NCBI GenBank assembly: GCA_000442125.1
Contig: KE546975.1
Span: forward strand, 1,240,001-1,304,000
Direction: 5' to 3'
Source of the DNA: Opeltia flavorubescens
Taxonomy: Eukaryota > Ascomycota > Lecanoromycetes > Teloschistales > Teloschistaceae
Length of the DNA stretch: 64,000 nucleotides
Positions within the stretch are counted from its first letter, which is position 1. The number at the start of each line of letters is the position of its first letter. Shown piece after piece: positions 1-64,000 of this stretch. The translations under genes were made by a program, and so were the position numbers. Under the pieces are notes generated by a model that worked only from the letters and a program-made list of their open reading frames with translations, was not told the DNA's origin and searched no databases.

Positions 1-122
1 ACTTTGATGTCAACATCCGTCTCGTCCCATGTCTTTGGCTCGTAGGACTGCCATTTCATATTCCCTTCCGCAGCAGAAGAGTCCAAGCCCATCCATCCTT
101 CGAACTTGTAATTGGTGCTCAT
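1..122 (-). CDS. NADP-dependent alcohol dehydrogenase (ADH6/cinnamyl-type), 5' end only
   Basis: This is a partial gene: only the first 40 codons lie in the window, reading leftward off the edge from an ATG at 122. The peptide begins MSTNYKFEGWMGLD and continues through a KTWDETDVDIK segment. That resembles the N-terminus of fungal zinc-containing medium-chain alcohol dehydrogenases of the ADH6/cinnamyl class, where a short Tyr/Lys/Phe-Gly-Trp lead precedes the first beta strand and the zinc-binding Cys region. Family members reduce aldehydes with NADPH in the cytosol. The catalytic zinc ligands and the cofactor fold lie outside the window, so activity cannot be judged. The assignment rests only on recognising the N-terminal segment. 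Confidence 0.72.
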   Translation of the reverse strand, partial: MSTNYKFEGWMGLDSSAAEGNMKWQSYEPKTWDETDVDIK

Positions 123-742
123 GATTGCAATTGGGGAATTGTGAAATGTCAAGATAAGAGTAATTGAGAGTCAATGGACGGTACTTCTTGAAGTATAGAA
201 TTATATGAGTAAGGAGAAATAAATATTTGAAGCATACGAAGGAAGCTGGTATATATACAAAGAAGATATCAAGCAATTGATCGGTAATTCCATCCGGAAA
301 TCAAAGATTGAAAGACGTGAAGTGGTGAACTGATGAGATCATAACCTACAAGCTATTTCCTTAGTGTGTAGCCATAGGACCACGATCCGGTCGGCACACT
401 ATTCCCGCCCTCCATAGTCAAACCTAATTCCAGATTCCTCGAGGATTCTAGAAGTTGGCGGGCAAACCTCCGGCGATACCGGACTGCACCCTGAATCTGC
501 CGATACATGATTGTGGCGAAATTCGTGGAGATAATGGAAACAGAAAAATTTGTGTCGGATGAGAAATCAGGTTTGGATCCTTCTCGCTAAGACAGCCAAT
601 CATATCGATCGTAGACGAGAATCAAATGAAAATCATCCTCGGTCATTTTGCAGAGTGGAAGGGAAATGGTTGGAGTCATGTTTAACGATAATAGAAATGT
701 CGTGGAATTAAATACAAGTCGCTTTCAATGCCCATACCGTCT
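123..742. other. Intergenic, no gene seen
   Basis: This 620-nt stretch lies between the start of the alcohol dehydrogenase and the stop of the SLT-like gene, both on the minus strand. It should hold the dehydrogenase promoter and the 3' end of the SLT-like transcript. It is A/T-rich near 180-300. I see no convincing coding frame, RNA gene or repeat. Confidence 0.6.
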
Positions 743-1710
743 TTAAGGACAAGTGGCCTTGTGCGTAGCCCCCAATAACCCTCCAACCAGCCGATTGGCA
801 ATATCACTGACATAAGACGTCGTTCCACCCGCACCCGTTAGATCTGTAAGATCTTGACGGTTAGGGACACTGCCGGTGTTGTAACTTCTCACCGTGTAGG
901 CAACATCGCCGCCCGTCGCAGATAGCCAATATGCGATGCCTGGTGCTTGCGGAGCAGTGTTGGTCCCCTTATGTCCATAAATACCAAACTCAGCCATGGT
1001 CGTAATTACGGACGCCGGACATGTGTTCTTCGCGTAGCTATCGCACAAAGGCACCCCAGGTAATTGGACCTGGAACAGACCGAAGGATTTACCCCAATCG
1101 CCGATGATGGGGCGGACTTTGCCGGAGCTCTCTTGCAACATTACCGCGAATGCGATACGACTGGAATTTGTGCGTCAGTAAGAAGGGTTCGGCCAACTGT
1201 CTGGACTTGATAATATACGTACGGATCGATTCCAGCTTGTTCGGACACTGATTGGATGGCGGCGATGGCATTGTCTGCTTCGTCGGGACCGTCATTGGAA
1301 ACACCGACCATGTCGGATCTGGCATGGGAGATTATGCAAGACAGATCCATCCATTGGCTTTCTGGAGGAAAGTCCGAGTGCATTTGATAACACTGTGGTG
1401 CGGAGGCTGTCGAAGGGCATTCGCCGGTGCCGGTTGGGCCACCTGAGGGTTGCGCTCCTCCTGCGCTTGCTGACCGCGTCGGCATAGTCGTCTGTGCGTA
1501 GAATAGGCCGGTCGTTATCGATGAAGCGCCAGTTGTAGCTGTCGAAGCAGCACTTATGGTAGAGGTAGCAGTACCGGATGATGATGCCGTAAGCGGCCCA
1601 TGACTTGGCCGGACCGCTGCCTCCTCAAATTGACGATGTTCGAGGGGAATACCGAGTACAGAACAGAGTAGCGCCGCAGAGAAGACGAAATGGGCAAAGA
1701 TGGCCAGCAT
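743..1710 (-). CDS. Secreted lysozyme-like / SLT-type muramidase-fold protein
   Basis: There are two exons, 1710-1223 and 1160-743, separated by a 62-nt intron (GTACGT..CCAG) that joins the frame as GIDP-RIAFAVMLQESSG; the product is 301 aa. An N-terminal signal peptide (LAIFAHFVFSAALLCSVLG) is followed by a Ser/Thr/Ala-rich linker to about residue 95 and a Cys-containing C-terminal domain. The pair QESSG (candidate catalytic Glu) and, about 13 residues later, SFGLFQVQ matches the E-S-x-G and G-L-x-Q blocks of soluble lytic transglycosylase/goose-lysozyme folds. It is therefore probably an extracellular glycan-cleaving enzyme. Substrate is unknown: bacterial peptidoglycan or chitin-like glycan are both possible. 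The linker suggests a cell-wall or secreted location. It stands alone, with no obvious functional neighbours. Confidence 0.75.
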
Positions 1711-3033
1711 CTTGAAAGGAATAAAGTAGCTTCTGAGGAAATAGCCTCCAATGGAGGAAGCAGCGTAAAAACGCTACAGATGCTTTACTGAAAGGAAGGA
1801 GCGATGCGTTACAAAAAGCAATGAATCTCGCAGACACATCTCAGATTTCGACAGAACGCACGGAGTATATGCATGGTAAATGAGACCAGCTCACAGGAGA
1901 AGGTAGCCGATCATGAGGCTCGGCGTTGGGCCAGTTTTGTACTACAGCTCATAGTAGAAGAAGGTCTGAGGAGTAATTTTGTTGGATCATCAGTGAAGGA
2001 GCGCTGCCAACAGGAGCTTGGGGCGTGGTGCAGGCGGCGCCATCATCGAAGCCTTGCCATCGTGAAATTTTGGGGTTGAAAGCACGCCAACAACTGTGCT
2101 TATTATGCCTTGAAACAACGGCGGAGGCGTGTTCATGGTGTTGTGCATGCTACGCCTCGCCTTAAGTTTTGTGGTGGTTTTACGATGGAATGAAACATGC
2201 ACGTGACATGCCAAGCGTCAAGTCCGCATCTAAATGATAATGACGTCATGATGCCTCGAATGCCATTGCGACGCGATGGGATTGTGATAAGATGTTTGAG
2301 TACGTCTTCTAATTTCCTGTAGTGAAAGGCAGTCGTCTTCAAGGTCGGAAATTGATGCCTCTTTCTCCTCCAGATTGAATAGAAACAGATACCACAATGA
2401 TAATTGACTTAAATCATATCTTCAAAGATATCTCTTTCTTTCCTTTTGCTTCGAACGTCCATCTATGTCAGCCGTCAAAGTGTCCTAGATGTCCTAATAA
2501 GTTTCTTCCCCGGATCAATCAGAGGTCGTGCTGTAAGTCTCCATATATAATCAGATCCTGTGGTTGGATAACTTCATATTTCCTGCTCTCTCCCTTCTCT
2601 ATTAATGCCGTTGCTCATCTTCCATTGTCCGTGCCAGTGATTCTGCAAGCCAGATTGTTCTTTCGAGGGTCATTTTTATTTGAACTTCGAATGCATACGA
2701 GGTGTCACGATCCATCAGCTTCGTTCCGAGAGATTTTCGGGTTCCGATCAGATGGCGAGAAACAGTTTGTGCTGTGAAATTCCTCCTTCGTAGAAGCGTC
2801 CAGTTGTGTTTGACACCACGTGGCGCTGATGAAGTGTTTTATAGAGATGAGGCTGTATGGGGGGTTTCTTGAGTCCAGATCGGCTCGATGGCAATGTCGA
2901 GTGACAACCTTGACGGGCTCATGGGTCCTGGACTGATTTTGCAACAATCAGCATGAATATGCCTCTTATCCTTTGGTTGAGCAAAATTGAAACTTCAGGT
3001 ATGGTTGAGAAAAGCCTGTATATCTCGGCAGCG
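1711..3033. other. Long intergenic region, no supported gene
   Basis: About 1.3 kb separates the SLT-like gene (its promoter lies at the low end) from the stop codon of the Zn2Cys6 gene. Open frames exist (for example an ATG frame at 2397-2777), but their peptides are Cys/Phe/Ser-rich with no domain-like character, and no intron joins them into a larger frame. I see no RNA gene or repeat. Confidence 0.5.
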
Positions 3034-5520
3034 TCAAAGTCCTTTTTGAAAATCGAACATTGTATCCGTAAAATCAACCTGGTCAGGCATACTCCACCAT
3101 TCGTCCATCGTCATCGGCGCACCCGCGTAATTTGCCGTAAGATGCTCTAAGAATTGCTGGTTCATCTCACCCGACTGGCTGGAGAAATCCGTCAATGCCT
3201 GATTAAGATCGAGCTGCTGGTTTTGCCGGACTTCCTCAAATGCGGCTTCGATATTTGGAGGGCTCGTTGTACTGGATCGACTTGATGCCGAAGACATATG
3301 CTTAACTTTCCGGACTTTCATGAATGCGCTGCACTCATTTGCCAGCATCCGTAATAAGTCTGCACACCTCTGCTGTCTGCTGACTCCATAGCAGGTACCA
3401 AAGACGTGGTCAATCATTGCGCTGGCCCTTGCTGCTTGGGGCATGTCAGGATCAAGGTATAGCCATGCAAGAGGCAGCAAGATGCTGTGGTATTGCTGAT
3501 ACGTGGGGGCGTACCAAGCCCAGGGCATAAGATCGATCGCTGTTTCTAGAGTGGCACTGGCTTCCATCATGTCAAGTGAGCGGGATAGCATGGTAGTCTG
3601 AACCTGCTTCTGTGCTTCGCCATCGTCGTCTAGGTCAACGTAAATTTGCAGCATCATAGGAAGACACCTTGAAAGCAAGGACGTCCCTGCTAGTTTCGCA
3701 CACCTTTGAACCGGAACCGTCTCATCGAGTTTGTCAAGATACTTTTGGACTACGGCTTGAATGCGAGCTTCGATCTGAGCCTGTACTGAAGAGCGATCTG
3801 TCGTCCGTTTGCTCAAGGCGATTCGCTCGCGAAAGATGAATTTGTGGATGTTGTTGATTTCATATCTCATGAGGGAAAGTGAGACGTCGGTCCATCCACT
3901 GGAAGGTGCAGGTGAAGTAGATACCTCGAAGGCAAGGTCGTCAACGTTGAGTGGTAGTGGAGTGTCGCAGTCACTATCATGGATCATCGGTTGGGGACCT
4001 TGTGCCTCGGCTACATGAAGGTCAAGAAAGCATATTTGGTACCAGAGCAAGCCCCGAATATGACACTCAAGAGGACTGATGTCTGACGAAGAAGCGTCGC
4101 GATGTAGACCGGCACATTGTGCAAGTCGGATCAAGGCGCCAACGAGGGAGGTCTGGGCTCGAGATATTTCCCCACAGCACTGCGGAATCTGGAAGACTTG
4201 ATCAATATCCGTGACTGTGCAGGGCGAGCGTCAGATTTACCATGTAGATAGTGAATGCTTGCATAGTCTCCAGTTTGAGCGACTTCATGTGCTGCGCTGC
4301 TGCCAATGCTTTTTCGGTAGCGATCTTGAGCTTTTCTACCAGCGCCACTTTGGTCGTCTGGAACTGTATCTGTGGCTGAGACTGCGATAGACTGACTGCG
4401 GCTGCAAAGCACATCGCCATTACAAGAGCAGTGAAGGACTTGGTAGCTGTCTTCACAGGGACCTGACCCAAGAAACATCGACCAAATTGTCGATCGAAGG
4501 TGGGCTTGTGAATGATATGGGCTAGTGGGTCAACCGCCTTGTAGTATTGATGATAGAGCATATCCAATTCTGTGCGATTCAGAATAGTATCTACCGACAC
4601 GCCAGCGTTCGTCTGACTGAGTGGTAGTAGAATGTCAAACGACGGCTCTATTGGAATCGAGGGTTGCAGATTTTGGATTGGGGCAACGATATTTCCACTG
4701 TGCCCAGTAGCTGAGCGTTCGGGAACATAACCGTTTTTTCGAGCGAGTATATGGTCAAGCTAGAGTAAGGAGAGAGAATGATTAGTGACTCCATTGCCAG
4801 ATACATGACCTTCATAAGATCTATACAGGATTTCTTGGTAGCATATGGGTATAGAGGTAAATTTTCCAGATGAAAACAGAGAGATTGCGTATATATATTG
4901 ATCAAGGAACAACCCCAAAGAAGTCGAATGATGTATGAAGCGAATAAGGCACTTACGTGTTCACCAAAGCCAGGTTTGAAGAGTCCTCCAATCCTATTTC
5001 AAAGTCAGTTACGGTCTGTGAATCGAGGTTTTTGAAGATTATCGTGTTCGGAGCCACCCCCATGTAGTATGTTTACCAACCTTTCAGAAATGCAAAGCCT
5101 CCCAATCTGAAGGCCCAGATCCATCAGATCATCTTCAGCATCGGCATCATACAGACTATCGTACATTTGCTCCGTGACCGGATTGGGCATTTGTCCATCG
5201 CTCACAGCAGGGCTTCCACTGTTAGTATACGCCGAAGGAAAGTAGAGTCTAGCATCCTCGTCGTCGCTATTCTGAGACCGAGTGGCAGAAGCATCAGACG
5301 TTGAGCGAGCAATCGATGCTTGCGCTTCGAGGTTCTGGCCAGCGATGAAGACACAATGACGGTCAAATCTGGAGCAATTGTAGCAAGGGAAGGTCTTGGA
5401 GCATCTCATTTTTCGTTTTCTGCACTCATAGCAACTGTGTATGACACGTTGGCGACGGCGATGTTTCAGCTGATGTTGATTTACGCCAGCTGGGCGATGG
5501 AGGACGTCTTGAGTAGACAT
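3034..5520 (-). CDS. Zn2Cys6 fungal-specific transcription factor
   Basis: I read four exons: 5520-5081, 4993-4957 (37 nt), 4759-4241 and 4188-3034, giving 716 aa. Three small introns are needed to keep the frame; the first donor (GTTGGT) is unusual, so the exon 1/2 junction is the least certain. Residues about 30-57 form a binuclear zinc cluster, C-x2-C-x6-C-x5-C-x2-C-x6-C (CYECRKRKMRC..CYNCSRFDRHC), preceded by a basic HRRRQR stretch. An IGGLFKPGF segment opens the middle homology region typical of fungal_trans proteins. Exon 4 carries the LIRLAQCAGLHRD block and the long helical C-terminus. It should be a nuclear DNA-binding regulator. No biosynthetic cluster surrounds it, so its targets cannot be inferred. 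Confidence 0.85.
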
Positions 5521-6240
5521 GATTGCTGCTTTTCACACCCTGTACGTGCGGAATCTCTTGTATCTTAGGTTTTATTACTTCTCCATGGCGAAGATTTGGA
5601 TTTGGGATATCATGAGGTAGCTTCTCCCATTAGCCGGTGCGGTTTTCCACAATCCTAGTCTATCGTGAAACATGGCTGATCGATGTCATTCGCTTTCAAT
5701 TACTGCTGCAGCCACGCTGTAACCGATTCTGGTTATTTTGCCCGCTGTTTAGTGTCCGCTCGTAGTCGGTATGACGACTTCGTTGTATGGATACGAGTAC
5801 GAGAAGGAATGTGGAGTAGATTTGATTATCTTCTAGGTGATTCACATGAGACACTCGGAGGATCCATATATCAAGCGATTTGACTAATAACAACCTTTCT
5901 GGCTCATGTTGTGCAGCAGCTCAATAAGCAATTCGAAAAGAAATCCGAGATTCGCTTCGGGCGTAGAGAAATTGTCATGTACCAGAGAGTGCGCTCTACG
6001 TTCTCAGATGAAATTGTGTAGACTGATTTTGTTTGAAATATTTTTGGTGAAAATGCTATATAACTATGCTCGCTAAAGATGATGCTCTTTTACAATTCTT
6101 TGGACCCAGAAAAGGAGAGTGTTTCGAATACAGCTCAAGCCTAGCATTCCACTCCTTCATCGTTGCCAAAATTCTGGTCGTACCTGAAAAGACTGGTGCC
6201 CAACCTAATCTCAACACGCACTCGCTGACCGCATGCTGCA
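5521..6240. other. Intergenic, no gene seen
   Basis: This 720-nt region lies upstream of the Zn2Cys6 gene and downstream of swr1 (both minus strand). It should hold the regulator's promoter. Short open frames on both strands show no domain-like peptides. Confidence 0.6.
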
Positions 6241-9200
6241 TCAGCGTTTCCGGATTCCATGCTCAGCTCCTTTCTTCGCCTTCTTTTTACTCTTGTCGAT
6301 AGCAGGCTGAACCGGAACGTCTTTGAGCTCCCACTCTACTAATCGAAGCATGTAGTCCTCCACATGCCCCGCTTCGCTTTCTTCCTCTTCTTCGTCATCG
6401 ATGCCAGCGTCGGGTGTGGCAAGTCCCGATTCAGCTGCTTCCAAAGTAGTGGTATGCTCAGCGCGTTTCTTAGTCTTAGGTGGCAGCATCTCTGTTTTTG
6501 ACGGGGTTTCCTCATTCTTTTCCATACCCGCATTCTCATCGAATTCGGCGGCATCTGTCTGTATGAGTTCCTGTTCGGCAACGCGAGCGGCAACGATGTC
6601 CTCTTGATCCTCAGCCTGCTCGAAGACTTTTTCCGAGATACGCCCACCAAGAACGCGATTCATGGCGGCTTCAGCTTCAGCATCTCCATTGTACACCTCA
6701 CTATTGAAGTAGTCGGTTGTGAACTCGCCTTCCTGGATGATCACATCATCGAGCATGCGTTTTTGATTGGCTTTCCGCAGAATATTGGCCTCAATCGTAT
6801 GCTCACTGACGAATCGGTAGATGTGTACGTCGCGAGTTTGCCCTATGCGATGGCAGCGATCCTGACATTGTTTGTCCATGGCTGGATTCCAATCCGAGTC
6901 GTAGAAAATCACGGAATCAGCACCGGTCAAATTGATCCCTAGGCCACCCGAACGTGAGGAAAGGATGAAGACAAGAATGCGAGGGTCGTTGTTAAATCGC
7001 TCCGTCAATAATTGTCGTTGCTCAATCTTGGTGGATCCGTCAAGGCGAAGGTAGCGATGGCCATGGATGTTGAGGAATTGCTCTAGGATGTCGAGGACCT
7101 TGGTCATCTGTGTGAAGATCAAAGCCCGATGACCACCAGATTGCAACTGCCGAAGGAGAGCATCAAGACGCTGAAGCTTGCCACAGTCGTATTGCAAGAG
7201 TCTTTTGTCTGGGAAGGCAATTGAAAGTCGCATGCGGGCTTCGTGGAATGCATCTGTTTCACAAACTCGTTGTGCTTCACGGACAGCCTCGACGCCACTA
7301 CTGGATAGCGCAAGTGGTGCCATGTTATAGGCAGCAACCGCTGGGGTGACACATGCAAACTTCTGGATTATGGTCTCCATGGCTTCAGACCGTTCGGCCA
7401 ATGTCGGAGTCATTGAGACGAGAGTCGGTGATGCTTCTGTTAACCAGGCGCTCCAGTCTCCCCTCTTCTTCGGCGGAACCCTTGAAGGTAGCGAAGCCGT
7501 GTTCAAGGTCAAACGGTCCACTAGGCTGCTGCTGTAAAGGGGTCGTCGTTGACTCTTCAAGCTGGTGAGGTACGCAGCATGTCGGAGCTCTTCAAACCTA
7601 GACTGCCTAGCTGCATCCTCCATGGATGTGAGTGTACTCTTAATAGAGCTTCCATCGAAGGTCCTTGACTGCTTGACGCGTCGCCATTGTTGACTTGTGA
7701 GTTGCCGTAACGTCCCCAAAGCTCCTAGTCGCTGTTTTTGAATCGTGTCCAGAGCGGATAAAGATTCATTAGCTCCTGGTAGGAGATTGATAACGTTGAG
7801 GTTAACCGTTGTCATTGGCTCTTGGCATAAAAGACGTCGTCGAACAAGGAGCTCCTTGATTTCGAAGTCGGCTACGGCGGGCTTTGGCATGGCAAATGAT
7901 GTAACTATTTGTCGTGTCTCAAAGAGATCTGGATGATTACAGACCTTTCGCAGCTGCATGAGACAGTTAATGATAGAGAGGTAATTGCCAGACGCGAGAG
8001 TTTCTTTGGTCTGAGATCGGGACATGAACCCATCGTAGAGATAGCGTTGGCGCTTGGAGAGTCTGCAATAGACTACATGTTCATACTTACCGGGCATTTG
8101 CTTCTCCACGTCCGCTTTCAGCCGCCGCAGTAAATAGGGCCTAAGCACCTTGTGAAGCTTTGCAACAACTGCCTTGGCATCGTCGTCCATAGTATCACGT
8201 CCATGCTCAAGGATCTGCTCGACAGGCTTCCGAAACCAAGTGGAAAACTCCTGGAGGTCTGCAAAGCCGCCCACGCCCTTATCAGCGCTGTCGGCTGGCA
8301 TAAGAAAGAAAAGCAAGGACCATAGCTCCGTTAGATTGTTCTGAAGCGGTGTCCCGGTCAAAAGCAATCGTGCCTTAGTGTTGAAAGTCAGAAGTATCTG
8401 CCATCGCTTGGAGCGGAAATTCTTGATGTTGTGAGCTTCATCCAAAATCATATAATGCCAAGCTCTACGCTTGAAGACCTGCTCGTCTTTGGATGCAAGT
8501 TGATATGAGGTGATCCATACGTTATACCTTTCGCTGTCAGACACGCAGCCTTGACGTTTTAGCCTCCGCTCTTCCTGTGTACCGTAGTAGGTCAGAATCT
8601 TGAAACCTGGAAGAAATTTCTTGAACTCCATTTCCCAATTCAACATAACGCTTGTGGGGACAATGATCAGATGTGGACCCCAGATTTCATGATGGACAGC
8701 TAAGTGAGCGAGGAGCGAAATAGTCTGAATGGTTTTCCCTAAACCCATCTCGTCGGCCAAAATTCCATTTGTCCCGTTCGCGTAGAGTCCCGCAAGCCAA
8801 TCCAGCCCGAAATGCTGGTATTCTCGGAGTGTGCCCCGGAGCAAGGATGGGACAGGAGTTTTCAATGGTTTCGTTGATATAGGTGTTGTAGGCAAAGAAT
8901 CCTCGTGCATTTGATCGATAGAATTGACGTTCATTAGGTTATACAGGGGACTTACTTCCCGAGCTTGAGTTGCAGTCACTGTTTTTAGGAGCTCATTGGC
9001 AGGTTCTTCGCTGTTGCTCGCGGAAGGAGTCTGAACCTGAGCTGCGTTCGGAATGTAGAACGTTTCCTTAGTATCCTCATGAGCCTCGTCGAGTCGCATC
9101 TGCGGATTATCCCCTTCTTGAGCTGGGAGTAGCTCGTTTTTAGCGAAGAAACCTAAGAGGCCAGGTTTTGCTTCAGACGTATCGCTTGAATCATCGTCAT

Positions 9201-11190
9201 TGCTGTCAGAGCCGGATGAGCCGTCCTCATCACTGTCATCCATATCGTCGTCCATGTCCGTGCTATCATCACTGTTGTCCATTAGGACTTCATCGACTTC
9301 ATCGACATCCATCGGACTCTCGAGCGGCCTCTCATCAGCTGTAGCTGACAATGGTGTTATATTGTCGTTCACGAGTATATCTTCTGCAATGGTTATGGCT
9401 CCCCCGGGATCATGGACTTGCGCTTTTCTATTCCCCGGCGTCGGTGAGACGCTTGTGTTAGCCCTTTTGACCTCGGCATACTTTTGTAAGAGTTGTTCCC
9501 GACTGAGGCCCTCATCGTCGTCGGCCGGATCATTTTCCGATACACTCCCGTGATCTGACTGACTTGATGATGACATGTTATCCTCATCTTGACTTTCGTC
9601 TGAAGTTTCGGTAGATTCCGATAATCTTTCGCTTCCCTCACGACTTTCGCCAGATGTTGAACCGGCCTGGCTGGTAGAATTTCTTCGCCGTCTTTTGTCC
9701 AACAGCTTGGTAGACTTTTCCAGGACTTTATTCAATGCTTCTTTCCCCAGGAGCTGCTGTTCCTCTTCCCATTGCTGCAGTCTCCTTCGATCTACTTCTG
9801 CACCGACCATGTCCCACTTGTTCTGAAGATCCCTTCGCACTTGTTTGTAGACTGCTCGGTATGCCGCCTCTCGCTCTTGCTGAATTTCTTCTTCGGTTTT
9901 TGGCTGGCGAGATCTCCAGAGTTCGGCTGCCTCGTTGGCGAGGGCTCTAGCTTGCTTCCTATGAGCATCATTCTCCCGCTGTAACAATTTGCGAAAGTAG
10001 CTCATGTGGGCCACGAGATGGTCATAATGAGCATACTGCCGCGGTGGTTCTTCCTGGACTTCTGGTGCATACAGTGAAGACTTTTCCTTGCTCAGCAAGC
10101 CTCCTGGTTTAGCTTCCTCCAGAATAGTCCGGCGAAGATCCGCCTCTTCTTGTATCTTATGTTGAGGCTTTCGAGCCATGATGTCGGGATCTTGAGAACC
10201 TTCACCCTCGAACCAGTCACGGAAAGAGGCGAAGCGGCGCGCTCGGGGGACCTGCTCTGGATGCTGAATCTTCGCGCTTGGAAGTCGAACTCGAAGATTC
10301 AATCGCTGAGGCTTATAGTTGTCTCCAACGGGGAGGTCTGAATCAGATTCCATCTCTTCGTCGTCGTCTTCATCTTCGCCCCCATCATTTGAGCCTTCCT
10401 CGTCCTCTTCCTCTTCTTCACTCTTGTCCCGTCCATTTTCTAGCGTAGGCGACAATTTTCGGCGTGCGCCGCGCTTCCCTGACTTTCGACCTGTTGTTCG
10501 AGACTGAAGGCCCGCTGCTGAGGGTGAGCTCCCTGGGGAAGGAGCAGTCGCGGGTAGTGTCCGTCGTCTATATTGGCGCTTGACTGGAGTGTGGGTCGTG
10601 GGTAGAGCCTTATTGCCATTGTAGGAGCTGCCCTTGCTTGGAGATTCAAGATGCGCGTATGCTGAGGCTTTACCCGAAGATAGTGAACGTTTACCATTGA
10701 TCTGAGGATGATGTGGGGACTTCACGGAGGATTTTGAGCCGTGTTTCGACACGCCAGCATATTTGCTGTTCGCAGGTTGCGATAGTTGCTGCAGGCGGGC
10801 GCGTGTCTGTCGCTTCTCGCCCTGTGGTTGCAATTCCAAAGGAACACGATTTGTTCGAGCTGATTTCCTCTTTCCATCTTCCTCAAAGGTCGATGGACCC
10901 TCGGGAACAAACTTTTTCCAAGGCGGGGATGGGTGCTTGAGTTTCGCAGGTGGAGTTTGGGATGGCGCGGTGTCTGCAGTTTTCCGCCGCTTGGATGGCG
11001 GACCGTCTTCGAAGGTACCCTCGTCTGTCTTCACGGGCTGAGAAGTGAAAGGAGTGGAGGGAGGAGAATGCACAGAGTTTGCTTCGGATTTAAGAGGTGA
11101 TGATGGCTGATTGTTGTTGTCGAACAATTGATTGTCGTGTTGGGCGGTGTAAGCATGATTTTCTAGCGAACCGTTTTGCATTTCAGTCAT
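6241..11190 (-). CDS. swr1: Swr1 ATPase, catalytic subunit of the SWR1 chromatin remodeller
   Basis: This is a single-exon gene. The open frame extends 23 codons upstream but begins there with TTG, so the first ATG at 11190 (MTEMQNGSLENH) is taken as the start, giving 1649 aa, normal for fungal Swr1. An HSA region with many Arg/Lys/Glu lies at about residues 380-455, followed by acidic Asp/Glu/Ser tracts. The Snf2 ATPase has LADEMGLGKTIQT (Walker A) near 813, DEAH followed by NIKN near 917, and the second lobe with QCQDRCHRIGQTRDV near 1440. The roughly 280-residue insertion between the lobes is diagnostic of the split Swr1/INO80 class. Swr1 exchanges H2A-H2B for H2A.Z-H2B in nucleosomes. Its start faces the NDUFB8-like gene across a 544-nt shared region. 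Confidence 0.95.
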   Translation of the reverse strand: MTEMQNGSLENHAYTAQHDNQLFDNNNQPSSPLKSEANSVHSPPSTPFTSQPVKTDEGTFEDGPPSKRRKTADTAPSQTPPAKLKHPSPPWKKFVPEGPSTFEEDGKRKSARTNRVPLELQPQGEKRQTRARLQQLSQPANSKYAGVSKHGSKSSVKSPHHPQINGKRSLSSGKASAYAHLESPSKGSSYNGNKALPTTHTPVKRQYRRRTLPATAPSPGSSPSAAGLQSRTTGRKSGKRGARRKLSPTLENGRDKSEEEEEDEEGSNDGGEDEDDDEEMESDSDLPVGDNYKPQRLNLRVRLPSAKIQHPEQVPRARRFASFRDWFEGEGSQDPDIMARKPQHKIQEEADLRRTILEEAKPGGLLSKEKSSLYAPEVQEEPPRQYAHYDHLVAHMSYFRKLLQRENDAHRKQARALANEAAELWRSRQPKTEEEIQQEREAAYRAVYKQVRRDLQNKWDMVGAEVDRRRLQQWEEEQQLLGKEALNKVLEKSTKLLDKRRRRNSTSQAGSTSGESREGSERLSESTETSDESQDEDNMSSSSQSDHGSVSENDPADDDEGLSREQLLQKYAEVKRANTSVSPTPGNRKAQVHDPGGAITIAEDILVNDNITPLSATADERPLESPMDVDEVDEVLMDNSDDSTDMDDDMDDSDEDGSSGSDSNDDDSSDTSEAKPGLLGFFAKNELLPAQEGDNPQMRLDEAHEDTKETFYIPNAAQVQTPSASNSEEPANELLKTVTATQAREVSPLYNLMNVNSIDQMHEDSLPTTPISTKPLKTPVPSLLRGTLREYQHFGLDWLAGLYANGTNGILADEMGLGKTIQTISLLAHLAVHHEIWGPHLIIVPTSVMLNWEMEFKKFLPGFKILTYYGTQEERRLKRQGCVSDSERYNVWITSYQLASKDEQVFKRRAWHYMILDEAHNIKNFRSKRWQILLTFNTKARLLLTGTPLQNNLTELWSLLFFLMPADSADKGVGGFADLQEFSTWFRKPVEQILEHGRDTMDDDAKAVVAKLHKVLRPYLLRRLKADVEKQMPGKYEHVVYCRLSKRQRYLYDGFMSRSQTKETLASGNYLSIINCLMQLRKVCNHPDLFETRQIVTSFAMPKPAVADFEIKELLVRRRLLCQEPMTTVNLNVINLLPGANESLSALDTIQKQRLGALGTLRQLTSQQWRRVKQSRTFDGSSIKSTLTSMEDAARQSRFEELRHAAYLTSLKSQRRPLYSSSLVDRLTLNTASLPSRVPPKKRGDWSAWLTEASPTLVSMTPTLAERSEAMETIIQKFACVTPAVAAYNMAPLALSSSGVEAVREAQRVCETDAFHEARMRLSIAFPDKRLLQYDCGKLQRLDALLRQLQSGGHRALIFTQMTKVLDILEQFLNIHGHRYLRLDGSTKIEQRQLLTERFNNDPRILVFILSSRSGGLGINLTGADSVIFYDSDWNPAMDKQCQDRCHRIGQTRDVHIYRFVSEHTIEANILRKANQKRMLDDVIIQEGEFTTDYFNSEVYNGDAEAEAAMNRVLGGRISEKVFEQAEDQEDIVAARVAEQELIQTDAAEFDENAGMEKNEETPSKTEMLPPKTKKRAEHTTTLEAAESGLATPDAGIDDEEEEESEAGHVEDYMLRLVEWELKDVPVQPAIDKSKKKAKKGAEHGIRKR

Positions 11191-11734
11191 ATGGGGATGA
11201 CGGAAACATCCACTTCCTCCCAAAGCTGACCCCCAGGAACTCGACGAATTTCCATTCAAAATATGTAATTGTGGTGTCTAATGATAGCTTGAGCTGAGCA
11301 GAGTCTACAGTCAAATTTTTGACTTGTTAGCGCTTCTGTATGGTTGTTGAGAGGGGCGGAAAGTGCGGTCTGGGTGTGCCTGATGGGTTGATCGTGTAAG
11401 GGAGGATATTGCCGTAACGTAATTCCTTAGCCTTATTGAAATTGCTCCCGCCATACGCGTAATTTCAATCACGCCCTAACCGTTTCAAGGCATCATACGT
11501 TTCATTCCATTCACTCGACTTACTCAACAGAGAGCTTCACCACATTAAGGACCCATTGGCTCGCACAATACGTAGATCTCAGTATTGATGCTGCCAAAGA
11601 GAAAAAGCCATCCAATCCGAGGCTAAGCGGTTCCAGGCAGCGCCGGAGTCCTTACTTAGCTACCTTTTCACCACAGTACGTGCGAGGGATCTCATATTTC
11701 CTCTCGAAGGAAACCTAGACTGATATTTTGACAG
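11191..11734. promoter_or_regulatory. Divergent intergenic region between swr1 and the NDUFB8-like gene
   Basis: The 544 nt between the two start codons must hold both promoters and 5' UTRs because the genes are transcribed away from each other. No clear TATA box is seen. An open swr1-frame extension without an ATG occupies 11191-11259 and is probably 5' UTR. Assignment as a promoter is by position only. Confidence 0.5.
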
Positions 11735-12360
11735 ATGCTCCCCCGACCCTTCGCTGTAGCAAGACCGCTATCACAACTCCTCCGAGCTCAAAGACACGGA
11801 GCTCAAAGATATGCCCCCACCATCACACAAATCCGAAATATCACACAAGCCGACATCGACGACCCCGACATGGTCAGTACATCCAATCCAGCAGCCACCA
11901 ATTGAACCTCAAAAATCTTCCACTAACACACACGCACCCACAGAACGGCGGCTACATCCAACCCCCACCCCAAAAGCGTCAATTCCGCGACCCCTACGGC
12001 GACTGGTGGGACAAGCAAGAGCGTCGAAACTTCGGGGAACCCGTGCACGAAGACCACGACATCCTCGGCATGATGTCCCTGCACGAATACACGCACTTCA
12101 CCCCGCGGCGGGCGTTTTTCCTCCTGGGGTGTTTCGTGACAAGTTTCCTGGGTTTGGCGGGTGTGGTTAGCTTGAATTATCCGGATCGGCCGTCGGCGCA
12201 GAGGACGTTTGAGGGGGGGCTGGATCGGGAGTTGGGCGGGGTGGGGGCTGTTGTTGTGAGTTGACTTCTTAGCTTTTTTTCTCTCACTGGGATTCTTTGG
12301 GTGGTGATGAAGTTGATACTAATCTAAGCTTTTATGCAGGCTCCGAGTCATGAGGGGTAG
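11735..12360 (+). CDS. NADH:ubiquinone oxidoreductase accessory subunit, NDUFB8-like (20.1 kDa type)
   Basis: Exons are 11735-11872, 11944-12255 and 12340-12360; the last holds only six codons plus the stop. Both introns fall in phase 0, and the second has a tactaat-type branch site at about 12316. The product is 156 aa. The N-terminus is Arg/Gln/Ala-rich with no acidic residues, as in a mitochondrial targeting peptide (MLPRPFAVARPLSQLLRAQR). It is followed by RDPYGDWWDKQERRNFGEP and HEDHDILG, the signature of the fungal complex I subunit related to mammalian NDUFB8. One hydrophobic helix (FFLLGCFVTSFLGLAGVV, about residues 110-127) would cross the inner membrane, and the tail has GGLDRELGG. 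It is an accessory subunit of the membrane arm and not catalytic. Confidence 0.9.
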
Positions 12361-12656
12361 TTTGCTACGTAGGGGAGAATAGCATGAATAGCAGGCGTAT
12401 GGAGTCAATGTCACAGTCGTACAGAAAATATGGAAAGCAAATTCCATTATGTGGTTATACTGGCTATTGCTGAAGCATCATTACCTGGATACTCCTTGAC
12501 TATGCCCTCGTTGTTAGACCAGCGCCCATGCTATGCTCGACGCCGGCAAATCCAGACACCTAAGCCGCACACTATCATTCAGAGACCGAAAGACTCCGCT
12601 CGCTCGCACGCCAAAAGCTCCGCACTCAAAGGACTCGTAAACTCATTACCTGGATA

Positions 12657-15600
12657 TCATCGCCTCGGAAGGTTCCCCATCATCCTACCCCCATTCGCCA
12701 GCAAACTCTGCCTCACAATCATCTCCGCCGCGGCGGCAGCCGCCAATCGTTCCTTCTGCCTACTCCTGTCCTTCAAATACCGTTCCGCCTCCGGCCTCAT
12801 CCTCAGAATTCGTAAAATCATATCATCATTAGGGTCCGCCTGGGCCTCCTTCCATTTCTCCTCTTTCGCCTTCTTCATAGTGCCCAGGTTGCGCGAAAGC
12901 ATGATGCTCTTCGATCGCCTCGTAGTCGTAAGTCCTACCAAACCAGCCGCGCCACCGAAAGCCGGAGAAGCCAATGACGCTGGCGCGGAGAGTCGGTTTC
13001 GCTGGGATTGCTGGCGAGCAGCGGTGGCGGAAGCCATTCGTTCCGATGTACGTATCAAAGCATCCGTTGGTTCGAAGTAGAAGAAATTGAGGGTGGTGAT
13101 GTCGAAATATTTTGGGGATCGTAAAACACCTAGGGGAACTCCGTTCGCTTCGCCGGTTTCTTCATCCACAGCGTGGAAAAAGTCGAAGAGGTATTGGAGC
13201 CATTTGAAGACAACGTCAAGCTCCTGCTGATTGAGCTGACGCTGCTGTGATGATTTGTCAGATAGTGGTGGGACCAACAGTGCCTCAATTGTGACTAGCA
13301 CTTCTTTCCACAGACGTGTCATTACCATGACCATTGCTGAACTGGTAAGTGTTTGGTTCATGATCGCAAAATTATCATCAAAGTAAGCAAACAATCGCTT
13401 CAGGGCATTCGCAATCTCGGCTTCGGTGGGTGCTTGTGTGGGTTGTTGCGGGCGATTTCTATTGAAATAGTTCGACACGGTCGACATGGTAATGCCTTTC
13501 GAAGTTAAACCCCTCAGGGTGCGACGAGATAGACAATGGTGGATGTATGCAGAGAGCTGATGCACTGGTCAACCATTATCCACGTCCAAAACTTCATCAA
13601 ACTTACCTTGTCGGTAATGCTCCTGGTCATGTCTCTTTCTGTTCTTTTTAGTGTTCTGAAAGCTTTACCGAAGTAGAATTGGATGTCGTCTCGCTCTCCT
13701 TCCATGCTTACACGAAGCAGGATTCGGCCCTGGCTATCAAGATCCAGCCAATACTCCCGTGGCATGAAATCACCGAAATGGGAAGGATCCAATTTCAAGG
13801 AGGCTCTTCCAACGCAATCGTGATCTCCCATTGCATCCCAGTCCCATACAGTGGCGATAATGTTGAGAGGGCCCTGGGTGGTAATGTCTACTGACTCGTC
13901 CCATCGAGGATTCAGGTTTCGATACACAATCCGAGTCTTGGCAAGCCGCTTCTGGTATTCGTCGCCGAGCACAACATATGGATCACTTGAGCCATTCATA
14001 TCACAGGCCTTGAGATCTTCAGCTTCCACGATCTTGATAGTGAAAACATAATTGGTGATCTTCTTCTGCCTTTGTGTAATGGGTGGTGCGTGGCTCTGAA
14101 TCACTGCAGCGCAAGCGTCCACATTTACCTCGTGCTCTAGCTTATCGAGCTGTTGAGCAGCAAAGTCGATATTGTTAAGCTTTACGAATGACTGCATCAT
14201 TTTATAAGCGATGACCAGCGATACGGTCTTCTTCTGACTGAGATCCTACCTCGGGAAAGAACTGAAACGGTTCGATCTTCTCTTTATTATTCCAAGTATC
14301 TTTAGCCAGTTGTAGCCATTTCTCCTGCTTGGTTTGTGATGCCGCAAGCTCCTGTTCAGGGCTAAGTCTGTCCATCTCCTTGGTGAATCGTTGTTCGACT
14401 ACTTCACAGTACCGGGTGATGCCTGTTCCTACAATCTTAGCAAGCGCGGTCATAAATTTTGCGTACTGAAGATCGTCATCCCAATTTAGTTGGACGACAC
14501 GATCAATGGATTGGTTGAATGAGGTAAATATATCCATCACAGACACACTATGGCGCTGCTCCTCCGTTGGGATCTGATGGGGATTGTCGGTCCTCACGCG
14601 GAAATGGTCTTGCTTAATGGCTTCGTCGACCCAACCCGTGACGGCCGTCTCGGTCATACGAATCCACCGCCATACAAAATCTGCAAGTGTTGCTTCGATC
14701 GAGAAGGGAAACGGGACACTGCTCATAAGTAATTAACAGTGTCGTTTTGCCATTTATCTTTAATCTTATTCACCTTGAAAGGACTTCGCCGTGGACACGA
14801 CGAATGTCAGTCAGCTCCCCGTACAGCAGAAACCCGTCCTCGATCGGCACCTCTTCGCCTTTTGCCTGCGCAAGCTCAAGGATCCGGGTGATTATATCTC
14901 GCGCATCTTCCGCGTAGAGGGGAAGGATTGTTTCGACCAGGGCGCTGTGAGGATTGACACTGGCCGACGTCAGAATAATGGTACCGACTTTGTTTGCGAA
15001 CCTACTTACCCCATAATTTCCGGATTCTTTTTGTATCGTTTCTCTATCTTCTTTGCCAAGGCGGTGACGGCCTTACCCAGCTCTGTCACATGGAAGAACT
15101 CCCAGCTTTGCTGATCTTGAGGTACGTGTTCTTCGAGGTAGGTCCTGTAAGTGGCATGCGCTTTTTGTTGCAAGCCTTCGAACAAAGCTCCAGCAAATGC
15201 ATCTAATTCTTCCGGAGATCTGAAGAAACTCGGGTCTTTGTAGATATGATGCTCAAGCACATACATAATCGGACCGATACTTGGGGGCTTAGGATCATAG
15301 CATTGCTGCATGGTGTTGTATAGATCTCGCATCAGGGCTTCATGTAGGGAAGAAAGAATCTGCTGGCATAGTACTATATCTGCCAATGGCCACCTTGTCC
15401 GATCGCATTCTAGTGGATTGAAAAAGCTTTGATTCTTTTTTGGTTCCAAAGGCTGGTCCTTGATGAAGTTGAAGAACGCGTCGAGTGTGTCGAGGGAAAT
15501 ATCCTGATCAATGAATTTTTCACGAACAGCGTCTAGGAGTAACAATATTCGAGATACTGGAGGAATCCGCCAGCGTAAGCCTAGCTCATTCAGTAACTCC

Positions 15601-16991
15601 ATCGATTGTTTAGATAGCAACTTCACTGCCGGAGTGTCAGTCGTTGCTTCGGATGGTTGCAGGCCTTTGTCATTCATATCATGTGTAAACGCCTCCGAAG
15701 CAATAAATCGATAATAAGCTCTTGAGTCTGGTGGGATGAATGTAAAGGCTATGTCATCACCATTGATGGCTTCGGGGCTTTGGCTCCCGGAATTCACTGT
15801 GGTCATATCGACCGGCTGTTCAATGACATAGGATGACCGCTCCTGGCGATCTGACATCCTCGCTAGTGCTTCTGTGTAAGTTGAATCTGCTGTATCCGGA
15901 CCACTCATTTGCCGATGAAATTGAGGAAGGGTGGATCCTGCAGTGCTTTTCGCGAGCTCTGGATTTGACTGAACGATAGCTAGCATCATCTGGGAGAGGT
16001 CGTGCGCTTCCCCCTTCCGCCAGATATCATAAGCTTCATCCAGGTCAAAGTCGTCGCTCCTCAAAGTCTTTCTTGAATCCAGATTGAGGTATGTCTGATA
16101 AGTTTTCAAATCCTGTAGAGCGGCTTTTTCGGTCCAAATGGGTTTGTATTTGTTGATATCGGATTGGACTTGGGTGTTGGTAAGACCAAATATTCTCGCG
16201 ACGACTTGGACAAGCGCCATGTCTTTCACCTCATAACTTAATGGGACAATCACCTCGACTGGTGCACTAGAAGAGGCTCCATTTCTGGTTGGTGTGCTTG
16301 ATAAATCCTGGTCATGTGCCAGAAGCTTGCTCTCCAAGGTGGCCAACCGCCCGGCCAATTCTGGTCGATCCCGAGTCCAATCATGGTCTTTAAGTACCAA
16401 GCTTATCAGACGGACAAACAAGGCCAGATGACGATCGGCCATAAGCTTCCACGAGTCATCCCCAGCCGTTTTGCCCTTTTGTAGCTCCTTGGTCGCATTA
16501 GAAAAAAAGATCAGAACTAGATCTTCCACCCTCCTGTCTTTCTCCATACGCTTCTTAAAGCTTTGTTCGGTGAAAGCGTTGAGGAAAGCGGCGAAGGTTC
16601 TTTTAATCGTGGCATCGTTGTATTCCGGCTTCCTCTCCCGGCCCATCAATACACCTGTCAAGCGTTTCTCAAGCTCTGACATGAAGCCATGAGGGAATCT
16701 TGTGCTTTTGCTATCACGAAGCAGGCTAAAGTCTTTCATCAGGTCATTGATAGAGGTCGAAGTGGATGACCGTTGTACAGGTAGCGGCGGCGGGGCAGCA
16801 TGTTGCAGTCGACGTGCTCGTGGCTGCAGGAGGTAGGTGAGATAGGCGACTCTGAGGGCGTAGAGGTAGGCATCATTATGATTTATGACTCGTTTTCGGG
16901 GACCAGATCCATCTCGTGAGGAGTGCCCATTGCTTTGCAAGCTATTAAATCGGCCGTTTATGCGTTTCGATTGGGTGGACGAGGTAGACAT
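12657..16991 (-). CDS. Munc13/UNC-13-like C2-domain protein (Ync13 type)
   Basis: Five exons were read: 16991-15010, 14959-14774, 14718-14250, 14191-13607 and 13556-12657, giving 1373 aa. All four introns are short GT..AG introns and all junctions stay in frame. A GTG precedes the ATG at 16991, which is taken as the start. The long N-terminal helical part corresponds to the MUN/MHD1 region. A C2 domain lies at about residues 927-1030 (NYVFTIKIVEAEDLKACD, DPYVVLGDE, WDWDAMGDHD), with several Asp in the loops that normally bind calcium. An MHD2-like helical part follows, then a basic, Ala-rich tail. In fission yeast the homologue Ync13 acts at the division site in exocytosis/endocytosis and septum integrity; a role in membrane traffic at growth sites is inferred here. 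Confidence 0.88.
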
Positions 16992-17739
16992 CACAGATGC
17001 ACTTTATATTCAAGAGGTAAGGGGCAAAGAAGCAGAGCGAACCTTGGAAGCCAGTTCCTCAGTCAAAATTAGATATGATTGCTCTCTCAGACTATCAGCT
17101 AGTACAGGAGAATATAAAGAATTGAATTGGCTCATTGACTTTTCGAGTAGCAAAACGATTGTGAACTTGCTGCTCCTATGTTTCAGACTCACCGTTAAGC
17201 CATGACGAGGATCATTGGACCTCTGGAACGCGGTTGTCGCTTAAACCTGTGACGTAGTTGGGAACCCATCTTTGGCGGCGTTTGAATAATTACGGTGCAT
17301 CTTCTTCCTAGGAGAGCAATTTGATCCTTGAAATATTACGACAGAGCCATAGCTATCTATCTAATTGTATTGAAAAAGAGCTACGTAACCTATCTAGTAG
17401 GTACAATCAAAGTCACCATCAGCCGGAGCATGGATATCATTGTCACGTGCCATCAATTTGCCTTTGACTTGGCTCGATGAGAGAATGGTATTTTGGTCTT
17501 TGTGAATATGCATTGATTCGTAAATTGGTCTGGATCTTCTGATTGTTATGACCGTCCTGCAGCAGTTCCCTGGTGCATTTCAATACTATGTATCTTCTCT
17601 GTTATTGCGGAACATCGAACTACTCTTTAAAATCTTCAAACAAGTCGCTCGAATGCACAATATAGCAAGATGCCATGCTGCTGCCCTTCTTGTTGCTATA
17701 GAAATTCCAGCAATTTTCTTTGGGTAGGTCCGTACCAAG
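16992..17739. other. Intergenic, no gene seen
   Basis: This 748-nt region holds the promoter of the Munc13-like gene at its low end and the 3' side of the small hypothetical gene at the other. Only short antisense-type open frames are present, with no domain-like peptide. No RNA gene or repeat is seen. Confidence 0.55.
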
Positions 17740-18162
17740 TTAGGGAATTCGCCAACTTTCACACTTATCTACAATATTCCGATGCTCCCTCGCCGTCTCC
17801 AGAACGGACATGACATACGGATCATCCACTCCCTTCTCAACAATTCTACAAAACTGTTCTTCCCCAGTCTTTTCCATAGTCTCATACAACTCTCTCGTTT
17901 TGAGTGGATCAAAAGGCTGTCGAAAGTGCATCCGCAAGATCCACGTGATCTGGTACATAGGGATATCGGTGGCATAGTAGCACAGTATGAGAAGCCAGTC
18001 CAGAGGTTCGCCGTAGTCGGGGACGGTGCGCGGGGAGAGGAGTGAGAACTTTAGATGAGGCATGAATTCAGTAAATTGTGGAGTGACTGTGGGTGATTGA
18101 TTTGGGCTCTTCAGGAGGAAATATGGGAGGGAGGCAATCGCATATGACAATGTTTCTTTCAT
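17740..18162 (-). CDS. Hypothetical protein, 140 aa
   Basis: This is a single open frame from an ATG at 18162. I do not recognise the family. The composition is protein-like: Leu/Tyr/Trp-rich with DYGEPLDWLLILCYYATDIP in the middle and an amphipathic, charged C-terminal half (KTRELYETMEKTGEEQFCRIVEKG). There is no signal peptide; the hydrophobic stretch near residues 52-65 is too short and polar to be a confident membrane helix. It sits alone between the Munc13-like gene and photolyase. It could also be the last exon of a longer gene, but I found no convincing upstream exon in the 300 nt before photolyase. Confidence 0.45.
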   Translation of the reverse strand: MKETLSYAIASLPYFLLKSPNQSPTVTPQFTEFMPHLKFSLLSPRTVPDYGEPLDWLLILCYYATDIPMYQITWILRMHFRQPFDPLKTRELYETMEKTGEEQFCRIVEKGVDDPYVMSVLETAREHRNIVDKCESWRIP

Positions 18163-18460
18163 TGCCTGAAACCTGGCGCTCCGTGACTCATGTACTAAGT
18201 CTTCGTACCGAGAGATGTGTCATGTCGACCTAAGGAAAGAGGAAGCCTAATTGGTAAGTCTCCCTAAGAGATTGAGAATCTGGGTTTCATACGTGTAATC
18301 CATCAGCTGGCTTCCTAAACATAATGTAGACAATGATATAAATGAAAATCAGCTATATTGGTAATAGCTTTCCGTCCTTGAACACTAGAGGTATTCATTC
18401 ATCGAAATATACCGGATATTCGTTTATACTCCTCGATATTGGTCCCTAAATTCACCCACA

Positions 18461-20224
18461 TCAAGCAGTATCTCTCTTCAACCCCTCCTTGTACCTCGCC
18501 AACGCCCTCTCCCTCGCTCCCTTATGCACCACACAGACTCTCGGATACCCCTTCCTCTTCGCCTCTCCCTCCGCCCCCCTCGCATAAGGATCATGAATCG
18601 CCTTCCCCTTCACCCCCTTCAACTCGGGGACCCACTTCCTGATATACTCGCCTTCAGCATCAAACCTCTCCCCCTGAAGATGGGGATTGAAAATCCTAAA
18701 ATAAGGCTGCGGATCCACGCCCGTGCTAGCGCTAAACCCCCAACCCCCATTATTCGACGCGAAATCCCCATCGATGAGATGCTCCATGAAATAACGCTCC
18801 CCACGGCGCCAATCGATGAGGAGGTCTTTCGCGAGGAAAGATGCGACGGCCATACGGGCTCGGTTATGCATGTAGCCCATGTGGTTTAGCTGGCGCATCG
18901 CAGCGTCGATGAACGGGTATCCTGTCTGCCCTTGACACCATTTCGAAAAAAGCTCGTCGTTGTAATCCCATTCGATGTTCGTGTATTCGGGTTTAAACGG
19001 CTTGTTCATGCAGACGTAAGGCCAGTGCACGAGAACATGTTTGTAGAAATCCCGCCATGCGACCTCTGAGATCCAGCCTTTGATGCCTTCATTGCCGCCG
19101 TCGAGTTTTGCAGTCGAGTTCGCGGCGCGGGCGCGGGAGATGGCTGTGCGGGCGCTGAGGGTTCCCGAGGCGAAGTGTACGCTTAGAATGGCGGTGCTGT
19201 TTGCGGCGGGGAAATTGCGGGTTTCTTTGTATTTGGGGGCCTTTTCTTGGAGGAACTTCGAGAGGCGGGAGTGTGCTTCGTGTTCGCCTGGGGGCCACAT
19301 ACTGGAGAAGCGGACTTTCTCTTCATCTGTGAGAGACTTGATCGAGGGAGCTGGAGGTATCGGAGTGGAGAAGATAGATGAGAATTCTTGGAGAGAAGAC
19401 GAAGGGTTCGAAGATGGAGCGTCGAAGAGGTCGAGTTGACGTGGATGCTGGTGGAGGTAGGATATCCAGGCGCGAAACCAGGGCGAATAGACTGCATACT
19501 GATTGCCACTCCCGCTGGTCAATTCTCCTGGCGCAACGACACAGGTATCATGGACAGCGTTAACGGCTATACCTTTCTTGATCCCCTCCTTCGTCATCGA
19601 TGCCTCTCTTCGCAGCTCGTCGACTTCATATTCGATGTTGCAGTATAGATGGCTAGCACCCCATTTTTCACACAGCTCAAATATTCGAGCAGGTATTGCC
19701 TTTCTTATTTCCACAGTTTCCACATACAACGGTATATTCAGCTTCGCCAGGTCTTCTTTCAACACTTCCAATGTTCTCAAGACAAAGTCCACTCGTACGG
19801 GGCTCGTTATATGAGCCTTGTAATCCTGCGGTGAGATGATGTGTAGGCAGATGAGAGGAACTCCATTGCTCTTCGCCAGCTTCGATGCCAGATACAGTGC
19901 TTTATTGTCGAAAGTTCGAAGATCACATTTGAACCAATGCACCACAGCATGATTAACATCGATGGAATCACGCTCATCCTCCGTTTCCTGTTGTGCTTTG
20001 TTCAACGTGTCCATTGGCCGTTCGATTTCATTGGCGTTATACTGCGCGCACCGCTCATTCGTCATTTCTGGTGGGTAAAATTGGCGATCGACAATACTAT
20101 ATTCTTCCTCCTTGCTGGAATCTTTGAAGCCAGCTTCTTCACCCTTCCTCCGCTTTTGAGGGGTCTCCTGGAGGGGACTCGCACTGCGTTTAGTGCCATT
20201 GAGAGTCATCTGCGACAAAGGCAT
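18461..20224 (-). CDS. phr1: Class I CPD DNA photolyase
   Basis: This is a single-exon gene of 587 aa with an ATG at 20224. The N-terminal 90 residues are charged, with a nuclear-localisation-like QKRRKGEE. The photolyase alpha/beta domain starts near residue 93 (VHWFKCDLRTFDNKAL), and the FAD-binding helical domain contains WREFYKH-like WRDFYKHVLVHWP, HNRARMAVASFLAKDLL and NNGGWGFSASTGVDPQPYFR. The last is the FAD/substrate signature of fungal CPD photolyases. The enzyme uses blue or near-UV light to split cyclobutane pyrimidine dimers with reduced FAD and a folate-type antenna. Length matches fungal homologues (about 550-620 aa). Such genes are often light-induced in fungi, but I could not identify a light element here. 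Confidence 0.93.
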   Translation of the reverse strand: MPLSQMTLNGTKRSASPLQETPQKRRKGEEAGFKDSSKEEEYSIVDRQFYPPEMTNERCAQYNANEIERPMDTLNKAQQETEDERDSIDVNHAVVHWFKCDLRTFDNKALYLASKLAKSNGVPLICLHIISPQDYKAHITSPVRVDFVLRTLEVLKEDLAKLNIPLYVETVEIRKAIPARIFELCEKWGASHLYCNIEYEVDELRREASMTKEGIKKGIAVNAVHDTCVVAPGELTSGSGNQYAVYSPWFRAWISYLHQHPRQLDLFDAPSSNPSSSLQEFSSIFSTPIPPAPSIKSLTDEEKVRFSSMWPPGEHEAHSRLSKFLQEKAPKYKETRNFPAANSTAILSVHFASGTLSARTAISRARAANSTAKLDGGNEGIKGWISEVAWRDFYKHVLVHWPYVCMNKPFKPEYTNIEWDYNDELFSKWCQGQTGYPFIDAAMRQLNHMGYMHNRARMAVASFLAKDLLIDWRRGERYFMEHLIDGDFASNNGGWGFSASTGVDPQPYFRIFNPHLQGERFDAEGEYIRKWVPELKGVKGKAIHDPYARGAEGEAKRKGYPRVCVVHKGARERALARYKEGLKRDTA

Positions 20225-20828
20225 TTCGTGATAAATAGATCAATTACGGGCTCAGAAGAGCGAATGACGTCTCAATAGGCAGAAGTATAAGACCAACGCT
20301 CAGATTACAGTAGAAGATTCACAAACAAAGGACAACCAACAGACACAATGGGTAAGGGAATCTGTTTGCCACCACGCGAACGTCAAAGCGCAGTCAGGAT
20401 CGGAGCTTGGATCTCAGATCGACGGACTGCAACCGTTTCGAGCTAGCGGGATCTTGCTCCACATGGTGGCGATAAGCGAGAGATTAGCTTGCATGAAGTC
20501 CATGTGCCAAATTTGTGAGTGGCTACATTTACAACGGTAGCTCCTTACAACCCGCGATGTATGGGCTTCCTAATATCAATTGATAGATTACTATATACTT
20601 TGAAAGCTTTTAAGTGATGTATTCACAAGACTAACCGAGACGCATCACGACGCGCAGTCATTCCTCTTCGTAATTCCATTCCATCGTAATTCCCCAACGC
20701 CAATCTTCCGATCTAAATGTTCTAGAACGAAAACCGAGACGATCCTTTAACGGGGTCATAGCTCGTCTAACGCCCGCTATGGTTGTTAAACAAGTTGACC
20801 ATGCAGCGCCGCCATGATCAAATCCATA
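20225..20828. other. Intergenic, photolyase promoter side
   Basis: About 600 nt lie between the photolyase start and the stop of the ABC transporter gene. An ATGGGTAAGG string at 20348-20357, in a Kozak-like ACACAATGG context, looks superficially like an elongation-factor or ribosomal-protein first exon. No downstream exon follows, and I do not call a gene. Confidence 0.5.
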
Positions 20829-23762
20829 CTACGGGTGGCCATGGGGCATGTCATGGTGGTCCTGGGTATTTCCACTTCCACTTCCACGTGCTGCACCGCG
20901 CCTCTCTCCTTGGGAAGTATTGTTCCGCTCATCTTCACTTTGACTCGTACTCTCATCTCCCCGGATTTCCTTGCGTAACTGCTCGGCTCGATCAGAATGG
21001 AATTTTGCTTCTTCTGCCGCCTTTTGTGCTCTAATTTGTTTTCGCCACATGCTGGCATATCTCCCTTTGAGAGCCAGTAACTCTTCATGAGTACCGCTTT
21101 CAGCGACTCGCCCTGCGTGTAGTACCAGGATTTGGTCCGCCGTCGTTATCGTTGAAAGTCGGTGCGCAATTACAAGCGTAGTTCGACCCTGGGATAGCTT
21201 CTCAAGTGCCGTCTGGATATGCTGTTCTGTCTCGCTATCAAGAGCTGCTGTGGCCTCGTCAAGAAGTATGATCCGAGGATTCTTAATGATCGTTCTGGCA
21301 ATGGCAACGCGTTGCTTTTCTCCTCCCGACAATTTAAGGCCGCGTTCGCCAACGCGCGCGTCATATCCATCGGGAAACCCCATTATCTTCTCATGGATGC
21401 TAGCAGCACGGCAAGCTGCAAACACTTCTTCATCGGTGGCGGTTGGATTCGCATATTTAAGGTTATACATTAAACTTTCATTGAACAGTACCGTGTCTTG
21501 AGGTACCACACCTATGTGTCGCCGTAGAGAATCAATCGTAATATTCTTGACGTCATGGCTGTCAATCTGAATGCTCCCACCGGTGAGGTTGTAGAAGCGG
21601 AATAAGAGACGGAAAACAGTGGACTTCCCACCCCCAGACTCCCCTACAAGAGCTGTGGTCGTTCCTGGGGCACAACAAAAATTAATGCCGTTTAGCGCAG
21701 GTTTGCGAGGATCATAGGCAAACTTGACATCGTTGAATCGAATCTCGCCCTGGCATGATGGAAGAGGTTGAGCGTCCAGTTCATCCACAACGGTTGGCTT
21801 CTCTTTAAAAAGTTCGAGCATGCGCTCGGAATTGATCATCGCCGATTGGATGGATCGATAAAATGTTCCGAAGAAATTTAGGGGCCCTTGGAGTTGAGCC
21901 ATGTATGTCAGCAGTGTAACAAATTTCCCAACCTTCTGTTGGCCTGTGGTGACTTGATATGCAGCGATAAAGCAAGTCACCATGAGTCCGAGTGTGAAGA
22001 CTAGATTTTGAGACACGTTCATGATGTTTAAAGATATCAAGACTTTGTACTCTGCTTTCTGGTAATCTTTGACTGCATTGCGGTACCGTTTGAACTCGTA
22101 ATCTTCGGCGTTAAAGTATTTGACCGTTTCATAAGACATCATCGAATCATTTCTGATATGGCTATTAGTCTCTACGCAAAAAAAGTTGTATATCGGATCA
22201 CTTACTTTACGGCGTCTTCTTGTCGACTAGAATTGACCATCTTACGCCTGATCTCCGCACGCCATTGAGCTAAGCGGATGGTAAGATATAAGTAGGCGAA
22301 CGTAACAATAGTCACGACTAGGGCATAGTAAGCATCAAAGACGATTAAGAAGTAGCCGATAGCAATCCCGAGATCCACCAGCATGGGTAGCACTTGGAAT
22401 GTGACCTGCTCGAGAAAGGTATTGATGGAGCTTCCCTTGCTCAGGGCGGAAAGAACTTCGCCGGTCTTCTTGCCGAGGTGGAAATCAAGGCTCAGGCCAT
22501 GGACGTGTTCGAAACTAGCAGTTGAAAGTTCTTGGTAGCTGTACTGTGATACTGGAACCCAAAGAGTAGATCGCAAAGCTCCAAGAAGACCATTGCCACC
22601 TTGCAGCAGCCTATATAGAATATAGATGCAGATCTCTCCCCAAGGGACACCAGGTCCTTCGCCCTCTTCGCCGGAAAGGATGTTCGTAATGTGACCTACT
22701 TGTATCGGTACCAAAAGATTCACGACACGTGTTGCCATGACAAGAAAGAAACAGATGATGACGGTAATCTGTAGTGAACGAGACTTGGCCGGCCAGAGGT
22801 ACGGGAAAAAAAGACTGTAACCACGAAGGTATTCCCACCAGGTTTTCGAGGGAACCTTGGTCGGTCTAACCCATCCGGCATCCTGGCTTTCATCATCATG
22901 GTGGCCTTGTACGGTGCCATTCTCTATAGCGTGACCGTTCAGCAGACTGGTTGTTTCTCCAGGGGTGCCGGCCTGCTTGCGGCTCGATCGACGTTGCTTC
23001 AATGCACGAAGCGTGATAAACAGGCAGTAAGAAAGGACAAGCCCCAATAAGAAGATGACTCGAAAGATATCGATCAGTATTTCAATTGCTTCCCAATTTG
23101 TCACTCCGTGCTCAAGTTGACCTCCATTTGGATTTCCCACTTTTGGTTCGTTGTGTTTCGTTGTGTACAAAGACAGAGAGGCGCCAAGAAGGACGAGCTC
23201 TAAGGCAAGAGCAACGATCCAGGTAGAGAAGTGTGCTGCTGTAGGAGAAGGTTTGGTATCGATCAAGGAAATGAGAAAAAGGGTGTAAACAAAGACAGAG
23301 GCAACGACGTAGATCTGATTTAAGGAGTCAGTCCTCTTAAAGCATTGTGTAGGAGCTAGACTGGCATACAGCAACAGCTTCTCCACACCACCAGTTGTTC
23401 TTTCGAGCCACTAGGGCATGTATTATGACAACGATGGCATTACCAACGAAGGTAGCAGCTGCTCCCGCAGATAGCCAATTGAATAAAAGCTTCCGGGCTG
23501 GGCTAAAGTCCAAGACATTCTTTTCCTTTGGTCTCTTCTTCGAAGATGGGAGGGGTTTTCCACCAGGACCAGTCTGTTCAAGGGGTTTGGTGGCAGTATC
23601 CGTGGAGGCGGTAGCGATGCTATGGACGGTGAAGGCGGTAAGGAAGAAGATTATTAAAATTATCGGAGAGCCGAAATGAAAGAAGTTTAGGATACGCTGA
23701 GCATTTTGGCTCGATACCTTTGGCTTCGAACCTAGGAGGAAGGGGAAAGACCACCAGGACAT
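20829..23762 (-). CDS. hmt1: Hmt1-type vacuolar ABC half-transporter (heavy-metal tolerance, ABCB6-like)
   Basis: Three exons (23762-23370, 23314-22206, 22152-20829) give 941 aa; the introns are 55 and 53 nt. The N-terminal third is a multi-helix TMD0-like region (for example IILIIFFLTAFTV and VVASVFVYTLFLISL), followed by the six-helix ABC core and one nucleotide-binding domain. Motifs are GESGGGKST (Walker A, 671-679), LSGGEKQRVA (775-784), IILLDEAT (Walker B, 795-802) and IAHRLST (H-loop His 831). The AVKNDSMMSYETVKYFNAE block is characteristic of the Hmt1/ABCB6/Atm branch, and the added N-terminal helices favour Hmt1 over mitochondrial Atm1. Fission yeast Hmt1 moves phytochelatin or metal-thiol complexes into the vacuole. 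The C-terminus ends in a His-rich string, DHHDMPHGHP. Confidence 0.9.
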
Positions 23763-24515
23763 TGGAACTGTTCATGTGAAAAGAAGCAACAGGAGAGACT
23801 CCAAAACGCCCCTTGACGATACGTTCCCAACGATTTCCAGTTCCCAAGCAATCATTGAAATAAATGTGGAGAAAACGAATGCAGATGTTGGAGCGGGAGA
23901 ATAAGTCACGCTCTCAACATGTCTTGTGGAGAAATGGAAATCTAGAAGTCGCGTGATGGCTAGTCCTTAACCACCATCCTTTAGCTTCAGCCCAAAAAGT
24001 GGGACAGGAAAGTGCAATTGATGCTGGGAAAGGCATCGGAAAGGTGAGTACTGTGGGGCTCTTCTTATGTAAAGCAATAGTCTGCGAGCCCTGCGACCCT
24101 GGATAGGATAGCGGTCAACGGTTTTGCGCTGACAGTATATCTGCAGCCGATACTACCGTCCGCACCTGCATCGTGCAGCACTGTTAGGCCTCAGTCTAGG
24201 CTTCCCCGGGCAATCCGAAACCCTTTTGGTCCTGGTCCTCAAGCCACATACTGCCGGTAATTGACTGCTACTGGCGAGCGTAAGCAGACTTCACCACCGT
24301 CGTCTTTATATGCACCGGTCCGTCATTCCGACCTTGCAATCAGATCTTGGTATCATCTGTTCCTCGCGACTAAAGCACCTAAACAGCTGACAGCGAAGCG
24401 AGGGATGCCGCTCCAACATCTATGACATGACAGCACACATGGACCGGGGTTTGGCCGCGTTACTGTTCACTCCGACCACTGAACCGCGTCCACCCTGACG
24501 TTGTTGGCATTTCCC
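23763..24515. promoter_or_regulatory. Divergent intergenic region between hmt1 and rtc1
   Basis: The 753 nt between the two starts must contain both promoters. The sequence is mixed in composition, with several pyrimidine-rich and cggt/accg stretches, but I see no known operator that I could defend. Designation is by position only. Confidence 0.45.
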
Positions 24516-27500
24516 ATGTCAGCAAGTATCTTCTATGACGAGAATAAACCACCGTCGCCGCCTCCCGCTCCTCCACTTCCACCTCAAAGATATAGCAATC
24601 GGGCAGCGAGTGCTCTCGCCCGATTCGCTCAGCCCTTCATCTATGCCTCTCGACCACCAAGTGCCCACGGCGACCCGCCGTCGGAGACAAGCACATCGGG
24701 CAGCAAGTCGAATACACATCGAAGCTCCAGGTAAGGTTTCCGGACCACCTCGGGGAAGGGAACGAGGATTTGACAAGTTTTAGTCCGGCTTCGAGATCGA
24801 CTGCACATCGGACAGGCTTGCCAATCAATGCGCTCGATATTTCGCCAGCACGAACCCATGCCATCCTTGCCGGGCGGGAGATCCTTAAAACCATTCGGGT
24901 CACGGAATCGACATGTACCGAAGAATTCAATCTGCGCTCATCAATCATCGCATACGCGGCAGCACATGATAGCACAGGTGGTTCGATATCTGCCCGGCAC
25001 AAGGATCAACTTGCCGCAACCGATGTGAAGTGGTCACACGGCAAATACGACACCACAATTGCTACGGCTGCTGCGAATGGACAAATCGTCATCTATGATA
25101 TCAATCGCCCAGGAGTCGAGCTAGCTAGACTCCACGAACACACTCGGCAGGTACATCGAGTTGCGTTCAACCCACATCAGGGTGCTTTACTACTCTCAGG
25201 GAGCCAAGATGCTACAATTCGATTATGGGACCTACGCGCTCTTGCGCGACAGGAGAGCGTTATGACCTGTCGGAGCCTTCACAAGTACCCAGGAAACAAC
25301 GAGGGAATTAGGGATTTACGATGGTCCCCAACCGAAGGCGTGGAATTCGCCGCCGGGACGGACAATGGGGTCATTCAGCGCTGGGATCTACAAAAACCGA
25401 ATGTCCCCTTGCTAAAGCTCAATGCCCATGAAAAGACTTGTTACTCGATTGACTGGCATCCTGATGGAAAACACCTGGTCAGCGGCGGCGCGGACAAGAA
25501 CATCAAGGTCTGGGATTTCTCCTCTTCCGATCGAAGAATGAAGCCTCGTTGGCAGTTGAGAGCGCCAAAAGCTGTTTCTCATGTGCGATGGCGTCCTGCT
25601 ATTTGGAGATCCGAGGACACAACACCCGGTCACTGGCATACCTCACAAGTCGCGACATCATATGACAATCAAGATCCTCGGGTCCATATCTGGGACATGC
25701 GAAGGCCCTCTATGCCATCCAGGGAGCTTGATCGCTTTGAAAACCCGCCAACTGCAATGCTCTGGCACTCGGAGAATCTTCTTTGGTCTGTGAGCATTGC
25801 CGGTAACTTCACCCAGACGAATATCAATCTCGTTGAGAGACTGTCGGAAAAGCGAAGCCCTGGCACAGTTGCTATCGCTCCAGATGGAACACTGGCGTCC
25901 TTTTTGGAGAGAAGATCTAGAAGAAGCCTTTCTGCTGATCAGCTGGGCCGCAATCTTGTCCAGAGAAACCGGGGAACGGGCAGCGGCGGCGACAAGCTTA
26001 GCAGCAGCTACAGTGCTACGGATGGCAGCTTCGAAGAGAATAGCTTACTAAGCTCATCATTCAAAGCAAGGCGACGCAAGACTCCAAGCACACAGTCGTC
26101 GTCCAGATCCTTAGCAAGTACACCGCCCTCAGCTGGCAGTGGTGGACCAGTCGCTCATTTGGATCAGGCGCTGCAGAGGGAACACATCTTCCATACTGCT
26201 CAATTGGCTGCTTGTGGTCGTATCAGTGGCGTTTTCGACGCGATTGCATTTGTAATCCTTGCTTGTCGATATCGACTCAAGGTACCCAGACAAGCAGGAT
26301 ATAATGGCACGATTCTGCGTCTACTCCCTGAAGCCTTGATCCAGAATGCAGACCTCGCCGCGTACACTGGTCAACATCGGCTCGAACAGAGCTGGCGCAT
26401 CCTGGCCCTCGCGCTACAGAAGGAGCTTACGGCAAGAGCTGGCAGAAATCTGACACGTCGAAGGGCTCGCTCGGATCGATTATCAACGGACCGCCCTGAG
26501 AGCAAGGTCGTCAATGAAAATGGCCAGGGTCGGACCATCAATGCATCTCGGCCTGAATTGGCGAGACATTCAACAAAAAATTTGGTATCAAAGCCACTTG
26601 AAAGCGGTTCAAACATAACAACACCCTTGGCCAGGCCTATATCGGATGCGGCGATCAGAATTGTGCCAACAACGAACACCGACGATCTTGACGAACAGAA
26701 ATCGTTCGCTTTGCCCGAACCTACATTTACCAAGCGTTCACCACAAAAGCCAGCCGAGAAGATTTCCGTTCTCTCCAGATTGCGGTCGCCAACCCAAGCA
26801 GACATTCCAACGCAATCCAATAGCATGGGGGAGACCACCCTGTCCCAGCAAGATGAGTCTGACCGGATGCCAGAGCACGTCTCACCAAGTGCCGGATTCC
26901 ATGACTTGGACCGTTACATGAACGAGCAGCGCGCTACAATGGAAAATTATCGGGCAAATCCCCGGCCATTGCTGAGGCTCGAAAATTCTACACGAGGCGC
27001 AGGGAATAGTGCGTTGGCCCCGCGCTTCGACCGGCATGATTCAAATGAAAGCTTTCAGATGTTCTCCGCTTCCACGGATAGCTCGCACCGTGCCAGATCC
27101 ATGGAGGGTTCTTTTGGTAGCAGTCAGATATCTGAGCCGTCTGACCTAATACCTCAAAGGTGGAACGAGAACCAGCGACCGACCAAGATCTCAGATGTTG
27201 CCATAGGAGTTGGTGAAGTGGATGACGCACGAGACAAAAGGCTTTTCAAGAATGTGACTGGAACGCCGGATGGTCAATGGCAGACAAATTCTCCATCGCT
27301 GGCGGACACTCAACCGATAGAACGGCCAACTTCCAATACTCGCATCATCAATCGTGATGACACCGCAGCTCACGAGTCAGGTCCGAGTCTAGTGCCAGAC
27401 GAGGAGTCTAGGACGTCTACCGAGCGGGAAGAACATTCCTTTACTGAGTCAGATTTCTTACCTTGCTCAGAAGATCCTCTGCCGGTACCTTGGACTGCTA

Positions 27501-28393
27501 CTGCAATGCTTCGGCCCCTAATCGATTATCATCTAGAGCAACTCTCAGATGTTCAGTTACCGGCTCATCTCCTGCTCTTATTAGGCCCTTTAATTGAACA
27601 TCATATCGCGGCCACCGTGCAGACGTCTATCTTCCTATCCTATCATAACCAGCTAATTTCGCTTTCACTACATACACAGGCTGCTCAATTACGCAAGGCA
27701 GCATCTGCCCAATGCACAGAAATCGCAGAGCATGGGACTTATGGCATTGATATTGGAGGACCATGGTGCATCAACTGCAATAAGTCCAGCAAAGGTAACA
27801 GACACGGATATTGCGCTCGTTGTCAGAACTATTGGGCGAATTGCCCCGTCTGTGAGGGCGAAGGCCCAGTTGCCGTTGTGAAGGGCCACTCGAGTGAGGA
27901 TACTGTCACAATCGCCAGTAGACCACTTCACTCAGCAGATTACTCCTGGACTTGGTGTCAAGGTTGCGGACACGGTGGCCACGTTGGCTGCTTACGCGTG
28001 TGGTGGGATGACGTAGAGGCAAGCGAAGGAGGCTGTCCTACTCTTGGCTGTTTACACGACTGTGTAGCTGGTCTTCGACGAGCAGCCTACATCCAGCGGA
28101 AGGCCGACATCAAGAAAGCGTCGACCGTCAAGGGCGACTCTTGGGTTGTTGGAGAATCACGAGCAGTTGAAAAGACAAGAGGCTTGATCAAAAGCAAGGA
28201 GAAGGAGACTCCTATGATACAGGACCGCAGTCATACGAGATCGCCCAGAGGGTCTCTTGGTATGGCTGCTATGAGCAGGACCAGCAGTGGAGGGAAGAAA
28301 GTCAGACTTCTCGTTCCGGAAATGGAGTCGGATACGGTCGGCGGGGATGCATTTCGAGGAGACGGCAGGATACGTGCTTCGGCACCTTCATGA
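24516..28393 (+). CDS. rtc1: Rtc1/Sea2 (WDR24-like) WD40-RING subunit of the SEA/GATOR2 complex
   Basis: Exon 1 (24516-24730) and exon 2 (24784-28393) are joined across a 53-nt intron (GTAAGG..TTTTAG), giving 1274 aa. The frame upstream of 24516 begins with TTG, so the ATG at 24516 ([13 protein letters not shown]) is used. The N-terminal half is a WD40 propeller ([41 protein letters not shown]). A long Ser/Arg-rich region follows, and the C-terminus (about residues 1065-1160) has a treble Cys/His RING-type zinc domain ([41 protein letters not shown]). This order is that of yeast Sea2/Rtc1 and human WDR24, which act at the vacuole or lysosome membrane in nutrient control of TORC1. rps21 starts 230 nt downstream on the same strand. 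Confidence 0.92.
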
Positions 28394-28438
28394 TATTTGT
28401 TGCAGTGATACCCAATATAGTAATGCAATGCGTTTTCG

Positions 28439-28478
28439 AAGCCTTGCATCTTCTCATGCATCCAATTATGCAAGGCTT
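28439..28478. repeat. 11-bp perfect inverted repeat (hairpin) after rtc1
   Basis: AAGCCTTGCAT at 28439-28449 is exactly complementary to ATGCAAGGCTT at 28468-28478, with an 18-nt loop. It lies 46 nt after the rtc1 stop and 146 nt before the rps21 start, so it would be in the rtc1 3' UTR or the rps21 promoter. It could fold in RNA or be a binding-site pair; its function is unknown. Confidence 0.6.
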
Positions 28479-28623
28479 GGCGGATTTGAACCACGTGACC
28501 CACCGCACAAATCGATAATATCCAATTAGTTTTCTACGACATACAGCCAACAAGACCACATCCTCATTCGCAACCTATCGCAAATAACACCGCAATCTAA
28601 CACCTCTCTCTCAACTCGCCGAC

Positions 28624-29008
28624 ATGGAGAACGAAAAAGGCGATCTCGTCGATCTGTCAGTCCTTCCTGCCTCTTCCCTTTAATCCCCCCTCCCATGCCC
28701 ACCTCCCCACCATCTCCCCCCCTCTCCACTTCCCAGATCCTAACTAACATCCCCCCCTATTTCTCTCATCCAGGTACGTCCCCCGCAAATGCTCCGCCAC
28801 GAACCGCATCATAAAAGCCAAAGACCACGCTTCCGTCCAGATCTCAGTCGGGAAAGTCGACGACAACGGCCGCTACACCGGAGAAAATGTCGTCTATGCG
28901 CTCTGTGGCTTCGTGAGAGCGATGGGCGAGGGGGATGATAGTTTGAATCGACTTGCGCAGAGGGATGGGCTGGTTAAGGGTGTTTGGAGTGGGCAGAAAC
29001 AGAGATAG
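28624..29008 (+). CDS. rps21: 40S ribosomal protein S21 (eS21)
   Basis: Exons 28624-28655 and 28774-29008 are split by a 118-nt, pyrimidine-rich intron (GTCAGT..CCAG), producing 88 aa. The protein reads [11 protein letters not shown] then [20 protein letters not shown], followed by [17 protein letters not shown] and [24 protein letters not shown]. This matches eS21 along its full length (usually 87-88 aa). It is a component of the small cytosolic ribosomal subunit, needed for late 40S maturation. The early intron after about ten codons is common in fungal ribosomal protein genes. The upstream region between 28500 and 28623 contains a pyrimidine-rich stretch but no element that I can name. Confidence 0.96.
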
Positions 29009-29871
29009 TGTGGTTCGAAGGGGTGGGAGGGGGTAAGGTGAGCGAGAAAAGCTGAGTTGTGCAGCAAGGTGAATAGAATGCTAAATCATATCCAGGAAAT
29101 GGGACTTCTCGGTCATACAGAGCAATGAGCGACTAGAAGAAAAGGGGGTTTCGATAGGAACGACAAGTGAAAATCGATTCAAAACCTCCGAGCTTCCCAA
29201 TCGTCACACTAATGCACTTTCCAACGTTTCGAAAAAGACCTTTTCCAAAATGCGTTTCACCGAGCATAGTTTATGAATTTATCTCCCCCACCTTATCGGC
29301 CACGCCCCTTTCATCGAAAATCTGTGATATAACCTACCCTCACGGGTGTGGTCGTAAACAGAATTTTCCGTATGTCACACTCGTCTCTTACTACCAGGAC
29401 AAGTGATGAGCTTTTCATGCGATTTTTGGCCGTAGATTGATCATGAGCGCCTTCTGAAGAGATAGATTCAATTACACTTTAAGAATACAAGGTCTATCAC
29501 AGATACGGGCGGGACATTTCCATTTCTCAATCTTAAGTATGAAGAATTTGAATGAGGTCACATTACTATAATCACACATTACAAGAAAAGAATTCTTTTT
29601 TTAGGATATGAAATTTCCTGACATATGTACAATTGTTACTCTGTTGCCTATGTACGTAGTGGTGGCAACTATAGGACAAAACGAACGAGCGTGTTCAAAA
29701 GCGGAATAAAACTCCCGATCCAGAACTCAAACTTTTTATCGTATGACAATGTAGGAATCCATACAATTGCCGTTCCGTTCCATCCCATATTTGTATCCAA
29801 TCTGTTTGTAACAAGAAGAAAAAGAAAGAAAGAAAAGTCTATAGTCGTTGAAGAAGTAAAGTATCCAACGC
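29009..29871. other. Convergent intergenic region, no gene seen
   Basis: This 863-nt region lies between the stops of rps21 (plus) and the DUF7492-like gene (minus). It is A/T-rich with purine runs (for example near 29810-29835) and shows no coding frame of interest on either strand. Confidence 0.6.
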
Positions 29872-31359
29872 TCAAAGAGCTCGGAACTTCGCACTGCCCG
29901 AATTTCGAAGTCTGGCGGAGCGGGCATTGACGTGGGCAGCAACGTGACTGGCAGAATCCTTGGCGTGACCACCGAGGATGATCGAGCGCTTTGCAGGTTT
30001 GCAGTTCACGCAGCGCTTGTCGGTGCCCGTGTAGCCTGAAGTACCAGCGCCTGGGTTGGCGGCAGGAGTCTGAGCTGGAGTGACAGCGCTGGCGGTACCA
30101 GTGAAACGATTAGCCATGCTCACGGTTGGGATAACGACGCCGCTGACTGTCACTGGGGTTGCGGCCGACGGCGCGACCTGGGTCTGCATGGTAGATGGTT
30201 TGGTGACATAGACAGTGGAATGTGTCGTAATCTTCGTTGTCATTGGGCCAGCGGCGCTTTGCGCACCGGCGGTGACCGTGACGGTTTTCTCGGGAGCGGC
30301 TGGAGCGGTGACGGTGACAGTCATCTGGCCAGTGGGCACTGGAGCGACGGATTTTGACATCGTTGATGCTGGCGCTGCGGCAGCTGCTGGTTGTGAAGAC
30401 TGAGGCATCGCTGCTGAGGACGCGCCGCCGGTTGCTCTATCTGGTGCTGAGCCAGGAACGAAGATGTCGGAACCAGCGTTGAGTTGCTCAACGTACTTGG
30501 GGATAGCAGCGAAGTTGATGTCTTGGTCCTTGGCGAACTGAGCCGTCGTGGATCCGAACAAGGTGGACTGTGTTGCGCTTTTGCCGTCAATGGATATATC
30601 CATACATGTGGTGTATTTTTCCTGAAGACCTTGGGGTTGACCAGGAGTGCCTGGCGCGGTATCCCATTCCCAGACCCAATAGACGGTGTATGGCTTGCCA
30701 GATGGTGCGTCTTGTGGAATCTTGAAGTTGTTTTGGCACCAAAGATCCATTCCCATAATGGCGTCACCTTGGTGCTTGAATTCGGCTTGACGTTGTGTGG
30801 ATATCGGGCCGCCGTTGATTTGGTAGCATTGGCCGTCGTCAAATGGTTCTGTTGCCAGAAGCTTGCCTCGTTTGTCGCCTCCGGTACCTTGTGGGTTCCA
30901 GACCTTGTGAATGGAAAGAAACTTATCATCTGGCTTAGGATCGGTGGTGCCATAGAGGTAGACTGTTCCACGGTTCGGTGCCTTTCCTGGTTGGTTTTCA
31001 GGAAGGGTGACGTGTCCGTTTTCTTGATATCGTAGTGCTACCATGTCGCCAGCTGCTGCCTTTAGCATAGGAGAGCCATCGGACTGCTTTGGCTGCTGTT
31101 GTGATGGCATGCACATGGGATCAGAATCGAGGATCTTGTTGCCAGTCGGTCTGCCGTTAGGTGGAAGAAGATAAACCATGGCCTTGTCAGGACTGACACC
31201 GGCAGCGCGTTTTTGGAAAGCACGAGGATAGCCAGGCTCTCCTACAAAGGTGCCATTCTTGGCAACCACGCTCATTTCTTCGATCCATGAGTGTGCGTTG
31301 GCAGAGGCGAGGAGAGTAGCTGCCGCCAGGGCGAAGCTGCTCTTCAAAGTGAAACGCAT
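29872..31359 (-). CDS. Secreted LPMO-like protein with N-terminal His (DUF7492 type)
   Basis: This is a single exon of 495 aa; the ATG at 31359 is chosen because the open frame upstream starts at TTG and MRFTLKSSFALAAATLLASANA is a good signal peptide. Predicted cleavage after ANA leaves mature His23 at the N-terminus (HSWIEEM). The domain to about residue 260 contains YQENGHVTLPENQPG, a second conserved-looking His, plus several Cys (DPMCMP, GQCYQ, LWCQNN, TTCMD). I recall this pattern from fungal DUF7492 proteins. An N-terminal His with a second His suggests a copper histidine brace as in lytic polysaccharide monooxygenases, but this is inference. Residues about 290-440 are a Thr/Ala/Pro/Ser-rich stalk with repeated VTVTAPAAPEK-like units; the C-terminus is basic with no GPI-like hydrophobic tail. 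Confidence 0.75.
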   Translation of the reverse strand: MRFTLKSSFALAAATLLASANAHSWIEEMSVVAKNGTFVGEPGYPRAFQKRAAGVSPDKAMVYLLPPNGRPTGNKILDSDPMCMPSQQQPKQSDGSPMLKAAAGDMVALRYQENGHVTLPENQPGKAPNRGTVYLYGTTDPKPDDKFLSIHKVWNPQGTGGDKRGKLLATEPFDDGQCYQINGGPISTQRQAEFKHQGDAIMGMDLWCQNNFKIPQDAPSGKPYTVYWVWEWDTAPGTPGQPQGLQEKYTTCMDISIDGKSATQSTLFGSTTAQFAKDQDINFAAIPKYVEQLNAGSDIFVPGSAPDRATGGASSAAMPQSSQPAAAAAPASTMSKSVAPVPTGQMTVTVTAPAAPEKTVTVTAGAQSAAGPMTTKITTHSTVYVTKPSTMQTQVAPSAATPVTVSGVVIPTVSMANRFTGTASAVTPAQTPAANPGAGTSGYTGTDKRCVNCKPAKRSIILGGHAKDSASHVAAHVNARSARLRNSGSAKFRAL

Positions 31360-33890
31360 ATTGGTTGCTTCTCGTTCAAATGGTGTAGAGTGAGTGGAAT
31401 CAGGTATCAAACTGAAGCTGATGATATCTTTACAGGTGGATTTCGGATGCTGTACACTGAGTGGAAGCTGAGGGATGGTAGAAAAAGATTATTGGAATGG
31501 TAAGAATTTATATAGGCAAGTTCTTATGTGATTAGATGAGCAAGAAGTGAAATAGTGTGAACAATAAAACAAGAAGAGGAATAGTTGACAAAGCGGTTCT
31601 TTGTCAAAAGGCCAGCAATTGACTCGAACTTGCTCAAAAACAAAGTGAAAAGAAAGAAGAGAAAGAGAACAATGAGACGGGCGAACAATAGAATTGAGCA
31701 AGAATGGACAGAGTCTATGTTTTCACCTGACAATAGCTTGGGAATATGCCTCATATTATTATGAAGGCAGCGATATTGTTGAACGTCAAGGGTTCCAAAG
31801 TCATTGTAGGCCAATGGACATAGCTGATACATGTGAAATTCAACAATAAAGTGTCTCGAAAACAATTCGAAACCAGAGAAGGTAAGAGAGGAGTTCGATG
31901 GTATGGTATGAGCCATCGCTACTCTCATTCATCTGATGGGTCTGGTCGTGGTAGAATGACGCGCGTGCAATAGGTCCAGACTCAAGGACCAGTACTCGAA
32001 GTAGAAACAAGCTTTTGAGGCTCAACATAGCAAAGGGGCCAAGGAGTGGTCGAGAGGAATTGCACGATTAAAGGAGATCGAGTTTCATTGTCGTGGACGC
32101 ACGGTGGCAAATGCAAATCTCCAGTCAGAGTGCCAAGACTTGGTGTTTCATTGCTAGCTCGTTTCATCCCGCGCTTGCTTCGGTCACAGAGTTCGAGGTA
32201 GAAAGAAAACATTGACTCTTCATGACTATGAAACAGCATACATTTGTCTCGTCTTCTTGATGCCATTCATCTGTCGCGTTCCACAACCACTGAACTTGGA
32301 TCTCGCTGTGCCAAAGTATCTTCAGCTTGAGCTCTCTACCAGTCATCTCTACGTTTAGCACTGAGCTCTCAATCCTTACTGATTGGTTTGCTCTATCATG
32401 CAAAACAGGGTACAGCTTACGAACGGGTGTCGTGGAAGTCTCAAACTCGACGTTTTGAGAGTCATCAATCTTTCCGAGCGCATGTCTTCCGTCCAGGTAC
32501 TGGCCAACAACAAGGTGAGAGAGGCTCGAAACTTCTCCGACAATAGATAGGCCGGTCGGTTCAATGTACAGTCCCCTGTGCATGCTACGCTGTCCGATTC
32601 GTGCAAATATCTGTCCATTCCTTTTTCACGATAAAACACCTACGACTTGACACCAGTCTTCGAATTATCCGTCAGGAGCTTCGTGTAAAATGACCAATAA
32701 GTCAGACAATCACCCTTTTCATACCCATACCTTTTGTTTTTCGATGGATTCTCATCTTCAAACCCTAAGCATCATACTGTTGTGAAGACGGACGAGGAAT
32801 ATGATAGATTTTACACCGATTTTACGCCGATTTTGAAGCAGCGTTCCGCCCGAAAGACCTACTTGGAACCAAAAGGCCTGATGTGTATGGTACCATAGGC
32901 TGAATTGTGTAGTTTCTTCGCTAAAGTCAATACCAAGTTCAAGAGCAGTCCAGTAACAAGTAGTGTGAAGATCGAGAGTCCAATACAACTAGCACGGATT
33001 CAACCCCAGCCTTCGGCGAATTGGCGAAAGCGAGTGGTACTGTAGGCAAAATTCTCGCATGAACAGCACGACAGGAAAGAAGAGAAGATGATTCTCTAAG
33101 CGCCCAAACCTGAATCCGGGCCATGATCACCGGATAACAGAATCTCTTACGCCAACTATGATCGGAAATAGAAAATGGCACCTAGCAGGGTTATCACTGT
33201 CAGCATACGAAGCTGCATTTCCGTGTGCGTACTAGACAGACGGTGCCTTTTCTCTAGGAAAGCATTCATGCCCGTACCGTTTCTGTTGTTGGGGTTTTGA
33301 CATGTGGTCCAAACGTAGGGGTGATTTCTATCGTGAAGCATGGAAGAATACCAGCTCAAAGTTATCAGTAGCAACATCTGCCTTACGGAGATTGATCAGA
33401 CATCAAAGCATCACTTCAGGCATGCTGGTATGCTTGGTCAAGCCTGCAGAAATCGGCGAGCCACATATCAGACACGGACCAACACAACCACGCCAGTACT
33501 TATCTTTTCCGCCAGTGCCTAACTTCGATTAGAAAAGAGATCCAACATCGTGAACACACGGTTACGCTGCTCTGCAACACGTAGGCAATTGGTACAGTAA
33601 TCCTGCTCTGTACGCGAGCAAGCCGACGATGACTAAGCTCTAGAGTCATTCTGGTTGGTGTTTCCTTTTCACCTGCCTGATGTGTATTGGACGCGTAATT
33701 TCTACATGATAGACGACAAATCATGAATGCAATTGTCACCTAAGTTTAGGCAGCGACGATAGTTTAACTATGTGTATTCTCCTGTACTTGTTTTCTTTAT
33801 GTCCTCGTAGCTCAGAGCGCACATCTACCAACCTACGGACCGGGGATTTTGTTGTTATACCAAAAACCTACCAAAGCTTCCACAGTCGCG
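31360..33890. other. 2.5-kb gene-poor region; weak minus-strand coding trace
   Basis: This region lies between two genes transcribed divergently (DUF7492-like minus, GNAT plus). Several minus-strand frames between about 32160 and 33180 look faintly protein-like. The best is the frame ending at 32164, with GLSIVGEVSSLSHLVVGQYL and PVRKLYPVLHD. They are short and broken by stops, and I could not join them with credible introns. They may be relics of a decayed gene or chance. No inverted repeat, RNA gene or transposon protein was recognised. Confidence 0.4.
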
Positions 33891-34619
33891 ATGCCTTTTG
33901 AATTGGCAGAAATCCAGGAAACAGATCTACCAGAGCTTGCAAGACTTGCAAATAAAGTCTGGCAAGCTAAATCTTGGGATCTCGAGCGCCACCTGTACCC
34001 CCTCTTTGATACCGAAAAAATGTATCCGTATCGACTGAGACGGATTACGGAAGGATTCCGTGGCGACCATAGAGAACACTTCAAGATAGTCGACACTTCG
34101 AACGGCAGAATCGTTTCCTACGCCTCATGGGAGCTTCCTCATCCATCGCAACCTGAAGAAGCGTCTCAGGGAGAGACGACTATCCACTCCCCAGAGACAT
34201 CTTTGCCTGCAGGTTCTAACGTCCAAATGTTCAAAGACTTCTACAAAGAGGCCAAGAGGTGCAAAGCCATGTACAGTGACCAGTCGCAAGAATATTGTGA
34301 GTGACGCATCTATATCTATCTTCTTGTTTCTTATGGCCATTTACGTCTAGACTTGCGTGCGATGCTCACAGATCCCGAGTACCAGGGTCAAGGTTTGGCC
34401 TCCATTCTGCTGCGTAAGTTTATGGCTATCATTGATGCCAAAGGTCGGCGGTGCTACCTCGAGGCTTCGCCTGGAGGATTTCCAATCTACCTGCACTTTG
34501 GCTGGAGGGTTGTGGATGAGATTAAGCTTGACCTTGAAAAGTACGGTATAGCCGAACCATGGGTAGACACCACCGCGTGTGTGATCATGATAAGGGAACC
34601 AGCCGCCAGGCAAACATAG
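33891..34619 (+). CDS. GNAT-family N-acetyltransferase
   Basis: Exons 33891-34296 and 34351-34619 are joined across a 54-nt intron (GTGAGT..TCTAG) to give 224 aa; the frame rejoins as QEYYLRAMLTDPEYQGQGL. The ATG at 33891 (MPFELAEIQETDLPEL) begins the typical beta1-alpha1 of the fold. The frame before it starts only with TTG. The segment L-T-D-P-E-Y-Q-G-Q-G-L-A-S is the acetyl-CoA-binding motif A (Q/R-x-x-G-x-G/A). It is followed by CYLEASPGGFPIYLHFGWRVVDE, the usual beta6-alpha4 region with the Gly-Tyr/Trp turn. It transfers acetyl from acetyl-CoA to an amine of unknown substrate, probably in the cytosol since no signal peptide is present. Fungal genomes carry many such genes of unknown role. 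Confidence 0.87.
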
Positions 34620-35298
34620 CAGCATTTCATATTATGTGGGACCAGTGGATCTACAACACCTGACAACGGTGGGCGAAGCACTGTGGACCTTTACTAAGAG
34701 GCCCCCACGATCAAGCTCTTCTCTTGATTCTCGCAGCGTCTAGACTTGAACAGCAATTCATTGGCATTTTGTTTGATTTACGACTACCAAGGTGAAAACC
34801 TTTTCTTCGATTCGTGCAATGTACCTCCATCCTGTCACGATCGTCTCCACGCCTGCAAGCGGCTTTTCAGAATCATGGAGCCTTTGGCGTACCCACAGCA
34901 TGACAGCGTTATACCCGCCAGATATGGGTTTCTGCAATCTGCTATCTGTCAAAGACTTTTCGCTCCATTGTTGAGTTTTCGCGACTTTCTCGCGACTTTT
35001 CCCCACCATTTCCCGCCATGCGCTCAGCCACGTGGGGATTTTCCAGGTACCCATTATCACCACCAGTTGAAGTTTCAGCTATAGACGAGTTATTTATTGA
35101 TCCCCAAACAACCTTTGCTAGGATGTTTGACTTTGTTCTCCGCTTGTTTCCCGAATTTCCGAGCCGTTGTAACGTTCTTCTTTTTACCATGTTACGTCTT
35201 GGTCGAGAACTTTCGTTTAAGGTGACTGCCTTCATGATATCTGTCAACATTCGCTCGTGTGGTTTCTGATTTCTCTGTCCCACGTCCTACCCGCCGAG
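34620..35298. other. Intergenic, no gene seen
   Basis: This 679-nt region runs between the GNAT stop and the ATG of the small secreted protein, both on the plus strand. It should contain the latter's promoter. A repeated CGCGACTTT pair (about 34979-34998) is the only local motif that I noted. Confidence 0.5.
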
Positions 35299-35892
35299 AT
35301 GCAGTTTCCAAGCTTGTTGAGGATGTTTGGATTGTGCATGACTCTTTTCTTCGCTCAATCAGCCACCATGGCCATCCGTCAGAGTGCCGGCGCAATCTCA
35401 GCCGATCCCGCGACAGCCAGCCTCGATTTCACAGGTTTGAAGGCCCGATTCTCGATACCCAGCATCTCTGTCCATACAAATCACAGACGGGAACTTTCCC
35501 CCCGCGTATACAAAAATGTGCCCGACCTCCCTGCAGGCTGGAAAGCGGTCTTCGGCGTCACCAAAGCTCTGACGCCCGTGTTCTTGAGCGCGGCACAGCT
35601 TCGCATGTTCTATACAAAAGTCGCACAAGCTGTGTTGGAGCTGGACGATAATTATCGGTGGACGATACAGGTGGGACACTTAGTGCTACAGCTCACGAGC
35701 CGGGATCGAAGGCAGAAGATTGTCACTCCGGAACTCATCGTGGCGACGGTGATGATGCTGAGTGAATTCGCTTCTCAGGGATTCACCGACTTGTTTGTTG
35801 CGAGGCTGTGGGATGAGGTAGGTGGTGGGATTGTGGATATTCAGTTGAGGATTTCAAGTGCAGTGGCGGAGGGGACAAAGGTTACTCGATGA
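35299..35892 (+). CDS. Small secreted protein, unknown function, 197 aa
   Basis: This is a single open frame; the upstream frame starts with GTG, so the ATG at 35299 is used. The N-terminus MQFPSLLRMFGLCMTLFFAQSATMA has the hydrophobic core and small residues of a signal peptide. The rest is soluble-looking and mixed alpha/beta. It contains LDFTGLKARFSIPSISV, VPDLPAGWKAVFGVTKALTP and VLELDDNYRWTIQVGHLVLQL, and has no Cys after the signal peptide region, so it is not a disulphide-rich effector. I do not recognise a domain. It could be a lineage-restricted secreted protein. It sits 230 nt before the stop of the convergent Rtc3/SBDS gene. Confidence 0.6.
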   Translation: MQFPSLLRMFGLCMTLFFAQSATMAIRQSAGAISADPATASLDFTGLKARFSIPSISVHTNHRRELSPRVYKNVPDLPAGWKAVFGVTKALTPVFLSAAQLRMFYTKVAQAVLELDDNYRWTIQVGHLVLQLTSRDRRQKIVTPELIVATVMMLSEFASQGFTDLFVARLWDEVGGGIVDIQLRISSAVAEGTKVTR

Positions 35893-36122
35893 TGAGGGAG
35901 CTTTGTGGTACAGAAATCATTTATATGTTCGCATGGATACGAGGAAGCTCAAATGGCTCGTGATTCTATTGTTGCTCTTAGCATACAATGTTCAACCCAT
36001 GATGCCTATGGCCATGCTCATGCTAAACCATTTCTTTGATTCCTTTCAGAGCCAGCTGTATTCCTCTTCAACCAAGCCATTCATTTGTTCCTTCCTCCTG
36101 TATCTCCGATGCCATTCCACAC

Positions 36123-36643
36123 TTAGTGAGCTTGACGAGTACCCATGCTATCGTTCTTTGGTCCCTGGCGCTCTCCAGCCTGCACACGGAGTCTCATCAG
36201 CACAAATATCGTTCCCTAGAATGGAGAAACCACGCACCTCAGTCTCCTGCAATGTTCCCCCCTCCAAGATCTTAATCATACACTCATCCTCATTGTGTGT
36301 CCCAAACTCATTATCAAGAGTCTGCTTGCTAGCAGCATCGTAGGCATTTTGAGCACCGTGCCTATTTCCAATTATCCATTAATCATCAGCTTCGTAATTC
36401 ATAAAACCTTTTTGATGAAAGCATTTTCGGGAGAGGTTCTTTACTGGGGGAGGGGTGGGGGAATAGGTGAACTAATTACTTGTGTGTGACGAAGATTTTG
36501 AAGCCGCTGACGACTTGCGCAAGGGGGATAGAGCGGTCGTTCTTCCAGTCCTGGACGGACTTCACGTCGTCGACCATGATTACGAAGTCTTCGTCCTTGC
36601 CTTGGTAGTGGACTTTGGATTGGGAGGCGTTTCCGCGGGGCAT
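36123..36643 (-). CDS. rtc3: SBDS-domain protein of the Rtc3 (YHR087W) type
   Basis: Three exons, 36643-36480, 36361-36238 and 36179-36123, give 114 aa. The first intron (118 nt) begins in the AAG of VTHK, and reading straight through meets a stop at once, so the gene is easily missed. The protein reads MPRGNASQSKVHYQGKDEDF, FVTHKHGAQNAYDAASKQTL, DNEFGTHNEDE, IKILEGGTLQETEAGERQGP. This is the single N-terminal SBDS-like domain found in fungal Rtc3. It lacks the other two domains of the ribosome maturation factor Sdo1. Yeast Rtc3 is a stress-induced protein linked to RNA metabolism and telomere-capping phenotypes. Length agrees with the family (about 105-115 aa). Confidence 0.9.
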
Positions 36644-37252
36644 TGTTGCGGTTTCTTTGGTTGAAGATGGTGATAGATGGGTTTTGTAATTTTTATTTGG
36701 TAGGTTGATGGATTGGATGCTGCTGTGTGGTTATGTGTTGCAGTGGTTTTGAATGGAAGGGTGTGTTTACTGATGGAGCTGTGGAGAAGCTCGTGACAGC
36801 GGTGTGGCTACGTCATTGTTGACAGCTGTGACAGGGATGGGGTTTCAGCCTTGCCATGGAGTCATCTCCTGTGCTTGACTCCATAGTCAACGAGCGAATA
36901 TCTTCATATTTGAGCTATAAGTAATATAAGCACATGCCCAAGCTCTTCTTTACTAGTTCTCTGTAGCTCCTTTTGTCGATCAACCTAAAAGAAACGGCCA
37001 AGTCGGAATTCTGAGTGAAAATATCAGTGATATCCTCTGAATGTTAAGCAAGCAATGAGCAATCATTCGAGTCACTGTTGAGACTCGGGGCGATATTTCG
37101 TTAGAAGCTAGGCGTACAACATAATTGAAGGGCATCCGATGCTCTATCTGTTTGGCACAATTCGAAGTCACAACGTTTCTCCAAAATAATCTTCCCTAAG
37201 GGCTGGAACTGTATCGAAACTGTAGAATCGATACAACGAGTTGCTCATAAAA
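36644..37252. promoter_or_regulatory. Divergent intergenic region between rtc3 and the beta-lactamase-family gene
   Basis: This 609-nt stretch lies between two divergent start codons. It includes a TACGTCAT half-site (36810-36817), which resembles a CRE/ATF-type element that could serve the stress-type rtc3 gene. That reading is inference from a short match. No other gene or repeat is seen. Confidence 0.4.
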
Positions 37253-38953
37253 ATGTACCGCATTACGACTTTTCTTTCTTTCATGCTTCTTCTGTCCTTT
37301 TCACTTTCTCTACCTTCCACAGAGCAAATACTGCTTCAAGAAACCGACCGATCTCCGTTCGCTTCCAAATTTGACGAACTAGTCTACCATCTTATGGACC
37401 ATTGGCACGTCCCTGGTCTATCGATTGCTATCGTAGATGGCAGCAAGACCTTTAGCAAAGTATGTAGCTACCTATATTGAATCTACTTTGCTAAGAACTT
37501 ACTCTAGGGTTATGGATTCTCAACTCTTCCCTCTGTCAATGTCACCCCTTCAACCCTCTTCTACACTGGCTCAACTACAAAAGCCTTCACCGCGGCGGCC
37601 CTCGCCCTCATCATGGACGATACCGCCAACTCATCCAAACCCCTGACATGGAACACTCCCATCTCCTCTCTCATCCGTGAAGACTTTGTCCTCCCAGATG
37701 AATATGCTACCCAACACGTCACCCTGGAAGATGCCGCCTCCCATCGCACCGGCCTTCCCCGCCACGACGGAAGCTATGGAGGCCCTTCTTTTGGTGTACG
37801 GGATGTAGTCCGTAACCTCCGTAATCTATACATGACGGCCGAAATCAGAACCAAATTCCAATATTGCAACATGATGTACATGACCCTCTCGCATGTCATA
37901 GAAACCCTTACCAACACGTGGCTGGGCAACATCCTCTTCCACCGCATCTGGGCACCCTTAAACATGAATCAGACTTTCTTCTCCCTCGCCCAAGCCCAAG
38001 CGGCAGCAGTCAACCAGTCCAGCAAAGTAGACCTAGCCAAAGGCTACACTTGGAATAACATCACGAACAAATACATCCCAGTCCCGTACATGGATATGCC
38101 CCTCGTTTCCGGCGCCGGAAACATAATCTCCACCGTTGACGACTATGCGCTCTGGCTGCACTTCCTCATTGAACAATCCCCTCCCCTGTCCAAATCCGGC
38201 CACGCATCTCTCCGTCATCCAAGAACAATCCTGGACCCAAGTCCTATCCCAGGTATCATCGGTACCTCCGCTTACGCCCTTGGCTGGGATATAGAGAGCT
38301 ATCATGGCGAACCACTTATATCTCATTCAGGCGGCGTCCCCGGCTTCGGCACCATCGTCGGTTACTTGCCCAATCGGAAATACGGGATAGTGATGATGGG
38401 CAATACAGCTGAATCAGCTGCCATTGTCGAAATGACGCTATTTTATCATCTGCTGGATGAATACCTAGGAATTGAAAACAAAAATAGAGGCGACATCGAA
38501 TCCGTGGTTGAGGAGATACTTTATGGACCTCAAAGAGCGCGCCTTGTGGATCCGGTCAAGGCATTATATCCAGAGTCCCCGAGAGGTGATGACGCTATAC
38601 CTCTCTCCCTTCCGTTGAACAAATATACCGGTGTATATCATAATATTGGATACCGCAACATCACTATCACCCTTTCCAAGTCCGAAGAAGGAGAGTATCT
38701 TCATTCCCTCGTCCACCGTACTTGGGCATTCAACCTCGACTTTGAGCATGTTTCTGGGGAATTTTTCATTGCAAAAGGATATCCTGAATTACCGGGATCA
38801 GACCTGGCTTCGACTGATCCGTTGGAGATCATGCTGCTCAAGGTGGAGTTTCAAGTTGGCGAAGATGGAAAGGTAGCTTTCTTCGGCGCAAATTTAGAGT
38901 CTGAGATGGGTGGGGATAAGATCTGGTTTAGGAAGATTGAGGATGTTAAGTGA
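37253..38953 (+). CDS. Secreted serine beta-lactamase/D-Ala carboxypeptidase-family hydrolase (class C fold)
   Basis: Exons 37253-37459 and 37508-38953 flank a 48-nt intron (GTATGT..CTAG) and give 550 aa. A signal peptide (RITTFLSFMLLLSFSLSLP) indicates secretion. Catalytic motifs of the PF00144 family are present: Ser91-Thr-Thr-Lys94 within YTGSTTKAF, the Tyr188-Cys-Asn190 triad and, later, SHSGGVPGFG as the third (H/K-x-G) motif. The C-terminal part (about 400-550) is an extra beta-rich lipocalin-like region often seen in fungal members. Fungal homologues act as esterases, lactonases or peptidases on small molecules, and a true antibiotic lactamase role should not be assumed. No biosynthetic genes surround it that would suggest a substrate. 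Confidence 0.87.
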
Positions 38954-39372
38954 ATAATTATGATGAATGATTTCACGCTTTTGAAGATCGGACGAGTAGC
39001 CTTAGCAGGTCTTTGGAAGCCTTGGTCTTCAACACTAGGATCTATGTCCTATCATTCTATTACCGCGAAGAGTAATCTTGCTCTCCCACTATTTGCTGAG
39101 AGGCTGGAGATAGGCGAATGGTCACGGCTGACAATGACGTTTTTGTTTATGACATGCAAGACGGTCGCTCTTCCCTAAGGCACGACATGAGTATCAACCT
39201 TCCTCCTTGGTCTTGCAAATGTAGTTCCTCTCCTACTCTGCATTTAGGCAGCTTTACTGTACAGCAATTTTGACTGTTTTGGTCGTTGTCATTTGTATAT
39301 ACCCTACTTTGGATCTTCTCGAAGGCCCAAAGCTTGTTTCCAATCATCCAAGTGTCCAATCAAGCTCCGATC
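38954..39372. other. Intergenic between hydrolase stop and RhoGEF start
   Basis: This 419-nt region is the promoter side of the RhoGEF gene. The RhoGEF frame is open back to a TTG at 39286 without another ATG, so that part is probably 5' UTR. No other feature is seen. Confidence 0.5.
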
Positions 39373-42300
39373 ATGTCTTTGCATTCAAGGAACGAATATG
39401 TGCGAACTCCCTCGGTGCATTCATTACAACAATGGCGAGATCTCCATACCTTTCAGTCCCCGACAGGTTCGAATACTACGTTAGATACAGTGCATCGAAC
39501 GTATAATCGTCAACTAACACCAAACTCTCTCCATTCTTTTGGATCTGTCTCATCGAGCCCACTACGGATCCAAAGTGAGAACCTCGCACCAAACCGGGTT
39601 CCCGGCCGGGGCTTATTCCATTCGGCGGACGATGCTTCACTTTGTCCTTCACCTCAAAGATCTTCGAGGCATTCATCTTACAAATCAAGCTGGGGAAACG
39701 ACGTACCGACCCCTCCTCGCTGCCGAACTGCCTCTACCCTTATTCGCGAGTCTGGTCCGTTGGAAGATATCGATCTCAATTCGCCACCCAACGACGATGA
39801 GAAAGACGATGACAGCGACAAAGAGAACCAGGCGCCCATAGTACAAGAACCTCGGCTCTCGTTCGAGGTTTGTCAGCAGGAAGTTCTATCGATCAATGAA
39901 CCAGTTGTCGCTTCAGATCACGTCTCGTTAAATACGCCAGCGGCCACATCTCCAATCCTTGGAACATCCCGCTCATTCAAACGCTGGATCAGCCATCTGC
40001 GCCCCGAGGCATTGAAACATAAGAAGACCCTGATCAAGAGCTCAAAGCGTTGGCCTCTCGAGGATTCACCAAAGCAACAGACTGTTTCGAGTCCTGTAAG
40101 AGTCAGAGGTCGTCGGACTGGGCACAAGAAGAGCCATTCCGGATCGTCAGGTCGATTTGTCGGTGCTGTCAAGGCAGTGGCAATGGTGAGACAGACTAGT
40201 ACTCCAGTCTCACGGAAGTCACGAAGATCGAATCTCTTCAGTAGAAGTAATAGGAGCAGCAGGCTTTCAGAAGATCAGGNGCGATCGCCCATTGATCGTC
40301 CGCAACTCCCTTCGAAAAGCTCGGACGAAGCAGCTCTCGCGCGCAGCATCCAGCGGCAGAGGACTATGGACGAGATATTGGAGTCTGAAGCAAGTTACGT
40401 CGCGGACCTGAAAGTGCTCATCCATGTCGGTTAGAAAACAAGGGCTTGATGATCGACTGCTCACATATCGCANGCTTATCTTACTCTGCTGGCATCGGCA
40501 TCAATGGTTTCTCACAGCACGTCTGCACAAATTCACCAAAGCGTGACGGAAATGCTGCAGCTACATGAGACTCTTCTCAGTCAGATCCGGCAGGTCTTCA
40601 AAGAACCCCCGCATCCATTCGATAGTGTTCGACGAGAAATGCCGTTGCATACGAAACAACATCGCCAGCGACATACGGAAGGTCACCGCATCACTTCGGC
40701 TGTTGTAGGATTAGTACATGCTGCTCGAACATCGATAGACAGTGCAAGACCCGCGCCTACAGCAACAATTTCAGCAGCAGCAAATACTACACATGTAGCA
40801 GCAATAGTCAAGATATTCGAAAAGATGCTAGCTCGTTTCTTCATCTACGAGGAATATGGAGCGCAGTACGAGCTGATGTTGCGCAACATGACACTAACAT
40901 CAAAAACCATCAGTCATTGGCAAGCATTCGAGCGAAGCATTGAAGCACTGGCCAATTCACTTTCTACATCGAGTGGGAGTGAAGAAAGCGCGAAGAAAGG
41001 GCTAGCATTTGAAGATCTACTCATCAAACCAATCCAACGAATATGCAAATATCCTCTATTATTCGAAGAGCTGTACAGCAACACGTTTGAGGCCGACGAT
41101 GCAGCGACTCGCACAGAGCTAGGCGAAATGCTCACGAGGCTCCGTGAAGTAACGAATGAAATCAATAAAGCTACGAATGACCGAGCCACCCAAGATCGGA
41201 TTCAACGAGCATGGCGTCTTCAAGACCTGATGATTCTCCCATATGTGGTAACTTACTAGCTCCCTATGTACTCGATGCTTGATCCTGATGTAAGTATAGT
41301 CTACCTCACTGGCATCTCTTCGTATGCTAGGATATCCGGTCCTGTGCGGCGTACTCTACGTAGCCTGGGAGTCGGGAAATGGCATCCACGGCGAATACGT
41401 GCTATGTGCCCTGTTCAAGTCGCACCTCGTTCTTGCAATCGAGCACCCAGGTACCGATCGCTATGATGTGGTTGCCATCATCAATCTCAGCGACACGCAG
41501 CTTGAAAATGCTGATGATGGAAGAGGTACGTGATTGAGTCATGGGTTCAGACTCGTTATTAAGGTCTTTTAGGTCTACAATGCCATACAGCCCCCTTCTC
41601 ATGGAAGCTGGTCTTCGAAGCCTCTCAACAACTATACGAACTCATTTTCTGTGCTTGTTCGTCGTCAGAAGAAAAAGCATGGACGCGAGCCATAATTCAA
41701 TACGTCGAGAAAGCTTGCCAATTGCAACGAGATGAGACTCCGCTCAAGTCACCCATTTATACCACCCTCATTCTTGATGCCAAACCTCTCGGGCCCATTT
41801 TTGGTATGCTCGGGAGCGTGACTCGTCGCTTGTCTATCCAACGAGCTGCAACAGTACATTCTAGGGCCAATGGCGCCCAAGTCATCATCCGCAATACGAC
41901 AGCGGCCAAAGAGAGCAAAGACGACAATGATTCAATCTTCAGTTCAATAGGCCGCTCGAAGTCTGTAACGACAGCAAACCATGTTCCAATCCTCGCTCCT
42001 AAGAGATCAGACCGATCACGGATGGAAGCATCATTATCCGATGTATGGAGTCGAGATCGGCTCCCTTTCCCTGGCATGAGCACCCACAAAGGTGACCATC
42101 CACTTCGAGCATCTGCATCCTCGATGATGCGCAGACTCAGCCGCGCTAGTATCAATAGCACCTTTTCAAAAAGATCCGCCAGTACGACGTCTTGCGCCGA
42201 AATCAAACCTGGGGTTTCGGTACCCGATCTTCAAAAAATAGGCGAAGGCGACGATGATCGTGATCCAAGACTCGATGCTTATCAGTCCCTCAGGTCGACG

Positions 42301-42561
42301 CCTGGTGACTTTGACCAGGCTTTTGAAAGGAGGTTGCATGGTTCGGGGAGGTTTAAGAGATTGGGCACGGTTAAGGGGGTGAGGTTGAGTGATGCTACGA
42401 ATCGGGTCAAAGGGGGCGAGATTCCGAGGCTTGAAGCAAGGACTGTGAGGGTTGAGAGTACGGATAAAGGGTCTCCGAGGATTGTGAGGCATGGGAGGAG
42501 TATGACGGGGGGATTGCTAAGGGGTTTGTCTACTGATACGCTGAAGGTGTGGAGAGCTTAA
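39373..42561 (+). CDS. Rho guanine nucleotide exchange factor (DH domain plus PH-like domain)
   Basis: Four exons, 39373-40429, 40475-41247, 41300-41525 and 41573-42561, give 1014 aa. The intron 1 acceptor contains an unresolved base (40473). If it is A, the exon starts at 40475 with donor GTTAGA; if it is G, a CAG acceptor with an earlier donor also keeps frame. The N-terminal 320 residues are Ser/Arg-rich and disordered. The DH domain begins at QRTMDEILESEASYVADLKVL and includes AFEDLLIKPIQRICKYPLLFEEL, the conserved helix that contacts the GTPase. Exons 3-4 encode a PH-like segment (VLCGVLYVAWESGNGIHGEYVLCALFK, FSWKLVFEASQQLYELIFCA). The tail is basic and Ser-rich. It should activate a Rho/Cdc42-type GTPase in polarity or septation; the exact partner is unknown. 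A second N (40280) falls in a GNG codon. Confidence 0.87.
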
Positions 42562-43457
42562 GCGGGTATGAGAGAGGCCGGGGTATTGATCGTTTTCGCA
42601 TTGGTTAGGATGTATTTCATGGTATTGAATTGTGACAGCTTTAGATTTGAAAGAATCATCGATTAATTGATATCTGGGATAGTCTTGTGTAGGAGATGGA
42701 AGCTAACCACCACCACAATCTCTATTAGAAAGTATTTGAAACGCAGGATTGACTCTAGAGCCTCCCCCGTCTTTTCCCCGTCTAGTAATCAGTCCTATGC
42801 TTCTCCTTCCAGCTGGACATGAAAACTCGATCTTCCTGCCAATGGCGAGCTAGGTAAAGTTTCTCGGCTGAGATTTTCTATGCATGGCTTGTGTTTGGGG
42901 GGAAGTATATGGATTTCTTGGTTTTGGAGAGTTGGTTAACATAGAAAGGGGACGAGAAGATTCGATATGTCGTATTCATGAGAAATATATGTTGGGTACA
43001 TTTTTGGTAGGATTGGGAATGATCGAGACCGATTTTATTCGGGTATGGAACTTGACTAGGATTGGATTATCGGTTTAGATTCGAGAGTTTTTGTCTATCC
43101 ATGTTCCCCTACTAGAGGCTTTGCTTCCCTTGTTTTCCTGATGCTACTCTCTCACGTACAATTTTTCCGTGGCTTTTGCCAACTTGAATGGGGGGGAAGG
43201 TTGATTCTAGAACGATAACAGCTTTGTGTATTCATGATTTTCCGTGTATAATGAATATATATGCAAATCCATACTCTGGCCACTCTGATAGTTCACTTGT
43301 GAGAATTTTCGAAATATTCGAGAATCCAATAGTTCTAATAGATACAGCCATAAATACACTCCAACATTAGACATCCCTTCCATCAAGATTATATCCCTGC
43401 ATATCCCACGCCCTTGGGCAAAAGGAAAAACCCCAGCAACTCCCCTCCCAGAAAAGA
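42562..43457. other. Convergent intergenic region, no gene seen
   Basis: This 896-nt region lies between the stops of the RhoGEF (plus) and F-box (minus) genes. It holds both 3' ends. Open frames such as 42884-43078 give short hydrophobic peptides that look like chance. No RNA gene or repeat is seen. Confidence 0.55.
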
Positions 43458-46400
43458 TCACATCACGACACACTTCCCACCCTTCTCTCTATCCCCATAC
43501 CCATCCGCCCCGTACCGTTCGTTCCACATCCTGCTGTTTTCCAAATATGCGCTCCCACCTCCTCCCTCCGCCATTGCTACAGGAGCCACAGGCGCAGTCC
43601 TAGCCTTCTTCACGCCAAACCATTTCCTCTTTCCCTCACCACTCTTCCCCTTAGGATTCGGTCCCGCACTCCTGCTCCTTCTCCTTAAACGCGTACCTTC
43701 CCGTTCTCTAGAGCGAGATGGCGAACGCTGTTGAGAAAGCACGGATGAGATACTTTGGATGGTGTCTAGCCGTTGGACTGTGGGTCTGAGGAGAGCGGGG
43801 GAGGAGGCAGCGAAGGAATTGCGCTGAGCGATGGAGAGACGTCTGCGTTCGGTTATGGGTGAAGGGGCTGGACTGCTGCCGGCTGCACCTAACGCTGCAC
43901 GGGGGGGCCTGGCGTGGTTTTGGTCCATTGAGATACGAACTGCGGCAGGGATTGGTCGATTGCTGCTCGTTGGACTTGGGGTATGGCAATAGCGATTGTG
44001 TAGGTTGGCGAGCTGCTCTGCGCTTGGCAGGTCGGGTACTGCGGGAACATTGTCTGCTGGATCTGGGAGCTGAGTGTGTTCAAAGCCTCTTGGCTCATGT
44101 GATGAACCAGGACCTGTAGGTGTTGAATTCCCACTGCCTTCTGGAGCAGGCGGGAGTGGGTATTCCAAGCGAGATTGGAGGTTGGCACCAGACAGTGTCA
44201 ACCGGTTTTGAGGTCGATTTGTCCGGAACGTGGTTCTGATAGGACTGGAAGGCAGAGACACCGATCGTACCGAACCTGACAGACGTCTCTCATCTCCTTC
44301 TGATATTGGCAGTGGAGAGATAGGCGATGTCAGCCGTGACGTGAGTGATTTACGGTGACCTGGCCGGAAGCGTCCGACAAAGGCTGATACTGGCCTCCGA
44401 TTTGGAGTCGCAGGTGAGGTGGGCCTGCTCGAGGTACTTGTCTCACTGCTCGTACTTGGAAAAGCAAACCCCATGGTACTAGTCGGACTCACAGGTTCAG
44501 CAAAAGACGGTCGACGACCTAACGTTGATGGTTGATCAAGATGCAAAGTGGACACTGTGTCACTACGCCGTGGGATGTTGCTCGACGTCTCTGGACTGGA
44601 AACATTTCGGCGTGAAGGTGACGCGCTGCTTGGGCTTTCGTACATTGTGCTGGCTCGCCGCAATCGCTCTGCACCGCCGCTACCTCTTCGTTCAAACGCA
44701 TTTTGTCTTGGCATCAGCGATTGCCTCAAATGCTCTGGCAGTGGCCGCTCCGCTTTTGGCGTATACATCGGAGGCGGCGGCACCCAATTATCCGCGTCGC
44801 TCTCATGCGGTAACTCTCCTCGCCCATCTGCTCGACGGTACTGTACTTGGCCGTTATCTGGCAACGTTATCCGCGGAGGATTTCGTTCTCGATTTGCTGC
44901 TACCGCGGTAGCTGATCGGAACAGAGAGTTACGCGACCGCGGGTGGGTGTGAGAGTAGGGACCGTCAAAGACCTGAGAAGCCTCCTCCAAGCTCAAGCCT
45001 TCCACTGGAGAAGCTGGAAGGCGGTCTCGGCCTCTAACCGTTGGAACAAGCGGATCATCGGTAGACTCAGCGGAAGGACCTGCTGGCGGTACAGATGCGT
45101 TGATATTGGCCGGTAAAGGCAGTTCTGGGGCAGATGCCAGGGCGTCAGCAACGCTTATACCAATGCCAGCTCCAATCCTTTGCCTCATCGTACGTCTTCG
45201 AATAATGTCCACTTCTGTTTCTATATCCATGTCTTCCTCTTCGAGTAACTCCGGCTTGGCATTCCCGACTTCGATATCCAGTTTCTCAATCTGACCGTTG
45301 CCGACGCCGCGATCGAAGTCAAGTACTATGAGTCGCCCGCCATCAACAGACGCAAAATCGTCTTGTTCAATATCGAAATCGGGCGATCCGGATACCCCAC
45401 CAGGCGCTGATACAAGTAAGCGTTCGGATAAAGACCGTCTTCCTTTCTCCGACTGTCGATGGTCAACCCATTTCACGCCAGTCACCCCATGCACCTCTGC
45501 AACCTTGCGTCCTTTGACTAAAACGTTGCGGTTTTTATCGACCAAGACCTGCCATTGGGGTAGCCTTCTAAGTTCGGAACTTTCTCCCCTCGTCTGAGAT
45601 ACTGCTGGACTTCGACCTGAGCTGGCAGGTGAGCTTGGTCGTGTGCTGTTGGAACTTTCGTCGCCACCCGATACATGGGTGGCATCTAAGCCATCAGGTA
45701 CTCCATATAACCAAATATCCCTCCCAAGGAATCCTGCTGCAACGAGATCGCCGTGATCTGTCGTAGCCGGTAAGGTGCAAGGGGTAAGCTTGGTTTTGGA
45801 AGGCCTCGAGTTACTCCGCCGACGCCGTTTTGGACCAATGAAATAAGTCGTCCCATTTCTCAAATCATCCGTACGAACCGCCCTGAAGCTCTCAAACACG
45901 CGATCATATGTACAAGTCCAGTTTGCGTCTCCCTCTGCGTGATCTGGCAGCAGGGTTGCGTGACTACAATCGCGGCTGCTGTTCGGAAATAGTATCTGCG
46001 AGGTCCACATATGACTTAGAACATCGGAAGCCGGTAATTCTTGATTAGTTTCATCGTAGAAGGGAGCAGAAAGAACGACGGTGCTTGGGTTCGTGCGTTG
46101 ATGTGTAGTGCCTAAAAGCATGGTACCGTCTTTGGAAAATGCTAATGAATCGACATAATCGCATTTCACCGATCTTCTGTCTGTTTCCAACGCATTGAGT
46201 GCTAAGGAATGAAGTTCGATTCCGCCATCATACGCCGCAGCTAGTACTTCGCCCTTGGGAGACAAAGTGATTGTATGAGGTGGATTATCCAACGAGATGC
46301 CGCGAATGTGTTTGACTCTAGAGTTGGCAAGATCATACACATTGACTTTTCGATCGATTGATAGGACTGCCAGGGTTGAACCATCATCGAGAATTGCAGC

Positions 46401-47134
46401 TGACACCGGCCGCCTGCGAACCTTGAGCTCCCTCGTCACAGACACTTGTGAGGATACTGTATCCAGGACGTAGATACGAGAGGAAGAGAGGGCGAGCGTC
46501 CATACTCCATTTGGTGAAAAAGCAAAATCGAATGCTTCCCCACCTGGAAACGAGGCCGAGCAGCTTGTAGTCGACGAAGTAAGGCTAACGATCGTTTGCC
46601 GTGGTCTGAGATAGGCCTCGAATAGGTTTCGCTTGACTTCCCGCACAAATTGCTTCTTCAAATGGGGCAGACTGTCCTCTGTAAAGGGCCCGGTGACAAA
46701 ATTGTTCGTTATAGAAAAGGCAGGGCATCGGGAGAGATGGTGAGCATAGAGGTGAGGTGTTTGCGAGGCAGCGCGCCAAGAGTGGTTGACCAAGACCAAG
46801 GAAGCAAAAGTCTCAGGATCTGTGAGGTAAAGAATCCTAGTAGTGGAGAAGTATTAGCTTTCTTGCAGTCCACTATCGAGAAGCTGGCTGCATGCTCTTG
46901 AAAAGCTCGAACGTGATAAAAACGACCGGCTTACTGCTCTAAGATCTCAGACGGAAGCTCCGCTGGCGGCCTCTTGAGTCTCGACTTCTCTTTACTATCG
47001 GTGCCGCAAAGCTGCTTTTGTTTTTGGAAAGGTCCCTGCTTGATCTCTGGACGTAGGGAACCGTTGCTCAATGGGGAGGGTTTGGTGGTGTTGGCGGTTT
47101 GGTCGGGCCAGCTGCCAGGCGGACTGGTCGCCAT
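43458..47134 (-). CDS. F-box/beta-propeller protein with C-terminal CaaX box
   Basis: Exons 47134-46935 and 46836-43458 join across a 98-nt intron (GTAAGC..ACTAG) inside the F-box, giving 1192 aa. The F-box, RPPAELPSEILEQ joined to ILYLTDPETFASLVLVNHSW (about residues 57-90), would bind Skp1 in an SCF ubiquitin ligase. Residues about 150-480 have WD-like beta-propeller blades (VYDLANSRVKHIRGI, IELHSLALNAL, LWLYG-like IWLYGVPDG). The rest is a long Ser/Pro/Arg-rich disordered region with many SP sites. The last residues are GGKCVVM followed by the stop, a perfect CaaX prenylation box with a basic neighbourhood further upstream. This suggests a farnesylated, membrane-tethered SCF adaptor, by analogy with mammalian FBXL2/FBXL20. 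The substrate is unknown. A MITE lies 163 nt upstream of the start. Confidence 0.82.
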
Positions 47135-47297
47135 GGTAGCATCTACTCCACGGGTGCATTTAACAGAGTAAAGACAGTGTACATGGTCGAAACTCCTAGT
47201 GGTCCGCAGAGGCAGCCTCAGCAGCGCGGGGCTCAAGTAAGTATGAAGGAGGTACAGTGTGTAAGACTACCTCTGAATGTGTCGTCTCGATTGAGGA

Positions 47298-47498
47298 TAC
47301 TCGCATTCACCAGGTTTTGCACCAGTTCCGGTTTTGCACCAGTCTAACAGCTTGGCGCCAATCATTAAGCCCTTTAGGCTAGCGTGCCAAGAGAGGTCAT
47401 AAGCTTTGCTCGATAAGGCTAGCGTCAAGAGGACTTGGCGCCAAGCTGTTAGACTGGTGCAAAACCGGAACTGGTGCAAAACCTGGTGAATGCGAGTA
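47298..47498. mobile_element. MITE with 62-bp perfect terminal inverted repeats and TA duplication
   Basis: The element is 47300-47496 (197 bp). Its arms 47300-47361 and 47435-47496 are exact reverse complements over all 62 bases, starting CTCGCATTCACCAGGTTTTG. A TA dinucleotide flanks each side (47298-47299, 47497-47498), the target-site duplication of Tc1/mariner-type transposition. Inside each arm GGTTTTGCACCAGT occurs twice, 17 nt apart, a possible transposase-binding pair. The 73-bp middle contains a degenerate direct repeat of GGCTAGCGT..CAAGAG. There is no coding capacity, so it would need transposase from an autonomous element elsewhere. The identical arms suggest recent insertion. 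It sits in the upstream region of the F-box gene. Confidence 0.92.
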
Positions 47499-48772
47499 GC
47501 GTAATTCCCCATTGAGATTTCCCCGGAGCCAAGCCTCCACCTCTCAGTTCCAAAGTATTATTGCTTTAATTGCATACAACAGTCGTAATCTCTGACATTA
47601 CTTCTGGTTTGCTGTCATCCTTTCAAGCAACCTCCAGTCAATATTGTGACTATGACGTGGACCCTGGTCGGCTGCGGGTAGTTTGCAAACGAGACGCCGC
47701 ACCCTTAACGCTTGAGTGCTAGCAGAAGGAATGACCAAGCCTTCTGCTGGAGAGTAAATTTATCGAGCAGCCTCCAGCAGTCTAGGATTGTTCGATTTAT
47801 CAGACCAATGACTCTTCAGCTCACGGGATTCTATGTAAATGGCAGCACTGACGGCGCCGGGCGGTCTCGAATATCCATTCTGCACAGACTGATTTGAGCA
47901 TTCAATGCTATCAAAGCTTGACAGCTTAATCGTTCCCTGGGAAGACTAACGACAACACATTGCTCTAGTGGAGGCTGTGCTCAATACCAGAAGGGAATTT
48001 TAGCATGGGTGTCGAAATTCGAATCTCCACGTTTCTCGCATGCAATCTCGCACACTGCGCCATAATGGTCTTTGCTGAGACACCTGTTCACTCAGACCAC
48101 AAAAGCATGCTTACGTACAGGCACGCCTTAGCTGGACCACTCGTCCTTGATCCAGGGACGATAACAGTCTATCGCCAAGCATTGTGAGGCGGGTGACTTC
48201 GATATAAAAGATACTGCGACCATTGGCGACGTGAGTCAAGGGACAAAAGTCTGCCAGCACCATGGTGACTGCTCTCAAACCAGCCAAAAAGTGCCAATTC
48301 TATAGCAGGACCCTGATTTTTTGATCATTGTCCCAATCCCCTCTTTCTAGAGATCATCGCTGTTATCGGGCAGTACAGGTTGAAGCGGAGCTACTGGATT
48401 CGCCATGATGTATCGAAAGTCAAGTCGCCTATCCGTCCTATCCGTCTTAACAATACTGATAACAATACAACTCTTCCTGCATCATCTTTGTAGAGCTTTT
48501 CATTCATTGTCTAGACCTCTTCTCTCCTTCGTTGCTGCGTTTTGCTTGGCATCTCCTAAGGAATGGGGATGTATTCTGAATGCAATGTTTCCATTCCAGT
48601 CCCCAGCCAATTTCATTCTTGTGCAATTAGCCTGCCTCCTATATTCGAATAATTTCCTTCTCAATTTTTTTCGTTTATCGCTTGTTCGCTGTCTGTTTTA
48701 GCCACTCGTTATTTACTACGACCGAGCCTCAAAGAGTAATCTGTTCACACACTACCGCAGAAGAATATTCCG
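47499..48772. other. Long intergenic region, no supported gene
   Basis: About 1.27 kb lies between the MITE and the ATG of the mucin-like gene. It holds the latter's promoter. Minor inverted repeats are present (for example CTGCTGGAG/CTCCAGCAG near 47743-47782). An open frame at 48405-48701 encodes a hydrophobic Leu/Phe/Ser-rich peptide in a pyrimidine-rich leader and is probably not a gene. Confidence 0.5.
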
Positions 48773-51700
48773 ATGAGGCATCACCTCGTCACTGCGCTGC
48801 TGGGCGCGAGCTTGTCGACTAATTTTGGAGTATTGGCCGCGGGTGTAACGCTTACGACAAGAATACCTTTCTGCCCTAGTTCGGGATCTGGAGGATTCAG
48901 GTTTGCTACCTAGGCTACGCTTAAAGCAACCAGGACTGATATCTTGTTAGCTCGAGTCCTGCTGACTCCAACCTGGTTTCGGTCAATACACGCACGACTA
49001 CGTTGCCAAATGGTGTCGTTTCCACTATTACAAGCTCCACAACGCTTTCGCCCGTAACTCTCAGCTCAGTATCAGTCACTACACGCACAACGACACTGCC
49101 CAATGGCTCTGTTGCTACTCTGACAAGCTCCTCAACCCTCCTTCCCCCTCCATCTGGAGGATCAACAGCTGTAACCACCTACACAACAACTGGTCCTGAT
49201 GGCTCAGCAACCGTGGTTACTAGCTCTACGATAATCCTTCCAACGCCGACTGGAAGTCCAACGGCTGTGACTACCTATACGACGACTGGTTCCGACGGCT
49301 TAGCAACCGTAGTAACAAGCTCTAAGACCATCGTCCCAACGCCGACTGGGAGTCCAACGGCTGTGACTACTTATACTACGACTGGTCCTGGTGGTTCACT
49401 CACTGTAGTTACAAGCTCCTCGACTATCGTCCCACCGCCAGCTGGTTCCACCAGTCTCTCTACCTTCGTTTCCACCAACTCTCAAGGATCCTTAATCACG
49501 ACCACGAGGACTTCCATTATCCCGCCACCAGTGTCTTCCAGCACTGCGCCGCCGCCATCGTATTCGACAGCTTGCACAGGAGCTCATTCTTATAGTGATA
49601 ACCTAGGATTCGTCTGGCATGTTGACTGTGGTATCGATTATCCTGGCTACGATCTCCCATCCGTCACTGTTTCTAGCTTTGAGCTTTGCCTCGAAGCATG
49701 CGACAACTATGTCCCCAAGGCGGATATATCTAATGGTGCAACTTGCGTCGGCGTCGCATATGGAGCTCGAGATAATTCAGGGGAATGTTATCTAAAGTAC
49801 TTCGTCGGTGAGACACGCTACTTTCCTGGATTCGACTCTGCAAACAAGGGCGGGTCAAATGTTATGACTTTACCTCCGACGTCATTTTCCGTTATCCCGG
49901 ATTCTACGTCTGTCGGTCCATCAACTGTCGTCGTCCAATCTTCGACCAATAGTCAAGGTTCAGTAGTGGTCTCATCGACAACCTCGAGGTTATCTCCACC
50001 TGCAACTCCATCAACTACTGTGATCGTCCAGTCGTCAACGAACAGCCAGGGCTCTGTAATAGTTTCCTCGACGACATCTTCAGCCTCGAATCCCAATTAC
50101 TCAACCTCATGCGGAGGAACGTACGTCGACCTCCTTAGCACCTCGTGGCATGTGGACTGCAGCACCGCATACCCTGGGAATGATCTTCCAGCTGTCACGG
50201 TTTCTAGCTTTGAGAAATGTCTTGAAGCATGTGATAATTACATTCCCTCGCTGAACACTGCCAACGGTGCAAGCTGTATTGCTGTCACATACGGAATCCG
50301 GACTGGCGGAGGTGAATGCTATCTCAAATCCAACATCACCGAGACGTTGTCGATAGGTGGCCAAGATTCGGCGTACAAGATGAATTCTGGTGTCCGCCCT
50401 CCTGGCTCCACGACCAATACCCCGGTGGTCGTACCCAGTACCTCGACCACTGTTTCGCCTACTCCTACCACGCCTCCTCCTAATACCACGCCTTCTAATA
50501 CACCCTCTACGATTCCCACCACTTCAACAACTTCAACCCCAACCGACCCGGCTTTGCTATTCCAACCTTGCCCTCGATCCAATGGGCAGCAGTTCATCGA
50601 TAGGCAAGGTACGGTATACGACGTCACCTGTTCATGCGAATACCCTGGCTATGATCTTACGACCCCTCACTTTGATTCTTTCCAGGATTGTATCAATGCT
50701 TGCGATAACTACATCCCCGATCCGAACATTGCCGCGGGTCAAGATTGTGTTGCAGCAACATGGTCATATGGAAACCCAGGAGGGAACTGTTATCTCAAAT
50801 ACGCAATTGGTGAAGTTGTATACGGTAATCAAAACGATTGCAGTGTGAAGCTTCATAATTACACCATCCCGGTCTATGTTTCCAGCACCACTTCGAGTGT
50901 TGGTCTTACGACTACGAGTAGCTCCTCCACTAGCTCCTCTAGTAGTTCATCCAGCAGTTCATCCAGCAGTTCATCCAGCAGTTCATCCAGCAGCTCGTCC
51001 AGCAGCTCGTCCAGTAGTTCTTCCAGCAGCTTATCTAGCACTTCATCCAGCACTTCCTCCACTCGCTCTTCCACTAGCTCCTCTATCAGCTCCTCCACCA
51101 GCTCCTCAAGCAGCTCATCCAGCACAAGTCCACCAGTTCCGGCTACAACAACCACCTCCAGCAACACTGCGACTACTACCATCCCACCACAGATCAGTGG
51201 TACCGCTACTTGCCCTGCTAACCGTGGCGCAATCTACACCGACTCGTACGGGCAGGTTTACGAGATTCATTGTGGACAGCAAGTCGACGGAGACAACGCA
51301 TTGAGCGCCTTCCACGCCGACTCCTTTGAGAAATGTGTCAATGTCTGCGAAGTTCTCGGCGGATGCACAGCAGTCACGTATCCTGGCGAAACCGGCAATA
51401 TCGCCAATTCCAATTGCTATCCGTACACTTCCTTCCGGTTCTACAGCCAACAAGCAGTCACCGATACCCTGCTTAGCGCAAGAGTGTACAACGGTTCAAC
51501 AAGTCCGAATTTTGCGAATTCTGTTCAGCTCTGCCCCAGCTATGACAATAGCCAGTTCAAGGATCCAATCGGGCGGACTTACAACATCAGATGCAACCAG
51601 GGCTTTCCCACAGCTAGTAATGACCTTTATGCCTCTGTCATGTACACCCTGGAAGCTTGTGCGGCTTATTGCAGTCTTTACAGCACATGTGTTGGGGTAA

Positions 51701-51810
51701 CATTTACGGGCTATACCACGGGCAGTCGGGATACCAACTGCTTTCCGCGGTCAACATACGGTACTATAGCAGCTCGATCGGGTGCAAGCGTGGCTTACAT
51801 TTCGTCGTAA
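48773..51810 (+). CDS. Secreted mucin-like protein with five Cys-rich PAN/Apple-like modules
   Basis: Exon 1 (48773-48900) carries the ATG and a signal-like N-terminus (HLVTALLGASLSTNFGVLAAG). A 50-nt intron (GTTTGC..GTTAG) leads to exon 2 (48951-51810), giving 995 aa. The N-terminal part has three 32-residue Thr/Ser/Pro repeats (TTYTTTGPDGSATVVTSS-type). Then come five modules of about 90 residues sharing an opening Cys, W/Y-x-V/I-x-C, SFE-x-C-x-x-A/V-C, G-x-x-C-x-A/G-V-T/A and N/E-C-Y/F. Modules 1-3 share the block ACDNY(V/I)P, while 4 and 5 have diverged. A poly-Ser tract separates modules 3 and 4. The fold looks PAN/Apple-like, used elsewhere for carbohydrate or protein binding. It is probably a heavily O-glycosylated wall or matrix protein. 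No GPI tail is seen. Confidence 0.8.
49165..49450 (+). repeat. Tandem 96-bp coding repeat (three copies)
   Basis: Three consecutive copies of a 32-codon unit encode VTTYTTTG-P/S-D/G-G-x-x-TVVTSS-x-x-I-x-P-T/P-P. Copies 1 and 2 are nearly identical at the DNA level, and the third has diverged more at its end. They lie in the Thr/Ser stalk of the mucin-like protein, and copy number could vary by slippage or unequal exchange. Confidence 0.85.
50918..51126 (+). repeat. Poly-serine coding minisatellite (12-bp AGCAGTTCATCC-type units)
   Basis: Serine codons of both codon families (AGC/AGT and TCN) alternate in a 12-base unit, purest between 50940 and 51020. The unit then decays into TCN-AGC-ACT variants that introduce Thr, Leu and Arg. 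It encodes about 60 mostly serine residues between PAN-like modules 3 and 4. Exact 12-bp units make it prone to length change. Confidence 0.88.
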
Positions 51811-53075
51811 AGCCGTGGGCCAGGCAAAATTCTCGATGTGATCAGCGGCTCTATGTCTGGGGAAATGTCCATTTGCGTAAAAGGTGGAATTTGTGGCATT
51901 TCAACTATATTCGATTATGGCGATTGGTGATAGGGGTTAGCATTTAGACTTATCTAGGGTAATAATATGTTTTTTTTTCGTTCATCTCAAGCATTGCAGT
52001 GTTCTCTTGAACGCTTTTTAAATTACTGTTAGAATGAGACACTGTTAATTATAGCGGAATTGCCACCCTTTACACAATACCAACCATTACAAATAATGTT
52101 CCATCTACTATTTATCCGACGGCGTCGTGGACAATGATATTCTTATGTCATAAGTATTCATTCCTAAATCTGTCGAACTAGTTTCAGCAAGGAAAAGATG
52201 AGTTGGATTTCTACGACATTACGCATTCCTTCTCTGAAAGGATTTATTCGGTAGCCTTCCTTTCTTCGTAGTCCAAAGCGAGTGAATCATCATCTTCATT
52301 CCGAGTAGAAATTCCATTTCAGATTCATTCATCTCTCTCGTCTCCATAGCTACAAGGCATAAGAGCATCCGAAATTAATACCCTTCCACTGATGCAAACT
52401 CCTCGAAGCCATTGAGATTTCTTTCAGAAGATGCCAATCCTGCGGCATTGACTTCAGCGGTCTATATATCGATCTATTGGTTTTGGCGACTTCGATATTT
52501 TGAAAACTTGTTGGTATTTCTGGTGGTGAATATGCTTTGTAGGCTGGTTGTTCATTGACGTGTTGTAATTTTTTGTTCAGTGTTTTTTTTAGGATTTTTT
52601 GGATAAATTGGGTGTTATGTATTTTGCACAACTCTCTACCTCTATTCAAGTTATAATTTTGGTGTAAATCTGCCGAGGCTTTTTGTTAGGAAGATGGATA
52701 CATAATCAATCCTTCCTGGTTTGAGAATTTCTTGTCCGGGTGGACTTTCTGGTGACAATACTATGATAACTTTTAGGGGAAGAGGAAAGTAAGAGGGGCC
52801 GTGGGATAGATTCGTTGGCCTGGGTGCGGTTTTTCCTCGATACTAGTAATTTTATCATAGCACAGTTCAATACTTCGAATCATATGTTTTACTGACTTTG
52901 ATTTCAATCAATTGATTGTACTCCCTATGACTGAATGCGCCATCTCCCTGGGTATCTCTCATTATTCCTAAAAAAACCCACAAATCGCCCAGACACCCCC
53001 TACCACCTCCCTCAACCCTTCACAATAAATCCAAAGAACTCACTCGTCCATCAACCCCCCGTCAAAACCAACACC
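51811..53075. other. Convergent intergenic region, no gene seen
   Basis: About 1.27 kb lies between the stops of the mucin-like gene (plus) and the coiled-coil gene (minus). It is A/T-rich with T runs (51970-51980, 52583-52600). A minus-strand frame at 52350-52649 gives no recognisable peptide. No RNA gene or repeat is seen. Confidence 0.55.
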
Positions 53076-55368
53076 TTACCCCTCCCCCAAACTCTCCCTC
53101 AGCAGCCCCTCATCCACATCCACAGCCTCCACACACCCACCCCCTACCACCCTCCTCCTCTCCTTCTCCTTCTCCCTAAGCGCCCTCAAACTCCCCTTCT
53201 GATTCACCCCCGTCGGCCTCTCCTCCAAACGCGCCTTCTCCCTAAGATTCCCCGTAGAAGCCATAGGCGCAAGGGCCCATTTCCCCCATACCCAGCCTCC
53301 AACTCGTTTGCCCAGTGTGGAGTTACCATTGTTATTGGGGTGGGAGAGGGAGGATGCTAGCGTGGATACGGCGCCTGAGGAGGAGATAGCGCGGGCTGTG
53401 ATGGGTGTGGCGCTGATGATTGGTTGGGTTGGGATTATGCTGCTTGAGGGGGGTGCTGCGAAGGAGGTGCGTGCTTTTTGGGCAGCAGAGCCGCGGAAGA
53501 GGAGGGATTGTTGGTGGCGGAGGTTGTGCGTCGGGGGGTGCTTGATTGTGGAGAGGATGCTTTCGTGCGAGGCGGATTTTCGGAGGCGTCGGGTTGGGGA
53601 GTGGTTATGGTTGTTATTGATGTCAGGGTTGTGTGTTCGCGATTGGTCGTGATCGTGCTCTGGCTCTTCCAAGATGATATCGGGATCTGTATGTTTGCTG
53701 CGTGACGCGGGTCTGTATTTATCGAAGTGATCTTCTTGAAATTCTAAGCGGCCGCTGTGAATTGAGGCTTTTGACGGCGAAATTGTTGATGAGGGTGAGT
53801 TGCGCAAAGGTATTGATCCGTCTCTCTCGCTGTTCAGGGGCTTGAATGTTGGAGAGAAGACATCCACGGAATCGGGACTGGTGGGTCTTGAGGAATCGGA
53901 TAGGAACTCAAACATGGAGGGATGCGGAGAGGTGGATTCCAAGGAAGGAGCCACAGATGGACGGGTGTTTGTTGATTGAAATGAAAGTCGGTGTGGGTAT
54001 GAACCTTGAGACAAGGGAGGGATGCTTGCGGAGGTTTGCGAGAGGATTGTAGCGGCAGATGAGGGTGGCTGCGTTGGTGTGCCGCGCATACTTGGAGTCC
54101 TTGGGGATTTTGGAGTGTTAGAACTTGATCTTGATGTGGAGGCCCCTGAAGGAAGCAGATTACGCCTCCTCCTCACTCGTCGTGGCCCCGTAGACCTCTG
54201 CCGCCCAGGCGAATCAGCTACGTTAGGTTCATGGTAGTGGTGATGAACGTGGAGTGCTGGGATGTTCTCAGGTTCGGGCTTATGGCTGCCATCAAGATCT
54301 TTTTCAAGTGTCACCCGTGGTTTGGCCTGCGTGTGTTCTGACGGTAGTTCTTGGTGTAGGATCATCTGTTCTCGAAGATTCTGGACCTCTTCATGGGAAC
54401 CAAGAAGCATTTCCCGCAATTCCATGATACCCATCTGCAGGCTCGCATTGTCTGCTAGGATGTCCTTGACGAAGTGTGAGACCACATTGGTGTTGCCATC
54501 TTTAGCCTTCCCAAGCGTGGTTGCAGCTGCTGCACCTTTCAGACGACCTGCTGCGTTTTCCAACTGTCTCTCCACGGCCTGCCTTCTCTCGTATCGACTC
54601 ATGACCTCTGCGTGGCGTTCGCTCTCCTCTTTTGCTTCAAGCTCAATGCGGTCAATTTGTTCTTGGAACAGAGCAATGGTTCGCTCGGCGTCCTTCCAAC
54701 GCTGGATTGCCGACCGGTGACTATTCTCACTTGACGCCAGCTTTTCGTGTAGATTTGCCTGCTCAGCCTCCATCGATGACAATTGTGACTCGAGGTGTGA
54801 CGTTCGTGCGGCCAGAGCGTTGAGTCGGTCAAATTCTTGGCGCGTCGAATGCAGCGTTGCGTTCAGAGAGAGGATATGAGCTTCCGAGTCAGAGACGGCA
54901 TTGTTCACGGACTCGAGCTGATCCAAGAGGTTTCGATTGTCTTCGATGATCCTCGCATTTGTAGCTTCCGAGTCTTTTTTGTCGCATTCGAGCTTGTCGA
55001 TTGTAGAAAACAAGCTCCGGCGCTCCTCCTCGGCTTCCAGCACGTATGCTTCATGACGAGCAAGTAGCGACTGAAGCGCAAAGGTTAGTGACATGATCAA
55101 GGGCGGTCTGTAGACGAGATTCAAGGCGCAAGAGGAAAGGTAATGGGGACTGATGCAGTCTGCAATGTTGACATCGGGATTGCAAATATCAACATACTGT
55201 GCCAGCTTCAGCCGCTCTTTGAAGATCTCTCTCCAGACTTCTCAGAGCAGCATCATTGTGCTCCAGATAGGCACATGAGTCGCGACCACAACAGCAGCGA
55301 GGAGCAAGCGCGGTGCTCTGCATTCCATCCGGAGATTGCGATGCCAGATCGGGCCAAGAATGCGTCAT
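53076..55368 (-). CDS. Coiled-coil protein of unknown function
   Basis: Exon 1 (55368-55198) and exon 2 (55070-53076) join across a 127-nt intron (GTATGT..TTCAG), giving 721 aa. Exon 1 supplies a conserved-looking opening, CCCGRDSCAYLEHNDAAL, then SLERDLQRAAEAGT, which runs into SLLARHEAYVLEAEEERRSL. I recall this order from a widely distributed but uncharacterised Pezizomycotina family. Residues about 30-290 are almost continuous heptad-type coiled coil (Leu/Glu/Gln/Arg rich). A short His cluster (LHVHHHYHEP) near residue 335 leads into a long Ser/Pro/Arg-rich disordered tail. The coiled coil suggests a scaffold or cytoskeleton/spindle-pole-type role, but no function can be assigned. There is no signal peptide or membrane helix. 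Confidence 0.8.
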
Positions 55369-55965
55369 GATGTCTGTAAAGGAACGATAGGCTCCCAGCA
55401 ACTCATGATGAAACGACAGTATGCTGGAAAGAGCGCGACAAAGAATACTATTGCGACAAAGCGATGATATCGTGGGGAGAGTGTGTTCGAAGATGTCATG
55501 AATGCAAGCACGACGCCTGGTGACGCTGATCAGCCCCACCAATCCAGCCTCCGTCTTTTCGTCCTGCCGAGTTCGTCAATATGCGAATCCTATGGTAGAA
55601 AGCTCAACTCGCTTCAAAACAATCTTCTATATGAATACCTACGTATCCATGGGCGAAAACTGTTATCAAAGTAATTAGTGGTTCTTCGTCCTATCCAGAA
55701 CGATGTTTCGACGCTGTCATTCTACAAGGTGTTGCAGCCACAGGCGGGTGACAGTATGGTGAACAATGTACAAGGAGATCTTGCTTCCTTCATCATGGTT
55801 TCTTAATCTACAGAGGACGTTGTAAAGCTGATCTTCTGTTACCCTACCATATGAATTACAATATGAATCGTCATCTTCTCTATGCTCTTTTTCTGAAATG
55901 ATTCACTCGAGCTTTTCCCTCGCTAGATGCCATGCAATTTCCTTAGAGGATTGATCCGCTGAAAC
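55369..55965. promoter_or_regulatory. Divergent intergenic region between the coiled-coil and His-rich protein genes
   Basis: The 597 nt separate two divergent starts. The frame of coiled-coil exon 1 stays open to a TTG at 55542 without an ATG, so that part is presumably its 5' UTR. No element can be named. Confidence 0.45.
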
Positions 55966-57305
55966 ATGTTCTCGATCATGGATGCCCAGAGTCGTCTGCG
56001 AGGTCTCACGGCATGCATCATATCTACTCTCCTTATCGTCTCCGCGTTTACGAGGCTGTGGGACCCAAAAGTCAATCGTCTTGAGCAGCAAGCAATTGCG
56101 TCGGTTTCAACTTCTCCAGCACATACAAAGGTAAGCCTCCAATATCCCGCTATCGAGAGTGACCGGCACACTCATGCAAAGTGGCATCACTATCATGAAC
56201 ATCACCACCGTGTCGCAGCCCGGGCTACCAGTGATGTTGCGGAGCGACTCGATGGCTCGACTTTCTCCTTTCACCCTGGCCAGCGGCTGGGATCCTCACG
56301 TTCATTAGAGAACAGCTTTACAGCTGGAAATCCATCCTTCTCAAAACGAGCAATACCAGACCACTTAAGCTTCCAGGACTATGTTTGCAAAGGGAAAATC
56401 TATTTTAACAACATGAGAACGGCCGGACCCAATCCTCCCAAGTGGGTTCGCGATGACTTGGAGCATAACGGCTGGGAGATCGAAGAAGGAGATCCGGCCA
56501 CGCTGGGTCCAGAAATGGTGAAAGCAATGAAAGCAGTTGATGTCTCCACTGAAGAAGAAAAAAACCCAGAAATTACAGCAACTCTGGAGAACGAATTCTC
56601 GAACTTTCGGAATGAGATAAAGGTGCGTAAGTAGTATGATCTGCTGCTTTTCTTATGTGGCGCGAAAGGTCTTCGCTTTTGACTCCTCTCACACGCTGTG
56701 AGAGTACTCACTTACATGCATTTTCCTGTCTTCAGGATCCAGTAGGACAGGGTGGTCAGTATACTGAATTCTACAACGTTGATGACCATGCCATTGTTCG
56801 CACTTACGACTATTCCCCATCATATTATGCCAATAAAAGTCTTGGTACCGCTGAAAATCCCTTGAAAGGAGACGCCCTTCGGGCTGTGATCCCGAAAATG
56901 CACACCTGGGCAGACGTTGTTTGGGCAGTTTGGGCAGGAAAAGCTGGCAACCAGACCGGTGACTTGCGCCACATTTTCCACTATGATATCCTCGACACGC
57001 CGACTCAATATGTAATCGACTCAATCGAAGGAAGCCTCCAAGATGATAAAGNATCTAGAACTCTAAATCTACCATGGCCTGGTCACACATACAACCTTAC
57101 AGACGATAGAGGATTAGCAATCCTAGGCTCCCCGCACGGGGTCGGGATATCATGGCTCTACCTTAACGGGAGGAAAGCCTTGGGTGTCAGAGATCAAATA
57201 ACAGTAACTGTTTTCACTGGTCCTCATCCAAATCCCAAATTAGCGGCTGGAATCAAGCAATACTATCTCATGTGGGACTTAGGAGCTCCACCACCTCGAT
57301 CGTGA
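55966..57305 (+). CDS. Predicted secreted or membrane-anchored His-rich protein, unknown function
   Basis: Exons 55966-56622 and 56736-57305 flank a 113-nt intron (GTGCGT..TTCAG), giving 408 aa. A hydrophobic N-terminal helix (LTACIISTLLIVSAFTRLW, about 14-32) is a signal peptide or type II anchor. Residues 68-81 contain eight His in fourteen positions (HTHAKWHHYHEHHH), a possible metal-binding patch. Exon 2 encodes a mixed domain with DPVGQGGQYTEFYNVDDHA, IPKMHTWADVVWAVWAG and LRHIFHYDILDTPT. The W-x-D-V-x-W block is like a segment that I have seen in lineage-specific secreted fungal proteins of unknown role. No family can be named. A single N at 57052 makes one codon (GNA) ambiguous but does not break the frame. 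The in-frame Met at 55978 is an alternative start. Confidence 0.68.
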
Positions 57306-58054
57306 TTCATGATATATGACTCCACACTTCTTCCATACCCGAAGTACTCGTCCTTGATGCTATATCAGACATTTCCCTGCAGATTCTCTTCCTTATCTCT
57401 TTGCAGAGCCAACGGTTTTGTTCATTCCACATACATCCTCGATCTATTTTTACTCTTTTCTTCTTACATCATCTTGGAGAATGATACCCTTCGAACAGTC
57501 TTGGGTACTCCACAGGTAGGGTGCTGGTAGGCATATTTTGTACAAAGACGGCATGCTAATACACTTGCTCATTGTTCGTCCTATTGACATTGTACACTAC
57601 AGGAGTGGCATAGCTCTCACTACCAGCCCTGATCACTTTGTTCTCGATTTATGAATTGAAATGCAGAATACATTAGAAGCTGTGAAGTCGATACGCCAAC
57701 GGAATGATGACCGCACTTTATGGATTTTGTTGTCCACATTTTCCCGGACTTTTTCCATGATACGTGGCCCAAATTCCATCAATACCACATGGAGCGTTTC
57801 TTTTTGCGGTCCTCAGCATCGAAACAAAGCTGCCCTCGATAGACCTTTCGATGATCGACGCTCGTGGAGTATATTCCTAGCTTCCCCCGTGCACGCACTA
57901 CTCACTCCATCATGCTGGGTTGCCGCGCATGGCATTACTTCATTCACCCCAACGATCGCCAGCGGGGCGGAGCGCACAGAACCTTTCACCATAGAAGGCT
58001 TGTGCCCACAGAAGCCCATCTGATGTCCGTAATTCAGTCCCTGGACCTTATGCT
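57306..58054. other. Convergent intergenic region, no supported gene
   Basis: This 749-nt region lies between the stops of the His-rich protein gene (plus) and pet117 (minus). An ATG frame at 57661-58023 gives 120 residues with no domain character and would overlap the pet117 3' UTR. No RNA gene or repeat is seen. Confidence 0.5.
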
Positions 58055-58367
58055 TCATCCACTAGCGCCGGCCTTCCCTCCTCCTGTGTCTCCATCATGC
58101 ACGGTCTGCACTTTCTTGTACTCGCCCTCTAGCTCCCTCTGCATCTCAAAGTCTGCTTGCCGCTCCCTCTTCACCTTCTGCTGCTCCATGTCGCGCACGA
58201 CGCCGGCATGCATAGCCTATACGTAGGATGTCAGACTTGATGTTCATCATGACAGAGGGATTAAGTATTACAGCTTTCTCAGCCTTTTGTCCATAATGCA
58301 CGAAGAAAACGGTGGCGACTGCAAATAAGGACGTGCCAGCGAGCGTTGCTTTCGAGGCACGGGACAT
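58055..58367 (-). CDS. pet117: Pet117-like cytochrome c oxidase assembly factor
   Basis: Exons 58367-58272 and 58216-58055 are separated by a 55-nt intron (GTAATA..TATAG) and give 85 aa. Reading: MSRASKATLAGTSLFAVATV then FFVHYGQKAEKA, followed after the splice by AMHAGVVRDMEQQKVKRERQ and ADFEMQRELEGEYKKVQ. One short N-terminal hydrophobic helix is followed by a charged amphipathic helix, the layout of fungal Pet117. In yeast, Pet117 lies in the mitochondrial inner membrane facing the matrix and couples haem a synthesis (Cox15) to complex IV assembly. Size agrees with the family. It is head-to-head with vma10 across 199 nt. Confidence 0.9.
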
Positions 58368-58566
58368 GTGAGGAACGGAAGGTCGGTATTTGATTGCAGA
58401 GAGTCGGATGTTTAAAGATCGTCGGAGGCGGAAAGCTGTTATGGTTCAGAGCAATGACGTTGCTTGGCGTTCGACAGGGATGTTTAGAGCTTCATTCGAC
58501 GACACCTATCATAGCATCTACTTCTAGTAAGATATTCATACCACTTCCAGGTTGCCAGGAGCAGCA
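58368..58566. promoter_or_regulatory. Compact bidirectional promoter, pet117 / vma10
   Basis: Only 199 nt separate the two divergent start codons, so core promoters and 5' UTRs must overlap or abut. Both products concern membrane energy (complex IV assembly and the V-ATPase), which would allow shared control, but no binding site can be named with confidence. Confidence 0.55.
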
Positions 58567-59333
58567 ATGGTACGTTGTCCTCCCTGAATCTTGAATTCTG
58601 CCTGTGACAGTTCTGACATTACGCTTCTAGTCTGCTCAAAATTCAAAAGGGATCCAAACCCTCCTCGACGTAAAGCTGTTCTCTTCCACACCTCAGCAAC
58701 TCCAACACTCACACCCAGCAGGCCGAAAGAGAAGCCCAAAAAATTGTCCAGAAAGGTGATCTACAACCACACTTACCTGAGTTCCCTGAGCCAAATCCCC
58801 AGAGCTAACATTTCTGCCTAGCTCGAGAATGTACGACCTCCACCCGTCAACCTTACATTATATGATCCTCCTGACCTTGTATGCGCAAAAGACCGATCCA
58901 AACGTGTGAAAGACGCTCGCTCTGAAGCCCAGAAGGAAATTGAAGACTACCGCAAGCAGAAAGAGGAGGAATTCCAGAAGTTCGAGAAGGAGGTACCCTT
59001 TCACCCTTCCGCTTTCTCCATATCAAACCCATTACATTCTTGTCCTTCCATCCCACACACCGGATGCCACCATGTCTTTCCTTCCTGGCACGCACACATA
59101 CACACCTCCGTTCTATGGCTTGGTCCAAAAGCTTACATACGAATCACAAAATATAGCACACAAGCGGCAACAAAAAAGCTGAAGAGGACGCCGGAAAGGA
59201 TGCAGATGAGCAGGTGAACGGAATCAAAGCCAACGGGGAGAAATCAGGGCAGAAAGTGGTTGATGATCTTCTGAGGGTAGTCATGGACGTGAGACCTGAG
59301 GTTCCAGATCGGGTTTCGGCGCCAAAGGCGTGA
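58567..59333 (+). CDS. vma10: V-type ATPase subunit G
   Basis: Six exons: 58567-58569 (just the ATG), 58631-58669, 58722-58755, 58822-58830 (9 nt), 58892-58992 and 59157-59333, giving 120 aa. All introns are GT..AG. The splices are set by the protein: M, SAQNSKGIQTLLD, AEREAQKIVQK, ARE, Y-RSKRVKDARSEAQKEIEDY, RKQKEEEFQKFEKE, HTSGNKKAEEDAGKD. This matches the N-terminal helix of Vma10/ATP6V1G throughout. Exon 3 could also begin three bases earlier, adding one Gln. Subunit G pairs with E in the peripheral stalk that links V1 and Vo of the proton pump on the vacuole and endosomes. The exon pattern is unusually fragmented for so short a protein. Confidence 0.9.
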
Positions 59334-59676
59334 TGTATTGGAGAAGGAGAATGGAAGGAACTTTGTAAATGCTAGAGGTATGTTGCAAAGTCTGTTTGAG
59401 GATAGGAATTGATTCGTGCTATGATGACAGCAGACGTTTGCAAAATCATGAACGTCAAGCCAACAGCATTGTAATTGTATGTTTCCCTTGGTCGAACTAT
59501 GAAAATCCTGATGAAACTTGAAGACAGAGCATGCATTCCCCCGTTCCTTGTCCCAATATACCATCAAAACCGCAAGATCAGAATTCTTATCTCAGTTCCC
59601 AATTCTCTTCGTAGCCAACATATCCATCCCCCGATTGGCCTTTCCAATCCCCCTCCTCCAGCTCGCATCCCCGCAT
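59334..59676. other. Convergent intergenic region, no gene seen
   Basis: This 343-nt region lies between the stops of vma10 (plus) and the first tandem paralogue (minus). Nothing beyond 3' ends is expected here, and no other feature is seen. Confidence 0.6.
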
Positions 59677-60708
59677 TCAATGCCTCCTCCCATGAGGACG
59701 GTGCCCTCCCCCTGCCCGCCCATCTGGCGGACCGTGTCTTCCTCCACCACCACCCGGCGGATCTCTCCTCCCTCCATCCCGAGCACCCGCTCCCCTCGCA
59801 GGAGGACCACCTGGTCCATCATCTTCACCCTCACCTCCCAAAGCCAGGGCTGCCATGCCAGCTATACCCGTTGCTAATCCCTGATGTCGACGTCTCCGTC
59901 TTCGACGTTGATCCTCGCTGGAACTGCTGGAAGTGTCCGATGCGGTGGTATCAGTGTCGGAACTTCCGGATGAATCTGGGGAGTCGGATCGAGGGGGTGC
60001 GTGGCCGCGGGGAGGGCCATGAGAGGGTTGATGCCCATGACCATTTCTAGGTGGTCCATGTGATGGACCGGGTGGGTGTTGTCCTTGTTGACCGCCACGC
60101 GGTCCCTGAGGATGGCGAGGAGGTTGCCCATACCCATCGAGTCCTTGTGGTGGTCTAGGTGGATGTCCTCCTCCCTGCCCACGTGGTGGCCCTTGAGGAT
60201 GACGTGACGGACCGTGAGGTCCTTGCTGTCGGCCCCCTCTCACAGGCCCTTCGCACACCCCAGGAGCTGGCACCCCGTACAATTCCAAACTCCCAGGGAA
60301 TATCCCCCGCTGGATCTGCTCTATCTCGCTCCTCTCCAACAGACCTATCACAAAGATATCGCCCACATTGTGTTCAATACCAATTGCGTAGCACATCCAT
60401 CGATCTGATGATTCCATGAGTATGGAGATAGCTGCCGCGCCACCAGGTTCCGAGTCAGGGATCCTCCAGAGGGCATGGTCCTCTTTCACGTTGACGAGTT
60501 CTGGTGGTGAATCTTGCGTCATGATCTCGTAGGCCTCTCCATCATCTCTGGTTCCGAGGCTTCGCCCGTTGGCTTGTAGCCAGGCGTATCCTGGCATCAC
60601 GACCCATGCTTGGTAATCTTCCTCTGTTCTTATGGCATCCATGAGAGTGGACTTGGGGAACATGGTTGGCGCTTGCGGGTTAACGATACCCCGTGGAGCA
60701 AGAGGCAT
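59677..60708 (-). CDS. Tandem-family paralogue A: GVP-x-PGVC core with Pro/Gly/His-rich tail
   Basis: This is a single exon of 343 aa with an ATG at 60708. I do not recognise the family. Residues 1-155 form a globular core: MFPKSTLMDAIRTEEDY, PGYAWLQANG, ELVNVKEDHALWRIP, AIGIEHNVGDIFVIGLL, and the signature FPGSLELYGVPAPGVCEGPV. The same blocks occur in the next two genes on this strand. Residues about 160-255 are a low-complexity tail of Pro/Gly/His/Arg (repeated PSHGPPR and RHPQGP-type units). An acidic/Ser cluster (SSGSSDTDTTASD) and a run of eight Arg follow, then a short hydrophobic patch (GIAGMAALAL) and a Gly/Arg/His end. There is no signal peptide, so it is probably cytosolic or nuclear. 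The Arg/Gly content is like that of RNA-binding or condensate-forming proteins, which is inference only. Confidence 0.72.
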   Translation of the reverse strand: MPLAPRGIVNPQAPTMFPKSTLMDAIRTEEDYQAWVVMPGYAWLQANGRSLGTRDDGEAYEIMTQDSPPELVNVKEDHALWRIPDSEPGGAAAISILMESSDRWMCYAIGIEHNVGDIFVIGLLERSEIEQIQRGIFPGSLELYGVPAPGVCEGPVRGGRQQGPHGPSRHPQGPPRGQGGGHPPRPPQGLDGYGQPPRHPQGPRGGQQGQHPPGPSHGPPRNGHGHQPSHGPPRGHAPPRSDSPDSSGSSDTDTTASDTSSSSSEDQRRRRRRRHQGLATGIAGMAALALGGEGEDDGPGGPPARGAGARDGGRRDPPGGGGGRHGPPDGRAGGGHRPHGRRH

Positions 60709-61337
60709 CTTTACTTATTCGGGATTGTCGCTCTAAAAATTGTTCTTGGAAAAGCAAGGTGAGAAATATCTATACGTAACATATAGGAGGATGAAAGTTC
60801 AAGGAAGCAACGAACTTTTATATCCTTTCGTGAGAGACCTTTCTGATGACTCTGACAGAAGTGACTTTCCTGATGAAGCAGACATACCCCATGGTAATCT
60901 AGTCACAATTCCCACCAATAATCCTGACATGATCACAAAACTTCATTCCACTCTTTCAATACACGTCGTCAATAATCAGGAAGACTACATTACCTGATGA
61001 TACTTTCATCGCCACCGTCTACTTGATTGACACAAAAACCGGCTCAAACCCTCCACAACAGTTCTAGACATAGAGGAAAGGGCTGAAGAATGCAAGTTTA
61101 ATTGAGAATTCGCTATTGTGTGTCAGTGCTACATTCTTTTCAATCTACTCATTACGCTTATAACATTTTCACCCTTCATTTCACGGTATCGACAGGATTA
61201 TCGTTTGATAATGATCAATTCTCACATGTACGTACGCTCGTGTTAAAAAACTCTCGTTGAATGCATGCACTTTGGATAAACTATACACCTAAACTAAATT
61301 TCTCACCTCCTCTCTCTCCACAGATCAGCCCGTCTAG
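60709..61337. other. Intergenic between tandem paralogues A and B
   Basis: This 629-nt region should contain the promoter of paralogue A. It is A/T-rich with no open frame of interest; a leftover of the duplicated coding block was looked for and not seen. Confidence 0.5.
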
Positions 61338-61874
61338 CTAACGCACCCACCTCGTCATCCGATCGAATTTCTGAGATAAAGATTCGTCCTTAACAGGACC
61401 TACGCAAACGCCCGGCCCAGGAACCCCGTACAATTCCAAACTTTTCGGAAACCTCCCTTGCATAATATCCTCCAACTCATCCCCGGACAAAAGCCCTACT
61501 TCATATATCTCCCCCGCGTTCTCATGAACCCCCAGCGCCTGACAACTCCACCGTCCCTCAAGCTCATCCATGACAACCGAAATCGCCTTACTAATACCGA
61601 CGTGATCATCGCAAAACGGGATCTTCCACAGCGCGTGGCCGTCGGCGACGTTAGTCAGCTCCGGCTGCTTTTTTGTTTGTGTTTTGAGGTAGCGCCATAG
61701 TTCTTCTTTTGACATGCTGGCGATACCTGGGACGTTTGTCTGAAGCCATGCGCGGCCTGGCCCTTCGACTTGGAAGTGATAGTCCTCGTTTGTTTTTATG
61801 AATGTCGACCAACAAGTGCATGGAAACATGTAACGTGCTAGGGATCGAATGACGTTTTGGCGTGCGAGAACCAT
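61338..61874 (-). CDS. Tandem-family paralogue B: GVP-x-PGVC core, no tail
   Basis: This is a single exon of 178 aa. The open frame reaches an earlier ATG at 62003. The ATG at 61874 is chosen because MVLARQNVIRSLARYMFPCT lines up with the start of paralogue A (MPLAPRGIVNPQAPTMFP). Shared blocks follow in the same order: FIKTNEDYHF, GRAWLQTNVPG, ELTNVADGHALWKIP, ALGVHENAGEIYEVGLL and FPKSLELYGVPGPGVCVGPV. The protein ends 18 residues after the signature, so it consists of the core only, which marks the core as an independent domain. No signal peptide is seen from the chosen start. The function is unknown. Confidence 0.72.
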   Translation of the reverse strand: MVLARQNVIRSLARYMFPCTCWSTFIKTNEDYHFQVEGPGRAWLQTNVPGIASMSKEELWRYLKTQTKKQPELTNVADGHALWKIPFCDDHVGISKAISVVMDELEGRWSCQALGVHENAGEIYEVGLLSGDELEDIMQGRFPKSLELYGVPGPGVCVGPVKDESLSQKFDRMTRWVR

Positions 61875-62764
61875 CTTTCGGTAACAACAAAAGTACCCGT
61901 CTGTTTTCCCTTTCTTTCTCGCTTTTCCCTTGGAAATCGGTTTGTATGGAGCCAAATGAGAAAACTGATATTCTAGATGATATATGAGAGAAGGGCAAAG
62001 CATGAGGAGAGTTGACCTAGCTTTATATACTGCCCTTTAGCAACATGGTTGTGACAACAGCTCCGTGGTGATGACTAAAATCTAGAAATTCCAGGGATTA
62101 ATCGTCCTTCCTGGTCTTTGCCTCACAACTTCATGTCAGTCACAGTCTCTCTATTCAGTCATTGGTGGAATCAGGGATGACATGTCAATTAGTTTTGCCC
62201 TACTTCTCAATCAGTGAGGTGAAGTACAGAGTCTTTCAACAATTTTCAATGGTCACATCACCATGTCACTCTTTTCAGTACTTGTCCATGACATGAATCA
62301 TGGAGATACCACATGAACAGTTCTATGAGTCATTCTAATTGAAAGCTGGACTATTGGAAATGTTGTATAAGTAGTCTAATCTCGACGTATCGTTTTTCTC
62401 ACTGAGCCAGCTCATATTCGGCTAGTGGAGAGCACTGAGAGTTGAGGAAGGAAGAAAGGGAGGGAAATGGATTAAGATGTAAGGATGATCGAAAAGTTCA
62501 TAAGCTGTAAGTATTGGACATGCTGCTCTTATTGACTTGTCTGAACTTAAGTACCATTCTTTCCGCCCCGATGTTCATTGACTATATTAAAGAGAAAGAA
62601 ATTTCCAAAAGTGGACTTATCAACAAACATACATCTCAGAAAAGCCCAACGCTTAAAATTGATTCCACATTGCATGCATCAATCAACAACCACAGCATAC
62701 TTCTATACCCCCCTCAAATCCACATCCCCCCTTTGCTCTTCACCATCCAATCCAACCCACTAAC
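61875..62764. other. Intergenic between tandem paralogues B and C
   Basis: This 890-nt region holds the promoter of paralogue B. An in-frame ATG at 62003 could extend B by 43 mostly basic and aromatic residues, but conservation with A does not support it. Nothing else is seen. Confidence 0.5.
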
Positions 62765-64000
62765 CTAATGCAGCCCCTTCTTCTCATCCCTCCCCTTCCC
62801 ATACCCATTCTGCGCCTTCAGCGCCTCCAACCTCTTCTTCTCCTCCTCATCAATCGCAGGCAACTCTTCCTCCTCATCCGACGGACTCCTGCCCCGACGC
62901 CGACCTCCTCTAGCTCCACGACCTGCAGCGGCCTTGCGAGCAGGGCGCTCGTCATCTTCTCCACTGAAGTACTGCTCATCACCGTAAGAATCCTCATCGT
63001 CTGAAAAGGACCGGTGGTGTCGACTCGGTTTAGCCTTCGTACCATGACCTCTCGGTGCTCGCCGGGGTTGATCTTCTTCATCTTCGTCGGAACCTGACGG
63101 TGAGTGGTGGCGTGTCTTTGGCTTGGATTTCGCTTTTCCGTTCTTGCCTTTACCCTTGGGTTGCTGCTTTCGCGGAGCCTCCGTCGCTGTATCGGAACCA
63201 GAACCAGATTCGGAGCTAGATTCGGTGTCTGAAGCGAATTTTCTCCGGGGGCCACGGATACCTTGCTGCGTGCGTGGATACTGTTGATGAGATCGAGGAG
63301 GAGGACCTTCTAGCTGCAGGAATGTCCTTGGCCCATGAGATGGAACGGGCACACGACTAGAGCCAAAATCATTGTATGGATTGACTAGAGAAGTGGACAT
63401 CATCTGTGGATCTAGTGGCCGGCCACACACCCCTGGACCCGGTACGCCGAATAAGCTCAGGGAGTCTGGATACCGGTTGCTCTCAAGACTATGCTGTTCG
63501 TGCGGTTTGATCCTATTTGTGAGGAAGATATCGCCTCTGTTCTGCTCGGCTCCGACTGCAAGGAACTGGAAGTTCATGAACAGGTCAAACGTTAAGAACG
63601 CCATGCCTTCCGTAAGATATTCGGAGCGGCCAGATGCTGGGTAATATGGCAGTCTCCAGATGGCTTTACCAGGGATGACATTGATCAAGTTTGGTGTGAC
63701 GAAAGGGCGATAGTGTTGGAAAAGATCGAGTCGTTCGTCAAAGGAGATATCGCAATATCTTCGGCCTGAAAACATGTCTCGAACCCACTGACTACCTTTC
63801 TCCATGATTTGACCTAATATACCAGTTTGTTTTCTGGGCTGGATAAGGTAAGGGCATGGGAACAGGCCCTCTGGGAGTTGCGCATAAGGTTGACCTTGTG
63901 GCGAATATCCGGTGATGAACATGTTAGTGTGTTCCATGATTTCCTGTTGCAATTCTAGGACTGTGGTATAAGGAAGGACGGAGACCTTGATTGCGATATG
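62765..64000 (-). CDS. Tandem-family paralogue C: GVP-x-PGVC core with charged tail, possibly 5' partial
   Basis: The first ATG in frame is at 63937 (MEHTNMFITGYSPQ), which would give 390 aa. However, the frame stays open to the window edge (about 20 further codons), so the true start or an upstream exon may lie outside. The core has NLINVIPGKAIWRLP, AVGAEQNRGDIFLTNRI and YPDSLSLFGVPGPGVCGRP, which aligns with A and B but is the most diverged. After the core comes a Pro/Gln/Arg stretch, then alternating acidic/Ser (SDTESSSESGSGSD) and Lys/Gly-rich blocks (KGKGKNGKAKSKPK), more acidic runs, an RGARGGRRRGR motif and a charged end. The alternation of acidic and basic disordered blocks suggests a nuclear or nucleic-acid-associated protein. 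The function is unknown. Confidence 0.7.
   Translation of the reverse strand, partial: HIAIKVSVLPYTTVLELQQEIMEHTNMFITGYSPQGQPYAQLPEGLFPCPYLIQPRKQTGILGQIMEKGSQWVRDMFSGRRYCDISFDERLDLFQHYRPFVTPNLINVIPGKAIWRLPYYPASGRSEYLTEGMAFLTFDLFMNFQFLAVGAEQNRGDIFLTNRIKPHEQHSLESNRYPDSLSLFGVPGPGVCGRPLDPQMMSTSLVNPYNDFGSSRVPVPSHGPRTFLQLEGPPPRSHQQYPRTQQGIRGPRRKFASDTESSSESGSGSDTATEAPRKQQPKGKGKNGKAKSKPKTRHHSPSGSDEDEEDQPRRAPRGHGTKAKPSRHHRSFSDDEDSYGDEQYFSGEDDERPARKAAAGRGARGGRRRGRSPSDEEEELPAIDEEEKKRLEALKAQNGYGKGRDEKKGLH

Follow-up and report, generated by a model that had tools for sequence, protein, structure and literature searches.

At the right end of the 64,000-nucleotide stretch of DNA analysed here (the window) lie three head-to-tail genes on the minus strand, here called A, B and C. 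This locus raises the question of whether the three genes form one family, what kind of module they have in common, and how A and C came by their long tails. The coordinates of the genes and their parts are collected in Table 1.

Three adjoining genes with a common core are old tandem duplicates

No intron-like signals were seen inside A, B or C in a simple scan, and the frame of gene C extends 57 bases past the window end. The three proteins have in common a core of approximately 90 residues, whose end reads (F/Y)P-x-SL-x-L-(Y/F)-GVP-x-PGVC. A preliminary description of this DNA had listed three conserved blocks; all of them are present in A, B and C as quoted, in the same order and on the same strand.

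Table 1. Genes, cores and tails of A, B and C (positions in the window)
Feature	Position	Strand	Description
Gene A	59680..60708	-	343 aa, single open frame
Core of A	60238..60510	-	aa 67-157; includes NVKEDHALWRIP ... GVPAPGVC
Tail of A	59680..60237	-	aa 158-343: Pro/Gly/Gln/His/Arg linker, Ser/Asp/Thr tract, Arg7, Gly/Ala hydrophobic stretch, Gly-rich end
Gene B	61341..61874	-	178 aa; N-terminal part common with A, core and 16 residues
Core of B	61389..61670	-	aa 69-162
Gene C	62768..64000 (within window)	-	430 aa; start codon past window end, G000:C11:1304057
Core of C	63410..63700	-	aa 120-216
Tail of C	62768..63409	-	aa 217-430: linker, Ser/Asp tract, then alternating basic/acidic blocks

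In a proper alignment, the similarity of the core is far above chance in all three pairings, with or without the GVPxPGVC end. BLASTP aligned A with B at 70/162 identical residues (E=1e-40) and B with C at 30/100 (E=1e-15). Local alignment scores were compared with those of 1000 shuffles, and amounted to 333 for A/B (best shuffle 65), 146 for B/C (55) and 144 for A/C (55). When the GVPxPGVC end was left out, scores of 63 for B/C (best shuffle 42) and 72 for A/C (38) were still obtained.

The N-termini of A and B also align, as had been proposed, with a score of 88 and a best shuffle of 49. The N-terminus of C showed no alignment with that of A or B (a score of 24 in each case, at shuffle means of 23.4 and 22.8), and in an anchored global alignment the score of the N-terminal part was reached by 1620/2000 shuffles for B/C and by 705/2000 for A/C. 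The earlier view of B as the core alone needs correction, as the protein also has the N-terminal part common to A and B, about 68 residues long in B, and 16 residues after the core.

Significant homology between adjoining genes on the same strand marks A, B and C as a family of tandem duplicates, and so the tandem duplication suggested earlier is borne out, with the addition that it is old. We assessed its age by comparing codons of the core. For A/B (89 codons), identity at the first, second and third codon positions was 72%, 72% and 31%, respectively; the corresponding values were 49%, 55% and 25% for B/C (91 codons), and 51%, 60% and 33% for A/C (88 codons). Even where the encoded residue is the same, identical codons made up 18/50 in A/B, 3/29 in B/C and 11/32 in A/C, and only 7/37 of the same-residue fourfold sites of A/B were identical. 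The A/B dN was 0.50 over 157 codons; dS was not computable, which we read as saturation. Since the third positions are the least alike in these patterns, A, B and C are old duplicates kept by purifying selection, and not the product of a recent burst. A recent duplication was rejected, as third positions are near saturation.

We also considered a shared duplicated promoter, which was rejected because the upstream regions gave alignment scores of 24, 23 and 21, at best values of 31, 34 and 30 among 100 shuffles. TATA-like sequences occur upstream of the start codons, at -114 in A, -155 in B and -307 in C; these may be due to chance.

Copy number and the tails of A and C

The 34.4-Mb genome was searched with each of the three proteins and, separately, with the C core; every query returned these three loci and no others up to an E of 10. 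As this first look can miss distant copies, the count is a lower bound, i.e., at least three copies. In addition, a DNA pattern for the end of the core was scanned across the genome with up to one mismatch allowed, which gave seven matches, with two for the reversed-pattern control. The three exact matches were A, B and C themselves. The remaining four had one mismatch and all lay in frames broken by stops, and for this reason they were rejected as sites of a further paralogue. At two of the one-mismatch sites, on different contigs (L023, C1:994273, and L026, C16:718780), the surrounding stretch is identical and has stops in frame; it is probably a dispersed repeat.

The tail of A is rich in Gly, Pro, Arg and His, and that of C in Ser, Gly, Arg, Pro and Glu. 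The two had been called radically different, and their alignment is indeed not significant (a score of 85 vs. 64 +/- 10.6 for shuffles, the best of 1000 being 113, z ~2). However, they are not simply unrelated: in a window profile both begin alike after PGVC, with a Pro/Gly/Gln/His/Arg linker, a Ser/Asp/Thr tract and a basic run. The common order of segments is suggestive of a common origin without proving it.

The arrangement of charges differs from that of shuffled sequences in both tails. In the C tail the charge-block variance was 8.83 in comparison to a shuffle mean of 3.45 (0/2000 reach 8.83), and 12 CK2-type sites were found where 5.2 were expected (p 0.0005). Runs of four Lys/Arg are absent from it (0 vs. 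0.29 expected), and therefore a nuclear signal in this tail would have to come from looser basic clusters only. In the A tail the charge-block variance was 3.66 vs. 2.01 (p 0.004), and there were 4 overlapping four-residue basic runs vs. 0.04 expected (0/2000), an Arg7 run, and 6 PPR repeats vs. 0.7; CK2-type sites were not clearly enriched (4 vs. 1.6, p 0.06). The idea of RNA-binding tails of the RGG type was not supported, as RG/RGG motifs were enriched in neither the A tail nor the C tail. Recent expansion of DNA repeats was likewise rejected as a source of the tails, since they use a mixture of codons for Gly, Pro and Arg.

An exchange of tails between genes, as put forward in the preliminary description, did not find support. 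Tail pieces covering 83/186 residues of A and 81/214 residues of C, with one candidate scored for each, had no genomic match at E up to 0.01 other than to themselves, and the A and C tails start in the same segment order. Both observations suggest divergence in place, without proving it, and the lack of matches of these pieces elsewhere speaks against an origin of the tails in other genes. In the stretch that encodes the A tail (59680-60237, minus strand) the next frame on this strand likewise stays open over approximately 120 codons, which can be a chance product of G+C-rich low-complexity DNA.

The core and its possible role

The earlier statement that the core has no named domain holds for the libraries that were searched. 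Profile searches of Pfam-A with A, B and C, whole or as core, and with two hand-made consensus sequences gave no match at the gathering cut-off. The best matches were at chance level, namely A_thal_3526 to B (E 0.2, the best for the core), and SR-25 (E 0.061) and New_glue (E 0.21) to the A tail. NCBIfam gave nothing significant, its match of RNase E to the A tail (E 0.073) also being at chance level, and there was no significant match in PHROGs or PADLOC-DB. Against PDB sequences, both single-sequence and profile searches remained without a significant match (best E 0.16); the proteins named differed among A, B, C and the profile, all at E 0.16 or above. The histone-H3-like matches of the profile (E 0.22 and above) and the CTCF matches of C alone (E 0.16 and above) were set aside as chance-level, there being no agreement between queries. 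None of the best matches has a defining motif in common with A, B or C.

Two scans of prokaryote genomes gave 36 and 51 pattern matches, and three scans of viral contigs gave 49, 4 and 2, none of which was confirmed; a tblastn search of phages and plasmids with B only found no relative. This is as expected for a fungal family. No paper on the family was found in those parts of the literature that were accessible, and six strings of the core-end motif were not found there, which is weak evidence as papers seldom print such strings. Filamentous fungi do have uncharacterised families of tandem paralogues of similar build, which are like A, B and C in their small core domain, tandem duplicates, low-complexity tails and the absence of a Pfam domain.

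An AlphaFold2 model of B, made from the three-sequence alignment, had a mean pLDDT of 50.8 and a pTM of 0.51, with every residue below 70; the pLDDT of the four remaining models was 33 to 43. The model hints at repeated strand-strand-helix units (E22-27 and E32-38, then helices; E72-77, E80-85 and H92-105; E109-116, E122-128 and H131-138). It is too weak for naming a fold, and tentatively points to the alpha+beta class.

In the three-sequence alignment 31 columns are invariant, and in 25 of them the residue is Gly, Pro or a hydrophobic one (Ala, Val, Leu, Ile, Met, Phe, Trp). The remaining columns are polar (E58, N75, N119, E133, S145 and C157 in B numbering), with E58 falling where C does not align significantly; no His, Asp, Lys or Arg is invariant. 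This pattern would be more in keeping with a structural or binding role than with an enzyme, though three sequences say little on this. As for the location of the proteins, no strongly hydrophobic 19-residue stretch is present (Kyte-Doolittle maxima of 1.31 in A, 0.82 in B and 1.43 in C), and no signal peptide was seen by eye in any of the three.

The reading that we favour, and to which we give nearly an even chance, is that of a three-member family of old tandem duplicates, in which an intracellular binding module is combined with disordered tails diverged in place, A and C probably being nuclear. The module would consist of the roughly 90-residue core, with a longer version of about 145-160 aa in A and B, and its predicted class is probably alpha+beta. 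Judging from the conserved residues, it would most likely bind a partner, either a protein or a nucleic acid, and not act in catalysis. In A and C it would be followed by phosphorylatable and charge-patterned disordered tails, which would have diverged in place and not been exchanged. These tails would probably direct nuclear localisation and provide weak multivalent contacts; B would be the form without a tail.

A further serious possibility, which we would still not call probable, is that the core belongs to a domain family described before, from which it has diverged beyond the reach of single- and three-sequence profiles, and that it has the function of that family. Our profiles are shallow, being built on three sequences only, and many proteins without a Pfam match fall into known folds after structure comparison. 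On the other hand, no match to the core or the A tail reached the Pfam cut-off, and the PDB matches agree with each other as little as they approach significance. We regard it as rather unlikely that the core is a domain not described before, perhaps with a new fold and restricted to one group of fungi, whose three copies would have one binding surface and be directed to different sites by tails evolved in place. If the core does prove to be a new domain, its defined motif and three natural variants would be of use in testing how a constant core is redirected by its tails. At present A, B and C are one more uncharacterised fungal paralogue family, genuine but rather ordinary.

In comparison to the binding module that we favour, a small enzyme or ligand-binding family with a site formed by the conserved Trp, Asn-x-Gly and Cys seems improbable. 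These residues, which the preliminary description took for a possible active site, are in fact invariant in all three proteins, together with a Ser, and the core is under purifying selection. Nevertheless, a catalytic site is not indicated: chance invariance is common with three sequences, the residues His, Asp, Lys and Arg are missing from the invariant set, and no family match was found. Least probable is that A, B and C are secreted proteins, or proteins of the effector type, from a fungus associated with plants. Small tandem proteins of unknown family are common among such proteins, yet A, B and C show no visible signal peptide, have few Cys residues (two in residues 1-157 of A, five in all of B, three in residues 1-216 of C and none in the tails), and carry charged tails with basic clusters. 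Moreover, the neighbourhood is of a housekeeping kind, with matches to PET117 and V-ATPase subunit G on the left, and to a lysine methyltransferase (Methyltransf_16) and ribosomal protein S24e on the right.

The right neighbours also match a Zn(2)Cys(6) protein and a UDPGP-family nucleotidyltransferase, and a fungal-specific transcription factor domain is present elsewhere in the window; together with the neighbours, this domain marks the source of the DNA as fungal. Patterns for rDNA found no match in the assembly. The window also contains a gene at 29875-31365 (minus strand) which matches DUF7492 (E 2e-112), also a domain of unknown function, and has a Ser/Thr/Ala/Pro-rich tail. At 48943-51807 (plus strand) a large protein rich in Ser and Thr is encoded, which matches PAN domains and contains long runs of serine. 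Two adjoining open frames, at 55972-57302 (plus strand) and 53079-55241 (minus strand), are without a Pfam match at E 0.01, and a single ambiguous base (n) lies within an open frame at position 57052.
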